From: Alphaproteobacteria bacterium
GTDB lineage: Bacteria > Pseudomonadota > Alphaproteobacteria > UBA2966
Length of the DNA: 52,582 nt
Assembly: GCA_030740435.1 (NCBI GenBank)
Contig: JASLXG010000035.1
Coordinates: 1-52,582, forward strand
Direction of reading: 5' to 3'
This document shows positions 1 through 52,582 of the stretch, piece after piece. Both the position numbers and the translations under genes were made by a program. How positions within the stretch are numbered: the first letter of the stretch is position 1; every line of letters starts with the position of its first letter. Below the pieces are notes generated by a model. It made no database searches. It was not told the DNA's origin and was given only the letters and a program-made list of their open reading frames with translations.

Positions 1-1
1 G

Positions 2-226
2 CTGCCCTATGTCTTCGACATCCTGCTTCAGGAAGGGCTCTGCCTGGGCGGCTCGTCGGGCATCAACATCTGCGGCGCCCACCGGCTGGCCCGCGAGATG
101 GGCCCGGGCCACACCATCGTCACCATCCTGGCCGATTCCGGTACGCGCTATCAAAGCCGGCTCTTCAACGCCGACTTCCTGCGCCAGAACGATCTCCCGG
201 TTCCCGAATACCTAGTACCTACTTGA
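2..226 (+). CDS. Cysteine synthase family protein, C-terminal part (5' end outside window)
   Basis: Only the last 74 codons are present, read in the second frame from the window edge to a TGA at 224-226. The motif GGSSGIN (about residues 13-19 of the fragment) resembles the glycine-rich PLP-phosphate or C-terminal helix region of O-acetylserine sulfhydrylases. The following GPGHTIVTILADSGTRYQS and a tail ending in PVPEYLVPT match alphaproteobacterial cysteine synthase A-type enzymes, which make cysteine from O-acetylserine and sulfide. The stop lies 7 bp before the next start, so it is probably co-transcribed with the alaX-like gene and the sulfurtransferase, a sulfur/amino-acid grouping. A cystathionine beta-synthase-like paralogue cannot be excluded without the N-terminus and its PLP lysine. 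Confidence 0.75.
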   Translation: MPYVFDILLQEGLCLGGSSGINICGAHRLAREMGPGHTIVTILADSGTRYQSRLFNADFLRQNDLPVPEYLVPT

Positions 227-233
227 GGCAGCC

Positions 234-938
234 ATGGAAATCCTCTTTCGCGACGACGCTTACGCCCGCTCCTGCGAAGCCACGGTCACGGCCGTCGACG
301 AGCGCGGCATCCAGCTCGACCGCACGGTCTTTTATCCCACCGGCGGCGGTCAGCCCGGCGACTGCGGCAACTTGCGCAGCCCCGAGGGTGACGTCGAAAT
401 CGTCAACGCCGTAAAGGGCGACGGCCCCGACGGCGTCATCCACGTGCCGGCCGAGGGCGCTGCACCGCCGGCCGTGGGCAACACGGTGACGGCCGAACTG
501 GACTGGGAGCGGCGGCACAGATTGATGCGCATGCACACCTGCATGCACCTGCTTTCGGCGGTGCTCAGCTATCCCGTTACCGGTGGTCAGGTAAGCGACG
601 GCAAGGGCCGTCTCGATTTCGACATCCCCGAAGCCGTGCTCGACAAGGAGGAGATCGCGGCTGAGCTCAACAAGCTGATTTCCGCCGACCACGCCGTCAC
701 TGCCGAATGGATCAGCGATGCCGAATTGGCGGCCCAGCCTGAACTGGTCAAGACCATGTCGGTTAAGCCGCCGACGGGCGCCGGCCAGGTGCGCCTGATC
801 CGCATCGGCGATCTCGACTTGCAGCCCTGCGGCGGCACCCATATCGCCCGCAGCGGTGAGATCGGCCCCGTCGTGGTACGCAAGATCCAAAAGAAAGGCC
901 GCCTCAACCGCCGTGTCTCGCTGGCTTTCGCCGACTGA
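234..938 (+). CDS. alaX: Alanyl-tRNA editing protein (AlaX family)
   Basis: A 234-residue free-standing homologue of the AlaRS editing domain. The family hydrolyses mischarged Ser-tRNA(Ala) (sometimes Gly-tRNA(Ala)) in the cytosol. The two zinc-binding motifs are intact: HTCMH (His101 and His105) and CGGTH (Cys199 and His203). The N-terminal YPTGGGQPGD (34-43) matches the conserved second-domain entry motif. The length fits AlaX-M-type proteins, which lack the AlaRS aminoacylation core. The ATG is preceded by a GAGG Shine-Dalgarno and starts 7 bp after the cysteine-synthase stop. A housekeeping role in translation fidelity is inferred from the family; genome context adds no substrate information. 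Confidence 0.9.
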   Translation: MEILFRDDAYARSCEATVTAVDERGIQLDRTVFYPTGGGQPGDCGNLRSPEGDVEIVNAVKGDGPDGVIHVPAEGAAPPAVGNTVTAELDWERRHRLMRMHTCMHLLSAVLSYPVTGGQVSDGKGRLDFDIPEAVLDKEEIAAELNKLISADHAVTAEWISDAELAAQPELVKTMSVKPPTGAGQVRLIRIGDLDLQPCGGTHIARSGEIGPVVVRKIQKKGRLNRRVSLAFAD

Positions 939-962
939 TTTCTCGTAAAGGATTCGCTTTTG

Positions 963-1814
963 ATGTCTTACGTGCACCCCGAAGTGCTGGTCTCGACCGA
1001 TTGGTTGACTCAGCACCTGCAAGCTCCCGATGTACGCGTCGTCGACGCCTCCTGGTATTTGCCGCAGGAGGGCCGCGACGCCCGTATCGAATACGAAATC
1101 GGGCACATTCCGGGGGCCGTCTTCTTCGACATCGACGAGATTGCCGATAGCGATAACCCGCTGCCCCACATGGTGCCCAGCGCCGAGAAATTCACCAGCC
1201 GGGTGCGCAAGATGGGGCTGGGCGACGGCAACTGCATCGTCGTCTACGACGGCGGCCTGATGGCTTCGGCAGCCCGGGTGTGGTGGATGTTCCGCCTCTT
1301 CGGCCACGACGACGTGGCGGTGCTGGACGGCGGCCTGGGCAAGTGGCGGGCCGAGGAGCGGCCGCTGGAAGACCTGCCGCCGGTGCCCCGCAACCGCCAC
1401 TTCACGGCGCGGCTGAACTCGACGCTGGTGCGCGACTTGGTTCACGTGCGGCGCCTGCTCGATACGAACAGCGAGCAGGTGCTCGATGCCCGTTCGGCGG
1501 GCCGCTTCGAAGGCACGGCGCCGGAGCCCCGCGAGGGCCTGCCCTCGGGCCACATGCCGGGCAGCCTCAACCTGCCCTTTACCGAGCTTCTCGACGACAT
1601 GCAAAAGACCATGTTGCCGGCCGAGGAACTGCGCCAAGCCTTCGCCAAGGCCGGCGTGAATTTGCACAAACCGGTTACCACGACCTGCAGCTCGGGCGTC
1701 ACGGCGGCCCTTCTGGCCCTTGGATTGCACCTTTTGGGCCATCGCCAGGTGGCGGTCTACGACGGCTCCTGGAGCGAATGGGCGAGCCGCGACGACACCC
1801 CCATCGAGCCCTGA
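963..1814 (+). CDS. sseA: 3-mercaptopyruvate (thiosulfate) sulfurtransferase, two rhodanese domains
   Basis: 283 residues with an inactive N-terminal rhodanese domain (about 8-135) and a catalytic C-terminal one (about 160-280). The active loop reads CSSGVT (Cys242), close to the CGSGVT loop typical of mercaptopyruvate sulfurtransferases rather than the CRKGVT loop of thiosulfate rhodaneses. The pattern HIPGAVFFDIDEIAD at about 48-62 is also typical of SseA. The reaction moves sulfur from 3-mercaptopyruvate to a thiophilic acceptor, forming pyruvate. A TTG lies immediately before the ATG at 963; the ATG is chosen. It follows alaX by 24 bp and sits in the same plus-strand run as cysteine synthase, consistent with cysteine/sulfur metabolism. 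Confidence 0.9.
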   Translation: MSYVHPEVLVSTDWLTQHLQAPDVRVVDASWYLPQEGRDARIEYEIGHIPGAVFFDIDEIADSDNPLPHMVPSAEKFTSRVRKMGLGDGNCIVVYDGGLMASAARVWWMFRLFGHDDVAVLDGGLGKWRAEERPLEDLPPVPRNRHFTARLNSTLVRDLVHVRRLLDTNSEQVLDARSAGRFEGTAPEPREGLPSGHMPGSLNLPFTELLDDMQKTMLPAEELRQAFAKAGVNLHKPVTTTCSSGVTAALLALGLHLLGHRQVAVYDGSWSEWASRDDTPIEP

Positions 1815-1827
1815 GCACGGGCCGGCC

Positions 1828-2784
1828 ATGATCATCCGGGATCTAAGGCCCGAAGACGGCGAGGCCATAGTCGAGTTGTGGCGGGCCTGCGGCCTTTTGC
1901 ACCCGCTCAACGACCCCCATGACGACATCGCGATGTGTCAGCAAAGCGGCCACGGTGCACTGCTGATCGGCGAGGACGAGGGCTTGCTTATCGCCACCTG
2001 CATGGTCGGCCATGACGGCCACCGCGGCTGGGTCTACTATTTGGCGGTGCGGCCGGACCGCCAGGGTGGGGGCTTGGGCCGCCAGATGGTCGAAGCGGCC
2101 GAACTTTGGCTGACTGAGCGCGGCCTGCCCAAGGTGCAGTTGATGATCCGCGAATCGAACGCCGACGTGCGCGAGTTCTACCGTCGCGTCGGCTACCAGA
2201 TTGAGCCCCGCGTCATCATGTCGCGCCGCCTCGACGGCAAGACCGCGGCCCTGGTCACGGCCGACCAGGCCGATCTCATCGAGACCACCGTCACCTACCT
2301 GCAAATGCAGGCCCAGCCCGAAGGCCCGGCCCTGCCGCCGCCGCCCGGCATTGCCGCGCTGTTGCGCGCCGACCGACCCAGTCTCGACTTTTACCGTTAC
2401 CTTTATGACGCCGTCGGCCGCGACTGGCTCTGGCTTGACCGAAAGCGCCTGAATGACGAGGAACTGGGCGCCATCATCGGAGATCCGTTGGACGAGATCT
2501 ACGTACTCTATGTGGGCGGCGTACCGGCCGGCTACGCCGAGCTCGACCGGCGCAGCCCGCCCGACATTGAGCTCGCCTATTTCGGTCTGATCCCCGGCTT
2601 CATGGGCCGCGGCCTGGGCCGCTTCCTGCTCGACAGCGCCATCCGCCAGGCCTGGAGCTACGCTCCGGCGCGGCTTTGGGTCCACACCTGCACGCTGGAC
2701 CACCCCAATGCGCTGCCGCTCTACCAAAAGGCGGGGTTCCAGGTTTACAAGCGCGAAACCGGCTTCATGGATCCGAATGTTTAG
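1828..2784 (+). CDS. Tandem (double-domain) GNAT family N-acetyltransferase
   Basis: 318 residues carrying two GNAT folds in one chain. The N-terminal domain (about 1-140) begins MIIRDLRPEDGEAIVELW and has the acetyl-CoA loop RQGGGLGRQM, resembling YpeA-like acetyltransferases. The second domain (about 175-315) has GYAELDRR, the loop PGFMGRGLGRFL and the typical ending ALPLYQKAGF. The ATG at 1828 is chosen because the GNAT homology starts there; upstream in-frame codons overlap the 3' end of sseA. It begins 13 bp after sseA. The substrate cannot be read from the sequence. A two-gene fusion is the likely origin, and both acetyl-CoA loops look intact. Confidence 0.85.
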   Translation: MIIRDLRPEDGEAIVELWRACGLLHPLNDPHDDIAMCQQSGHGALLIGEDEGLLIATCMVGHDGHRGWVYYLAVRPDRQGGGLGRQMVEAAELWLTERGLPKVQLMIRESNADVREFYRRVGYQIEPRVIMSRRLDGKTAALVTADQADLIETTVTYLQMQAQPEGPALPPPPGIAALLRADRPSLDFYRYLYDAVGRDWLWLDRKRLNDEELGAIIGDPLDEIYVLYVGGVPAGYAELDRRSPPDIELAYFGLIPGFMGRGLGRFLLDSAIRQAWSYAPARLWVHTCTLDHPNALPLYQKAGFQVYKRETGFMDPNV

Positions 2785-2806
2785 GTTTTGGCTGTGATTT
2801 GATTTT

Positions 2807-2825
2807 CGTACCGATAAACGGTACG
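2807..2825 (+). promoter_or_regulatory. Perfect inverted repeat upstream of higA-like gene (candidate operator)
   Basis: CGTACC and GGTACG (2807-2812 and 2820-2825) form a perfect 6-bp inverted repeat around a 7-nt spacer, 46 bp before the HigA-type start codon. Antitoxins of this family usually autorepress by binding such palindromes. That this one is the operator is an inference. Confidence 0.45.
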
Positions 2826-2871
2826 TAGAACGGATGATTCAGTGCTCCGCCAAGCACCACTGAGGAATATC

Positions 2872-3222
2872 ATGACCATCGAGCGCGCCGATCTGGATAG
2901 CGGAAAGGTTGATTTCACAGATGTTGCAACGGGGCGGCGACTGCCTCTGGTTCATCCCGGCGAAATCTTGCGGGCGGACTTTCTCGGGCCGCTGGAGATG
3001 AGCGTCTATGCCCTGGCCAAGGCGCTGAAAGTGACGCGCTCGCGAATCAACGACATCGCCCGCGGCCGGCGCGGCATAAGCGCCGACACGGCCCTTCGGC
3101 TGAGCCGCTATTTCGGCACCACGGCGCAATTCTGGATCAACCTGCAAAGCCACTACGATCTCGAGGTGGCGCAGCAGAACCTGAAACAGATCGAGGCCGA
3201 GGTAACGCCCCGGGCGGCCTGA
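2872..3222 (+). CDS. higA: HigA family XRE-type antitoxin/regulator without adjacent toxin
   Basis: 116 residues from the ATG at 2872. The start is supported by a GAGG-type Shine-Dalgarno; a GTG 30 bp upstream is less likely. PLVHPGEILRADFLGPLEMS and SRINDIARGRRGISADTALRLSRYFG are the family hallmarks: the HigA lead-in followed by a helix-turn-helix. QFWINLQSHYDLEVA then completes the fold. HigA normally follows a RelE-fold HigB toxin. Here the upstream gene is a GNAT protein, the 87-bp gap carries no HigB-like reading frame, and downstream lies a convergent gene. So this is an orphan antitoxin or a stand-alone regulator. It is compositionally like its neighbours. Confidence 0.85.
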   Translation: MTIERADLDSGKVDFTDVATGRRLPLVHPGEILRADFLGPLEMSVYALAKALKVTRSRINDIARGRRGISADTALRLSRYFGTTAQFWINLQSHYDLEVAQQNLKQIEAEVTPRAA

Positions 3223-3226
3223 CCGC

Positions 3227-4429
3227 TCAGCCCTCGCCTTTCACGAACCCGTCGGTCCAGGTCACGCTGCCGAGGCCGGCGAAACGGCGCCAGCGCTCGA
3301 GCTCGGCTTCGAGGCGGCGTTGGCGTCCCCGACCGAAACGGATTCCGGGCTCGAGCCAGAGCGCCCTGACGGCCAGGGCGTCGGCCTGGCGCTGGGCCAC
3401 GAGGTCGATGCGGCCGACCAGGCGCTCGCCTTCCAAGAGGGGAAAGACGTAGTAGCCGTACCGGCGCTCGGCCTCGGGCACGAAGATTTCGATGCGGTAG
3501 TCGAAGCCGAAGACCCGGGCCAGACGGCGGCGGTCGCGCAGCACCGGATCGAACGGGTTGAGGAGCCTGAGCCGGCGCGGCGGATCGGGAACCTTGGCCA
3601 GCAGTTCGGCAATACCGGCCGGGGCGAAGAGCGACTGCAGCGATCCATCGACGCCTTCGAGCTGGACGACTTCCGCCCTCCCCTCGGCCACCGCTGCCCG
3701 GCACCAAGCCTTGGTCTCGGCGGCGCTGAGACCGCCCCAGAAGCCGGCCATCTGGCCCGGCGTAGCCAAGCCCAGGCGTTCAAGAGCGGCGGCACAGGCC
3801 CAGTCGACGGTGGCCTGGGCGCCGGGCTCGGCGTTTCGCAAATGCTCGGGGATGACGCGTTCGGCGAGGTCGTAAACTTTCTGGAAGCCCTCGCGCCGGG
3901 TGATGGCAAGCTCGCCGGTGCGCCAGAGGTATTCCAGCGCCGTCTTGCCGCCGTGCCAGTCCCAGAAGGCGCCACCTGCCCGCCGCACCCGGGTATGCGC
4001 GAAGTCGCGGGCCATGACCTCGCCGTCCTGGCGCACGCGTTCGCGCACGTCGTCCAAGAGCGCCTCGTACTGGCGCCCGCGCCAGCGCCGCCAGCGCTTG
4101 GCCAGGGCCGCCGCCTGTTCGCGAAAACGCCGCCGCCAATAGGGATAGAAGGCCATGGGAATGACGGCGGCATCGTGGGTCCAGTTCTCGAAGATCAGGC
4201 GGTCCGTTTGCAGGCGATGGAGCGCCGCCGGGCGGTAGCCGGAATCGCGGCTTCGCAGGATCATGTGGTGGGCCCGGGCCAAGCGGTCGATGGAATCGAG
4301 CTGCACGTAGCCCAGGCGCTCGATCAGGGCCAGCAGCTCGGCCTGCGAACGCCGGCCTGGCGCCTCGCCCAGGCCCTGTAGAAAGAGAATCAGCCGCCGA
4401 GCCTGGGCGGCCGTGACAGTCAGGCTCAA
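3227..4429 (-). CDS. ycaQ: YcaQ/AlkX-type winged-helix DNA glycosylase (interstrand-crosslink repair family)
   Basis: 400 residues of the HTH_42 (AlkZ-like) family, made of tandem winged helices. The catalytic motif is QxD (Gln43-Leu44-Asp45 in GYVQLDSID), the form seen in E. coli YcaQ (AlkX), as opposed to QxQ in Streptomyces AlkZ. YcaQ-type enzymes excise alkylated purines and unhook nitrogen-mustard crosslinks. FYPYWRRRF, FWDWHGGKTALEYLW and a C-terminal DPVLRDRRRL..FGFDYRIEIFVPEAER are family landmarks. It starts 7 bp after the aapP stop on the same strand, so it may be read from the aap operon, an unusual partner for a transporter. A neighbouring role with the AidB-like protein at 23.4 kb is possible but they are not linked. 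Confidence 0.85.
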   Translation of the reverse strand: MSLTVTAAQARRLILFLQGLGEAPGRRSQAELLALIERLGYVQLDSIDRLARAHHMILRSRDSGYRPAALHRLQTDRLIFENWTHDAAVIPMAFYPYWRRRFREQAAALAKRWRRWRGRQYEALLDDVRERVRQDGEVMARDFAHTRVRRAGGAFWDWHGGKTALEYLWRTGELAITRREGFQKVYDLAERVIPEHLRNAEPGAQATVDWACAAALERLGLATPGQMAGFWGGLSAAETKAWCRAAVAEGRAEVVQLEGVDGSLQSLFAPAGIAELLAKVPDPPRRLRLLNPFDPVLRDRRRLARVFGFDYRIEIFVPEAERRYGYYVFPLLEGERLVGRIDLVAQRQADALAVRALWLEPGIRFGRGRQRRLEAELERWRRFAGLGSVTWTDGFVKGEG

Positions 4430-4436
4430 AACCGCC

Positions 4437-5225
4437 TTAATGCTGCAGGATCTGGCTGAGGAAGATCTTGGTGCGATCGCTCTGGGGGTTGTTGAAGAAC
4501 TCGTCGGGCTCGTTCTGCTCGATGATCTCGCCCCCGTCCATGAAGATCACGCGGTTGGCCACGGTCTTGGCGAAGCCCATCTCGTGGGTCACCACGATCA
4601 TGGTCATGCCCGATTCGGCGAGGTCGACCATGACGTCGAGCACCTCCTTGATCATCTCGGGATCGAGCGCCGAGGTCGGCTCGTCGAAGAGCATGATCTT
4701 GGGGTTCATACAGAGCGACCTGGCGATCGCCACGCGCTGCTGCTGGCCGCCCGAAAGCTGGCCCGGGTACTTTTCCGCCTGTTCCGGGATCTTGACGCGC
4801 TCGAGATACTTGCGAGCGGCTGCCTCGGCCTCCTCCTTGGGCAGCTTGCGCACCCAGATGGGCGCCAGGGCGAGGTTATCGAGCACGGTCAGGTGGGGAA
4901 AGAGGTTGAAGTGCTGGAACACCATGCCGACCTCGCGGCGGATCTCGTCGACTTTCTTGACGTCGTTGGTCAGCTCGGTGCCCTCGACGATGACCTGCCC
5001 CTTTTGATGCTCCTCCAACCGGTTGATGCAACGGATCAAGGTCGATTTGCCGGAGCCGGACGGACCGCAGATAACGATCCGCTCGCCCTTGTTGACGGTC
5101 AGATCGATATTCTTCAGCACATGGAATTCGCCGTACCACTTGTTCATGCCGACGATCTGGATCATGACCTCGTCGGAGACGGTCATTTGCGCGCGGTTTG
5201 TCGCCAGTTCCGTCGCGTCAGCCAT
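4437..5225 (-). CDS. aapP: General L-amino-acid ABC transporter, ATP-binding protein
   Basis: 262 residues. Walker A GPSGSGKS (54-61), Q-loop in [11 protein letters not shown], signature LSGGQQQR (157-164), Walker B IMLFDEP with Asp181-Glu182, and the H-loop in VVTHEMG. The spacing and sequence match polar amino-acid importers of the GlnQ/AapP type. It energises uptake through the AapQ/AapM pore. It is the fourth gene of an aapJQMP cluster in the canonical order, 21 bp after aapM. Downstream, ycaQ follows after 7 bp with no obvious terminator between them. Confidence 0.95.
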
Positions 5226-5246
5226 GATTGCGAGCTCCCGTTTCCA

Positions 5247-6341
5247 TCAATGCCCGGTGTGAAGCTTGTGCTCCAGATAGACGCTGTAGCGCGACATCCC
5301 GAAGCAGAAGACCCAGAAGGTGGCGCCGGCGAAGAAGTAGCCCTCGTTGGCAAGCCCGAGCCACTTGCCGTCGGTGACCGCCAACTGGGTGATGTTCAAC
5401 AAATCGTACAAGCCGATGATCAGCACCAGCGTGGTGTCCTTGAAAAGGCCGATGAAGCTCGACACGATGTTCGGGATCGAGATCTTCAGCGCCTGCGGCA
5501 GGATGATCAGGCCCATCATCTTCCAATAGTTCAAGCCGAGCGCCTGGGCGCCTTCGTACTGGCCCCTGGGGATCGCCTGCAGGCCAGCCCGCACCACCTC
5601 CGCCATATAGGCCGCGGAGAACAGCGAAACGCCGATCAGAACGCGGACCAGCAAGTTGAAGTTGGTGCCGGGCGGCAGGAACAGCGGCAGCATGATCGCG
5701 GCCATGAACAGGATGGTGATCAGCGGCACGGCACGGATGAACTCGATGAAGCCGACGCACAACATGCGGATCACCGGCATGTCGGAACGCCGCCCGAGCG
5801 CCAGCACGATACCGATCGGCAGCGACGTCGAGATGCCGACGCCGGAGACCACCAGGGTCAGATAGAGCCCGCCCCACTTGTTGGTCTCGACCTCGACCAG
5901 ACCGAAATAGCCGCCGGCAAACAGGAAAAAGGCGACGAACGGATAGCCGAGGCATAGGAACAGCGTCACGTATTTCTTCCACGGCGTACCTTCCGCCAGC
6001 ACCCAGAACAGCGCGGCAAAGCCGAGAAAGATGCCGAGATTGACGCGCCAGCGCTCTTCCGCCGGGTAGAAGCCGTAGAGGAATTGTTGCCAGCGGTGGG
6101 TTACCAAGACCCAGCAGGCGCCGCCGCCGGTGCAGTCGTCCTTGCTGGAGCCGAGCACGTTGGAATCGATGATCGCCCAAGTGATCACCGGCGGGACCAC
6201 CAGGTAGATCAAATAGATCGCCAGCACCGAGAGCACGCTGTTGTACCAGTTCGAGAACAGGTTGTGCTTGAGCCAGCCGAGCACTCCGATTTCTGAAGTC
6301 GGCGGCGGCAGCGACGGCGCGGGGGTGTGAACGACGGTCAT
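5247..6341 (-). CDS. aapM: General L-amino-acid ABC transporter, permease
   Basis: 364 residues with an N-terminal cytoplasmic stretch, several transmembrane segments, and a C-terminal binding-protein-dependent permease domain. The EAA-type loop reads GLQAIPRGQYEGAQALGLNY. The long, partly periplasmic insert with GGACWVLVTHRWQQFLYGFYP is typical of AapM compared with shorter GlnP-like permeases. It pairs with AapQ to form the channel. It starts 3 bp after aapQ stops, so translational coupling is likely. Confidence 0.93.
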   Translation of the reverse strand: MTVVHTPAPSLPPPTSEIGVLGWLKHNLFSNWYNSVLSVLAIYLIYLVVPPVITWAIIDSNVLGSSKDDCTGGGACWVLVTHRWQQFLYGFYPAEERWRVNLGIFLGFAALFWVLAEGTPWKKYVTLFLCLGYPFVAFFLFAGGYFGLVEVETNKWGGLYLTLVVSGVGISTSLPIGIVLALGRRSDMPVIRMLCVGFIEFIRAVPLITILFMAAIMLPLFLPPGTNFNLLVRVLIGVSLFSAAYMAEVVRAGLQAIPRGQYEGAQALGLNYWKMMGLIILPQALKISIPNIVSSFIGLFKDTTLVLIIGLYDLLNITQLAVTDGKWLGLANEGYFFAGATFWVFCFGMSRYSVYLEHKLHTGH

Positions 6342-6344
6342 CGG

Positions 6345-7541
6345 CTAGCGCTCCACCAGCGCGATGCGCCTGTTATACCAGTTCATGAAGGCCGAGATCA
6401 GCAGGCTGATGGTGAAATAGACGGCCATGGTCAGCACGATGCATTCGACCGCCTGACCGGTCTGGTTGAGCACCGTGCCGGCAAAGATGTGAACTAGGTC
6501 GGGATAGGCGATCGCCGGCGCCAGCGAGGAATTCTTGGTCAGGTTGAGGTATTGGCTGGTCAGCGGCGGCAGGATTACCCGCAACGCCTGGGGAAAGACC
6601 ACCAGCCTGAGCGTCGGGCCTGGCCGCAGCCCAAGCGAATAGGACGCTTCGGTCTGGCCGCGGCTGACCGCCTGGATACCGGCGCGCACCGCTTCGGCGA
6701 TAAAGGCGGCGGTGTAGACGGTCAGCGCCAGGGCCAGTGCCATGAGTTCGGGCAGGATCACCATGCCGCCGCGGAAGTTGAAGCCCTTCAGCTCGGGGTA
6801 GTCGAACGAAACCGGCAACCCGGTCACCAGCGCCGCCAATACCGGCAACCCGACAATCAGGGCGACCGAGGCTTGGAACAGCGGAAACTGCTGGCCGGTA
6901 AGATCCTGCCGCCGGTGGGCCCATTTGGTCATCCCGATGGTCGCCAGGATGCCGACGATCAGCGCCGCCAGGATCCATTCGGCACCGGACTCGAAGATCG
7001 GGCGCGGGAGGTATATGCCGCGCAAATTGATGAATATGGCGTCGCCAAAATTAACGCTCTGGCGCAGGCTCGGCAACTGCTGAAAGACGCCATACCAGAA
7101 CAGTATCTGTAGCAAAAGCGGGATGTTGCGCACGACCTCGACATAAACGGTGGCCAGTTTGGCGACCAACCAGTTCGACGAGAGTCGCGCCACGCCCATG
7201 GTGACGCCGAGGATGGTTGCCAGGACGACGCCGATTGCCGAGACGAAGAGGGTGTTGACTATGCCGACAATGTAGGCCCGCCCGTAGGTCGACGCCTCCG
7301 AATATTCGATCAGCGTGAACAGCACCCCGAAGCCGGTGGGGTGCTCGAGGAACCTGAAACCCGAGGCAATACCGCGCTGCTCGAGATTGGTAACCGTATT
7401 GTAGGCGAGGTAACCGATTCCAGCGGCCAGCAATATCAGCGTCAAGGCCTGGTAGAACAGCGACCGTATCTTGGCATCACGCCAAAGCGGTGCCCGCGCC
7501 GGCGTGGTGCCAGCCGCAATCAGTTGTTCGTCCGCAGCCAT
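6345..7541 (-). CDS. aapQ: General L-amino-acid ABC transporter, permease
   Basis: 398 residues. The N-terminal part has IRSLFYQALTLILLAAGIGYLA and a conserved RGIASGFRFLEHPTGFGV region typical of AapQ. The permease domain carries the EAA-like loop RAGIQAVSRGQTEASYSLGL, which contacts AapP. It lies between aapJ and aapM, separated from aapJ by 123 bp containing a strong hairpin (7610-7639). No defects were seen. Confidence 0.93.
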   Translation of the reverse strand: MAADEQLIAAGTTPARAPLWRDAKIRSLFYQALTLILLAAGIGYLAYNTVTNLEQRGIASGFRFLEHPTGFGVLFTLIEYSEASTYGRAYIVGIVNTLFVSAIGVVLATILGVTMGVARLSSNWLVAKLATVYVEVVRNIPLLLQILFWYGVFQQLPSLRQSVNFGDAIFINLRGIYLPRPIFESGAEWILAALIVGILATIGMTKWAHRRQDLTGQQFPLFQASVALIVGLPVLAALVTGLPVSFDYPELKGFNFRGGMVILPELMALALALTVYTAAFIAEAVRAGIQAVSRGQTEASYSLGLRPGPTLRLVVFPQALRVILPPLTSQYLNLTKNSSLAPAIAYPDLVHIFAGTVLNQTGQAVECIVLTMAVYFTISLLISAFMNWYNRRIALVER

Positions 7542-7609
7542 TTCCCGTTTCCCCAGGGCCGGCCCCGCGCGCGCCCTTTCATCAAGGTCCTACGCGGATT
7601 TCAGGCGGC

Positions 7610-7639
7610 GGCATGCCCGGCGAGAACGCCGGACATGCC
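7610..7639 (-). promoter_or_regulatory. Intercistronic mRNA hairpin between aapJ and aapQ
   Basis: A 13-bp stem with a 4-nt loop: arms 7610-7622 and 7627-7639. The one DNA mismatch becomes a G-U pair only in the minus-strand (aap mRNA) transcript, which suggests selection for the RNA structure in that orientation. No U-tract follows, so it is more likely a 3' stabiliser or RNase barrier for the aapJ message than a simple terminator. This fits the common need for excess binding protein over permeases. Confidence 0.65.
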
Positions 7640-7664
7640 AATTTGCCATCCGAGACTTAGTATC

Positions 7665-8681
7665 CTACCGGAACGGCGGGGCGTACAGGATGCCGCCCTT
7701 GGTCCACAACTGATTGAGTCCGCGCGGCAGGCCGAGCGGGGTGTTGGTGCCGACGTTGCGGGCGTAGGATTCGCCGTAGTTGCCCACCATCTTGATGATG
7801 TTGTAGGCCCAATCGTTGGGCAGGCCGAGACGCGCGCCGTATTCGCCCTCGACGCCGAGCAGGCGCTTGATCTCGGGGTTCTTCGAAGACCCCTTGAGCT
7901 GGTCGACGTTCTTCGATGTAACGCCAATCTCCTCGGCGATGATCATGACGTTGAGGCTCCAGCGCACCACGTCGCCCCATTGGTTGTCGCCGTGACGCAC
8001 CACCGGGCCCAGGGGCTCCTTGGAGATGATGGTCGGCAGAATCATGTGCGCGTCTGGTTTGGCCAGGGTCGACTTCTGCGCCGCCAGGCCCGAGGAGTCC
8101 GTGGTCCAGACGTCGCAGCGTCCCGCCTCGTAGGCCGGCCGTACTTCGTCGGGCTTCTCGTACACCACCGGCGTGTATTTCATGTTGTTGGAGCGGAAGT
8201 AGTCGCCCAGGTTGAGCTCGGTGGTGGTTCCCGTGACCACGCAGACGCTGGCGCCGTCCAGGCCCAAGCCGTTCTTGACCCCAAGGTCCTTGCGCACCAT
8301 GAAACCCTGACCGTCATAGTAGTTGACGCCGGTGAACTCGAAGCCGAGCTTGACGTCACGATCGAAGGTCCAGGTCGTGGTCCGCGACAAAAGGTCGATC
8401 TCGCCCGACTGGAGCTGCGGGAAACGGGTCTTGGCGGTGCTGGTGGAGAATTTTACCTTTTGCGGGTCGCCGAAGATGCCGGCCGCCAGGGCCCGGCAAA
8501 CGTCAACGTCCAGACCGGACCATTCGCCCTTGTCGTTGGGCGACTCGAAGCCGGGCAGACCGGTGCCGACGCCGCACAGCACATGCCCCCTCGCCTTGAT
8601 GTCGTCCAGCGTGCCGGCCGAAGCGGTGCCCGCGAGCAAAGCCGCCGTGGCGGCGACAACGAGAATTTTCCATGTTTTCAT
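7665..8681 (-). CDS. aapJ: General L-amino-acid ABC transporter, periplasmic substrate-binding protein
   Basis: 338 residues from the ATG at 8679-8681, with a GGAAGG Shine-Dalgarno. A signal peptide (about 1-22, MKTWKILVVAATAALLAG then TASA) precedes a solute-binding domain beginning GTLDDIKARGHVLCGV. TTTWTFDRDVKLGFEFTGVNYYDGQGFMV and the ending GLNQLWTKGGILYAPPFR match the AapJ/BztA family, which binds a broad set of L-amino acids. A longer in-frame extension upstream lacks signal-peptide character. First gene of the aap operon; its promoter should lie in 8682-8917. Confidence 0.94.
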   Translation of the reverse strand: MKTWKILVVAATAALLAGTASAGTLDDIKARGHVLCGVGTGLPGFESPNDKGEWSGLDVDVCRALAAGIFGDPQKVKFSTSTAKTRFPQLQSGEIDLLSRTTTWTFDRDVKLGFEFTGVNYYDGQGFMVRKDLGVKNGLGLDGASVCVVTGTTTELNLGDYFRSNNMKYTPVVYEKPDEVRPAYEAGRCDVWTTDSSGLAAQKSTLAKPDAHMILPTIISKEPLGPVVRHGDNQWGDVVRWSLNVMIIAEEIGVTSKNVDQLKGSSKNPEIKRLLGVEGEYGARLGLPNDWAYNIIKMVGNYGESYARNVGTNTPLGLPRGLNQLWTKGGILYAPPFR

Positions 8682-8917
8682 GATCGCAAAACCTTCCCTA
8701 TTAAATTTCGGTCGGTTACTCACCGGCCTTGTCATAACTTTGCTTTGGCCACGCAACCGGGACTGCACCAAGTCGCGCACCGTTAGGATAGCACCTTGTC
8801 CAATGTCATGGCGCTTGGCAAGGCCGGAATCGGCCGGCTGGCGCGCGCCCTGGCATCGGCTGCCGAGCTTTGACATGATGCCCGCCGTCGCCCCGAGCCC
8901 AACCAGCGGACGCCAAC
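8682..8917. promoter_or_regulatory. Divergent intergenic region aapJ / metC
   Basis: 236 bp between two divergent starts, so it must hold promoters for both. A TTGACA hexamer lies at 8870-8875 on the plus strand, but no convincing -10 follows at the right distance. No riboswitch-like fold or clear operator was recognised. Confidence 0.4.
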
Positions 8918-10084
8918 ATGAAAAAAGACACCACCATCACCCACGCCGGGCTGCATTCGCTGGACAATCACGGCGTCGTCAATCCGCCGATCTATCGCGC
9001 CTCGACGATACTGTTCCCCACCGTTGAAGCCTTTGCCGCGCCCGACAAGCCGCTCAAAGGCGGCACCTTCTACGGCCGCTTCGGCACGCCCACCCAGGAA
9101 TCGCTGCGCGAGGCGCTGCTGGCCCTGGAGGGTGGCCACGACTGCCTGTTGGCGTCGTCGGGCATGGCCGCCATCACGGCGGCGGTGCTGTCGCGGGTGG
9201 GCGCCGGCGACCACGTCTTGTTGCCCGATTCGGTCTATGGCCCGACGCGGGGATTTTGCCAGCGTTTCCTGAAGCGCTTCAATGTCGAGGCGACTTATTA
9301 CGATCCCACCATCGGGGCCGAAGTCGCCGGCCTGATGCGACCCGAAACGAAAGTCGTGTTCGTCGAGGCGCCGGGCTCCTACACCTTCGAAATGCAGGAC
9401 ATTCCGGCCATCGCCGAGGCCGCCCACGATGGCGGCGCGACCGTCATCATGGACAACACCTGGGCCACGCCGGTCTTTTTCCGGCCGCTCGATTTTGGCG
9501 TCGACATCTCGGTGCAGGCCTTGACCAAGTACGTGGTCGGCCATTCCGACGTCATGCTAGGCAGCGCCGTGGCCAACGAGGAACATTGGCCCGAGCTTTT
9601 CGACGTCTATTGGAAGCTCGGCTATTCGGTCAGTCCCGACGACTGCTGGCTGGCGCTGCGCGGCCTGCGTACCCTGTCGGTGCGGCTGGCCCGGCACCAG
9701 GAGACGGCGCTGGCGCTGGCGCGCTGGCTGGCGGCCCGGCCCGAGGTGGAGCGTGTGCTGCATCCGGGGCTGCCCGAGGATCCCGGCCACGCCATCTGGC
9801 GACGTGATTTCTCGGGCTCCAGCGGGCTCTTTGGCCTGGTGCTGAAGCCGGTCTCGGCCGAGGCCCAGGCCGCCATGCTCGACCACATGCAGCACTTCGG
9901 CCTGGGCTATTCCTGGGGCGGCTTCGAGAGCCTGCTGGTGCCCACCAACATCGGCAAGCTGCGCACGGCCACGGAATGGCCGGCGCACGGCCGCACCTGG
10001 CGGCTGCACGCCGGGCTCGAGGACCCGGACGATCTGATCGCCGACCTGGAGGCCGGATTCGAAAGGCTCAACGCCACGGCCTGA
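8918..10084 (+). CDS. metC: Cystathionine beta-lyase (Cys/Met metabolism PLP enzyme)
   Basis: 388 residues of the gamma-family of PLP enzymes. The Schiff-base lysine is Lys204 in LTKYVVGHSDVMLG, Asp179 in IMDNTWATP binds the pyridine nitrogen, and YGRFGTPTQESL provides phosphate contacts. The C-terminal SWGGFESL is a substrate carboxylate motif characteristic of MetC. The reaction splits cystathionine into homocysteine, ammonia and pyruvate. The last 17 bp overlap convergently with znuB. A closely related gamma-lyase activity cannot be excluded from sequence alone. Confidence 0.9.
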   Translation: MKKDTTITHAGLHSLDNHGVVNPPIYRASTILFPTVEAFAAPDKPLKGGTFYGRFGTPTQESLREALLALEGGHDCLLASSGMAAITAAVLSRVGAGDHVLLPDSVYGPTRGFCQRFLKRFNVEATYYDPTIGAEVAGLMRPETKVVFVEAPGSYTFEMQDIPAIAEAAHDGGATVIMDNTWATPVFFRPLDFGVDISVQALTKYVVGHSDVMLGSAVANEEHWPELFDVYWKLGYSVSPDDCWLALRGLRTLSVRLARHQETALALARWLAARPEVERVLHPGLPEDPGHAIWRRDFSGSSGLFGLVLKPVSAEAQAAMLDHMQHFGLGYSWGGFESLLVPTNIGKLRTATEWPAHGRTWRLHAGLEDPDDLIADLEAGFERLNATA

Positions 10085-10862
10085 GTGCAGGCGCCAGCTG
10101 CGATACGACGAACACCGCCACCGCCACCAGTACCATCGAAGGGCCGGCCGGGGTGTCCCAGGCCAGCGAGAGTGCCAGACCGCCGGCCACCGAAGCGGCC
10201 CCCACGGCGGCCGCCAGCAGCGCCATCTGCTCGGGCGTTGCGGCAAAGCGCCGGGCCGCCGCGGCCGGCACGATAAGCAGCGAGACGATCAGCAGAATTC
10301 CCACCACGCGCATGCCGCTGGCGATCACCAGGGCCATGACCACCATGAACAAGAGCCGCGTCCGGGCCACCGCCACGCCCTCGACGGCGGCCAGTTCCTC
10401 ATGTACCGTCAGCGCCAATAGCTGGCGCCAGATCAGCCCCAACAGGCCCAGCGCCAGACCGCCGCCGGCGGCGATCCAGGCCACGTCGCTCCAACTCACC
10501 GCCAGGATGTCACCGAAAAGATAACCCAGCAGGTCGACCCGCATGCCCTCGATCAAGGCCACCGCCACCAGACCAAGCGCCAGGGCGCCATGGGCCATGA
10601 TGCCGAGCAGCGTGTCGCTGGCCAGGCGCCGCTGGCCCTCCAGCGCCGCCGCCAGCAGGGCCACCAGCAGGCAGACCACGGCGACACCGACGGCGGCATT
10701 GAGATCCAAGAGAATGCCCAGCGCCACGCCGGGCAGCGCCGCGTGGGCCAGGGCGGCGCCGAAATAGGCCTGGCGGCGCCAGACCACGAAACAACCCAGC
10801 GGCCCCGTCACCAGCGCCACGCCCAGCCCGGCCGCCAGGGCGCGCAGCAGGAAATCATCCAT
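10068..10862 (-). CDS. znuB: Zinc ABC transporter permease
   Basis: 264 residues with about 7-8 hydrophobic helices, of the ABC-3 family. VVWRRQAYFGAALAHAALPGVALG near residue 22 is the conserved metal-transporter motif. The start MDDFLLRAL at 10860-10862 overlaps the end of znuC by 8 bp, so translational coupling is expected. It moves zinc across the inner membrane with ZnuC and ZnuA. The 3' end overlaps metC by 17 bp. Confidence 0.92.
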   Translation of the reverse strand: MDDFLLRALAAGLGVALVTGPLGCFVVWRRQAYFGAALAHAALPGVALGILLDLNAAVGVAVVCLLVALLAAALEGQRRLASDTLLGIMAHGALALGLVAVALIEGMRVDLLGYLFGDILAVSWSDVAWIAAGGGLALGLLGLIWRQLLALTVHEELAAVEGVAVARTRLLFMVVMALVIASGMRVVGILLIVSLLIVPAAAARRFAATPEQMALLAAAVGAASVAGGLALSLAWDTPAGPSMVLVAVAVFVVSQLAPALRPWR

Positions 10863-11610
10863 CGGCAGGCCCCCTGCCCTCCCCGACCACGTCGCCGTGA
10901 CTGTCGTGGCTGTGGTCGTGATGGTGGGCGTAGACGGCCAGGCTTTCGGCCGGACTGCCAAACAGCGCCAGGTATTCGGGATGGCGCTGCACCGCCTCGG
11001 GATGGCCCATGCAGCAGACGTGGCGGTTGAGGCAAACCACGCGATCGGTGGCCGCCATCACCAGGTGGAGATCGTGGCTGACCATCAATACGCCCAGGCC
11101 GCGGCTTTGGCGCAAACGCCCGATGAGGTCGTAGATCTCGCTCTGGCCGGTGACGTCAACGCCCTGCACGGGCTCGTCGAGCACCAAAAGGTCGGGCTGG
11201 CGCAGCAGCGCCCGAGCCAGCAGCACGCGGCGCAACTCGCCGCCGGAGAGTTCGTCGAGCTGCCTTTCGATCAGCAGCGGCACACCGACCTCGTCCATGA
11301 TGTCACGGCGGGCACCCGGCGGGTAACTCAGGCCCAGCGACAGAAACCGACGCACGGTAAGCGGCAATACCGGATCGACGGCGAAGTGCTGGGGCAGGTA
11401 ACCGATGGTCAGGCCGGGCCGGCGCTCGACGCTGCCACTGTCCGCCCGGGCCAGCCCCACCAGCAAGCGCACAAGACTGGTCTTGCCGGCCCCGTTGGGC
11501 CCCACCACGGTGACGATTTCGCTCTCCTCGACGCTGAGATCGACGTTCTCGAGTATGGGCTCGACCAGCGCCAAACTGACCCCTCGCGCCGCCACCAGCA
11601 CTTTAGACAC
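10855..11610 (-). CDS. znuC: Zinc ABC transporter ATP-binding protein with His-rich tail
   Basis: 251 residues using the GTG at 11608-11610, whose first bases overlap the zur stop. Walker A is GPNGAGKTS (37-45), signature LSGGELRR (121-128), and Walker B LLVLDEP with Asp145-Glu146. The final 25 residues hold a histidine-rich run, HHHDHSHDSH (229-238), a probable zinc-binding tail. Longer in-frame readings upstream run inside zur and lack homology. Middle gene of zur-znuC-znuB. Confidence 0.92.
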   Translation of the reverse strand: MSKVLVAARGVSLALVEPILENVDLSVEESEIVTVVGPNGAGKTSLVRLLVGLARADSGSVERRPGLTIGYLPQHFAVDPVLPLTVRRFLSLGLSYPPGARRDIMDEVGVPLLIERQLDELSGGELRRVLLARALLRQPDLLVLDEPVQGVDVTGQSEIYDLIGRLRQSRGLGVLMVSHDLHLVMAATDRVVCLNRHVCCMGHPEAVQRHPEYLALFGSPAESLAVYAHHHDHSHDSHGDVVGEGRGPADG

Positions 11611-12094
11611 TAGCCGGCTCCCGGCACGAGGCGCAGGTGCCCCGCACCTCGACGGTCTGGCCCGAGACAGCAAAGTCATGCTCGGCGGCCGCCGCATCGA
11701 TGGTTCGCAGCAGGCCGGTGATCTCGACCTCGGCGGCCTCGCCGCAGCGTTCGCAAATCAGGTACTGCGCCCGGTGCCCCTCGTCGGGACGGGGGCAGCC
11801 GATATAGGCGTTGAGGGATTCCAGCCGGTGCACCAGACCCTGGGCGATAAGAAAATCGAGCGCCCGATAGACCGTCGGCGGCGCCGCCGGGCGGCCGTCG
11901 TGGCGCAACCGGTCGAGTATCTGGTAGGCACCCACCGGTGCATGACCGCCCCAGACCAGTTCCAGCACCCGGCGCCGGAGCGGCGTAAAGCGGGCGCCGC
12001 GGCGGCGGCAGAGCTCGGCCGCCGCGGCCAGCGCCGTGTCGATACAAAGGTCATGATCGTGGTCGTGGCCGGCTGCCATCCCGTCGCTCACCAT
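11603..12094 (-). CDS. zur: Zinc uptake regulator, Fur family
   Basis: 163 residues. The winged-helix DNA-binding domain spans about 18-95 (PPTVYRALDFLIAQGLVHRL is the recognition region). The structural zinc site has two CxxC pairs: CERC (Cys114, Cys117) and CASC (Cys154, Cys157). The N-terminus carries GHDHDHD (9-15), an extra acidic/His cluster. With zinc bound, Zur represses zinc-uptake genes. It is the first gene of zur-znuCB and divergent from znuA, with a Zur-box-like palindrome between. A second Met at codon 6 is an alternative start. Confidence 0.92.
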   Translation of the reverse strand: MVSDGMAAGHDHDHDLCIDTALAAAAELCRRRGARFTPLRRRVLELVWGGHAPVGAYQILDRLRHDGRPAAPPTVYRALDFLIAQGLVHRLESLNAYIGCPRPDEGHRAQYLICERCGEAAEVEITGLLRTIDAAAAEHDFAVSGQTVEVRGTCASCREPASV

Positions 12095-12127
12095 GCCCTC
12101 CCGCCAAGTCTCCGACTGGTCAACTAT

Positions 12128-12150
12128 GTAATGTTATAGTATATCGTTCC
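12128..12150. promoter_or_regulatory. Zur box between zur and znuA
   Basis: A 23-bp pseudo-palindrome: GTAATGTTATA (12128-12138), central G, TATATCGTTCC (12140-12150). 8 of 11 positions are symmetric, and it resembles the AT-rich Zur boxes of Alphaproteobacteria. It ends 1 bp before the znuA ATG and contains -10-like hexamers on both strands (TATAGT on plus, TATACT on minus), so one bound repressor could block both promoters. Confidence 0.75.
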
Positions 12151-12151
12151 G

Positions 12152-13060
12152 ATGAGCAATCGCCGCACCTTGATCGCCGCCTGGCTGCTGATCTCTGCCG
12201 CCCTGTCCGCCCTGGTCGGGGCGGCCGGGACGGTCGGGGGGGCCCGGGCCGCCGAGCCGCTGGTCGTCGCCAGCATCCGGCCCGTGCATTCGCTGGTTGC
12301 CATGGTGATGGCCGAAGGCCAGCCGGTGCTGCTCTATTCCGGCGCCGAATCGCCCCACGAGGCAGCGCTCAGACCCTCCCAGGCACGCACGCTGCAGGCG
12401 GCGGACCTGATCGTGCGCGTCGCTGCCGATTTCGAAACGGCGCTGCGCCGGCCCTTGCGGGCCATGGCCGCGGGCGGCACCATCCTGACGCTCAGCCAAG
12501 TGCCGGGAATCATCCGCCTGCCCCGCCGCGGCGCTGGCGGCACGGACCCCCATATCTGGCTCGACGCCCGCAACGCCGCCGCCATGGTGCGGGCCATCGC
12601 CGACGCCCTGGTCGCCCTGGATCCACAAAACGCCCGGAACGCCGAGGCCATTGGCGCCCGGGCCGAGAGGGCAGCCGCCGTGCTCGGCCGCCTGGACGCC
12701 GAGATCGCCGGCCGCCTGGCCGCCAAGCGGCCCTTCGTGGCCAGCCACGACGCCTTCCAGTACCTCGAGGCGCGCTATGGGCTGCGCACCATAGGAGCGC
12801 TGGCGGGCGCCGACGGTGCCCGGCTGGGGGCTCGGGGCAACTTGGCGCTGCGCCGGCGCGCCGGCGCCGCCAGGATCACTTGCCTGCTCAGCGACGGACC
12901 TCGCCCGGGCCGGCCGGCCCGGGCGCTGGCCGCCGACCTGGGCGCCCGCCTGGCCAGCTTCGACGTGCTCGGCTCGAGCCTCGAGCCGGGGCCCGGGCTT
13001 TACCCGAAGCTCATGCGCCAGGGTGTGGCGGCCCTGACGGCCTGCCTCGGCGCACCGTGA
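12152..13060 (+). CDS. znuA: Zinc ABC transporter periplasmic binding protein
   Basis: 302 residues of the cluster A-I metal-binding family (SBP_bac_9). A signal peptide of about 33 residues ends near GARA. Candidate zinc ligands are His46 (RPVHSL), His69 (ESPHE), His134 (TDPHIW) and His199 (ASHDAF). The His/Asp-rich flexible loop of many ZnuA proteins is missing; in this locus His-rich stretches occur on ZnuC and Zur instead. There is no Shine-Dalgarno and the Zur box ends 1 bp before the ATG, so the transcript may be leaderless. Divergent from zur-znuCB. Confidence 0.88.
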   Translation: MSNRRTLIAAWLLISAALSALVGAAGTVGGARAAEPLVVASIRPVHSLVAMVMAEGQPVLLYSGAESPHEAALRPSQARTLQAADLIVRVAADFETALRRPLRAMAAGGTILTLSQVPGIIRLPRRGAGGTDPHIWLDARNAAAMVRAIADALVALDPQNARNAEAIGARAERAAAVLGRLDAEIAGRLAAKRPFVASHDAFQYLEARYGLRTIGALAGADGARLGARGNLALRRRAGAARITCLLSDGPRPGRPARALAADLGARLASFDVLGSSLEPGPGLYPKLMRQGVAALTACLGAP

Positions 13061-13091
13061 CCACAGCCGCGGGCTGGGCTATGTTCTCGCT

Positions 13092-13490
13092 ATGAGCACT
13101 GACATTTCGCTGAAAGCCGCTCTCGACGCCGTCTCCTTCGACGACCAGGGCCTGCTGCCGGCCATCGCCCAGCAGCACGACAGCGGCGAGGTCTTGATGA
13201 TGGCCTGGATGAACCGCGCTGCCCTGGAGCAGACCATCACCAGCGGCCGGGTGCACTACTGGTCGCGCTCGCGGCAGCGTCTCTGGGCCAAGGGCGAGAG
13301 CTCAGGCCAGGTGCAAGCGCTGGTCGAAGCCCGCCTCGACTGCGACGGCGACACGCTGTTGCTGCTGGTCGATCAGACCGGCGTGGCCTGCCACACCGGC
13401 CGGCGAAACTGTTTCTTCCGGGCGCTGAGGGAGGGCGGGCTGGAGACCATCGCCGAGGTCGAAGTCGATCCGGACGAGCTATACAGCTAA
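13092..13490 (+). CDS. hisI: Phosphoribosyl-AMP cyclohydrolase
   Basis: 132 residues, a monofunctional HisI without the HisE domain, the usual form in Alphaproteobacteria. It opens the adenine ring of PR-AMP in step 3 of histidine synthesis. MMAWMNRAAL, the HYWSRSRQRLWAKGESSG signature, the metal-binding DCDGDTLLLLVDQ, and the zinc cysteines in GVACHTGRRNCFFR are all present. It follows znuA by 31 bp and ends 3 bp before a convergent lysR gene. It is not in a his operon here. Confidence 0.95.
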   Translation: MSTDISLKAALDAVSFDDQGLLPAIAQQHDSGEVLMMAWMNRAALEQTITSGRVHYWSRSRQRLWAKGESSGQVQALVEARLDCDGDTLLLLVDQTGVACHTGRRNCFFRALREGGLETIAEVEVDPDELYS

Positions 13491-13493
13491 CCC

Positions 13494-14354
13494 TCAGCGC
13501 TCCTTCTCCATGGCCGCCACGTCGATCAGGCCGCGCACCGCCAGTGCCACCAGATCCTCGTCCGGCGGCTGGGTGGGATAGACCAGGTAGGCCGGACGCT
13601 GGAAGACCGGCGCCTTGGCCACGCGGAAGAGGCGGCGTTCGGCGAGATAAGGCCGCACCACGCGCAGCGGGAAGTAGCCGCTGCCGCCGTTTACCAGAAT
13701 GTATTGCAGGCCGATGGCGCCCAGCCCGACGCTGACCGCCGACGATGAGGCGTGGGGAAAGGATTCGCTGTGGGCGCTGTGGAATTCGGGGCCCCAGTCG
13801 ACGAAGACGTAATCCTCCGGCCAGCCGGCCGCCAGCTTGCGCCGCTGGGTCGAGACCAGCACCAGACGTTCTTCCAGCAGCTTGCGGATCTCCAGCCCCG
13901 GCGTGGCGCGTGGCGAATACATCACGGCCACGTCCAAGAGGCCGTCCGAGAGCTGGCGCATCAAGCTTTCCGAATAGTCGCTTTGCAGCCTGAGCGCCAC
14001 GTCCGGCGCCTGGGCCCGCATCCAGGGCAGCCAATGCGCGATCAGGCGCTCCCACAAGCTGACCTGGGTGCCCACGCCGAGCATGCCCTGGAAACCCTCG
14101 GGCAGCGAGACGATCTGCCGGCCCTGCTCCCAGGCCCGCAACATGGTAACGGCGTGGCGATGGAAATGATGGCCCGCCGCCGTCATCTCGACGCCGTTGC
14201 GGCCACGCAGGAAAACGGGCTGGTCGAGACGTTCCTCGAGCGCCTTGATGCGGGCCGAGACGGTCGACTGGGTGACGTTGAGGTGGTCGGCGGCGACGTT
14301 GAAATTGCCCGTCGTGGCGATTTCGAGGAAGGTCCGGATGTGTTCGATGTTCAT
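13494..14354 (-). CDS. LysR family transcriptional regulator
   Basis: 286 residues from the ATG at 14352-14354. The winged HTH (about 1-60) contains FLEIATTGNFNVAADHLNVT and QSTVSARIKALEERL. The effector-binding domain covers about 90-280. A 26-codon in-frame extension upstream was rejected because homology starts at MNIEHIRTFLEI. It is divergent from the thioesterase/mttB genes and faces a palindrome at 14395-14411, so it may control them. The ligand is unknown. Confidence 0.88.
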   Translation of the reverse strand: MNIEHIRTFLEIATTGNFNVAADHLNVTQSTVSARIKALEERLDQPVFLRGRNGVEMTAAGHHFHRHAVTMLRAWEQGRQIVSLPEGFQGMLGVGTQVSLWERLIAHWLPWMRAQAPDVALRLQSDYSESLMRQLSDGLLDVAVMYSPRATPGLEIRKLLEERLVLVSTQRRKLAAGWPEDYVFVDWGPEFHSAHSESFPHASSSAVSVGLGAIGLQYILVNGGSGYFPLRVVRPYLAERRLFRVAKAPVFQRPAYLVYPTQPPDEDLVALAVRGLIDVAAMEKER

Positions 14355-14394
14355 GGCGTAGTGCCTTGCTCCAGCACACAAGATGTTGATCTTC

Positions 14395-14411
14395 GATCGA
14401 ATGATTCGATC
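14395..14411. promoter_or_regulatory. Perfect 8-1-8 palindrome in the lysR/thioesterase gap
   Basis: GATCGAAT-G-ATTCGATC is perfectly symmetric around 14403, 41 bp upstream of the lysR start and within an AT-rich stretch of a GC-rich region. LysR proteins bind interrupted palindromes near their own and divergent promoters. Assignment to this LysR is an inference. Confidence 0.5.
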
Positions 14412-14602
14412 ATAGTCATCAAAAAATTTCAATTTTCAAATTTAATCGGTTGCGAGACAGTAAGCCTGTACAAGGCCCGCGTGGGAAACAGTCATGCTTT
14501 CTGTGGTCATGCAGTCTGGCGGCGAAGCTCAGGTTGTCGGTGGGGCTCGGGGCGCCTATGGTTTCGCCGACCCGCCCGGCCAGACAAAATCCCTAACCCA
14601 CC

Positions 14603-15079
14603 ATGACCGAAAACGCCCCGCTCGCGCTTTACCAGGACCACGTCCAGAGCGACTGGATCGACTACAACGGCCACATGAGCGAGGGTTACTACGCCATCGC
14701 CTTCGGCAATGCCACCGACAAGCTGATGGACCGCATCGGCATGGATGCACCCTTTCGCGCCCGCGTGCGCTTCACCATCTACACCATGGAAACGCACATC
14801 TCTTACCTGCTGGAGATGGCCGAAGGCGAGCCGCTCAGCGTCACCACGCAGATGCTGGAATACGACGAGAAGCGTATGCGCATTTTCCACGCCATGGAGC
14901 GCCAGGGCGCCATCGTCACGGCCACCCAGGAGGCGGTGCTGCTGAATGTCGACATGCAGGGGCCAAAGGCGGTGCCGTTCGATGCGCAGGTGATGGCGCG
15001 CATCAAGGCCATCGGCCGGGCCCACGCCGGGCTCCCTTGGCACCCCCAGGCGGGCCGCGCCATCGCGCTCAAACCCTGA
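14603..15079 (+). CDS. Hotdog-fold acyl-CoA thioesterase (betainyl-CoA thioesterase-like)
   Basis: 158 residues, 4HBT superfamily. The catalytic-type motif WIDYNGHMSEGYYAIAFGNA (about 18-37) is the DxNGHMxxxxY form used by YbgC/FcbC-like thioesterases. Related stand-alone or fused proteins occur in carnitine/glycine-betaine breakdown, where they release betaine from betainyl-CoA. That function here is an inference from similarity and from the following methylamine-methyltransferase-like gene, which begins 31 bp downstream. First gene after a 248-bp AT-rich gap shared with a divergent LysR. Confidence 0.75.
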   Translation: MTENAPLALYQDHVQSDWIDYNGHMSEGYYAIAFGNATDKLMDRIGMDAPFRARVRFTIYTMETHISYLLEMAEGEPLSVTTQMLEYDEKRMRIFHAMERQGAIVTATQEAVLLNVDMQGPKAVPFDAQVMARIKAIGRAHAGLPWHPQAGRAIALKP

Positions 15080-15110
15080 AGCGCCGCCGCCCCCAGCCCG
15101 GGGGTGGGTC

Positions 15111-16546
15111 ATGAACGTCTTCAAGCCCGAGAGCCGGCGCCGCGGCGGCCGGGCGGCCAGGCAGGCCGAGCGCAGCACTGCCCCCACCATGGCACCCGTG
15201 CGGCCGGGCCAGGAAGGGGGCTGGTACAAGCCCCTGAACGAAGCTGACGTGGGGCGCATCCACGCTGCCGCGCTCGATCTGCTGGCCGAGGTCGGCCTGG
15301 CTGGCGCCATCCAGAGCTGCGTCGAACTGGTGACCACGGCCGGCGGCCAACTCACGCCCGAGGGCCGGCTGCTCTTTCCCCGCGCCCTGGTGGAAGACCG
15401 CATCGCCCTTGCCGGGCGGCATTTCGTGCTACCCGGCTCGGACCCGCGCCACGACCTCGAGCCCTGGGGCACCAAAGTGCATTTCGGCAGCGGCGGTGCC
15501 GCCGTCCACATGGTCGACGGCGAAAGCGGCGAGTTCCGCCCCTCGACGCTGATGGACCTCTACGACATCGCCCGCCTGATCGACGCCCTCGAACACATCC
15601 ACTTTTGCCAGCGTTCGGTTATCGCCTGCGACATCGACGACCCGGTAGCGCTCGACGTCAACACCGCCTACGCCTCATCTCGGGCACCTCCAAGCACGTC
15701 GGCACGGCTTTCAGCACGGCCGAAGGCGCGCGCCGCACCCTGGACATGCTGCACACCGTGGCCGGCGGCGAGGCGGCCTGGCGGGCCCGGCCCTTCGTAT
15801 CGCTCAACTGCTGCTTCGTGGTGCCGCCGCTGCGCTTCGCCGAAGAGGCCTGCCAGTGCCTGGAAATAGCCGTGCGGGCCGGCATGCCGGTGCTGCTGTT
15901 GGCCGCCGGACAGGCCGGCGCGACCAGCCCGGCGGCGCTGGCCGGCGCCCTGGTGCAGCAGATTGCCGAGGTGCTGGCCGGTCTGGTCTACGTCAATTTG
16001 ATCGCGCCGGGCCATCCCGTCATATTCGGCACTTGGCCCTTCGTCTCCGATCTGCGCACCGGCGCCATGTCGGGCGGCAGCGGCGAGCAGGCCCTGCTGA
16101 TGGCGGCCAGCGCCCAGATGGCCCAGCATTACGACCTGCCCGGCGGCGTGGCGGCGGGCATGACGGACGCCAAACTGCCCGACGCCCAGTCGGGCTACGA
16201 AAAGGGCTATTCCAATGCCCTGGCCGGCCTTGCCGGGGCCAACCTGGTCTACGAGGCGGCCGGCATGCAGGCCAGCCTGATGGGCGCCTGCCTGGAAAGC
16301 TACGTCATCGACAACGACATGCTGGGCAACGTCATGCGCGCCGTGCGCGGCATCGAGGTCAACGACCAGAGCGTTTCCCTCGAGGCCATCCGCGAGGTCT
16401 GCCTGGGTGGCGAGGGCCACTATCTCAGCCACCACCAAACGCTGGGCCTGATGGAGAGCGAATACATCTATCCCCGCATCGGTAACCGCCAAAGCATCAA
16501 GGAGTGGCGTGAGGGCGGCGGCGGTGCCATCGATCACCATGCCAGA
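15111..16546 (+). pseudogene. Trimethylamine/betaine methyltransferase (MttB family), frameshifted and 3'-truncated
   Basis: The N-terminal part reads in one frame (PVRPGQEGGWYKPLNEADVGRI through ALDVNTAYA). The rest reads in another (LISGTSKHVGTAFSTAEGAR through GEGHYLSHHQTLGLMESE). Restoring one C in the CC at 15673-15674 joins the frames exactly at the conserved NTAYA-LISGTSK. No in-frame amber codon marks the usual pyrrolysine site, so this would be a non-Pyl MttB homologue (MtgB-like enzymes demethylate glycine betaine or related quaternary amines). After KEWREGGGGAIDHH family similarity stops, and reading runs through foreign sequence to a stop at 16664-16666. The end is therefore approximate. 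No corrinoid-protein gene is nearby. Confidence 0.75.
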
Positions 16547-16685
16547 ACTCCTCCTCCAGCGAGCGGTAGCCCATGGGCAGATAGGTCTTGTTGTAGACCA
16601 GGAACCCCTTGGCGCCCCAACGCAGCGTCGCCTCGAAATAGGGCGATTTCCGGATACGCGGGCTGAGCGGAAACTCGATGGTCAT
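16539..16685 (-). pseudogene. N-terminal fragment of a DmdA/GcvT-like aminomethyltransferase
   Basis: From an ATG at 16683-16685, about 49 codons (MTIEFPLSPRIRKSPYFEAT, then GAKGFLVYNKTYLPMGY) match the start of the DMSP-demethylase/GcvT-like family. These are tetrahydrofolate-dependent methyl- or aminomethyl-transferases. After LEEEFWH the match stops abruptly and the reading enters the antisense of the mttB-like gene. Less than one seventh of a normal protein is left. The two broken genes meet tail-to-head on opposite strands, as expected for an inversion or deletion junction. Confidence 0.65.
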
Positions 16686-16787
16686 GGGCCATCGCTCCAG
16701 CAAAGGCAGTCAAGGCGCGAAATCAGCTAGCGCCAGGAATGCGTTAGGAATGCGTCAGGATAGCACATTTCGCGCAAGATATTCGGG

Positions 16788-18020
16788 CTAGGCGGTCTTG
16801 CGCCGCAACACCAGCAACAGCGCCAGCAGCGCCACGGTGATGCCGGTCAGCATGCCCAGCGAGGCGGCGAAACCGTCGCTCAACTGGGCCAAAACGCCGA
16901 TCGACATGGGCCCCAGCGAGCCCCCGACTTCGGCAGCAGAGAAAAAGAGGCCGCCGGCCAGGCCGGTGCGGCGCGATCCCACTTCGGGAACGTCGAGCAG
17001 GATCAGGATGGCCAAGGTCATCATGCCGCCCCGCGCCATGCCCTGCATCACCAGGGCCGCGGCCAGCAGCGCGCCGTCGGCGCTGAGCAACAGCAATGTC
17101 GCCCCGGCCGCCAGCAGAAAGAGCGCCGCCAGGATGCCCATGCGCCGGGCCGGCGTGGCCAGGCGCGGGATGGTCGGCGCAGCGATGATGCCCACGGCGG
17201 TGGGAATGGCGGCCCAGAAACCGGCCTCGGCCGCCGCCATGCCGTGGCTGCGGAGAATTTCCGGCAGCCAGTTGTTGAGTCCGTGGTTGACGAAAAAAAT
17301 GCCGATGGCCATGGCCAGCACGATGCGCACGGCGGGGATCCCCAGCAATTCCGCGAAGGCAGCAAACTGGGGCTCGCGGGGCTCGGCGGCCAGCCTCTGT
17401 TCGATGGCCCGGCTGGCGGGATGGGCCGTGACGGCCAGCCAGACCAGGCCGACGGCCAACACGACGGCGGCGTAGGCCAGCATCACGGCGCGCCAGTTGC
17501 CGCCCAGCAGCGGCATCATCAGGCTGTTGGTCAGCGCCAACGAGGCCACGCTGCCCACGGCCGGTCCCGTCATATAGAGACCCATGGCAAAGCGCCGTTC
17601 CTGGCCCTCGAACCACAAGCCGATCAGCTTGGGCGCTCCCACCGAGACCAGGGGCCCGCCCAGACCAAAGAGGGCGACGGCCAGGAACAGGCTGAGGTGC
17701 CCGCCGGCGGCGGCGCGCAAGGCCCCCGAGGCGGCGATGACCAGCACCGCCAACAACAACGCGCGCCGCGGCCCGATGCGGTCGAGCAGAACCCCGCAAG
17801 GTATGGCCGAGGCGATGAAGACGAGCTGCCAGGCCCCCATCACCGTGCCCATGCGGGAATGGCTGAGCCCCAGATCCTGCCCCACCACGCTGACCAGCGG
17901 CGCCAGCGTCACGATGGTCAGGCCAAAACTGAAATAGACCAGCCAGACGCCGGCCAGCACCGCCCAACGATAGCCGTGGGCGCTGGCAGCCAAGTCGGGG
18001 GTTTGGTTTTGGTCGGACAT
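16788..18020 (-). CDS. Major facilitator superfamily transporter (CynX/NimT-like)
   Basis: 410 residues with 12 predicted transmembrane segments. The loop 2-3 motif GVLLDRIGPRRALLL (about 76-90) is the MFS signature GxxxDRxGxRR. GLNNWLPEIL is reminiscent of the CynX/NimT cyanate or nitroimidazole group. The substrate is not identifiable. It is divergent from a class III aminotransferase gene with a 94-bp gap and lies next to the decayed methyltransferase module. Confidence 0.85.
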   Translation of the reverse strand: MSDQNQTPDLAASAHGYRWAVLAGVWLVYFSFGLTIVTLAPLVSVVGQDLGLSHSRMGTVMGAWQLVFIASAIPCGVLLDRIGPRRALLLAVLVIAASGALRAAAGGHLSLFLAVALFGLGGPLVSVGAPKLIGLWFEGQERRFAMGLYMTGPAVGSVASLALTNSLMMPLLGGNWRAVMLAYAAVVLAVGLVWLAVTAHPASRAIEQRLAAEPREPQFAAFAELLGIPAVRIVLAMAIGIFFVNHGLNNWLPEILRSHGMAAAEAGFWAAIPTAVGIIAAPTIPRLATPARRMGILAALFLLAAGATLLLLSADGALLAAALVMQGMARGGMMTLAILILLDVPEVGSRRTGLAGGLFFSAAEVGGSLGPMSIGVLAQLSDGFAASLGMLTGITVALLALLLVLRRKTA

Positions 18021-18078
18021 GGGGAACCAAAAAGAGGACGATAGATACGCGCCCGATAGATTAGCATGGGGAGAATTC

Positions 18079-18098
18079 CTGCCGGAGGGAGCCGGCAG
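18079..18098 (+). promoter_or_regulatory. 5'-leader hairpin before the class III aminotransferase
   Basis: CTGCCGG and CCGGCAG (18079-18085, 18092-18098) form a perfect 7-bp stem. The loop AGGGAG looks like a Shine-Dalgarno. The more likely ribosome site, GAAGGGG, lies 6 bp before the ATG at 18115. A role in translation control is speculative. Confidence 0.35.
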
Positions 18099-18114
18099 CT
18101 CGAAGGGGCCGGCA

Positions 18115-19413
18115 ATGGGACGTTACGACAAGTCAATCGCCATCCACGATGAGGCCTGCCGTGTCCTCTCGGGTGGCGTCAGCAGCAATTTCCGCTATCA
18201 GACCAATCCCGTGCCGCTCTGTTTCGAGCGCGGCGAGGGCGCCTATGTCTGGGACGTCGATGGCAACCGTTACATCGACTACATGCTGGGCAACGGGCCG
18301 GCCATTCTCGGGCACAGCCCAGGGCGGGTGATCGAGGCGGTGCGGGCCAGCCTCGATCAAGGCCAGGCCTTCACAGCCCTTCATTCGTCGGAGTTGGCCC
18401 TGGCCCAGCGATTGTGCGAGATCATTCCCTGCGCCGAACAGGTTCGTTTCGATATTTCCGGAACCCAGGCCGACCAGATCGCCATCCGCCTGGCCCGGGC
18501 CCACACCGGGCGCGAGCTGATCCTCAAGTTCGAAGGCCAGTACCATGGCTGGGCCGACAACATTCTGGCCAGCGTGACACCGGGCTTGAACGAGGCCGGC
18601 CCGCCCGAGGCACCGGCCACGGTGGGGCAGAGCCGGGGCCAGCCGGAGACGGCCATCGCCAACGTGGTGGTGCAGCCCTTCAACGATTTGGCCCGGCTCG
18701 AGGAAACGGTCGCAGCCAGGGCCGACCAGCTGGCGGCGATCGTGCTCGAGCCCATCGCCTGCAACACCGGCGTCATCGAGCCCCGACCCGGTTATCTCGA
18801 AGGCCTGCGCGAGCTTTGCGACCGACATGGCATCGTGCTGATCTTCGACGAAGTGATCACCGGCTTCCGGGCCGCGCTGGGGGGCGCCCAGGCGCGCTAC
18901 GGCGTGACCCCGGATCTCGCGGTTTTCGCCAAGGCGGCGGCGGCCGGATTTGCCATCAGCATCGTCGCCGGCCGCCGTGACATCATGGATGGCGTGACCA
19001 GCGGCGTCCTGCATGGCGGCACCTACAACGGCCTGACCTCCAGCGTGGCGGCCTGCGCGGCAACCATCGCGGAACTGGCAGAGGACGACGGGGCGCTGTT
19101 GGCGGCGATGGAGGCCCGCGGCAGAAGCCTCATGGCGGGGCTCGACGGGCTCGGCCGAAAGCACGGGCTGCCCTTGCATATCCAGGGCATCGGCACGGTC
19201 TTTTCCGCCCTCTTCACGCCATCTTCGCCGCTCTACGATTACCGCGGCTACAAGGCCTCCGATGAGGCGATGCGCCTCGGCTTCGTCGAAGAACTGCAGC
19301 ACCGGGGCGTGCGCACGACCGGCCGCGGCACCTGGTTCGTGTGCAGCGAACTGAGCGACGAAGATGTCCGCGCACCACCCTCGAGGCGGCCGACGAGGCG
19401 CTGGCTGTGCTGA
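18115..19413 (+). CDS. Class III aminotransferase (glutamate-1-semialdehyde aminomutase-like), 3' frameshift
   Basis: 432 residues as read. The PLP fold is clear: GQYHGWAD (141-148), LEPIACNTGVIEPRPGYL, DEVITGFR (245-252) and Schiff-base lysine Lys273. Two motifs deviate from true HemL: SGTQAD replaces SGTEA, and FAKAAAAGF replaces the K-x-IGGGxP loop. An aminotransferase acting on another amine is therefore more likely than tetrapyrrole synthesis. After DEDVR (about 19365) the expected helix continues in another frame as TLEAADEALAVLSSR and ends at 19422-19424, so a single-base indel probably exists near 19370. Start chosen at the ATG with GAAGGGG upstream. Confidence 0.8.
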   Translation: MGRYDKSIAIHDEACRVLSGGVSSNFRYQTNPVPLCFERGEGAYVWDVDGNRYIDYMLGNGPAILGHSPGRVIEAVRASLDQGQAFTALHSSELALAQRLCEIIPCAEQVRFDISGTQADQIAIRLARAHTGRELILKFEGQYHGWADNILASVTPGLNEAGPPEAPATVGQSRGQPETAIANVVVQPFNDLARLEETVAARADQLAAIVLEPIACNTGVIEPRPGYLEGLRELCDRHGIVLIFDEVITGFRAALGGAQARYGVTPDLAVFAKAAAAGFAISIVAGRRDIMDGVTSGVLHGGTYNGLTSSVAACAATIAELAEDDGALLAAMEARGRSLMAGLDGLGRKHGLPLHIQGIGTVFSALFTPSSPLYDYRGYKASDEAMRLGFVEELQHRGVRTTGRGTWFVCSELSDEDVRAPPSRRPTRRWLC

Positions 19414-19508
19414 GCAGCCGCTGAGGGCAACGTATTCGGCACCGCCGTCAGGGGTCGCTGTTATCTTGGTGCGGCACCAACCCGCATTCCCCCCCCGATC
19501 CTTTCGCT

Positions 19509-20282
19509 CTATCGCCATTCAGGCTTTCGTTTTTCTAGGAATGCGGTAACACCTTCCGCGAAATTCGCATGGCCGGCGAGGGCGAACGCCTGATCCCTCT
19601 CGATCTCCAAACCGTCGTCAAAAGCCCGCCCGCCACCATCGACCAGGCAGCGTCGAATGGCCGCCAAGGTGTTGGCCGGCTTGCTGGCCAACATGTCGGC
19701 GTAGCTTTGGACTTCGCTGGCCAGTTGGTCGACGGGCACGACAAAATCGGCCAAGCCAATCTCCTGCGCCGTCTTGGCCTCCATGACCTGGCCGCCATAG
19801 AGCATGCGAAAGGCCTGGCTTCGGCCCACCAGCCGCAGCAATCCTTGGGTGCCACCGACGGGTGGGATGAAGCCGATATTGACCTCCGGCTGTCCCAGGC
19901 GGGCATCAATGGCAAGGAAACGCAGATCCGCGTGAAACGTCATCTCGAGCCCGCCTCCAACCGCCACACCGTTGATGGCGGCCAGCACGGGCTTCGAAGA
20001 CGAGCGCAGGACTTGCGCCACTTTCTGGGTCTCTCGCACCCAATCTTGCATACGTTCGGCCGCGACGTCCTTGAAAGCCGAGATATCCGCGCCGGTGCTG
20101 AAGTAATCGTCCAGCGCGCTGGCGATCACGATGACCTTGACCTCCGCCGCCTCGAGCAGCGCCTCGAAGGCGGGCGCAAGCTCGTACAACATTTCCCAAT
20201 CCACGGAGTTTCTTGCCGGTCGATTGAAACGATACCAACCGACCGATCCGCGCACATCCAGGTCAACAAATTTGAACGTCAT
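19509..20282 (-). CDS. Enoyl-CoA hydratase/isomerase family protein
   Basis: 257 residues from the ATG at 20280-20282. The crotonase oxyanion-hole segment AAINGVAVGGGLEM and the second part IGFIPPVGGTQGLLRLVG are present. The usual catalytic glutamate positions read PEVNIGFIPPVGG, so acid/base chemistry differs somewhat from mitochondrial enoyl-CoA hydratase. The C-terminal AEGVTAFLEKRKPEW is typical of the family. The substrate is unknown. It is convergent with the aminotransferase and has a 95-bp gap to it. Confidence 0.85.
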   Translation of the reverse strand: MTFKFVDLDVRGSVGWYRFNRPARNSVDWEMLYELAPAFEALLEAAEVKVIVIASALDDYFSTGADISAFKDVAAERMQDWVRETQKVAQVLRSSSKPVLAAINGVAVGGGLEMTFHADLRFLAIDARLGQPEVNIGFIPPVGGTQGLLRLVGRSQAFRMLYGGQVMEAKTAQEIGLADFVVPVDQLASEVQSYADMLASKPANTLAAIRRCLVDGGGRAFDDGLEIERDQAFALAGHANFAEGVTAFLEKRKPEWR

Positions 20283-20421
20283 GACCAGCCAATACCCCCA
20301 AGATGATCCACATTTTTGCCGCAGTGGTAGCCCAATATTCCATATCATAAAACCGTCGATTTAGAACCGAATCAGCACGGACGCGGCAGGGCCACATGAT
20401 TGCCCACGACGGGACACATGC

Positions 20422-20796
20422 CTATTCGTCGCGGTGGACGGTCTCGGGAGCGAAGGCCGGCAGGCAGACCGCGATATATTCGGCGCCGCCCTCATGGGGC
20501 GAGCCATAGCGCACCCAGTTGCCCTTGGGGGTAATGATGGTCTGGCCGGCGCCGACCTCGAACACTTCATCGCCGGTCTCGACGCGCAACGTGCCAGTCA
20601 GCACCACGGTGTATTCGTCGAATTCCGGGGTCTGGCCGGGCTCCTGCCAGCCGGCCGGGCTGCGCATGCGGGCGATGCTGACCTCGCTGGTGGCCGAGTT
20701 GGCGCGGCCGACGAACTCCTCGATGGACTTGGGCTTGTTGCCTGCTGCGGAGATTATTGTTGGTTTTTCAATGAGTTGGACGTGCGTCTTCGGCAT
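20422..20796 (-). CDS. Small cupin-domain protein
   Basis: 124 residues forming one beta-barrel cupin. GWQEPGQTPEFDEYTVVLTGTLRV is cupin motif 1 with His replaced by Gln/Asp/Glu positions, and GQTIITPKGNWVRYGSP is motif 2 with the usual His missing, so metal binding is doubtful. Such proteins often act as sugar- or amine-metabolism helpers (EutQ-like) or sensors. It is divergent from the FAD oxidoreductase gene with a 76-bp gap, suggesting co-regulation. Confidence 0.7.
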   Translation of the reverse strand: MPKTHVQLIEKPTIISAAGNKPKSIEEFVGRANSATSEVSIARMRSPAGWQEPGQTPEFDEYTVVLTGTLRVETGDEVFEVGAGQTIITPKGNWVRYGSPHEGGAEYIAVCLPAFAPETVHRDE

Positions 20797-20872
20797 CTGC
20801 TTGGCCCTTCCCTGATTTTCCCGGCATCATCTGATAGCATATTGCCACCTCCTCAAATCGTGCGAGGGCGAG

Positions 20873-22327
20873 ATGAAAAAAAGCAATTACCTGAGCGCCA
20901 GCATCAGCGACACACAGGGAGTGCAGATTTTCACCGGTGCGGGCCGCGGCCCGCGACGGCCGCGCCCGGCCAAGACGATCAGCGAAGCGGCCCGCGAGAC
21001 CCCAGTGTTCGCCGAGACCGACGTGCTGGTGGTGGGCGGCGGGCCCTCGGGCACGGCCGCCGCGGTGGCGGCCGGGCGGCTGGGCGCCGACGTCATGCTG
21101 GTTGAGCGCTACAACCACCTCGGCGGCCTGTCGACCGGCGGACTGGTGATCTGGATCGACCGCATGACGGACTGGAGCGGCCGTGAAATCATCTCCGGCA
21201 TCGCCCACGACATCCTCGAACGCCTGCCGGCGGAGGCCAAGCAGGGCCCGTCGCGGGCCGACTGGGGCTCGCGCGACGCCGCCACGGCGGCCTACTGGTC
21301 GCAACGCACCGCCGCCTACCATGGCATCGTCACCTTCTCGCCGACCGTCGATCCCGAGGCGCTCAAGACGCTATCGATGGAACTTACGCTGGAGCAGAAC
21401 GTCCGCCTCACCTTCCATGCCTGGGCCGTCGAGCCCATCGTCGAGCAGGGCGTCATGCGCGGCGCCATCTTCGAGAGCAAGGAAGGCCGCCGGGCCATCC
21501 TGGCCAAGGTGGTGGTCGACACCACGGGCGATGCCGACCTGCTGGCCCGGGCCGGCCTCGAGTTCGAGAACGACATCGACGAGGACAGCATCCACCACTG
21601 CATCAACACCGCCTTCCTGCTCGGCGGCGTCGACATGGCGCGCTGGCTGCCCTTCCGTTTCGAGGATGCCGAGGGCTTCAAGGACTTCATGGCGCGCGGC
21701 CGCGAGCAGCTCAAATTCTTCGAAAAAGCCTTCGTTTCGTGGCGCAACGACGTGGCGCTTTTCATGGGGCCCCGGCTTTCGGGCTACAGCGCCGTCGACG
21801 TCGAGGACCTGAGCGAAGTCGAAATCCAGTCGCGCCGGCTCACCGTCGGCCATCTCGATTTCTATCGCCAAAACGCGCCGGGCTTCGAGAACGCCTTCCT
21901 CATGCTGGGCGCGCCGCAGATCGGCGTGCGCCACAGCCGCCGCCTGATCGGCCTGAACCAGGTCAGCCGGGGGCAGTGGGACGAGGGCCGTGTGTGGCCC
22001 GACGAGATCGGCGTCTCTACCTCGCTCGCGCCCGAGACGCCCAACATCTCGGTGCCGCTGGGGGCGCTCACGCCGGCCGCTATCGACGGCGTTTTGGCCG
22101 CCGGCCGCCACATCGCCTGCGACGCCAGTTCGCACTCCTTCCTGCGCGAGGTGCCGCAGTGCTGGATGACCGGCCACGCCGCCGGCGTGGCAGCGGCGTT
22201 GGCGGCGGATGCGGGGATCCTGCCGCGTGAGCTCGATGCCCAGCTCGTGCAGCGCGAGCTGTTGCGCCAGGGCGCCTACCTTTCACCCGAGACCGAGGCG
22301 GCATTGGCTGCCCAGGCGGCGGAATAG
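20873..22327 (+). CDS. FAD-dependent oxidoreductase (FAD_oxidored family)
   Basis: 484 residues. The Rossmann dinucleotide motif is VLVVGGGPSGTAAAVAAGRLGADVMLVER (about 51-79; GGGPSG seen directly), followed by GGLSTGGLV. The C-terminal GALTPAAIDGVLAAGRHI and CWMTGHAAGVAAALA are the second FAD contact regions of this family. Members include putative glycine/choline-type or plant-thiazole-like oxidoreductases; the substrate cannot be assigned. The stop is followed by a 71-bp gap and a convergent membrane protein. Confidence 0.82.
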   Translation: MKKSNYLSASISDTQGVQIFTGAGRGPRRPRPAKTISEAARETPVFAETDVLVVGGGPSGTAAAVAAGRLGADVMLVERYNHLGGLSTGGLVIWIDRMTDWSGREIISGIAHDILERLPAEAKQGPSRADWGSRDAATAAYWSQRTAAYHGIVTFSPTVDPEALKTLSMELTLEQNVRLTFHAWAVEPIVEQGVMRGAIFESKEGRRAILAKVVVDTTGDADLLARAGLEFENDIDEDSIHHCINTAFLLGGVDMARWLPFRFEDAEGFKDFMARGREQLKFFEKAFVSWRNDVALFMGPRLSGYSAVDVEDLSEVEIQSRRLTVGHLDFYRQNAPGFENAFLMLGAPQIGVRHSRRLIGLNQVSRGQWDEGRVWPDEIGVSTSLAPETPNISVPLGALTPAAIDGVLAAGRHIACDASSHSFLREVPQCWMTGHAAGVAAALAADAGILPRELDAQLVQRELLRQGAYLSPETEAALAAQAAE

Positions 22328-22398
22328 GGCATTTCATAGACGTTCGACGGGGCCGAATCGTACCCTCGGGATCAGCTTGTTTATGATTGCGGGCGGGG

Positions 22399-23328
22399 TT
22401 ATTCCACCGGAAGCCTTGCATCGACTTTGTGAACAACTCCTGCTTCCAACAGCTCTTGCCTATCGGGAATCCATAGCTCCGAATGCGAAGTTGCGAAGAC
22501 TTTTTTCAAGAAGGCGTTCTTGATATTCTGTAGCTTGAAAAATTCCCTGTCAGTGCTCTGCTCTTCCTCTATATCGACAAACGGCACTTGATAGTCCGCG
22601 TCAAGCCCATACCGGTGGAATCCCAACCTGCCGTTCGGCCCAAGAGTTCGCTTCACCCCAGCGATGAAAGCAAGGGTGCAGGCGGAAAAGCAGTCTGCGA
22701 AAACATAGGAATTCAGGCCATGGTCGCGAATGACCCTGGCAACGCCCCGCCCTGCAAAAGTGTTTCCCCCCGGACTGGCCAAGACGATGCCTTTGACATG
22801 GGAGTTTTCCTGTAAAAGCTTCTTCAGAGCTTTGGTGACCCCCAACTCGAAGCTGCCTTTCAAGTATAGGTAGTCTCCCTTTTCCGCAAGGGTCAGTGCG
22901 TACTTGGCTGTACGCTCCCGTTCCCACAAGGTGCTCAAGGAATATTTGTCGCGTCTAACGCTGATGTTCTGGACGAATATGAAAACAATTACGATAGCGA
23001 AAAGCAAGCCCATGACAATGCCAAAATACACACCCCACACCGCCGAAACAGATCCATAGGAGGATTGATACCTGTCACAAGATCGAATCACTCCAACAAA
23101 TTGCCATAAAATAATGACGAGATCAGCCACGAAAATCAAAATACTGGATATGATGATTTCTAAGGAAACACCTTCGACAAAACGGGTGAGAGACAATACC
23201 TCCACGCCGACGATTGCGGCGCGTAGCAGCACGAAATTTATCCAGAACGAGACAGTCAGGGACTGCTGGCCAAGCCAATGGTTTGGCACATAATCTTTGG
23301 CGGCAATTCTCACGATCCTTGGTCTCAT
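22399..23328 (-). CDS. Membrane-anchored ClpP/crotonase-fold protein
   Basis: 309 residues. The N-terminal half has about four transmembrane helices and begins with the W-G-QQSLTVSFWINF pattern, followed by ILWQFVGVIRSC, a membrane-module signature found on diverse domains. The C-terminal half (about 145-300) is a ClpP-class fold: GIVLASPGGNTFAGRGVA (oxyanion glycines), CFSACTLAFIAG (candidate nucleophile Ser) and RLGFHRYG (candidate His). This resembles COG3904-type periplasmic proteins. Codon use and GC are visibly lower than in flanking genes, suggesting acquisition. Protease activity is inferred, not shown. Confidence 0.7.
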   Translation of the reverse strand: MRPRIVRIAAKDYVPNHWLGQQSLTVSFWINFVLLRAAIVGVEVLSLTRFVEGVSLEIIISSILIFVADLVIILWQFVGVIRSCDRYQSSYGSVSAVWGVYFGIVMGLLFAIVIVFIFVQNISVRRDKYSLSTLWERERTAKYALTLAEKGDYLYLKGSFELGVTKALKKLLQENSHVKGIVLASPGGNTFAGRGVARVIRDHGLNSYVFADCFSACTLAFIAGVKRTLGPNGRLGFHRYGLDADYQVPFVDIEEEQSTDREFFKLQNIKNAFLKKVFATSHSELWIPDRQELLEAGVVHKVDARLPVE

Positions 23329-23339
23329 CCCGGGCAGTC

Positions 23340-23381
23340 AAAAAAACCCCACGTCTTCCCCGGCTTCAGGTTCGCGGGGAA
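23340..23381 (-). terminator. Possible intrinsic terminator after the aidB-like gene
   Basis: On the minus strand a 7-bp stem (arms 23375-23381 and 23356-23362, TTCCCCG/CGGGGAA) is followed 9 nt later by a run of seven U (23346-23340). The gap between stem and U-run is longer than ideal, so it may be only a partial terminator. Confidence 0.35.
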
Positions 23382-23438
23382 AGGGTGACGGGTACATTCG
23401 GGAGCCAAGGCAGGTGCCCCATTTTGGCCCCCGGGATC

Positions 23439-25109
23439 CTATGAATCCGGAACGGCGCGCTCGATGATGGCGTCGAAATCGAGGCCCGCCGGCAGGGCAC
23501 CGTAGGCGCCGGTCCAGCGCGAGCCCAGGCGTGAGGCGCAAAAGGCGTCGGCCACGGCGGCCGGGGCGTGGCGTACCAACAATGCGGCCTGCAAAGTGAT
23601 GGCCAATAATTCCGTCACGCCCCGGGCGCGCAGTTCCAGATCCTCGGGCCGGGCAAGCTCATCCGCCAGCGCCGCGGCGGCGGCATCGAGGGCGGCGTTG
23701 CCGCCACGGGCCGCCTCGAGCTCGGCCAGGATGGCCGGTACGGCGGCCTCCTCGCGCAGCATGGCGCGCAGCACGTCGAGGCACATGACGTTGCCCGAGC
23801 CCTCCCAGATGCTGTTGACCGGCGCCTCGCGGTAGAGCCTGGGCAGGATCGATTCCTCGATGTAGCCGGGACCGCCGTGGCACTCCATGGCCTCGAAGAC
23901 GTGCCCCGGCGCACGCTTGCAGATCCAGTACTTGCCCACCGCCGTGCCGATTCGCGCCAGCGCCGCGGCGCCTTCGTCGCCGGCGCGTTGGTCCATGGCC
24001 CGGGCCAGGCGCAGCGTCAGCACCAGGGCCGCTTCGGCCTCGAGGGCCAGGTCGGCCAGCACGTTCCGCATCAGGGGCTGTTGAAGCAGTTTCTTCTGGA
24101 ACGCCAGCCTGTGGCTGGTGTGATGCAGCGCCTGGACCAGCCCCTGCCGCATCAGCGCGGCCGACGAGAAGCAGCAGTAGAACCGGGTGCCCTGGACCAT
24201 GTCGATGATGGTGCGCACGCCCCTGCCCTCCTGGCCCACCATGACGCCCCAGGTGTCCTGGAGCTCCATCTCCGAAGACGCGTTGGAGCGGTTGCCGAGC
24301 TTATCCTTGAGGCGCTGCAGGAAGAGGTTGTTGCGCTCGCCGTCGGGCCCCCAGCGCGGCACCAGAAAGCAGGAAAGCCCACCGTCGGCATAGGCCAGCG
24401 TGAGGAAGGCGTCCGACATCGGTGCCGAGCAGAAGAACTTGTGGCCGGTGAGGCGGTATTCGGCGCCCTCGCCGGTGGCCGCGCCCAGCGGCCGAGCCCC
24501 GGTCGAATTGCTGCGCACATCCGAGCCGCCCTGCTTCTCGGTCATGAACATGCCCATGGTGGCACCGGATTTCTGCTCCACCGGAAAATCGCGGGGGTCG
24601 TAGGACGTCGACAACAGCCTGGGGATCCAGTCGTCGCCGACGCCCGGGCTCTGCTTAAGCGGCGGCACCACGGCATAGCTCATGGCCATGGGGCAAAGCA
24701 CGCCGCCTTCGGCCTGATTGAGCATGTAGGTGAGCGCCGCGTGCCCGACCTGGGCACCGGCCCCCTCGTGGCGCCAGGCGAAGTTCGGCACCTCGTTCTC
24801 GATGGCGAGCGCCATCAGGTCGTGATAGGCGGGATGGAACTCGACCTGGTTGATGCGCATGCCATGGCGGTCGAAGGCGCGGATTTCGGGCCCATGGCGG
24901 TTGGCTTGGTCGGCTTTCTCGAAGGTCCCGGCGGCGCCGGCGAGCTTGCCGAAGGCGGCCAGCTTCTCCCCCGCCCAGCCGCCGCCCTCGCGCTCCACGC
25001 CCTCGCGCAAGGCCCTGTCGTTCCGCCACAGGTCCTGGTCGCCGAGGTGGGGCGGCATGTTGGTGACTTCATGGGTGGGCAGGGTTGCCATCGGTTTGGC
25101 CGGGATCAT
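23439..25109 (-). CDS. aidB: AidB-like acyl-CoA dehydrogenase family protein
   Basis: 556 residues, the long AidB class rather than the ~380-residue catabolic dehydrogenases. N-terminal FHPAYHDLM and the FAD-domain motifs MFMTEKQGGSDVRSN and YRLTGHKFFCSAP are highly characteristic. HVFEAMECHGGPGYIEES and PVNSIWEGSGNVMCLDVLRAM complete the flavin-binding set. E. coli AidB is an alkylation-induced flavoprotein that binds DNA. An AGGAG Shine-Dalgarno precedes the ATG at 25107-25109. A methyltransferase gene follows upstream on the same strand after 30 bp, so the two may be co-expressed. Confidence 0.88.
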   Translation of the reverse strand: MIPAKPMATLPTHEVTNMPPHLGDQDLWRNDRALREGVEREGGGWAGEKLAAFGKLAGAAGTFEKADQANRHGPEIRAFDRHGMRINQVEFHPAYHDLMALAIENEVPNFAWRHEGAGAQVGHAALTYMLNQAEGGVLCPMAMSYAVVPPLKQSPGVGDDWIPRLLSTSYDPRDFPVEQKSGATMGMFMTEKQGGSDVRSNSTGARPLGAATGEGAEYRLTGHKFFCSAPMSDAFLTLAYADGGLSCFLVPRWGPDGERNNLFLQRLKDKLGNRSNASSEMELQDTWGVMVGQEGRGVRTIIDMVQGTRFYCCFSSAALMRQGLVQALHHTSHRLAFQKKLLQQPLMRNVLADLALEAEAALVLTLRLARAMDQRAGDEGAAALARIGTAVGKYWICKRAPGHVFEAMECHGGPGYIEESILPRLYREAPVNSIWEGSGNVMCLDVLRAMLREEAAVPAILAELEAARGGNAALDAAAAALADELARPEDLELRARGVTELLAITLQAALLVRHAPAAVADAFCASRLGSRWTGAYGALPAGLDFDAIIERAVPDS

Positions 25110-25139
25110 GGCGATCTCCTGGTTCCGGAACTGCCGGCG

Positions 25140-26009
25140 TCAGTCTACCGCATTATGCAAGACCGCCGCGGCGTAGTATTCGACGCCGCGCTTACCGGCC
25201 CCGAAAGCTGTCGCCGAAGCATCGCGCCAGCCCGCCGCCGCCAGGAAGGGCCCGAGCTCTTGGGGCCGGATGCTGAACGTCCAGGGCTCGCCCACGGCTC
25301 CCTGCAGCCATAGCATCAACCCGCTCCAAGGCCCGACGTCGGGCCGGCCGTCGGCGCCAGTGGGAATGTAGGTGAAGGCGATGCGGCTTCCCGGACCAGA
25401 GCCGGCGGCACATTGGCGAAAGAGTTCCGGCACCGCCTGCGGCGGCAGGTACATCACCAAGCCCTCGGCCACGAAGACGGCAGCGACACTGGAATCCCAC
25501 CCCGGCAGCTCGGCCAGGACCTCGGAAAGCTGCCGCTCCCCCAGATCCTCGGCGGCGAGCACCAGGTTGGGCCGCCGCCCCAGCGCCTCGATGCCCCTCC
25601 TCTTGAGGCGGGCCGTGGCCGGGTGGTCGATCTCATGGAAGCGTACCCCGGGGAACTCGGGCGCAAGCCGCCAGCCCAGCGTGTCGTAACCCGCGCCCAG
25701 CACCAGCACCTGGGTGGCGCCAGCGGCGATGCCGTCCCTCACTTGGCGCTCGCAAAAGGCCTTGCGCTGGCCCAGCGATGCGAACATGCCGGGCAGCATC
25801 CAGTCGAAGGCGTCGTAGAACGAAGCCATGCGCCGGGTCCGGGCCCAGCGCACGATCCTCTCGCTCACGGCACCGGAGGCGACCAGCAGTTTTTCCGTGG
25901 CTTCCACCGCTCCCGCGGGAATCACGGCCGCCATCCGGGGCTTGGCCGAAAGGGTGACGATCGCCATGGCGATCTTGAGCGCGGTCCGGCTGGGTTTCTG
26001 TTTGCGCAT
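25140..26009 (-). CDS. SAM-dependent methyltransferase, LCM (leucine carboxyl methyltransferase) type
   Basis: 289 residues from the ATG at 26007-26009. The SAM-binding motif I reads VLVLGAGYDTLGWRL, followed by HEIDHPATARLKR and FVAEGLVMYLPP, all typical of the TIGR00027/LCM family that methylates small carboxyl or unknown acceptors. The first 60 residues carry MAIVTLSAKPRMAAVIPAG. The acceptor is unknown. It lies 30 bp before the aidB-like gene on the same strand; an operon is plausible. Confidence 0.82.
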   Translation of the reverse strand: MRKQKPSRTALKIAMAIVTLSAKPRMAAVIPAGAVEATEKLLVASGAVSERIVRWARTRRMASFYDAFDWMLPGMFASLGQRKAFCERQVRDGIAAGATQVLVLGAGYDTLGWRLAPEFPGVRFHEIDHPATARLKRRGIEALGRRPNLVLAAEDLGERQLSEVLAELPGWDSSVAAVFVAEGLVMYLPPQAVPELFRQCAAGSGPGSRIAFTYIPTGADGRPDVGPWSGLMLWLQGAVGEPWTFSIRPQELGPFLAAAGWRDASATAFGAGKRGVEYYAAAVLHNAVD

Positions 26010-26116
26010 GTTGGTTCCGCCCCGGCTCGCCCCGCCGGGAGCAAGAGACGAGCTATATGTGGCGGCCGGGACGGCCGCTTTCAAGCGGCCCTGAAAGGTG
26101 GCGGAGAGCGGTGATA

Positions 26117-27082
26117 TCAGCCCGACCCTGCCGCCCGGTATTCGCTGAGCGAGCCGGAATGCATGACCCGGCCCATCAGCGGCCGGCCGACGATGTCTTC
26201 GGCCAGTCCGGCGGCTGCGATCAGGGCGTCGAGATCGATGCCGGTCTCAACGCCGAGCTCGTGGCAGAGGTGCACCATGTCTTCGGTGCAGATGTTGCCC
26301 GCGGCGGCGCGGTTCTTGTGGCGGGCGAAGGGGCAGCCGCCGAGGCCGCCGATGGAGCTGTCGAAATGGCGCACGCCCAGCTCCAGCGCGGCAAAAACGC
26401 AAGCCCCGCCGAGCCCCCGGCTGTCGTGCAGATGGAGACCGACTTCCAGTTCCGGATAGGCCTCGCGGACGGCGCCGATGCGTGTCCGAATGCTGTGCGG
26501 ATCGGCCCAGCCCATGCTGTCGTCGAGGTCGATGCGGGGCAGCGCGCGGCCCTGTTGGCGGCACAATTCGACGGTGTGGCGGACTTCCTCCATGACGTCG
26601 GAAAGCGGCACCTCGCCCTCGAAATTGTCGCCGAACGCCGACAATACGTAGACTTGCTCCAAGGCGACCTGGTGGCGGTCGTAAAGTTCGGTCCACTGCT
26701 GCAGGCGGGCGCGGGCTTCCTGTTTGCTGCAATTGTTGTTGGCCAGACAGAATCCGTTGGAGGCGTAGAGCACGACGGAACCCAGGTGGTCGACCTGGGG
26801 CACCTCGAGGGCTTGTTCGAAACCCCAGGGATTGAGCGCCAGCGCCGTATAGCGGGTACCGGGACGTTTTCTGATGGCGGCGAACAATTCCCGGCTGTCG
26901 GCCATGGTCGGCACCAGCTTGGGATTGACGAACGAGGCGGCCTGGATGCGCGAGACGCCGGCCGCGGCGATTGCTTCGATAAGCGCCACCCGCTTCTCGA
27001 GGGGATACTGGCGGCTTTCCAATTGAAAGCCTTCGCGGGGGCCGTGTTCGTGAAAAATCACGCTGCCTGGCAGATCCGACAT
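26117..27082 (-). CDS. Hydroxymethylglutaryl-CoA lyase family protein
   Basis: 321 residues, a TIM-barrel lyase. HEHGPREGFQ (10-19) is the RDG-type metal/substrate motif with Asp replaced by Glu. HLHDSRG supplies two metal-ligand histidines. The C-terminal loop GLGGCPFARHK..GNICTED carries the catalytic Cys of HMG-CoA lyases. The family splits 3-hydroxy-3-methylglutaryl-CoA or related acyl-CoAs into acetyl-CoA and a keto acid. Asp-to-Glu in the first motif suggests a related substrate. A 25-codon remnant sits 15 bp upstream. Confidence 0.8.
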   Translation of the reverse strand: MSDLPGSVIFHEHGPREGFQLESRQYPLEKRVALIEAIAAAGVSRIQAASFVNPKLVPTMADSRELFAAIRKRPGTRYTALALNPWGFEQALEVPQVDHLGSVVLYASNGFCLANNNCSKQEARARLQQWTELYDRHQVALEQVYVLSAFGDNFEGEVPLSDVMEEVRHTVELCRQQGRALPRIDLDDSMGWADPHSIRTRIGAVREAYPELEVGLHLHDSRGLGGACVFAALELGVRHFDSSIGGLGGCPFARHKNRAAAGNICTEDMVHLCHELGVETGIDLDALIAAAGLAEDIVGRPLMGRVMHSGSLSEYRAAGSG

Positions 27083-27097
27083 GGGCGAAGGCCTCCC

Positions 27098-27175
27098 CTA
27101 CCCCGCCGCTTTCCGCATGGCACGGCTGATGACTTCGTGGCTGGGCGGGTTTGCCAACGGCTTGGCGGGGATCAT
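27098..27175 (-). pseudogene. 25-codon deletion remnant of an acyl-CoA dehydrogenase/AidB-type gene
   Basis: An ATG at 27173-27175 with a well-placed GAGGAAA opens a short frame ending in TAG at 27098-27100. The first 15 residues (MIPAKPLANPPSHEV) parallel the AidB-like N-terminus at 25.1 kb (MIPAKPMATLPTHEV). The last residues (VISRAMRKAAG) parallel the exact C-terminus of the acyl-CoA dehydrogenase ending at 28553. The junction is in frame. It looks like the two ends of a longer gene with its middle deleted, now lying as an upstream reading frame 15 bp before the HMG-CoA-lyase-like start. Confidence 0.6.
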
Positions 27176-27333
27176 CGCGGTTTCCTCGATCACGGGGCTG
27201 CTCGAGGCAGTCTACCCGAGATTTCCCGGATGGCCGTCATATCGCTGCCCGGCCCGGCCGCCCGTAATCTTGAATCCGGGCGTCGCGAGGCACAGTTATG
27301 AAGCGTTCCTGGCTAAATGACGGGAGAAACATC

Positions 27334-27579
27334 ATGGATACCCGGTCTGCGACAGCCTTTTTCAAGTGGTGCACCATCATCAACGTCGCCCTGCTGATCC
27401 TATCGATCATCATGATCATCGCGCTCTCGGATTTTGTATACCTTTGGCACGGGCAAATGTTCCACCTCTCGCGCGAGGCCTTCGACGTGGTCCTCTATGC
27501 CTTCCTCGGGCTCTACAAGATCGCCATTCTGGTCTTCAATCTGGTTCCCTACGTGGCGCTGCGGATCATCGCGAGATAG
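27334..27579 (+). CDS. DUF6868-type small membrane protein
   Basis: 81 residues from the ATG at 27334 (GGGAGA upstream). Two transmembrane helices: WCTIINVALLILSIIMIIA and FLGLYKIAILVFNLVPYVAL, connected by a loop with YLWHGQMFHLSREAFD. The pattern W-H-G..F.LS.E.FD and the ending LVPYVALRI match DUF6868 proteins. The function is unknown. It stands alone between a divergent HMG-CoA-lyase-like gene and a nitroreductase. Confidence 0.72.
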   Translation: MDTRSATAFFKWCTIINVALLILSIIMIIALSDFVYLWHGQMFHLSREAFDVVLYAFLGLYKIAILVFNLVPYVALRIIAR

Positions 27580-27697
27580 CCCCCAGATCCCCCAATCCTG
27601 CCGCCTTTTGCCTGGTGTGCAGTTGCTACCGTGGGGTGACAACCATAGGGTAAGATGAGGGTAACGCATTCGACGCCATAGCCATCGGGACGAAGCG

Positions 27698-28537
27698 ATG
27701 AATATTTCCGTGCCAAAGGGACAGTTGAAATCGGCAGCTCTGGCCAAGCGATACGGCCCTGATGCCATTCCTGCCGCGGGTCCCTGGAACGAGCATATCG
27801 AGCTGCTGCTCTCGCATCGCTCGATCCGGGGCTACAAGTCCGAGGCCTTGCCCGAGGGCACGCTCGAGACCTTGATCGCGGCGGCGCAGTCCGCCGCCAC
27901 CAGTTCCAACATGCAGACCTGGTCGGTGGTCGCGGTGAAGGATGGTGCCACCAAGGCGGCGATGGCGAAACTCGCCAACAACCAGAAACACATCATGGAG
28001 TGCCCGCTATTTCTGGTCTGGCTGGCCGATGTTTCGCGCCACCAGCGGCTCGGCGCCGAAGAAGGAATCGAGCTGGAGGTCATCCCCTACCTGGAGACCT
28101 TCCTGGTAGCCGCCATCGATGCCGCGCTGGCGGCCCAGAACGCGGTGGTGGCAGCCGAATCGCTGGGCTTGTCCACCGTCTACATCGGCTCGCTGCGCAA
28201 CGACCCGATCCAGGTCAAGGAATTGCTGGGCCTGCCCGCCAGCTGCATGAGCATGTTCGGCCTGTGCGTCGGATATGCCACCGCCGATGTCACCAACGAG
28301 GTGAAACCCCGCCTGTCGCAGCCGGCTGTTCTCTTTCGGGAGAAATACGGCAATCCGGACGAGCCTCGGCTGCGCGCCGCCTACGACCAAAAGATGGCCG
28401 ACTTTTCAGGCCGCCACGAGATGGCGCAAAGCACCTGGACCGAGCGTGTGATCGACCGGCTGGGAGCGATTTCAGCAATAAGCGGGCGCGAAAAACTTTC
28501 CCAAATTCTGAAGGATATGGGCTTCCCGCTGCGCTAA
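27698..28537 (+). CDS. Nitroreductase family (NfsA/FRP-like) FMN oxidoreductase
   Basis: 279 residues. The FMN-phosphate motif HRSIRGYKSEALPEGTLE (about 39-56) and SAATSSNMQTWSVVAV place it with oxygen-insensitive NADPH nitroreductases of the NfsA/Frp type. AAESLGLSTVYIGSLRNDP and GLCVGYA are further family landmarks. It reduces nitro compounds or quinones using FMN. The physiological substrate is unclear. It is convergent with the acyl-CoA dehydrogenase with a 15-bp gap. Confidence 0.87.
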   Translation: MNISVPKGQLKSAALAKRYGPDAIPAAGPWNEHIELLLSHRSIRGYKSEALPEGTLETLIAAAQSAATSSNMQTWSVVAVKDGATKAAMAKLANNQKHIMECPLFLVWLADVSRHQRLGAEEGIELEVIPYLETFLVAAIDAALAAQNAVVAAESLGLSTVYIGSLRNDPIQVKELLGLPASCMSMFGLCVGYATADVTNEVKPRLSQPAVLFREKYGNPDEPRLRAAYDQKMADFSGRHEMAQSTWTERVIDRLGAISAISGREKLSQILKDMGFPLR

Positions 28538-28552
28538 GGAGGCGCCGGCGGA

Positions 28553-29707
28553 TTACCCCGCCGCCTTCCGCATGGCGCGGCTGATGACCACGTTCTGAAT
28601 CTCCGTCGTGCCATCGACGATTTGGGCCATCTTGGCCGCCGCCAGGTGGCGGGCCAAAGGGTAGTCATGGCTGTAGCCGGCGGCGCCCATGACCTGCATG
28701 CAATCGGCCAGGCGGGCAAGGCAGATGCGGGGGGCGAACTTCTTGGCGTGGGCCGCCGCCAGCGGCGCCCTCGGATCGCCGGCGTCATGCAGCCGCCCGG
28801 CCTCGACTGTGAGCAAGCGCGCCGCCCGCCAGTCGGTCTCGGCGTCAGCCAGCATCCACTGCAGGCCCTGGAAGTCGGCCGTGGCCTGGCCGAAGGCGCG
28901 GCGCTGCATGGCATACGAGAGCGCCGTGTCGATGCCTGTTCGCAACATGCCGCAGCAGCCGGCGGCCACGATGATGCGGGCGATATCGATGCCAAAAAGC
29001 GCCGCCTTGAAGGCCTCGCCCGGCGCCAGAAAAAGATCGGCCTCGCCGATCCGGCAATCCTCGAAGCGGAAGCCACCGACGCCGGCGGCATGGCAGCCCA
29101 TCATCTCGTAGGTAGGCCCGCGTTTCACACCCCGGGTATCGGCATCGACCAGAAAGCAGGCGATGCCGCGCCAGCCGGCCGCGGGGTCGGTCTGGGCATA
29201 GACCGAAAGCACTTCGGCCGTGACGGTATTGGTGATCCAGGCCTTTTCGCCGTTCAGCACCCAGCCCTCGCCGTCACGCTCGGCCCGCGTGGCGATCGCC
29301 GCCGCATCGCTGCCGCTGCCGGGTTCGGTGAGCAAAAAGGCGCCGATGCGCCGGGCCGCCAGCATATCGGGCAGAAAGCGCCGGCGCTGTTCGTCGCTGC
29401 CGTTACGGGCGATGGAGCCGGCCAGGTTGTTGTGCACCACCAGGCCGAAGGGAAAACCGAAGTCGACCGCCGCCAGTTCCTCGACGACCCGGGCCATGGC
29501 GCTTATACCGAGGCCGCTGCCGCCGTCGGCTTCCGGCACCACCAGGCCGCAAAGCCCGGCCTCGGCCGCCGCTTTCGTGGTCTCCAGCGGCACCTCGCGC
29601 GTCACCGCCCAGCCCGGCGCCTTGGGCGCTATTTCGTCCCGGGCGAAAAGGCGCGCGCGTTCGACGACGGCGCGTTCGGTCTCGTTCAGATGGGCATCCA
29701 TGTCCAT
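28553..29707 (-). CDS. Acyl-CoA dehydrogenase
   Basis: 384 residues from the ATG at 29705-29707 (GAGGAAG Shine-Dalgarno). FAD/substrate motifs: FLLTEPGSGSDAAAIATRA, NGEKAWITN, RRAFGQ..DFQGLQWMLAD and the C-terminal QVMGAAGYSHDYPLARHLAAAK. The ending DGTTEIQNVVISRAMRKAAG lacks a clear catalytic Glu in the usual loop, where YSHDYPLAR occupies it. The residue at this position is therefore worth checking. Part of a minus-strand pair with paaY (10-bp gap). The substrate is unknown; a role in CoA-linked aromatic or fatty-acid oxidation is inferred from neighbours. Confidence 0.85.
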   Translation of the reverse strand: MDMDAHLNETERAVVERARLFARDEIAPKAPGWAVTREVPLETTKAAAEAGLCGLVVPEADGGSGLGISAMARVVEELAAVDFGFPFGLVVHNNLAGSIARNGSDEQRRRFLPDMLAARRIGAFLLTEPGSGSDAAAIATRAERDGEGWVLNGEKAWITNTVTAEVLSVYAQTDPAAGWRGIACFLVDADTRGVKRGPTYEMMGCHAAGVGGFRFEDCRIGEADLFLAPGEAFKAALFGIDIARIIVAAGCCGMLRTGIDTALSYAMQRRAFGQATADFQGLQWMLADAETDWRAARLLTVEAGRLHDAGDPRAPLAAAHAKKFAPRICLARLADCMQVMGAAGYSHDYPLARHLAAAKMAQIVDGTTEIQNVVISRAMRKAAG

Positions 29708-29717
29708 GTCGCTTCCT

Positions 29718-30329
29718 CTACTCGACATTTGGTTTTTCATGCAACGGCCGGATGCTTTCGTCCCACCGGGCGCTGGGCCGGTCGGCCTCGATCTCGCTAA
29801 GCGGCTCACAGGCCACCAGGCCTTGCCAACAGCGCCGGGCCAGCCATTGGTACTGGGCCGTGCCGCGGGATTTTCGCGACACGTCGTCTTCGCTGAGTTC
29901 GCGCACCACCCGGGCCGGAATGCCGGCCGCCAGGCTGCGGGGCGGGATCTCGTCGTTGCCCTTGACGAAGGCGAGCGCGCCGATGAAGCAGTCGTCGCCG
30001 ACCTGGGCGCCATCCATGACCACGGCGTTCATACCCACCAGCACGTTGGTCCCGAGCCTGCAGCCGTGCAGCACCACGCCGTGGCCGATATGGCAGTCCT
30101 CGCCGACCTGCGTCTCGGCGGCCGGGAAGCTATGCATGACGACGTTGTCCTGGGCGTTGGAACCGCCACCGATGACAATGCGGCCATAATCGCCCCGCAG
30201 CGAGACTCCGGGACCGATGTAGCAGTGCGGCCCGACGATGACATCACCGATCAGCACGGCCCGGGGATGCAGGTAGGCCGAGGGATCGACCACCGGGACG
30301 ATGCCCTCGAAGGCGTAGACGCTGGCCAT
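29718..30329 (-). CDS. paaY: PaaY-like gamma-carbonic-anhydrase-fold protein
   Basis: 203 residues from the ATG at 30327-30329 (GGAGAG upstream). Left-handed beta-helix hexapeptide repeats span about 10-150. GRIVIGGGSNAQDNVVMHSF, GEDCHIGHGVVLHGC and VGMNAVVMDGA carry the three metal-binding histidines of gamma-carbonic-anhydrase homologues. The C-terminal QYQWLARRCWQGLVACEPLSE matches PaaY, a thioesterase that clears dead-end CoA esters in phenylacetate breakdown. It is divergent from paaG, as in other paa clusters. Confidence 0.88.
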   Translation of the reverse strand: MASVYAFEGIVPVVDPSAYLHPRAVLIGDVIVGPHCYIGPGVSLRGDYGRIVIGGGSNAQDNVVMHSFPAAETQVGEDCHIGHGVVLHGCRLGTNVLVGMNAVVMDGAQVGDDCFIGALAFVKGNDEIPPRSLAAGIPARVVRELSEDDVSRKSRGTAQYQWLARRCWQGLVACEPLSEIEADRPSARWDESIRPLHEKPNVE

Positions 30330-30459
30330 TATTTCTCTCCGCATGGGGACCGCCTGAAACTAGGGCGGCGGCAAGGGCGGCGCAACCGCTGGCGTTGCCC
30401 CCGCCCGGCCCGGCGATTATTGTGAGCAACCCTTGCCCTAGACCACTCTCGGGAAAATC

Positions 30460-31254
30460 ATGGACTTCGAAACCATCCGCTTTGAAAGCAACGACGGCGT
30501 TGCCGTCATCACGCTCAACCGGCCCGACAGCCTCAACGCCTTCACCGACGCCATGCACGCCGAGCTGCGCCACGCCATGGACGCCATCGAGGGCGACGCC
30601 GATCTCCGTGCCCTGGTCATCACCGGCGCCGGACGGGCCTTTTGTTCGGGTGCCAATCTGGCCGGCGTGGCCGGGAAAATCGCCAAAGGTGCCGAACTAG
30701 ACGCGGCCGCCGTCCTGGATGACGACTACCACCCATTGATCAAGCGCCTGCGCGCCCTGGAGCTGCCGGTCATCGTCGCCGTCAACGGCATCGCCGCCGG
30801 GGCGGGCTGCAATTTCGCCCTGGTCGGCGATATCGTGCTGGCCGCGCGTTCGGCCGAATTCATCCAGGTTTTCGTGCGCATCGGCGTCATTCCCGATGCC
30901 GGCGGCACTTACTACCTGCCCCGCCTGATCGGGCCGGCCCGGGCCCGGGCGCTTTGCATGCTGGGCGAGCCCTTGCCGGCCGAGAGGGCCGCCGAATGGG
31001 GCCTTATCTGGAAGTGCGTCGACGACGAGGCGCTGATGGACGAGGCCATGGGCCTGGCCCGGCGCCTGGCCAAACAGCCCACCCGGGCCATCGCCATCAT
31101 GAAACAGGCGCTGGAGGTCTCACTCGACAACGACATGGCGGCACAACTCGACGTCGAGCGCGACAGCCAGGTCGCCGCCTTCGCCACCGAGGATTTCCGC
31201 GAAGGCGTGACGGCCTTTATCGAAAAGCGCAAAGCCGTCTTCACGGGGCGCTGA
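30460..31254 (+). CDS. paaG: Phenylacetate-pathway enoyl-CoA hydratase/isomerase
   Basis: 264 residues, crotonase fold. LNRPDSLNAFTDAMHAEL, the oxyanion hole VNGIAAGAGCNFALVGDIVLA, and the catalytic Asp in IGVIPDAGGTYYLPRL match PaaG. This enzyme isomerises the ring-epoxide-CoA to the oxepin-CoA. The immediately following paaI, paaJ and paaK support the pathway assignment; generic 2-cyclohexenyl-type enoyl-CoA hydratase is the alternative. The ATG follows a GGGA-containing site. Confidence 0.85.
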   Translation: MDFETIRFESNDGVAVITLNRPDSLNAFTDAMHAELRHAMDAIEGDADLRALVITGAGRAFCSGANLAGVAGKIAKGAELDAAAVLDDDYHPLIKRLRALELPVIVAVNGIAAGAGCNFALVGDIVLAARSAEFIQVFVRIGVIPDAGGTYYLPRLIGPARARALCMLGEPLPAERAAEWGLIWKCVDDEALMDEAMGLARRLAKQPTRAIAIMKQALEVSLDNDMAAQLDVERDSQVAAFATEDFREGVTAFIEKRKAVFTGR

Positions 31255-31255
31255 G

Positions 31256-31671
31256 ATGCCGGATACTACCGACACTGCTTTCAAGATCCACACCGCCGGC
31301 GGCCTCCTCGGCATCAGCCTCGAAGAGCCCGGCCCGGGCCGGGCCGTGACGCGCATGACGGTGCGCGAGGACATGCTCAATCAGTACCAGTCTCTGCACG
31401 GCGGGTTTCTCTTCACCCTGGCCGATTCCGCCTTCGGTTACGCCTGTAATTCGGCGGCGCCGATCTCTGTGGCCATCGAAGCAACCATCGCCTTCCGACA
31501 GGCCCCAACGGTCGGCGACCTGCTCACCGCCGTCTGCGAGGAACGCTCGCGCTCGCGCCGCACCGGCGTTTATGATGTCACCGTGAGCAACCAACATGGC
31601 GACATCGTGGCGCTCTTTCGCGGCACCTCGTACCGCGCCAAAGTCGTCGACAGCCCGGAGGGACCAACCTC

Positions 31672-31675
<4 letters not shown>
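31256..31675 (+). CDS. paaI: PaaI hydroxyphenylacetyl-CoA thioesterase
   Basis: 139 residues, hotdog fold. The catalytic stretch QSLHGGFLFTLADSAFGYACNS (HGG then D in LADSAF) is nearly diagnostic for PaaI. It begins 1 bp after the paaG stop and its end overlaps paaJ by 4 bp, so the three are translationally coupled. The enzyme hydrolyses non-productive hydroxylated phenylacetyl-CoA esters. Confidence 0.92.
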
Positions 31676-32880
<1,205 letters not shown>

Positions 32881-32889
32881 GGGCCAGCC

Positions 32890-34212
32890 ATGAGAGCAGA
32901 CAACCGGGCCCCGGAGAAGGGCGAGCTCGATCCCATCGAGATAGCCAGCCGCGACGAAATCTCGGCCTTGCAGCTCGAGCGCCTGAAGTGGACGCTGGGC
33001 CACGTCTACGCCAACGTCGGGCACTACAAAACCGCCTTCGACCAGGCCGGCGTGCACCCCGAAGACTTGCACGATCTGGCCGATCTCGCCAAGTTCCCCT
33101 TCACCGTCAAGACCGACCTTCGCGACAACTACCCCTTCGACATGTTCGCCGTGCCGCGAGAGCAAGTCGTGCGCATCCATGCTTCCTCCGGTACCACCGG
33201 CAATCCCACGGTGGTGGGCTATACCCAGGCCGACCTCGACATGTGGAGCAATCTGATGGCGCGCTCGATCCGCACCGCCGGCGGCCGGCCCGGCGACCTG
33301 GTCCATATCGCCTATGGCTATGGCCTGTTTACCGGCGGCCTGGGGGCGCACTATGGCGCCGAGCGCCTGGGCTGCACCGTGGTGCCGGTGTCGGGCGGCC
33401 TGAGCGAGCGCCAGATCAAGCTGATCACCGACTTCAAGCCCGCCGTCATCATGGTGACGCCGAGCTACATGCTGGCCTTGGCCGACGAGTTCGAGGCCCA
33501 GGGCCTGGACCCGCGGGAATCAAGCATGCGCATCGGCATCTTCGGCGCCGAGCCCTGGACCGAGGCCATGCGCGGCGAGATCGAGGCCCGCGTCGGCCTC
33601 GATGCCATCGACATCTTCGGCCTTTCCGAGGTCATGGGCCCCGGCGTTTCCTGCGAATGCATCGAGACCAAGGACGGCCCGCACATCTGGGAGGACCACT
33701 TCTACCCCGAGGTCATCGACCCCGAGACAGGCGCCGTGCTGCCCGACGGCGAAGAGGGCGAGCTGGTCTTCACCAGCCTCTCGAAGGAAGCCTTTCCCAT
33801 CATCCGCTACCGCACCCGCGACCTGACCAGGCTGTTGCCCGGCTCGGCCCGAAGCATGCGCCGCATGGCCAAGGTGACGGGGCGGTCGGACGACATGCTG
33901 ATCATCCGCGGCGTCAACGTCTTCCCCACCCAGATCGAGGAAATCCTGCTGGCCGACGAGCGCCTATCGCCGCACTACATCCTCGAGGTGCGGCGCGAGG
34001 GCCCGCTCGACCAGCTCACCGTGGCGGTCGAGATGAAGCCCGAGCTGGCGGGCGCCGGCGAGGCCGACAAGGCGGCCTGCGCCGGCGACGTGGCTGACCG
34101 CATCAAGGGCCTGATCGGGGTCAGCGCAAAGGTCCGCATAGCAGGGCAGAACGAGATCGAACGCTCCATCGGCAAGGCCAAACGGGTTAATGATTTGCGC
34201 GATTTGGGCTGA
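32890..34212 (+). CDS. paaK: Phenylacetate-CoA ligase
   Basis: 440 residues of the adenylate-forming superfamily. The phosphate loop HASSGTTGNPTVVGYT, the aromatic-pocket region YGYGLFTGGLGAHYG, and FGLSEVMGPGVSCEC are PaaK hallmarks. The C-terminal GRSDDMLIIRGVNVFPTQIEE closes the domain. It activates phenylacetate with ATP and CoA, the first step of the pathway. It follows paaJ by 9 bp. The ring-epoxidase genes paaABCDE and paaZ are not in this window, so the cluster is split or continues elsewhere. Confidence 0.95.
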   Translation: MRADNRAPEKGELDPIEIASRDEISALQLERLKWTLGHVYANVGHYKTAFDQAGVHPEDLHDLADLAKFPFTVKTDLRDNYPFDMFAVPREQVVRIHASSGTTGNPTVVGYTQADLDMWSNLMARSIRTAGGRPGDLVHIAYGYGLFTGGLGAHYGAERLGCTVVPVSGGLSERQIKLITDFKPAVIMVTPSYMLALADEFEAQGLDPRESSMRIGIFGAEPWTEAMRGEIEARVGLDAIDIFGLSEVMGPGVSCECIETKDGPHIWEDHFYPEVIDPETGAVLPDGEEGELVFTSLSKEAFPIIRYRTRDLTRLLPGSARSMRRMAKVTGRSDDMLIIRGVNVFPTQIEEILLADERLSPHYILEVRREGPLDQLTVAVEMKPELAGAGEADKAACAGDVADRIKGLIGVSAKVRIAGQNEIERSIGKAKRVNDLRDLG

Positions 34213-34260
34213 GGGCCGGTATCGCACCGGGCCGGGCCACGGCAGCCAGGCCCGGGCGCG

Positions 34261-35979
34261 TCAGTCCCTGCGCACCAGACCCGTGAGCCCGGCCACGGCC
34301 ACCGTGGTCAGGACCCAGCCGAGCAGAATGTGCAGCCATAAATAAGCCATCACCGCCCAACCCCAGCCCGTCCCCGCCTTGGGCAGCCAAAAACTCTCCT
34401 GGTGCAAATCGACGATCGGCAGGAAGACGTCGAGGGAATAGAGGTGGGGTTGGAAACGCGGGTATTCGGGCGGCAGTTCCGGGTAGCGCGCGTCGAGATA
34501 GACCCGTTCCTTGGCCGGCACCATCAAGCCTGCGTACTCCGCCAAGCCGAAAACGGCACTGCCGAGGATGACGATGCCAAGGAAAAACCAAAGCACCTTC
34601 CAGGGTTTGTAGCCGTGGCCGATGGTGAGGCCGAGGAAGCGGTGCCAGATCCTGCCCCGCCAGCCCAGGTCGCCACTCCCGATCCAGGCTTCCTGCCGGG
34701 CAATCGAAACCTCGCGGGCATCGCGTTCATGCCCCATCTCCCGCAGTATCTTGGCGAGCTGGACGTAAGGCTGCGGCCGGAAATCGCCGGCCGGCTGCCG
34801 CTTGAGCCAATCGAGCCTTTTTGCCGCAGCGGTTGGCGCCTTTCCAGCGATGGCCCCGTAGACGAAGCCATCCAGGACAAGGTTTCCGGGCGCCGGCCAA
34901 CCCGCCTCGTCATCGGCCAGAACGCCTGCCTCGGCATGTGCGAGGTTGATCGTTCCCTCTACCGGTGAGGCAAATTCGCCAAGAAAGAATACGCCACTAA
35001 TTATTGCCCTCTCAGCGGAGAGGGCATCGCTGCCAGGGTTCGAAAAATGGCCGCCAACGCAAGAGAGGTCGCCGCCGATATCCGCGCCCAAAAGGCGCAC
35101 TTCGCCCTTGGCGCTGAAGTTGTCACGGAGGAAGACGTCGCCGGCCGTCTTGAGACGATCGGCGGAGAGGGCTTTGCCGTCCGCGTTTTCGAAACTGCCG
35201 TTTGAGCAATCCAGGTCGCCGCCGATATCCGCTCCCAAAAGGCGCACTTCGCCCTTGGCGCTGAAGTTGTCACGGAGGAAGACGTCGCCGGCCGTCTTGA
35301 GACCATCGGCGGAGAGGGCATTGCCGTCCGCGTTTTCGAAACTGCCGTTTAAGCAATACAGGCTGCCACCGATATCCGCTCCCAAAAAGCGCACTTCGCC
35401 CTTGGCGCTGAAGTTGTCACTGAGGAAAACGCTGCCGGCCGTCTTGAGACGATCAGCGAAGAGGGCATTGCCGTCCGCGTTTTCGAAACTGCCGTTTGAG
35501 CAATCCAGGTTGCCGCCGATATCCGCGCCCAAAAGGCGCACTTCGCCCTTGGCGCGAAAACCGTTTCTGAGAAATACGCCGCCCGATGTCTTGAAGCGGT
35601 CGGCTCTTATGTTCCGAACGAGACTGCCGGCCAGATTCAAGGACCGCCCCTCGGCGCCGAGCAAGACCATCTCCTGCTCGATGAAGCAGTCTGCGAGTGC
35701 CAGGGAACACTCCAATATGGCGTCCTCGAAATCCAGACGGCCGGCGATGCGGGCGCCGCGGACGCGTACACCTTTGGCGTGAACCGGCCACTCGTCATTA
35801 CTGCCAAGGCAAAGCGCGTAAATGATCCCGGCGCGCAGTCTGCGGTCGTCCCCCCAATCGGCGCCGTTGGCCGGGTCGTCGGCGGTTTCCTCAGCCACTG
35901 CGTAGTCGGCTACCTCGCCCTTGGCGGCGGCCTCGATGAGGCGGCGTTCGGGTTCCGTGGGTTCGAGGTCATCCGCCAT
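34261..35979 (-). CDS. Repeat-containing (beta-solenoid-like) membrane protein of unknown function
   Basis: 572 residues from the ATG at 35977-35979. After a charged N-terminal part comes a right-handed beta-helix-like region with four near-identical 49-residue units (about 130-325), each with FSAKGEVRLLGADIGG, a Cys, and NGSFENADG. Then there is a linker with YVQLAKILREMGHERDAREV, and at the C-terminus two or three transmembrane helices (WKVLWFFLGIVILGSAVFGL and AVMAYLWLHILLGWVL). Related repeat proteins exist in several bacteria without assigned function. Near-identical DNA repeats indicate recent expansion. Convergent with paaK. Confidence 0.7.
   Translation of the reverse strand: MADDLEPTEPERRLIEAAAKGEVADYAVAEETADDPANGADWGDDRRLRAGIIYALCLGSNDEWPVHAKGVRVRGARIAGRLDFEDAILECSLALADCFIEQEMVLLGAEGRSLNLAGSLVRNIRADRFKTSGGVFLRNGFRAKGEVRLLGADIGGNLDCSNGSFENADGNALFADRLKTAGSVFLSDNFSAKGEVRFLGADIGGSLYCLNGSFENADGNALSADGLKTAGDVFLRDNFSAKGEVRLLGADIGGDLDCSNGSFENADGKALSADRLKTAGDVFLRDNFSAKGEVRLLGADIGGDLSCVGGHFSNPGSDALSAERAIISGVFFLGEFASPVEGTINLAHAEAGVLADDEAGWPAPGNLVLDGFVYGAIAGKAPTAAAKRLDWLKRQPAGDFRPQPYVQLAKILREMGHERDAREVSIARQEAWIGSGDLGWRGRIWHRFLGLTIGHGYKPWKVLWFFLGIVILGSAVFGLAEYAGLMVPAKERVYLDARYPELPPEYPRFQPHLYSLDVFLPIVDLHQESFWLPKAGTGWGWAVMAYLWLHILLGWVLTTVAVAGLTGLVRRD
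35005..35592 (-). repeat. Four tandem 147-bp coding repeats
   Basis: Units at 35446-35592, 35299-35445, 35152-35298 and 35005-35151. The anchor GCCGATATCC recurs near 35074, 35221 and 35515 (ACCGATATCC at the 35368 copy), exactly 147 bp apart. The middle units are nearly identical; the last (3') half of the terminal unit is diverged. They encode 49-residue solenoid repeats. Confidence 0.9.
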
Positions 35980-36007
35980 GAAAGCCCCAACAAAGCGCCC
36001 GTGGCGC

Positions 36008-36799
36008 CTAGAGCAGCGCCCCGGAATAGTTGACGGGGGCGTGGTCGGCGAGGTCGCGGACCACCAGGTTGCCCCAGCGCCAGGCCCACAGGACCGTGTA
36101 TTCGAGGTGTGCCCGCCACTGCTCGGATTCAATCGCTTCCGGATCGGGGGAGACGTTCAGTCGGCGGTCGCGGTCGATGTAGTGAAGCTCGCCAACGTGG
36201 CGGTAGGGCTCGGGCGGTACCCGGCAGACCAGGTCGCAGCAATTGACGAAGCGGCGGATGCGCTGCCCGGCCAGGGCTTGGCCGAAGTCCCTGTCGCCGA
36301 CCCGGGGCGAGCCGTAGGTGAGAAGGCCGGCACACGGCTGCCGGCTGGCCGCCAGGGTGGCGAGAGCAGCACCCAGGCTGTGCCCGGTGAACAGGATAGG
36401 GCCGGCGCCAGCCAGTTGCGGCTCGATTTCGGGCCAGATGCGCTCGAAGGCACCGGCGAAACCCATGTGCACATTGCCCCCCGCCGGCCAGGGTTCCGGC
36501 AGAAAGAGGGCATCGTCGATGATGTCGGTGGGATCGTCCGCTTCGGTACCGCGAAAGGCCAGGACGGCGGGGGGGCCATCCCAGGCCATCAGGGCCTGGC
36601 TGCCGCCCCGGTCGAAGGTGCAAAACTCGGAATAGCCGATTCCGGCCAGCACACCGCCGACGACGCTTTCGTCCCGGCAATAGGCCAGACGCGACATTTC
36701 GGCGCCCAGCGCCGCTTCGTCGTCAGGCCGGCCGTTGGGGAAAAAATCCCTGGCGGCGCCGGGATCGAGAAGGGATTTCCTCGAGGGGTCGTAATCCAA
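36008..36799 (-). CDS. Class 3 (lipase/feruloyl-esterase type) alpha/beta hydrolase
   Basis: 263 residues using a TTG at 36797-36799, chosen because AGGGAGG lies 5 bp before it; a TTG 39 bp upstream has no ribosome site. VLAFRGTEADDPTD provides the oxyanion region, GHSLGAALA (nucleophile Ser141) and LLTYGSPRVGD are lipase class 3 hallmarks, and DHAPVNYSGAL near the end supplies the likely catalytic His. No signal peptide is visible, so it may be cytosolic. Divergent from a YhhN-like gene across an AT-rich gap; 28 bp from the repeat protein. Confidence 0.82.
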   Translation of the reverse strand: MDYDPSRKSLLDPGAARDFFPNGRPDDEAALGAEMSRLAYCRDESVVGGVLAGIGYSEFCTFDRGGSQALMAWDGPPAVLAFRGTEADDPTDIIDDALFLPEPWPAGGNVHMGFAGAFERIWPEIEPQLAGAGPILFTGHSLGAALATLAASRQPCAGLLTYGSPRVGDRDFGQALAGQRIRRFVNCCDLVCRVPPEPYRHVGELHYIDRDRRLNVSPDPEAIESEQWRAHLEYTVLWAWRWGNLVVRDLADHAPVNYSGALL

Positions 36800-36984
36800 T
36801 TCAGCCTCCCTTTCATCGGCGCCATGGCGCTCAGCCAAAAAGTTCGCCGAAACCCCTGGAAAACGAACGATAAGGGTTCTTGATGCTTATTATACCCGTT
36901 TAATAAGAAAATTATATATTGATTATCACATCATGACAATATCGCCCCTTGCCCCGATTGCCAAACGCGGCCTCAAATAACGGC
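36800..36984. promoter_or_regulatory. AT-rich divergent gap, lipase / YhhN-like gene
   Basis: About 185 bp with a marked AT-rich core around 36875-36930 in an otherwise GC-rich region, containing TATAAT-like runs on both strands. It presumably holds divergent promoters. No specific operator was recognised. Confidence 0.4.
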
Positions 36985-37668
36985 ATGGCCGGCGGGACGG
37001 AAATCTGGCGCACATTGGGGACAACGGAGCTGGGAATCCTGGGTCTCTCGTTGGCCGGGGCGCTCGGCTATCTGGCCTCGGGCGAGAGCTCCTATCGGGG
37101 CCGGGCCCTGGTCAAGGGATCGGCGGTCGGGGGGCTGGCGTTGCTGCTGGTCTGGTTGCTGCTGCGGGGGCTGCTGGACGGGTTCGACGGCTGGCTGCTG
37201 CTGGCAGCGTTGGTGCTGTCAACGGCAGGCGATGTGTTTCTGGTGGGCGAGAGCGAAGGGAGGTTTCGCGCCGGGTTGGCTTCCTTCCTGCTGGCCCATG
37301 TGGCCTACGGCGCCATCTTCGTGGGCCACGTCGAAACGCCCTGGTGGCCGGGGCCGGCGGCCACCGTTGCCGCCCTGGCCGTGGTCGTCGCGGCCGGCGG
37401 CGTGCTGGCCTGGCTGTGGCCCACCCTGGGGGGCTTGCGCGGTCCCGTGGCCGCCTATGTGGCGGTCATCGTGGCCATGGCGCTGGCCGCGTTGCTGGCC
37501 GATTTCGCCACGCCTTGGGTGGCGCTGGGGGCGCTGGCGTTCGTGGCTTCGGATGCCGTGCTGGCGGCCAATAAATTCCGCGGGCCGCTGCCGGGCGCCG
37601 GCCCCTTCGTCTGGACCAGCTATTGTACCGCCCAGGGCCTTTTGGCCTTTGGCGTGGTGGTGGGTTGA
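36985..37668 (+). CDS. YhhN/TMEM86-family lysoplasmalogenase-like membrane protein
   Basis: 227 residues, about eight hydrophobic segments. The family motif with acidic residues occurs as LVLSTAGDVFLV (about 82-93), and the second as FVASDAVLAANKF near the C-terminus. In eukaryotes relatives cleave the vinyl-ether bond of lysoplasmalogens; the bacterial role is unproven. The ATG at 36985 lacks a strong Shine-Dalgarno; a TTG at 36949 is an alternative start. Its stop overlaps the next ATG (TGATG), so translation is coupled. Confidence 0.8.
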   Translation: MAGGTEIWRTLGTTELGILGLSLAGALGYLASGESSYRGRALVKGSAVGGLALLLVWLLLRGLLDGFDGWLLLAALVLSTAGDVFLVGESEGRFRAGLASFLLAHVAYGAIFVGHVETPWWPGPAATVAALAVVVAAGGVLAWLWPTLGGLRGPVAAYVAVIVAMALAALLADFATPWVALGALAFVASDAVLAANKFRGPLPGAGPFVWTSYCTAQGLLAFGVVVG

Positions 37669-38102
37669 TGCTGGCGCGTCTGCTCGCCGATCTGGTGCTG
37701 GCCGTGCACCTGGGCTTCGTGGTTTTCGTCGTGGCCGGCGGCTTTTTTGTCTGGCGCTGGCCCAAGCTGGCCTGGCTGCACCTGCCGGCCTTTGTCTGGG
37801 GCGGCGGCATCGAGCTTCTGGGCTGGATCTGCCCGCTGACGTATCTCGAGAATCATTTGCGCCGCCAGGGTGCGTTGGCGGGGTACGAAACAAGCTTCAT
37901 CGAGCAATACCTGCTGCCGCTGCTCTATCCCGAGGTTCTGTTAGGCAGCTTTCCCCGCTGGGGATTCGTGGCTATGGGGATTTCTGTTCTTGTTCTAAAC
38001 GGGCTGATTTATTGGCGCTTGATAAAACGTCACCTGGAGAAACGCCGCCAGACGCAACAACGGAGCCGCGACGGTTATCCTGAACCGCCGCCAACTCCGT
38101 AG
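37668..38102 (+). CDS. DUF2784 membrane protein
   Basis: 144 residues with four hydrophobic segments. HLPAFVWGGGIELLGWICPLTYLENHLRRQ followed by GYETSFIEQYLLPLLYP matches DUF2784 closely. The start codon overlaps the previous stop. The C-terminus ends with a basic, glutamine/arginine-rich tail. Function unknown. Confidence 0.82.
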   Translation: MLARLLADLVLAVHLGFVVFVVAGGFFVWRWPKLAWLHLPAFVWGGGIELLGWICPLTYLENHLRRQGALAGYETSFIEQYLLPLLYPEVLLGSFPRWGFVAMGISVLVLNGLIYWRLIKRHLEKRRQTQQRSRDGYPEPPPTP

Positions 38103-38132
38103 TCGCAATTTGCCTTATCGGTGTGACGCCGA

Positions 38133-38423
38133 TTACTTGCCGATACGGCTGACGGAAAAACCGCCCTTGACGCCACGGCCCTTGGAACGCGTAACTTTGT
38201 AGCCGTGGCGGCCGAGGTTGAAGCTCTTGTCTTTTTCGTAGGGCTTCAAGGCCTTGGCGATCTTCTCGGCCACCGCATCGGGGGCCGGAGCCTTGCTGGC
38301 CTTGGTCTGGAGCTTCAGCCATTTGGAGAAAGCATCGCTGGCAAGATCGTCGCCGATCGATTTGCGCAGCGCATTGAGCTTGCGGATCTGACCTTTGGTT
38401 AGGCCTGTTTCATCAACTGCCAT
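38133..38423 (-). CDS. Small basic conserved-type hypothetical protein
   Basis: 96 residues, lysine-rich, with LTKGQIRKLNALRKSIGDDLASDAFSKWL at the N-terminus (helical) and a C-terminal SFNLGRHGYKVTRSKGRGVKGGFSVSRIGK. High positive charge suggests nucleic-acid binding, which is a guess. It stands alone, convergent with the DUF2784 gene. I do not recognise a named family. Confidence 0.6.
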   Translation of the reverse strand: MAVDETGLTKGQIRKLNALRKSIGDDLASDAFSKWLKLQTKASKAPAPDAVAEKIAKALKPYEKDKSFNLGRHGYKVTRSKGRGVKGGFSVSRIGK

Positions 38424-38573
38424 GGGAATCTAACTCGCTTGTTTGTGAAAGCGGGAGAGTCTAACAAAACGACCGCGATGTCAATTATTACCTGGCCACT
38501 GATCCAAAGACAAACGTCCGATTTCGGCTAGCAAAGAATTCGTTCTATGATGGTGCCAGGAGGAGCAGCAAAC

Positions 38574-39707
38574 ATGCCCACGGAAATCTGTGCCCGTTTG
38601 GGAATCGACTTCCCCATCTTTGCCTTTGCCCACTGCCGTGACGTCGTCGTCGAGGTTTCAAAGGCCGGCGGCATCGGCGTCCTGGGCGGCGCCATCCACA
38701 GCCCGGAGGAACTGGCCAGCGATCTCGAATGGATCGAGGCCCAACTCGGTGAACGGCCCTACGGGGTCGACCTGCTGCTCACCGACAATTTTCAGGCCCA
38801 GACCGAGGGACAATCCCTGGACGACCTGCTGCCGCCCGAGCACACCGCATTCCTCGACGACATGATGGCACGCTATGACGTGCCCGAGGTTGACACCGAC
38901 CGCGGCGACCCCCAGGGCCGCCTGGGCGAGACCCGCTTCACGGCCGAGCAGAACCAGGCCCTGATCGAGGTCATGTTCCAGTTCAATCCACGCGTCTTCG
39001 TCAGCGCCCTGGGCACGCCGCCGGCCGACGTTACCGAGCGCGCCCAGTCCCGCGGCATGCTGGTCGGCGCGCTCGCCGGCAAGGGCCGCCACGCCGTGCG
39101 TCACCGCGATGCCGGCCTCGACTTCGTCGTTGCCACCTCGTCGGAGGCCGGCGGCCACGTCGGCGACATCGGCTCCATGGTGCTGATCCCCGAGGTGGTC
39201 GATGCCGTGGCGCCGCTGCCGGTGCTGGCCGCTGGCGGCATCGGCGGCGGCCGCCAGATGGCTGCCGCCCTGGCCATGGGAGCGCAAGGCGTCTGGTGCG
39301 GCTCGCTCTGGCTGACCACGGTGGAATCGGACACCCTGCCGCTGGTCAAGGAAAAGCTGCTGAATGCCGGTTCCGACCAAACCGCCCGCACGACCTATTT
39401 CACCGGCAAGTCGGCGCGATTCCTGGATACCGCCTGGTGCGACGAATGGGCCCGCCCCGATGCCCCCGAGCCACTGCCGGCGCCCTGGCAGACCCACCTG
39501 GTGGGCAACTACGTCCAGCGCATCTACGCCGCCGCCGGCTCGGCCAGCGCCGATCCCGAGAGCGGCCCTGGCCGCCTCATCTCATCGCCCGTGGGCCAGA
39601 TCATCGGGTCCATCAACGAAACGCGTTCGAGCCGCGATGTGGTGCGCGAAATGGTCGAGGACTTTGCTGCTGCCGTGGAGCGGCTCTCGGGCCTGCTGGA
39701 GGAGTGA
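38574..39707 (+). CDS. Nitronate monooxygenase (2-nitropropane dioxygenase family)
   Basis: 377 residues from the ATG at 38574; AGGAGG lies 10 bp upstream. FMN-binding TIM barrel: SKAGGIGVLGGAIHSPEEL near the N-terminus, SSEAGGHVGDIGSMVLIPEVVDAV (His is the likely catalytic base), LAAGGIGGGRQMAAALAMGAQGVWCG for phosphate binding. It oxidises nitronates such as propionate-3-nitronate. It could also be a flavin enzyme acting on other substrates (family members vary). 12 bp separate it from the convergent activase gene. Confidence 0.85.
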   Translation: MPTEICARLGIDFPIFAFAHCRDVVVEVSKAGGIGVLGGAIHSPEELASDLEWIEAQLGERPYGVDLLLTDNFQAQTEGQSLDDLLPPEHTAFLDDMMARYDVPEVDTDRGDPQGRLGETRFTAEQNQALIEVMFQFNPRVFVSALGTPPADVTERAQSRGMLVGALAGKGRHAVRHRDAGLDFVVATSSEAGGHVGDIGSMVLIPEVVDAVAPLPVLAAGGIGGGRQMAAALAMGAQGVWCGSLWLTTVESDTLPLVKEKLLNAGSDQTARTTYFTGKSARFLDTAWCDEWARPDAPEPLPAPWQTHLVGNYVQRIYAAAGSASADPESGPGRLISSPVGQIIGSINETRSSRDVVREMVEDFAAAVERLSGLLEE

Positions 39708-39719
39708 CAGGCCGCCCCT

Positions 39720-42700
39720 TCAGGCCACCTCCGCCACCTCTTCTGCGCCGCCGCGTTGCAGGCGATAGCTGAAGCTGCGCAGGCGGCGATCGTCCAAGGG
39801 CGTGCCGTCGCCGTAGAAGAAGAAGAACGGGATCTCCTTCCTGTAGCGCAACAAGCCCTCGGTGATCAGGCTGTTGTCGCAGCCCCAGCAACTGGCCACC
39901 ACGACGCCGTCGTAGAGCCCCGTCTCCCAGGCGTGCAGCACGCCGGCAATCTCCATGGGCGCACCGCCGACGGTGGTCGGATCGATCAGCTCCTCGGCCA
40001 ACTCCAGGGCCTCCTGGACGGCCGGTGCCGGCAGCCAGGGGTGTTCGTCAGCCAACTGGGCGTAGAGCCAGGTCCGCAACTCGGCTTGTTCCTCGGTCAT
40101 CAGCTGGGCCTCGGCCAGCGGCTTGGCCCGGCCGTATTGCAGGTAGGGGTGGCGCCGCGCCAGGTATTCGAAGAAGTCGGTGAGCGGCTCCAGCACCAGC
40201 CTCAGACCCTGCTCGCTGAAGCGCAGAAAGAGGCCGGAGCTGGCGAAGTCGTTGCCCTTGGTCATGGTCTCGCCGCCCACAAAGACGGTGCGCCATGAGC
40301 GGCTGCCCTGCCAGCGGCTTTCCATCTCGGCATAGCGCTGGCCGCTTTGGCGCAACGCGGCACCAATGGCCACGGCGCGGCTCTCGACCTCGGGCCGAGC
40401 CTCGTCGTTCCCGGTCAGTGCCATGGGCGCCTCGAGAATGCTATGGATTTGGGCGGCGCCGGCATCGTAGAGAGCCCGAGCTTCACCGCGCTGGCTCTCT
40501 ACCGGCAGGTGGTAGATGTAGAGCTGGCGCATGATCTCGGTAGCCGAGAGGCCGGCCCACAGCAGCAGCGACATCGAGCGGTCACCGCCAAACGGCATGC
40601 CTTCCATGGCGACGTTGCTGTCGAAGCCCATCTTTTCCAGCGAGATTCGGTTCTTGGCGGCGAAGGCGCCGGTGCGGCAGAGCTGCCCTGAGAAGCACAG
40701 CAGCACGGTCTCCCTGAGCGGCGGGTTTTGCTCCAGGTGCTGGCGGAAGGAACCCCACATCAGTTGATAACTGAAGCATTCCTTGCCCGAGCAGTCGGCC
40801 TTGCCGGCCTGCCAGGTGGCGTCGCTGTGGGGCGGCGCGCACACCACGTCGTAGCCGTAGGCCCGGTAGGTGGCGGCGAAGGTCTCGCCGACGTTGTCGA
40901 CCATGCTCATGGCCACGTAGTGAACCTCGGGATCGAGGAAGCCGGGCCGGCTCCGGCGCAGCGGGCTGACGTAACCGATGCGCCTGGAATTGTCGGGCAC
41001 CGACGGCGCGCGGTCGGCGCGGAACTGCCGCACGGACTGCAAAAAGGCCTGGATGCGCGTGATGAAACCAGCCTCGCCGCCGTGGCCGTCGCTCTCCAGG
41101 ATAGTGTGGGGATAGCCCTCCAGCAGCGCCTGGAAGACCTGCTCGGTGAACGAGGACGGGCCGCAGCCAAACGACGCCAGCAGTACCGGGAAGACCTCGC
41201 CCTGGGCCCGGGCCTGGACGGCGGCACGCAGGCCCCGGTTGGCATCGCCCCAGTAGATATTTTTCACCAACGGCGTCTCAGCCTCGATCTCGTAGCAGTC
41301 CGCCGGGATGGCCATGGCGCCGTTGCGCCTGAGCAGGTGCGGGATATTGGCGTTGATGGCGCCGTCGTAGATGACGTGCAGGTGGCCCACCAGAATCACC
41401 GCCGGCAGGTCGTTCCGGCGGGCATAGTCGAGCGCTTCCTCGCCGATGCGCTCCAGTCCATCCTCGAAGGCATGATGGGCCTCGGCCGCCTTGGCCACGG
41501 CACCGGAGATCTTGGCCCGGTTGACACCGAGCTCGGCGGCCAGGCGCTCCATCTCGGTCACCACCTCGGGGGCGCCGGGTCCCTCGCGGAAGGAAAGCCG
41601 GGGCCGCACGATCCTGGTGCGGCGGCCCTGGGAGCGCAGCAACTGCTCGATCAGCGAGGGCATGGTCTGTTCGGCTACGCAGGTTTGGCCGCCCCGGCTC
41701 TTGGTGTCGGCGACGTAGAAAATGCTGGGAAACAGCATCAGCTCGGCGTCGCTGTCGCAGACGGCGTGGGCGATTTTGACCGGGCCGCAGGAATCGAAGG
41801 CGTTGCAAAGCTGCTCGCCGGCCGCCAGCGAGTGTTTGTCGGAACGCAGCAGCTCGACGGCAAAGCCCAGCTCAGCCGCGAAGGTGGCGAGCCAGGGCAC
41901 ATGCGGGCCCAGCGACGAGACCATGGGAATGGCCAGCACCGGCCCGCCGCCGGGCTCGACTTGCACCACGAAGCTGGCGATCAGGGCTTCGCGCTGCTCG
42001 AAGGGATTGGGTGCCTCCTTGGCCAGCTTGGGCTGGGTCTTGGTCGAAACCTCGAACTTGGGGCAGGCGCCGCCCGAGACCGCCTGGCGGCTGGTTTCGC
42101 CCACCTTGATGGTGGTGCGCTCGATGGGGCAGAGCGTCTGGCACTCGGCATCGCGGCACTGGAATTCCGAGCGTGCGGTAATTTCGGCTTCCAGGATCTG
42201 GCCCAGCTCAAGCCGCGCCGCCGCCGCCAGCGCAACCTCCCCCATCTGCTCGATAGCGCAAAGACCGATGCCCCAGGCCCCCATGGCACCGGGGTTGGGC
42301 GGCACCACGATCTCGCGCCCCGTCACCGCCGCCAGGGTCCAGGCCAGCGAGGGATTGGAGGCCGGCTTGCCCTGGAAGAAGATCTTTTGACCCAGCGTGC
42401 GCTGGCCCATGACGCGGTTGAGGTAGTTGTGGATCACCGAATACTGGAAGCCGGCGAAGATGTCATCGCGGCCGAAGCCCTCCTTGATCGCCAGGGCCGC
42501 CGCGTCGGCCACGAAAACGGTGCACATCTGACCCAGTTCGGGCGGCCGCTTGGCGGCCGAGGCGAGGTCGATGAATTCCTGAATGTCGTGGACGTCGTAA
42601 AGGTTCGCCTGTTCCTCGAGGAACGATCCCGTGCCGGCGCTGCAGGCCTTGTTCATGTCGCTCTCGACGATGCGGCCACCCTGAACGCGGATGTACTTGG

Positions 42701-44000
42701 CGTCCTGGCCGCCGATCTCGATCACCGAAAGATCGGCGCCGCCGTCCGCGTCGCAGCGGCTGGCGGCCGTGGCATGGGCCACGATCTCGTTGAGCACGAC
42801 GATGTTCTCGCTCTCGGGATAGACGGCGCGCAACAACGTCGCCACGGCCTCGCGGCCCGAACCGGTGACGCCGATGGCGCGCACGTCGGCCTGAGTGCGC
42901 TCGATGAGCGCGCTGACCAGGCGGCGCGCCGCATCGACCGGATTGCCCCGCGTGCTGTCGTAGACGTCGAGCACCACTTCGCCGCTTTCGATCGAGGTCA
43001 GCACCGCCTTGGCGCCGGTCGAGCCCAGATCAAGACCGAGGATGGCGGGATCATTGGCGGCGCCCTCGGGCACGGCCGGCTCGGTCATGATGGTCACCCT
43101 GTCTTGCTGCCGGCTGGCCGGCTCGAGCACCTCGAAACGCTTCTCCGGCGGCCGCAGCAGAGCCGCCGGGTCCTGGGGAAGTTGACTGCCGATGCCGCCG
43201 GCCCGCGCCTGCCGCCCCGCGATGGCCATGGCGCCGGCGGCCTCGAAGCACTCGGCCAGCGGCGGGCTGAGAGCCGGCCCGCCGAGCAACTCCTCGAAGG
43301 CTGTGCGGAAGGACTGGATCCGGGCCGGGCCGCCGATCAGATACACCGGACCGTCCACCCGGTTGCGCGTCGCCAAGGCATAGGTGTTGCGCGCCACCGA
43401 GCCGAAATAGCCCTTGAAGAGCTCGGCCCTGGGCCGGCCCTGGTTGGCGAAATGCGTCATCTCGGACTTGGCGAAGACCGAGCAGCGCGCCGTGATGGCG
43501 ATGCTGTCGGCCACCGATAGCGCCAGCGCGTCGGCCTCCTCGACGGCCAAGCCGAAGCGTTCGGTGATCTTCTGGATATTCTCGCCGGTACCCGACGAGC
43601 ACTTGTCGTTCTCGAGATACTGGTAATGGAATTTACTGCTGCCCCCGGCACCATTCCCGGCTGGCCGGCGGCTCAGCACGCCATAGCCCCGGGCACCGAT
43701 GCTGACCAGATTGAGGGCGCCTTCGAGCTCGGGCGCCAATTCCAGCGCCGCTTCCTGGCAGCTGTCCTCGGGCAGCATCAGCACCGGCTCGCAAAGCTCG
43801 TCGGCGTAAACGCCGGTGGCGGCCAGGGCGGCGCAGGAGGAAACGTCGTTATCGCGGTACCAGGCCTGGAAAAGGCCCATGGGGTCGCCCTCGTGAAGAG
43901 CGTAGCACTTGTCCTCGATTTCGATTTCGCCACCATCGCCCAACTTGGCGATGACAAAGCTCACGGAAGCCTTGCCCAAATCACAACCGGCGATTTTCAT
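39720..44000 (-). CDS. Giant acyl-CoA dehydratase activase-like protein (two ASKHA domains + DUF2229 + HgdB-like)
   Basis: 1426 residues from the ATG at 43998-44000 (GGGAGG upstream). Two BcrAD/BadFG ATPase-type domains occur in series. The first (about 1-265) has cluster cysteines in CSSGTGEN (Cys134) and RCSVFAKSE (Cys173) but a degenerate phosphate loop CDLGKASVSF. The second (about 318-590) has canonical LDLGSTGAKAVL, CSAGTGSFLEEQ (Cys453) and CTVFVADAAA (Cys493). Ferredoxin-like cysteines follow, then a DUF2229-like region, and a C-terminal HgdB-like part with CFSGQLCRTGAFAAKN and CWGCDNSL. The family is known mainly from anaerobes; its function is not established. No separate dehydratase subunits are adjacent. 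Confidence 0.85.
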   Translation of the reverse strand: MKIAGCDLGKASVSFVIAKLGDGGEIEIEDKCYALHEGDPMGLFQAWYRDNDVSSCAALAATGVYADELCEPVLMLPEDSCQEAALELAPELEGALNLVSIGARGYGVLSRRPAGNGAGGSSKFHYQYLENDKCSSGTGENIQKITERFGLAVEEADALALSVADSIAITARCSVFAKSEMTHFANQGRPRAELFKGYFGSVARNTYALATRNRVDGPVYLIGGPARIQSFRTAFEELLGGPALSPPLAECFEAAGAMAIAGRQARAGGIGSQLPQDPAALLRPPEKRFEVLEPASRQQDRVTIMTEPAVPEGAANDPAILGLDLGSTGAKAVLTSIESGEVVLDVYDSTRGNPVDAARRLVSALIERTQADVRAIGVTGSGREAVATLLRAVYPESENIVVLNEIVAHATAASRCDADGGADLSVIEIGGQDAKYIRVQGGRIVESDMNKACSAGTGSFLEEQANLYDVHDIQEFIDLASAAKRPPELGQMCTVFVADAAALAIKEGFGRDDIFAGFQYSVIHNYLNRVMGQRTLGQKIFFQGKPASNPSLAWTLAAVTGREIVVPPNPGAMGAWGIGLCAIEQMGEVALAAAARLELGQILEAEITARSEFQCRDAECQTLCPIERTTIKVGETSRQAVSGGACPKFEVSTKTQPKLAKEAPNPFEQREALIASFVVQVEPGGGPVLAIPMVSSLGPHVPWLATFAAELGFAVELLRSDKHSLAAGEQLCNAFDSCGPVKIAHAVCDSDAELMLFPSIFYVADTKSRGGQTCVAEQTMPSLIEQLLRSQGRRTRIVRPRLSFREGPGAPEVVTEMERLAAELGVNRAKISGAVAKAAEAHHAFEDGLERIGEEALDYARRNDLPAVILVGHLHVIYDGAINANIPHLLRRNGAMAIPADCYEIEAETPLVKNIYWGDANRGLRAAVQARAQGEVFPVLLASFGCGPSSFTEQVFQALLEGYPHTILESDGHGGEAGFITRIQAFLQSVRQFRADRAPSVPDNSRRIGYVSPLRRSRPGFLDPEVHYVAMSMVDNVGETFAATYRAYGYDVVCAPPHSDATWQAGKADCSGKECFSYQLMWGSFRQHLEQNPPLRETVLLCFSGQLCRTGAFAAKNRISLEKMGFDSNVAMEGMPFGGDRSMSLLLWAGLSATEIMRQLYIYHLPVESQRGEARALYDAGAAQIHSILEAPMALTGNDEARPEVESRAVAIGAALRQSGQRYAEMESRWQGSRSWRTVFVGGETMTKGNDFASSGLFLRFSEQGLRLVLEPLTDFFEYLARRHPYLQYGRAKPLAEAQLMTEEQAELRTWLYAQLADEHPWLPAPAVQEALELAEELIDPTTVGGAPMEIAGVLHAWETGLYDGVVVASCWGCDNSLITEGLLRYRKEIPFFFFYGDGTPLDDRRLRSFSYRLQRGGAEEVAEVA

Positions 44001-44084
44001 TAACAAACCTCCCCGCAACACCCCCAACCAACTCGCCCCAGTTTATGGTAAAACGACCGCAAGGCGAAAAACACCCCTGGCGAA

Positions 44085-44846
44085 TTAACGCCCGCCCAGC
44101 TCGGTATACGAAACGCCGGCCTTCAAGACCACGAAGGTGAGCGCCGCGGCAGCCAGCAAAGCGCCATCGGCGTCGTGCAGGCTGCCGGCGATCTCCAGGC
44201 GCCGGCCCACCCTTTCCAGCGGCCAGGCCATGAAGAAGTGCTCACGCCCAACCCGCGGCAAGGCATCGATGCGAGCCGTCATGCGGCCCAGTACGATGAG
44301 CTCGTCTGCCGTCTTCATGCCGGGAAGATCGAGGGCCCTGGCCAACGGACATTCAAGGGCGGCCCAGGTCATCAAGGACGGGACCTTAGCGCCTTCCTCG
44401 GCCCCCACCGCCAGAGGCCGAGGCCGCCAGTCGATGGCCACCAGGTTTTGCCCGACAACCGGGCCCGAGCGCAGGTGCAGGCCGTCGTCGTCGCTGCGGT
44501 TGGAGCCGCAACCGAAGCAGTCGGGATAGGGCATCTCCCTGGCGTGGCGCAGCGAGGCCCGTTTGGCGGCCGCGAGATCGATGGGCGCGGGGATGTCGAG
44601 ATCCAGCGTTGCCGGCGTGGCCTCGATCAGCAAGGTATCAGCTACGAAGAAGCGCACCCGGCCGGGCTCGCTGTCGACACTGATGGGCCGGCCCATGGGC
44701 GTCGGCGCCTGCATGCTGACGCAGGCGCAGGGGCTCTCTAGATAACCAGCGGCCAAGCCGCCGACGTAGCTGCCCAGCGTGATGCCCGGCGGGCCGACGA
44801 AATGTTCATCGATGACGATCTCTCGGGCGATCCTTGACCGCGCCAT
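44085..44846 (-). CDS. Hotdog/thioesterase-like protein with CFGCG motif
   Basis: 253 residues from the ATG at 44844-44846, which overlaps the XRE stop. DCFGCGSNRSDDDGLHLR (about 112-129) resembles the CFGCG...GL motif of PaaI-type hotdog proteins, and the length fits two hotdog halves. RPISVDSEPGRVRFFVADTLLIEA precedes it and FFMAWPLERVGRRLEIAGSL follows. Likely an acyl-CoA thioesterase or inactive homologue; catalysis is not proven. Coupled to the XRE regulator. Confidence 0.62.
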   Translation of the reverse strand: MARSRIAREIVIDEHFVGPPGITLGSYVGGLAAGYLESPCACVSMQAPTPMGRPISVDSEPGRVRFFVADTLLIEATPATLDLDIPAPIDLAAAKRASLRHAREMPYPDCFGCGSNRSDDDGLHLRSGPVVGQNLVAIDWRPRPLAVGAEEGAKVPSLMTWAALECPLARALDLPGMKTADELIVLGRMTARIDALPRVGREHFFMAWPLERVGRRLEIAGSLHDADGALLAAAALTFVVLKAGVSYTELGGR

Positions 44847-45268
44847 CACCCGGATTTGGCTTTCGCCCGGCCGCGCTTGATGCCCGCGAAACCGCGAGCC
44901 AGGTCGCGCAGCCGGTGCCGGGCCTTGCGATCCTTGATGCGGTGATAGTCGACCACCAGGGCGTTGACTTCCTCTTCCGGAATACCGGTCTCGGCGAGGC
45001 GGTCGTCGGCCAGCATTTCGACCGGGGCGATGTGTTCGCCGATATCGGCCGGCATGTCGGCGAAAAAGAAACTGATGGGCACGTCGAGGATTTGGGAGAA
45101 CTGATAAAGCCGGCTGGCACCCATGCGGTTGGTGCCGCGTTCGTACTTCTGGATCTGTTGAAAGGTCAGGCTGACGGCCTCGCCGAGCTTGGTTTGGTTG
45201 AGGCCGAGCAACTTGCGGCGCAGGCGCAGCCTGCCGCCGACGTGGGCATCTACGGGGTGGAAGGGCAT
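44846..45268 (-). CDS. XRE family transcriptional regulator
   Basis: 140 residues. The N-terminal HTH (about 10-65) reads RLRLRRKLLGLNQTKLGEAV then TFQQIQKYERGTNRMGASRLYQ, characteristic of the alphaproteobacterial Cro/CI-type regulators. The C-terminal part EVNALVVDYHRIKDRKARHRLRDLAR is amphipathic and may mediate oligomerisation. Its stop overlaps the thioesterase-like start; divergent from an acyl-CoA synthetase gene with a 78-bp gap, which it may control. Confidence 0.88.
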   Translation of the reverse strand: MPFHPVDAHVGGRLRLRRKLLGLNQTKLGEAVSLTFQQIQKYERGTNRMGASRLYQFSQILDVPISFFFADMPADIGEHIAPVEMLADDRLAETGIPEEEVNALVVDYHRIKDRKARHRLRDLARGFAGIKRGRAKAKSG

Positions 45269-45346
45269 GGTTTTGTCCGATCCCGGCTGATCTTGACCCC
45301 CTAGGATAGCCGATATCGCCCCACAAGTCGCGGCCGGCGGTGTAAC

Positions 45347-46972
45347 ATGTGCGAACCCTCAACCAGCCCTCCGGTTTCGTCGATGCCCGCGCTCCGCCAC
45401 CCCCTGGTTCATCCCTTTTCGGGCTGGGACGTGCCCCGTCTGGTGCGAAGCCGCGCCACCACGCGGCCCGACCATCCCTTCATCGTCTGGGTGCCCTTCG
45501 AGGGCGAGGGCCAGACCCTGACCTATGCAGGCTTTCGCGACCAGGTGCGGCGCCTGGGCGCCGGCTTGCTGGCGCGTGGTGTCGGGCCGGGCGATTATGT
45601 GCTGATCCACCTGGAAAACAGCCCCAAGATCATCCTGGCCTGGTATGCCTGCGCGGAGATCGGCGCCGTCGCCGTGACCACCAACGCGCGTTCGTCGGGA
45701 GACGAGCTTGGGTATTTCGCGGCCCACTCGGGTGCCAAGGCGGCGATCACCCAGCCCAACCTGGCCGAGTTGGTCAACCGTTTTGCTCCCGACCTCGAGT
45801 GGCTGGCCGTCACCGCCCACGACAACGGCGCCCCGCCCGCCGCCGGCCAGGCGCCCGAGGCCGCCTCGGCCTTCGCCGCCATCGACGGCGATCCCGCCAC
45901 CATCCCGGAGCGCCCGGCCGACCCCATGGCACCGGTCGGCGTGCAATACACCTCGGGCACCACCTCGCGCCCCAAGGGCGTGCTTTGGACCCACGCCAAC
46001 GCGCTCTGGGGCGCCAGGATCAATGCGGCTCACCAGGACCTCAGGGCCGATGACGTTCACCTCTGTACGCTGCCGCTATTCCACACCAACGCCCAGGCCT
46101 ATTCCGTACTGGCCACGCTGTGGGCCGGCGGCACCTGCGTGGTGCAGCCGCGCTGGTCGACCAGCCGTTTCTGGCAGGTATCATTGGACCAGCGCTGCAC
46201 CTGGACCTCGATGGTGTGGTTCTGCCTGCGCGCCCTGGAGGGGGTGGAAGCGCCGAACCGCCACCACTACCGCCTCTGGGGCAACGGCTTTTGCGAACCG
46301 CCCAGCGACCAGCGCTTTGGCGTCAAGACCATCGGCTGGTGGGGCATGACCGAAACCATGAGCCACGGCATCGTCGGCGACGTGCATCATCCCAACCGCT
46401 CGCTGGCCATCGGTAAACCGGCGCCGGAATACGGCATCGCGATATTGCACCCCGACGGCAACCCGGTGGCGCCTGGTGAGACGGGCGGGCTGCGGGTGCT
46501 GGGGGTGCCGGGGCTGTCGCTCTTCAAGGAATACTTGGGCGACCCCGAGGCCACCACAGCGGCCTACGACGACCAGGGCTGGTTCGACACCGGCGACCTG
46601 GTGACGCTGCACGAGGACGGCTTCATCTCGTTTGCCGACCGCGACAAGGACATGCTCAAGGTGGGCGGCGAAAACGTCGCCGCCTCCGAGCTCGAGCGTG
46701 TCATCATGGAGATACCCGAGGCCGCCGAAGTGGCCGTGGTGGCCAAGAAACACGAGATGCTGGACGAAGTGCCCGTGGCCTTCGTGCTGGTCGAAGGCGG
46801 CCTCGAGGGGGCGGCGTCCGATCTGGCCGAGAAGGTGCTGGCCGCTTGCCGGGAAAAGCTCGCCGACTTCAAGGTGCCGAAAGAGGTTATCCTGGTCGAC
46901 AGCCTGCCGCGCTCGACGCTGGAGAAAATCGCCAAGGCCGAGCTTCGCGCCCGGCTCGAGAAGGGAGCGTAA
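45347..46972 (+). CDS. Acyl-CoA synthetase (AMP-dependent ligase)
   Basis: 541 residues of the adenylate-forming superfamily. P-loop YTSGTTSRPKGVLWTHANAL, A5-type GWWGMTETM, and A8 region GWFDTGDLVTLHEDGFISFADRDKDMLKVGGENVAASELE. The C-terminal lysine lies in STLEKIAKAELR. The acid substrate is not evident; similarity is to medium/long-chain or caiC-like ligases. Start at the ATG 45347; a second ATG 36 bp later is possible since neither has a strong ribosome site. 3 bp from the aminotransferase gene. Confidence 0.85.
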   Translation: MCEPSTSPPVSSMPALRHPLVHPFSGWDVPRLVRSRATTRPDHPFIVWVPFEGEGQTLTYAGFRDQVRRLGAGLLARGVGPGDYVLIHLENSPKIILAWYACAEIGAVAVTTNARSSGDELGYFAAHSGAKAAITQPNLAELVNRFAPDLEWLAVTAHDNGAPPAAGQAPEAASAFAAIDGDPATIPERPADPMAPVGVQYTSGTTSRPKGVLWTHANALWGARINAAHQDLRADDVHLCTLPLFHTNAQAYSVLATLWAGGTCVVQPRWSTSRFWQVSLDQRCTWTSMVWFCLRALEGVEAPNRHHYRLWGNGFCEPPSDQRFGVKTIGWWGMTETMSHGIVGDVHHPNRSLAIGKPAPEYGIAILHPDGNPVAPGETGGLRVLGVPGLSLFKEYLGDPEATTAAYDDQGWFDTGDLVTLHEDGFISFADRDKDMLKVGGENVAASELERVIMEIPEAAEVAVVAKKHEMLDEVPVAFVLVEGGLEGAASDLAEKVLAACREKLADFKVPKEVILVDSLPRSTLEKIAKAELRARLEKGA

Positions 46973-46975
46973 ACC

Positions 46976-47851
46976 ATGTCCCGCGTTGCCTACGTCAACG
47001 GACGCTATCTGCCGCACCACCTGGCAGCGGTTCACGTCGAGGACCGGGGCTACCAGTTCGCCGACGGCGTCTACGAGGTCATTGCCGTGCGCCGGGGCGC
47101 CCTGGTCGATGCCGCAGCGCATCTCGACCGGCTGGAATATTCGCTGACCGAGCTGCGCATCGCGATGGGCCGGTCACGACGCGCCATCGAGGTGGTAATC
47201 AATGAGACCGTACGCCGTAACCGGGTGCGCGAGGGCATCGTTTACATCCAAATGACGCGCGGCGTGGCGCGCCGCGATCACGGCTTTCCGGCGGTGCCGC
47301 GAACCGCCCTGGTGGTCATGGCGCGCAGCCAACGGCCGCCCTCGCGACAGGTCGTGGAGGATGGCATCAAAGTCATCACCACGCCCGACATCCGCTGGCA
47401 GCGCTGCGACATCAAGTCGGTCTCGCTGTTGCCCAACGTCCTGGTCAAGCAGCTGGCCCGCGACGCCGGTGCCCAGGAGGGCTGGATGGTGCGCCCCGAC
47501 GACAGCGTCAGCGAGGGCTCGTCGACCAACGCCTGGATCGTCGATGCCGACGGCAAGCTGGTGACGCGCAACCTTGGCAACGCCATCCTGTCTGGCATCA
47601 CGCGGCGGGCGATTCTCGCTTTGGCCGAGCGCGAACAGGTGGAAATCGTCGAGCGCCCCTTCACGGTGGCCGAGGCCAAGGCGGCCCGCGAGGCCTTCAT
47701 GACCAGCACCACCGCCTACGTCAGCCCGGTGGTGCAAATCGACGACAGCGTCATCGCCAACGGCAAGCCCGGCCACCTGACCAGCCTGCTGGTCGAGCTC
47801 TACGACAGCTACACCCTGGCGCCCGACCGCAAAAGCGCGCCCTCTCGATAA
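46976..47851 (+). CDS. dat: D-amino-acid aminotransferase (class IV)
   Basis: 291 residues, class IV PLP enzyme. The Schiff-base lysine is Lys147 in RCDIKSVSLLPNVL, and EGSSTNAWIVDADGKLVTRNLGNAILSGITRRAIL carries phosphate and substrate contacts. YVNGRYLPHHLAAVHVEDRGYQFADGVYEV fits D-alanine aminotransferase more than IlvE or PabC. It interconverts D-alanine/2-oxoglutarate with D-glutamate/pyruvate. It follows the acyl-CoA synthetase by 3 bp, and its stop directly abuts the repeat element at 47852. Confidence 0.85.
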   Translation: MSRVAYVNGRYLPHHLAAVHVEDRGYQFADGVYEVIAVRRGALVDAAAHLDRLEYSLTELRIAMGRSRRAIEVVINETVRRNRVREGIVYIQMTRGVARRDHGFPAVPRTALVVMARSQRPPSRQVVEDGIKVITTPDIRWQRCDIKSVSLLPNVLVKQLARDAGAQEGWMVRPDDSVSEGSSTNAWIVDADGKLVTRNLGNAILSGITRRAILALAEREQVEIVERPFTVAEAKAAREAFMTSTTAYVSPVVQIDDSVIANGKPGHLTSLLVELYDSYTLAPDRKSAPSR

Positions 47852-48260
47852 CGAAAAAACACCCCCTCCCTGCCTCCCCCATCAAGCTAAGGGATGCACA
47901 CATCGAGTAGTTGACGTTCCGGTCATGCCCGGCACCGGCTGGGCTGTGGAAAAGCCTTGTAGATTGACCACAGAGGCACAGAGGCACAGAGATTTGCCAA
48001 GAGGCCAATGGCGTCGGTCGCCTGGCCGGTGTTATCGCCAAGGAAGAGTCTTGATACCTGCATCGCTAGGGCAGCGTCCGGCAAAAAGACAGCTGAGAGC
48101 CGGTGGCTCATGAAGATTCCGCCACGGCGCGCCCTGACAACTCTCTCTGTGCCTCTGTGCCTCTGTGGTCAATTCCCCGTGCTTCAACTGGCTGCGCCCT
48201 TGAAGATGTGTGCATCCCTTAGCGCAAGCGGTGGAGGGCGAGGGAGGGGGTGTTTTTTCG
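47852..48260. repeat. Nested inverted-repeat (MITE-like or long-hairpin) element in the gene-free stretch
   Basis: This 436-bp gap holds no convincing gene. Outer arms are a perfect 20-bp inverted repeat (47852-47871 and 48241-48260) rich in A then C/T. Subterminal arms of 19 bp match perfectly (47886-47904 and 48205-48223). A 6-bp pair lies at 47909-47914 / 48184-48189. Inner arms of 29 bp match perfectly (47963-47991 and 48145-48173). In all about 74 bp of nested pairing, so the whole element could fold into one long hairpin as DNA or RNA. No transposase and no clear target-site duplication were seen. The outer arms plus T-run could also act as a terminator in both directions. Confidence 0.8.
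47963..48173. repeat. Inner 29-bp inverted repeats made of CAGAGGCA-type direct repeats
   Basis: The arms, 47963-47991 and 48145-48173, are perfect reverse complements. Each contains short tandem CACAGAGG units (CACAGAGGCACAGAGG seen directly). The 153 bp between them show no clear gene. The inner block may be a separate element inserted into the outer palindrome, or part of one folding unit. Confidence 0.75.
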
Positions 48261-48287
48261 TTGTCCAGGAACCACCGCCCGCGGCGG

Positions 48288-48812
48288 CTACATAAGATAC
48301 TCCGGCGCCGCGTGCTCGGTCGTGCCCTTGTCGCCGATGGGCAGCTCGAGCTGCCAGTCGGCCCGCTTGACGGCGGCCACCAAGAGGTGGGCGAAGGAAT
48401 GCAAATGATCGGAATCGAGACCCAGCGCCACCTCCTTGCCGGCCTCCGGGGACAGCGTCAGCGTGTGCATGTTGCCCTTGGTCTTGATCGTAAGGGTGAT
48501 CGGCAGGATGGGATCGTCGCCGGCCGGACGCACCGTCACCGCCTCGGCCGCCTGGTAGGGTTGGGAAAAATCGGCCGCCTCGACGGCCTTGTCGTGCTGG
48601 TAGCCGACGACGGCCTGGCGCGTCGCCGGGTCGCTCTGGCGCTGCACCTCGGGATGGCGTTCCAAGAGCTTGGCGATGAGCTGCCAGATGGTGCGCACGT
48701 AACGCCGCGTCAGCCAGGCCCGGACTTCCTGGCCATCGGTGGTGCTGACCTTGAGCAGCAGCCGGTCTTCCTCGGCCACGAAGTCGATGCTGAACTGATG
48801 CAGCCGGGACAT
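48288..48812 (-). CDS. Conserved-type hypothetical protein
   Basis: 174 residues from the ATG at 48810-48812, 7 bp after the HIT-gene stop, so probably in its operon. The fold looks globular, with MSRLHQFSIDFVAEEDRLLLKVST near the N-terminus and PILPITLTIKTKGNMHTLTLSP centrally. I do not recognise a named family; ILPITLTIK..LTL suggests a beta-rich core. Its 3' end faces the repeat element. Confidence 0.6.
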   Translation of the reverse strand: MSRLHQFSIDFVAEEDRLLLKVSTTDGQEVRAWLTRRYVRTIWQLIAKLLERHPEVQRQSDPATRQAVVGYQHDKAVEAADFSQPYQAAEAVTVRPAGDDPILPITLTIKTKGNMHTLTLSPEAGKEVALGLDSDHLHSFAHLLVAAVKRADWQLELPIGDKGTTEHAAPEYLM

Positions 48813-48819
48813 GATCGCC

Positions 48820-49236
48820 TCAGGCCCCCTCCCCGTCGTCGTCAACCAGCGCCCAGTGCAGGCGCTCGGCGTGCTCAGCCAGAACCGCCTCGTCGGCCGG
48901 TGCCGCCTCGGGCGGCTCTTGCCAGACACTCAGGGGCCATTGCGCATCGTCCTGGTGGCGCGGGATGACGTGCCAGTGCAGCCAGGGCACCTGGTTGCCG
49001 AAGCAGGCCAGGTTCATCTTGTCGGCCCGGTAGAGGTGCTGCAGCACCCGGCTGAGAAGGCGGAGTTCGGCCATCAGCACGATGTAGTCCTCGGCCGCCA
49101 GGTCATGGATCTCGCGCGCTTCGGCCAACGGGATCAGCAGTGAACGCCCGGGGTGGGCGAAGTCGCGCCACAGCCTGACGGCGGCGGTTTCGAGTTCGAC
49201 AACCGGGTAGCTCACGTCGAGGAGGCGCTGGTCCAT
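48820..49236 (-). CDS. HIT family protein
   Basis: 138 residues from the ATG at 49234-49236. The histidine triad reads [11 protein letters not shown], with [10 protein letters not shown] before it, typical of small bacterial HIT hydrolases or nucleotidyl-transferases. Substrates are nucleotide phosphoramidates or dinucleoside polyphosphates. A longer upstream reading overlaps the synthetase gene and was rejected. Between acetoacetyl-CoA synthetase and the hypothetical protein in the same orientation. Confidence 0.83.
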
Positions 49237-49255
49237 GACACTCGTGTCCCTATCC

Positions 49256-51217
<1,962 letters not shown>

Positions 51218-51334
51218 GGCGCTTCTCCGGTGGCCGGCAGGTCGCTCAGTATCGCCGAGCGGCTTGAGCCTGCACAAGGCAGCTCTGCGCCCGGCGCAGT
51301 GGTGCCGGGCACCGCGAGGCTCTAGTTTAGCGCC

Positions 51335-52288
51335 ATGCCGCCGTTCCGATCTCTTGCCGCCGCCGGGCGCGCGCCCGTCGCCTTGCAGGCGGCGGCCCTG
51401 ATGGTCGTCGCCATGACCTGCTTCACCATCATGTCGGCCACCATCCGCCACCTCTCGGGTGGCCTCTCGCCCTTCGAGATCGCCTTCTTCCGCAACTTTT
51501 TCGGGCTCGTGGCCCTGGCGCCCTGGTTCTGGCAACACGGGCTAGGTGGGCTGAGGACGCGACGCCACGGCCTCTTTGCGCTGCGCGGCCTGATGGGGCC
51601 CTTGAACATGTGGGCCTGGTTCTATGCCCTCTCGCTGATGCCGCTGGGCGATGTCATGGCATTGAGCTTCACGGCACCGCTGTTTGCCACCATCGCCGCC
51701 GTGTTGTTTTTGCGCGAGGTGGTGCGCGGGCGGCGCTGGACGGCCACGGCGATCGGCTTTCTCGGCACCTTGATCATCGTCCGGCCGGGCGCCGGCGTGC
51801 TCGAGCCGGGCGCCCTGCTGGTGCTTTTTTCCTCCGCCATGCTGGGCCTCAACGTCTGCATCGTGAAGGTGCTGGCGCGCACGGAAAAGTCCGGCGCCAT
51901 CGTCGCCTACATGGGGATCTATCTGGCACCCATCACGCTGATCCCGGCGCTTTTCGTCTGGCAGTGGCCAACGGCCGCCGAATGGTTCTGGCTGGCGCTG
52001 ATCGGCGGCGTCGCCACCTTGGGCCACCTGGCCATCACCCGGGCGCTCGCCATGGCCGAGGCCTCGGCCATGGCGCCCTACGATTTCGTGCGCCTGCCCA
52101 TCGCCGCGCTGATCGGGTTTTTTGCCTTCGGCGAGGTGCCCGACATCTGGACCTGGGTGGGCGCCGCGATAATTTTCAGCGCCACGCTTTACATCACCCA
52201 CCGCGAGGCCCAGTTGTCGCGTGAGCTGGCCGCCCGCGAAGCCTCCGGCAGCGGCGGCGAGGCCCAGGTGACGCCGCCGGGGGGGTAA
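51335..52288 (+). CDS. EamA-type DMT family transporter
   Basis: 317 residues with ten hydrophobic segments and two EamA repeats (about 15-150 and 160-290). [19 protein letters not shown] and [20 protein letters not shown] are the two typical repeat motifs. Such exporters handle amino acids, nucleotides or drugs; the substrate is unknown. Divergent from acetoacetyl-CoA synthetase by 117 bp. Confidence 0.87.
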
Positions 52289-52325
52289 GGGGGGGGCTCG
52301 CCGACCGCCGCCTTGCCGGCCGGCT

Positions 52326-52582
52326 TCACCCCGCTTCCCCGGCCTCGCCGCCGTGGCGGTCGGCGGCCCGATCGACAATTTCCCGATCCCCTTCGCTGGG
52401 CATGTGGACGACTCGTTGCGGGAAGGGGATCTCGATGCCCGCATCGCGGAAGCGGCGGTCGATTTCGAAGCGGATGTCGCTGGCGATAGCCCGCCGGTCC
52501 ATGACGTTTCCGGTGAAGCAGCGCAGTTCAAAATCCAGGCTGCTGGCTCCGAAGTCCTGAAAAAGCACGAAGGGCTCGGGTT
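52326..52582 (-). CDS. Mechanosensitive ion channel (MscS family), C-terminal part
   Basis: Only the last ~85 codons are in the window (the gene runs off the right edge). FELRCFTGNVMDRRAIASDI and the classic ending of the cytoplasmic cage FRDAGIEIPFPQR are seen, followed by a short charged tail ending at the TGA 52326-52328. The channel relieves hypo-osmotic pressure. Convergent with the EamA gene with a 37-bp gap. Confidence 0.82.
   Translation of the reverse strand, partial: PEPFVLFQDFGASSLDFELRCFTGNVMDRRAIASDIRFEIDRRFRDAGIEIPFPQRVVHMPSEGDREIVDRAADRHGGEAGEAG

Follow-up and report, generated by a model that had tools for sequence, protein, structure and literature searches.

A 52,582-nucleotide stretch of alphaproteobacterial DNA (hereafter the window) exhibits a palindrome of 409 bp whose arms nest inside one another, located between the stop codons of a dat-like gene and a convergent gene. 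Does such symmetry belong to one mobile element, to a structured RNA, to an erroneous assembly, or to several repeats lying within each other?

Nested symmetry between two convergent genes

The nested perfect inverted repeats extend from 47850 to 48262 and consist of outer, middle and inner arms of 22, 19 and 30 bp, respectively. An earlier note on this DNA had counted four perfect arm sets (20, 19, 6 and 29 bp). Three of them are perfect, with the lengths given here, but the 6-bp arms are at chance level. The outermost arm, described there as abutting the dat stop codon, is indeed adjacent to it, but begins within the TAA codon (47849-47851), with an overlap of two bases. The features of the locus are the following.

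46976..47851, + strand: dat-like gene (aminotransferase class IV; PF01063, E 7.5e-44), the upstream neighbour
47850..47871, + strand: left outer arm, 22 bp, perfect; half of a terminator-like hairpin repeat
47872..47885, + strand: remainder of the outer repeat's left half, GCCTCCCCCATCAA; matches free copies, e.g. on contigs C117 and C9
47886..47904, + strand: left terminal inverted repeat of the MITE, 19 bp, perfect; shared with the IS on contig C5
47905..47962, + strand: left subterminal region of the MITE; 66-88% identical in the two-ended copies retaining the region
47963..47992, + strand: left inner CACAGAGG arm, 30 bp, perfect, three 8-nt units
47993..48143, + strand: gene-free spacer between the inner arms, 151 bp; 64-83% identity with diverged copies
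48144..48173, - strand: right inner CACAGAGG arm, 30 bp, perfect
48174..48204, + strand: right subterminal region of the MITE; related to the IS right end (alignment of about 38 bp, end plus subterminal)
48205..48223, - strand: right terminal inverted repeat of the MITE, 19 bp, perfect
48224..48240, - strand: right half of the outer repeat near the loop, GCAAGCGGTGGAGGGCG
48241..48262, - strand: right outer arm, 22 bp, perfect; T6 tract on the + strand
48288..48929, - strand: convergent neighbour gene (ORF), family without assignment, conserved in a sister genome

The 52.6-kb window contains five perfect inverted repeats of at least 18 bp with a partner within 450 bp: the three nested sets, and two compact, self-overlapping GC palindromes. 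Per window, composition shuffles yield about 0.45 inverted repeats of 16 bp or more; the nested arms are far above what chance predicts for the window. The two compact GC-rich palindromes are found at 12902-12925 and 52048-52075. Folded as RNA, a 418-nt strand reaches -234 kcal/mol, against -156 ± 6 kcal/mol for dinucleotide shuffles (z = -13). The ORFs of 95-96 aa overlapping the palindrome are a read-through of the repeat arms, and no plausible gene lies inside, in agreement with the gene-free character noted before. The perfect arms, their rarity in the window and the fold energy confirm the palindromic element as an observation.

The convergent neighbour is conserved in the genus. Its protein is 87% identical in the sister genome G001 (85% at the DNA level), and a Pfam search with this protein returned no match. 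An orthologous empty site was sought in the sister genome. There, the conserved downstream gene stands beside a different, LysR-like gene (by sequence reading), and there is therefore no orthologous site for comparison.

Dispersed repeat families and an IS partner

We searched the own genome (a draft of 4.5 Mb in 236 contigs) with the whole element as query. The 110 matches sort into three classes: copies of a 338-bp unit (query positions 35-372), segments 1-35 and 379-411 standing alone at many other loci, and the 30-bp arms alone at still other loci. Since the three classes occur separately, the palindrome is a stack of independent repeats; judged from its sequence, it is three dispersed repeat families nested in one intergenic gap.

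The middle family is a non-coding 338-bp unit with 19-bp ends, GCTAAGGGATGCACACATC, which recur in the own genome as inward pairs. Seven two-ended copies (contigs C35, C7, C199, C26, C2, C99 and C134) and about ten partial copies were identified. The unit exhibits several features expected of a MITE: it is short, non-coding and bounded by terminal inverted repeats, it has dispersed copies with the same ends, and these ends are common to an autonomous element. The copy on C7 (G000:C7:33709-34019; loci L002 and L080) is peculiar in that both of its ends correspond to the MITE right end, with a perfect inverted repeat of 80 bp, perhaps produced when the assembly folded back through the 30-bp arms.

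The autonomous element is a complete IS of 1,489 bp with the same 19-bp ends (C5:6885-8373); a second, partial copy lies at the start of contig C88. Its 433-aa transposase matches the IS4 family profile NF033590 (E 2.7e-89) and the Tn5 transposase (E 2.6e-25). The residues D62, D158 and E296 are present, as is a perfect YREK motif, YAQRWMIEQLFRVMK, of the form Y(2)R(3)E(6)K. The IS50 subgroup of the IS4 family is characterized by the end consensus CW------Y---CA-A--W-, the YREK motif and a size of 1350-1550 bp, with 8-9-bp direct repeats listed (PMC2266710). The C5 ends agree with this consensus at 7 of 7 fixed positions, and the length of the element falls within the size range. By these characters the C5 element is an intact IS of the IS4 family (IS50/Tn5 subgroup). 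Over about 38 bp the right end of the MITE tracks that of the IS, and we infer that the MITE was mobilised in trans by the C5 transposase.

The end pattern CTAAGGNATGCACACATC was also searched in the GTDB genome set. The same ends delimit 13 two-ended MITEs (158-159 bp) in Bradyrhizobium sp. 139 and two elements of 233 bp in a Caulobacterales genome. Longer same-ended elements (1.47-1.49 kb), from Legionellaceae, Rhodobacteraceae, Acetobacteraceae and Loktanella, encode transposases 46-59% identical. In a Rhodospirillaceae MAG (ARS1032) the nesting is reversed, a same-ended element of 366 bp (L110:104-469) enclosing the outer repeat CCCCCACCC..CATCAAGGGGG.

Perfect or near-perfect target duplications of 9-11 bp were identified at most of the 28 sites examined, these lengths being apparent and ambiguous because the targets are palindromic. 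In the own genome the duplications score 10/10 (C99), 9/10 (C5), 8/10 (C26) and 8/10 (C134). According to the duplications at the sister copies, the ends of the element are at CTAAGG. The reconstructed targets of the 28 sites are mostly hairpins with the insertion in the loop. Copies of the MITE are found in several different hairpins (CCCCGCGAAAGCG, CCCCCCGAATGGG, CGGCGAAGCT). Exceptions to the loop rule are Loktanella and C99, where the hairpin is weak, and Legionellaceae, where the insertion is beside the hairpin. These observations indicate that a lineage of IS50-type transposases, present in several proteobacterial orders, favours hairpin loops. The window copy (on C35) lacks a recognisable target duplication (4/9), as do those of C2 and ARS1032 and one Bradyrhizobium copy. 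The missing duplication in the window could be due to recombination between copies or to a chimeric assembly of the draft.

The suggestion of the earlier note that the palindrome is a MITE, or one inside another, is thus borne out by the multiple dispersed copies with the same ends that a search of the rest of the genome yielded, and by the autonomous same-ended partner in this genome. Its statement that there is neither a transposase nor a target duplication applies to the window copy, but a transposase is encoded elsewhere in the genome and sister copies exhibit target duplications.

The outer repeat, CGAAAAAACACCCCCTCCCTGCCCTCCCCCATCAAGGGGGAGGG, is present with variations at about 25 other loci of the own genome, where it contains no MITE, and often forms part of a longer two-hairpin intergenic repeat. 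In the window, the insertion point is in the loop of this repeat, directly after GCCTCCCCCATCAA; the hairpin-loop preference explains this position. When joined, the window flanks form a 75-nt hairpin (-52.5 kcal/mol, z -8.6) with A and T tracts on its sides. Between convergent genes, such a hairpin matches the expectation for a bidirectional terminator, and the outer repeat plausibly has this function for both genes. A terminator scan does not list the interrupted hairpin in its present form, since the loop is too long.

Inner arms and the GxxExxY gene

The inner arms are better conserved than the remainder of the MITE. In six diverged copies they are 93-98% identical to those of the window copy, against 69-85% for the rest (Fisher p 2e-3 to 2e-6 per copy, the copies being mutually non-independent). 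Both arms are longer by one 8-nt unit in C2, and both are altered at the same pair in C99. Such coordinated changes fit either hairpin template switching or selection.

CACAGAGG arms occur in MITE-embedded hairpins, in 11 free hairpins outside the MITE, and as a pair framing a GxxExxY gene. The free hairpins are gene-less and always exhibit the same order, the CACAGAGG arm followed by its complement. Some have related loops: C108 and C128b (exact reverse complements), C98 and C101, and C128a and a deleted MITE copy, C210. Pieces of the arm are also found in G001, G005 and G006, genomes from the same genus and family, and the coupling of arms and GxxExxY gene may therefore not be strict.

An IS110-like element, assigned by motif only (start MKYYAGLDVS), interrupts CACAGAGG arms, always at the same position, GTGCCT^CTGTGG, and ends many contigs. 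It was noticed in the own genome on a series of contigs (C37, C41, C54, C60, C61, C95, C101, C103, C108, C121, C128, C132, C133, C135 and C165; loci L009-L020 and L207-L216 overall). The interrupting element itself is absent from the assembly; the only long IS110-type ORF found, on C179, belongs to a different element.

The framed gene (C170:4161-4511; TIGR04256, E 2.5e-40; PF13366 PD-(D/E)XK, E 7.6e-39) is the only GxxExxY gene detected in the own genome. In a sample of the class, inverted arms scoring at least 15 are present at 14 of the 21 distinct GxxExxY loci with enough flank, compared with 0 of 210 shifted windows from these loci; of 528 windows taken elsewhere, with one run of N omitted, 4 have such arms. 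The arms are composed of short, genome-specific units (CACGGAGG, CACGAAG, CACCAAGG, ACACAGATG). In G070, one GxxExxY gene is framed by CACGGAGG arms, and 15 free hairpins carry this motif too, with an identical order throughout. Pairs of the host motif are also present in all four further genomes sampled (3, 1, 1 and 3 pairs). One of these motifs, that of G118, is unspecific, with 2 and 3 pairs in other genomes as well. It was excluded after the result had been seen, and the remaining counts, which are small, are 5 in 3 matched against 2 in 17 mismatched cells.

S23 four-helix-bundle genes (TIGR02436) of the class exhibit inverted arms scoring at least 15 at 8 of 12 loci (L225-L236), likewise built of short tandem units with other motifs. 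No such gene was detected in the own genome as a partner of the inner arms.

The association between GxxExxY genes and hairpins is a correlation, and a functional link is possible. Tentatively, and at somewhat less than an even chance, one may envisage a REPIN-like system, in which each genome has one or a few GxxExxY genes framed by tandem-unit arms, and the nuclease would recognise these arms and maintain or spread the gene-less, one-orientation hairpins that share them, one of which would here have become cargo of the MITE. Any recognition of the arms by the GxxExxY nuclease is an inference. We found no description of such a system and no match for the arm sequence in the literature, most subscription journals being beyond the scope of this search. 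GxxExxY proteins are a widespread, functionally unexplained family of small nuclease-like proteins, now tied to a dispersed population of hairpins. This link makes their function directly testable, through binding or cutting of the arms.

Origin of the nest and comparison with known systems

The sequences suggest the following order of events. The terminator-like hairpin repeat would have been first, between the two convergent genes. A non-autonomous IS4/IS50-type MITE (338 bp, 19-bp ends) would then have inserted in its loop, by the action of a Tn5-like transposase in trans. The MITE carries the second hairpin, whose CACAGAGG arms belong to the family that also frames the only detected GxxExxY (PD-(D/E)XK) gene. 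We consider this nest of terminator-like repeat, IS50-type MITE and inner hairpin very probable; the independence of the families, the ends shared with the IS, the target duplications of sister elements and the hairpin targets are all visible in the sequences. The interpretation of the earlier note holds as regards MITE nesting, but missed the terminator-like target outside and the GxxExxY-linked family inside. The result is three levels of repeat nesting within a single intergenic gap.

An incorrect join of two repeat copies by the assembly is improbable, even though many of the 236 contigs of the draft end within the repeat, near-identical copies exist (C7, C170, C95, C121) and the window flanks lack a target duplication. 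Those flanks are mutually complementary over 22 bp and their genes are in one contig. Moreover, diverged and uniquely assembled copies share the MITE anatomy, so that the existence of the family does not depend on this join.

It is still less probable that the nested stems act together as one RNA, either a long 3' structure or a regulatory element belonging to the dat-like gene; a long structured RNA had also been among the possibilities offered by the earlier note. The very stable fold (z = -13), the terminator-like outer hairpin and the coordinated arm changes in C2 and C99 are consistent with such an RNA. Yet an Rfam search of the element returned no match up to E = 1, its copies adjoin genes of unrelated kinds, and in the sister genome another gene flanks the conserved neighbour on this side. 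The three stems come from separately dispersed families, which explain the symmetry.

Finally, a single mobile element spanning all 409 bp, with the outer arms as its true ends, is most improbable: these arms are the outermost symmetry and some MITE copies (e.g. C60, C41) have similar outer-repeat flanks, but MITE copies lie in several different hairpins, the outer repeat is free of the MITE at about 25 loci, and the duplications of the sister copies put the ends at CTAAGG.

Among known systems, the C5 partner resembles the IS50 subgroup (Tn5/IS50) in YREK motif, DDE spacing, size and end consensus (PMC2266710). It differs in its strong preference for hairpin loops and in the apparent 9-11-bp duplications, against 8-9 bp, and the window element is a gene-less derivative.

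In REPIN/RAYT systems, each arm is a REP palindrome with a GTAG or CGTC tag (PMC3733652). The CACAGAGG hairpins are similar in being gene-less inverted pairs of one orientation with arms matching those around a single-copy gene. In contrast, their arms are short tandem units, non-palindromic and without GTAG or CGTC tags, and the framed gene encodes a PD-(D/E)XK protein (PF13366) rather than a Y1 transposase of the RAYT (TnpA-REP) type. BrickBuilt of Porphyromonas gingivalis is an intergenic MITE carrying a direct array of 23-nt units (PMC4596501); the window MITE likewise carries tandem-unit DNA, but as inverted arms of 8-nt units.

The pneumococcal RUP, BOX and SPRITE are small dispersed repeats, one of them terminator-like, inserted in one another (PMC10969869). 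The window nest resembles them in these respects, and a nested MITE as such is a known kind. The ends and the transposase family are different here, a hairpin loop is the specific target, and the MITE has as its cargo a hairpin associated with a nuclease gene. The added interest of the locus lies in the loop preference across orders and in the possible GxxExxY-hairpin system.
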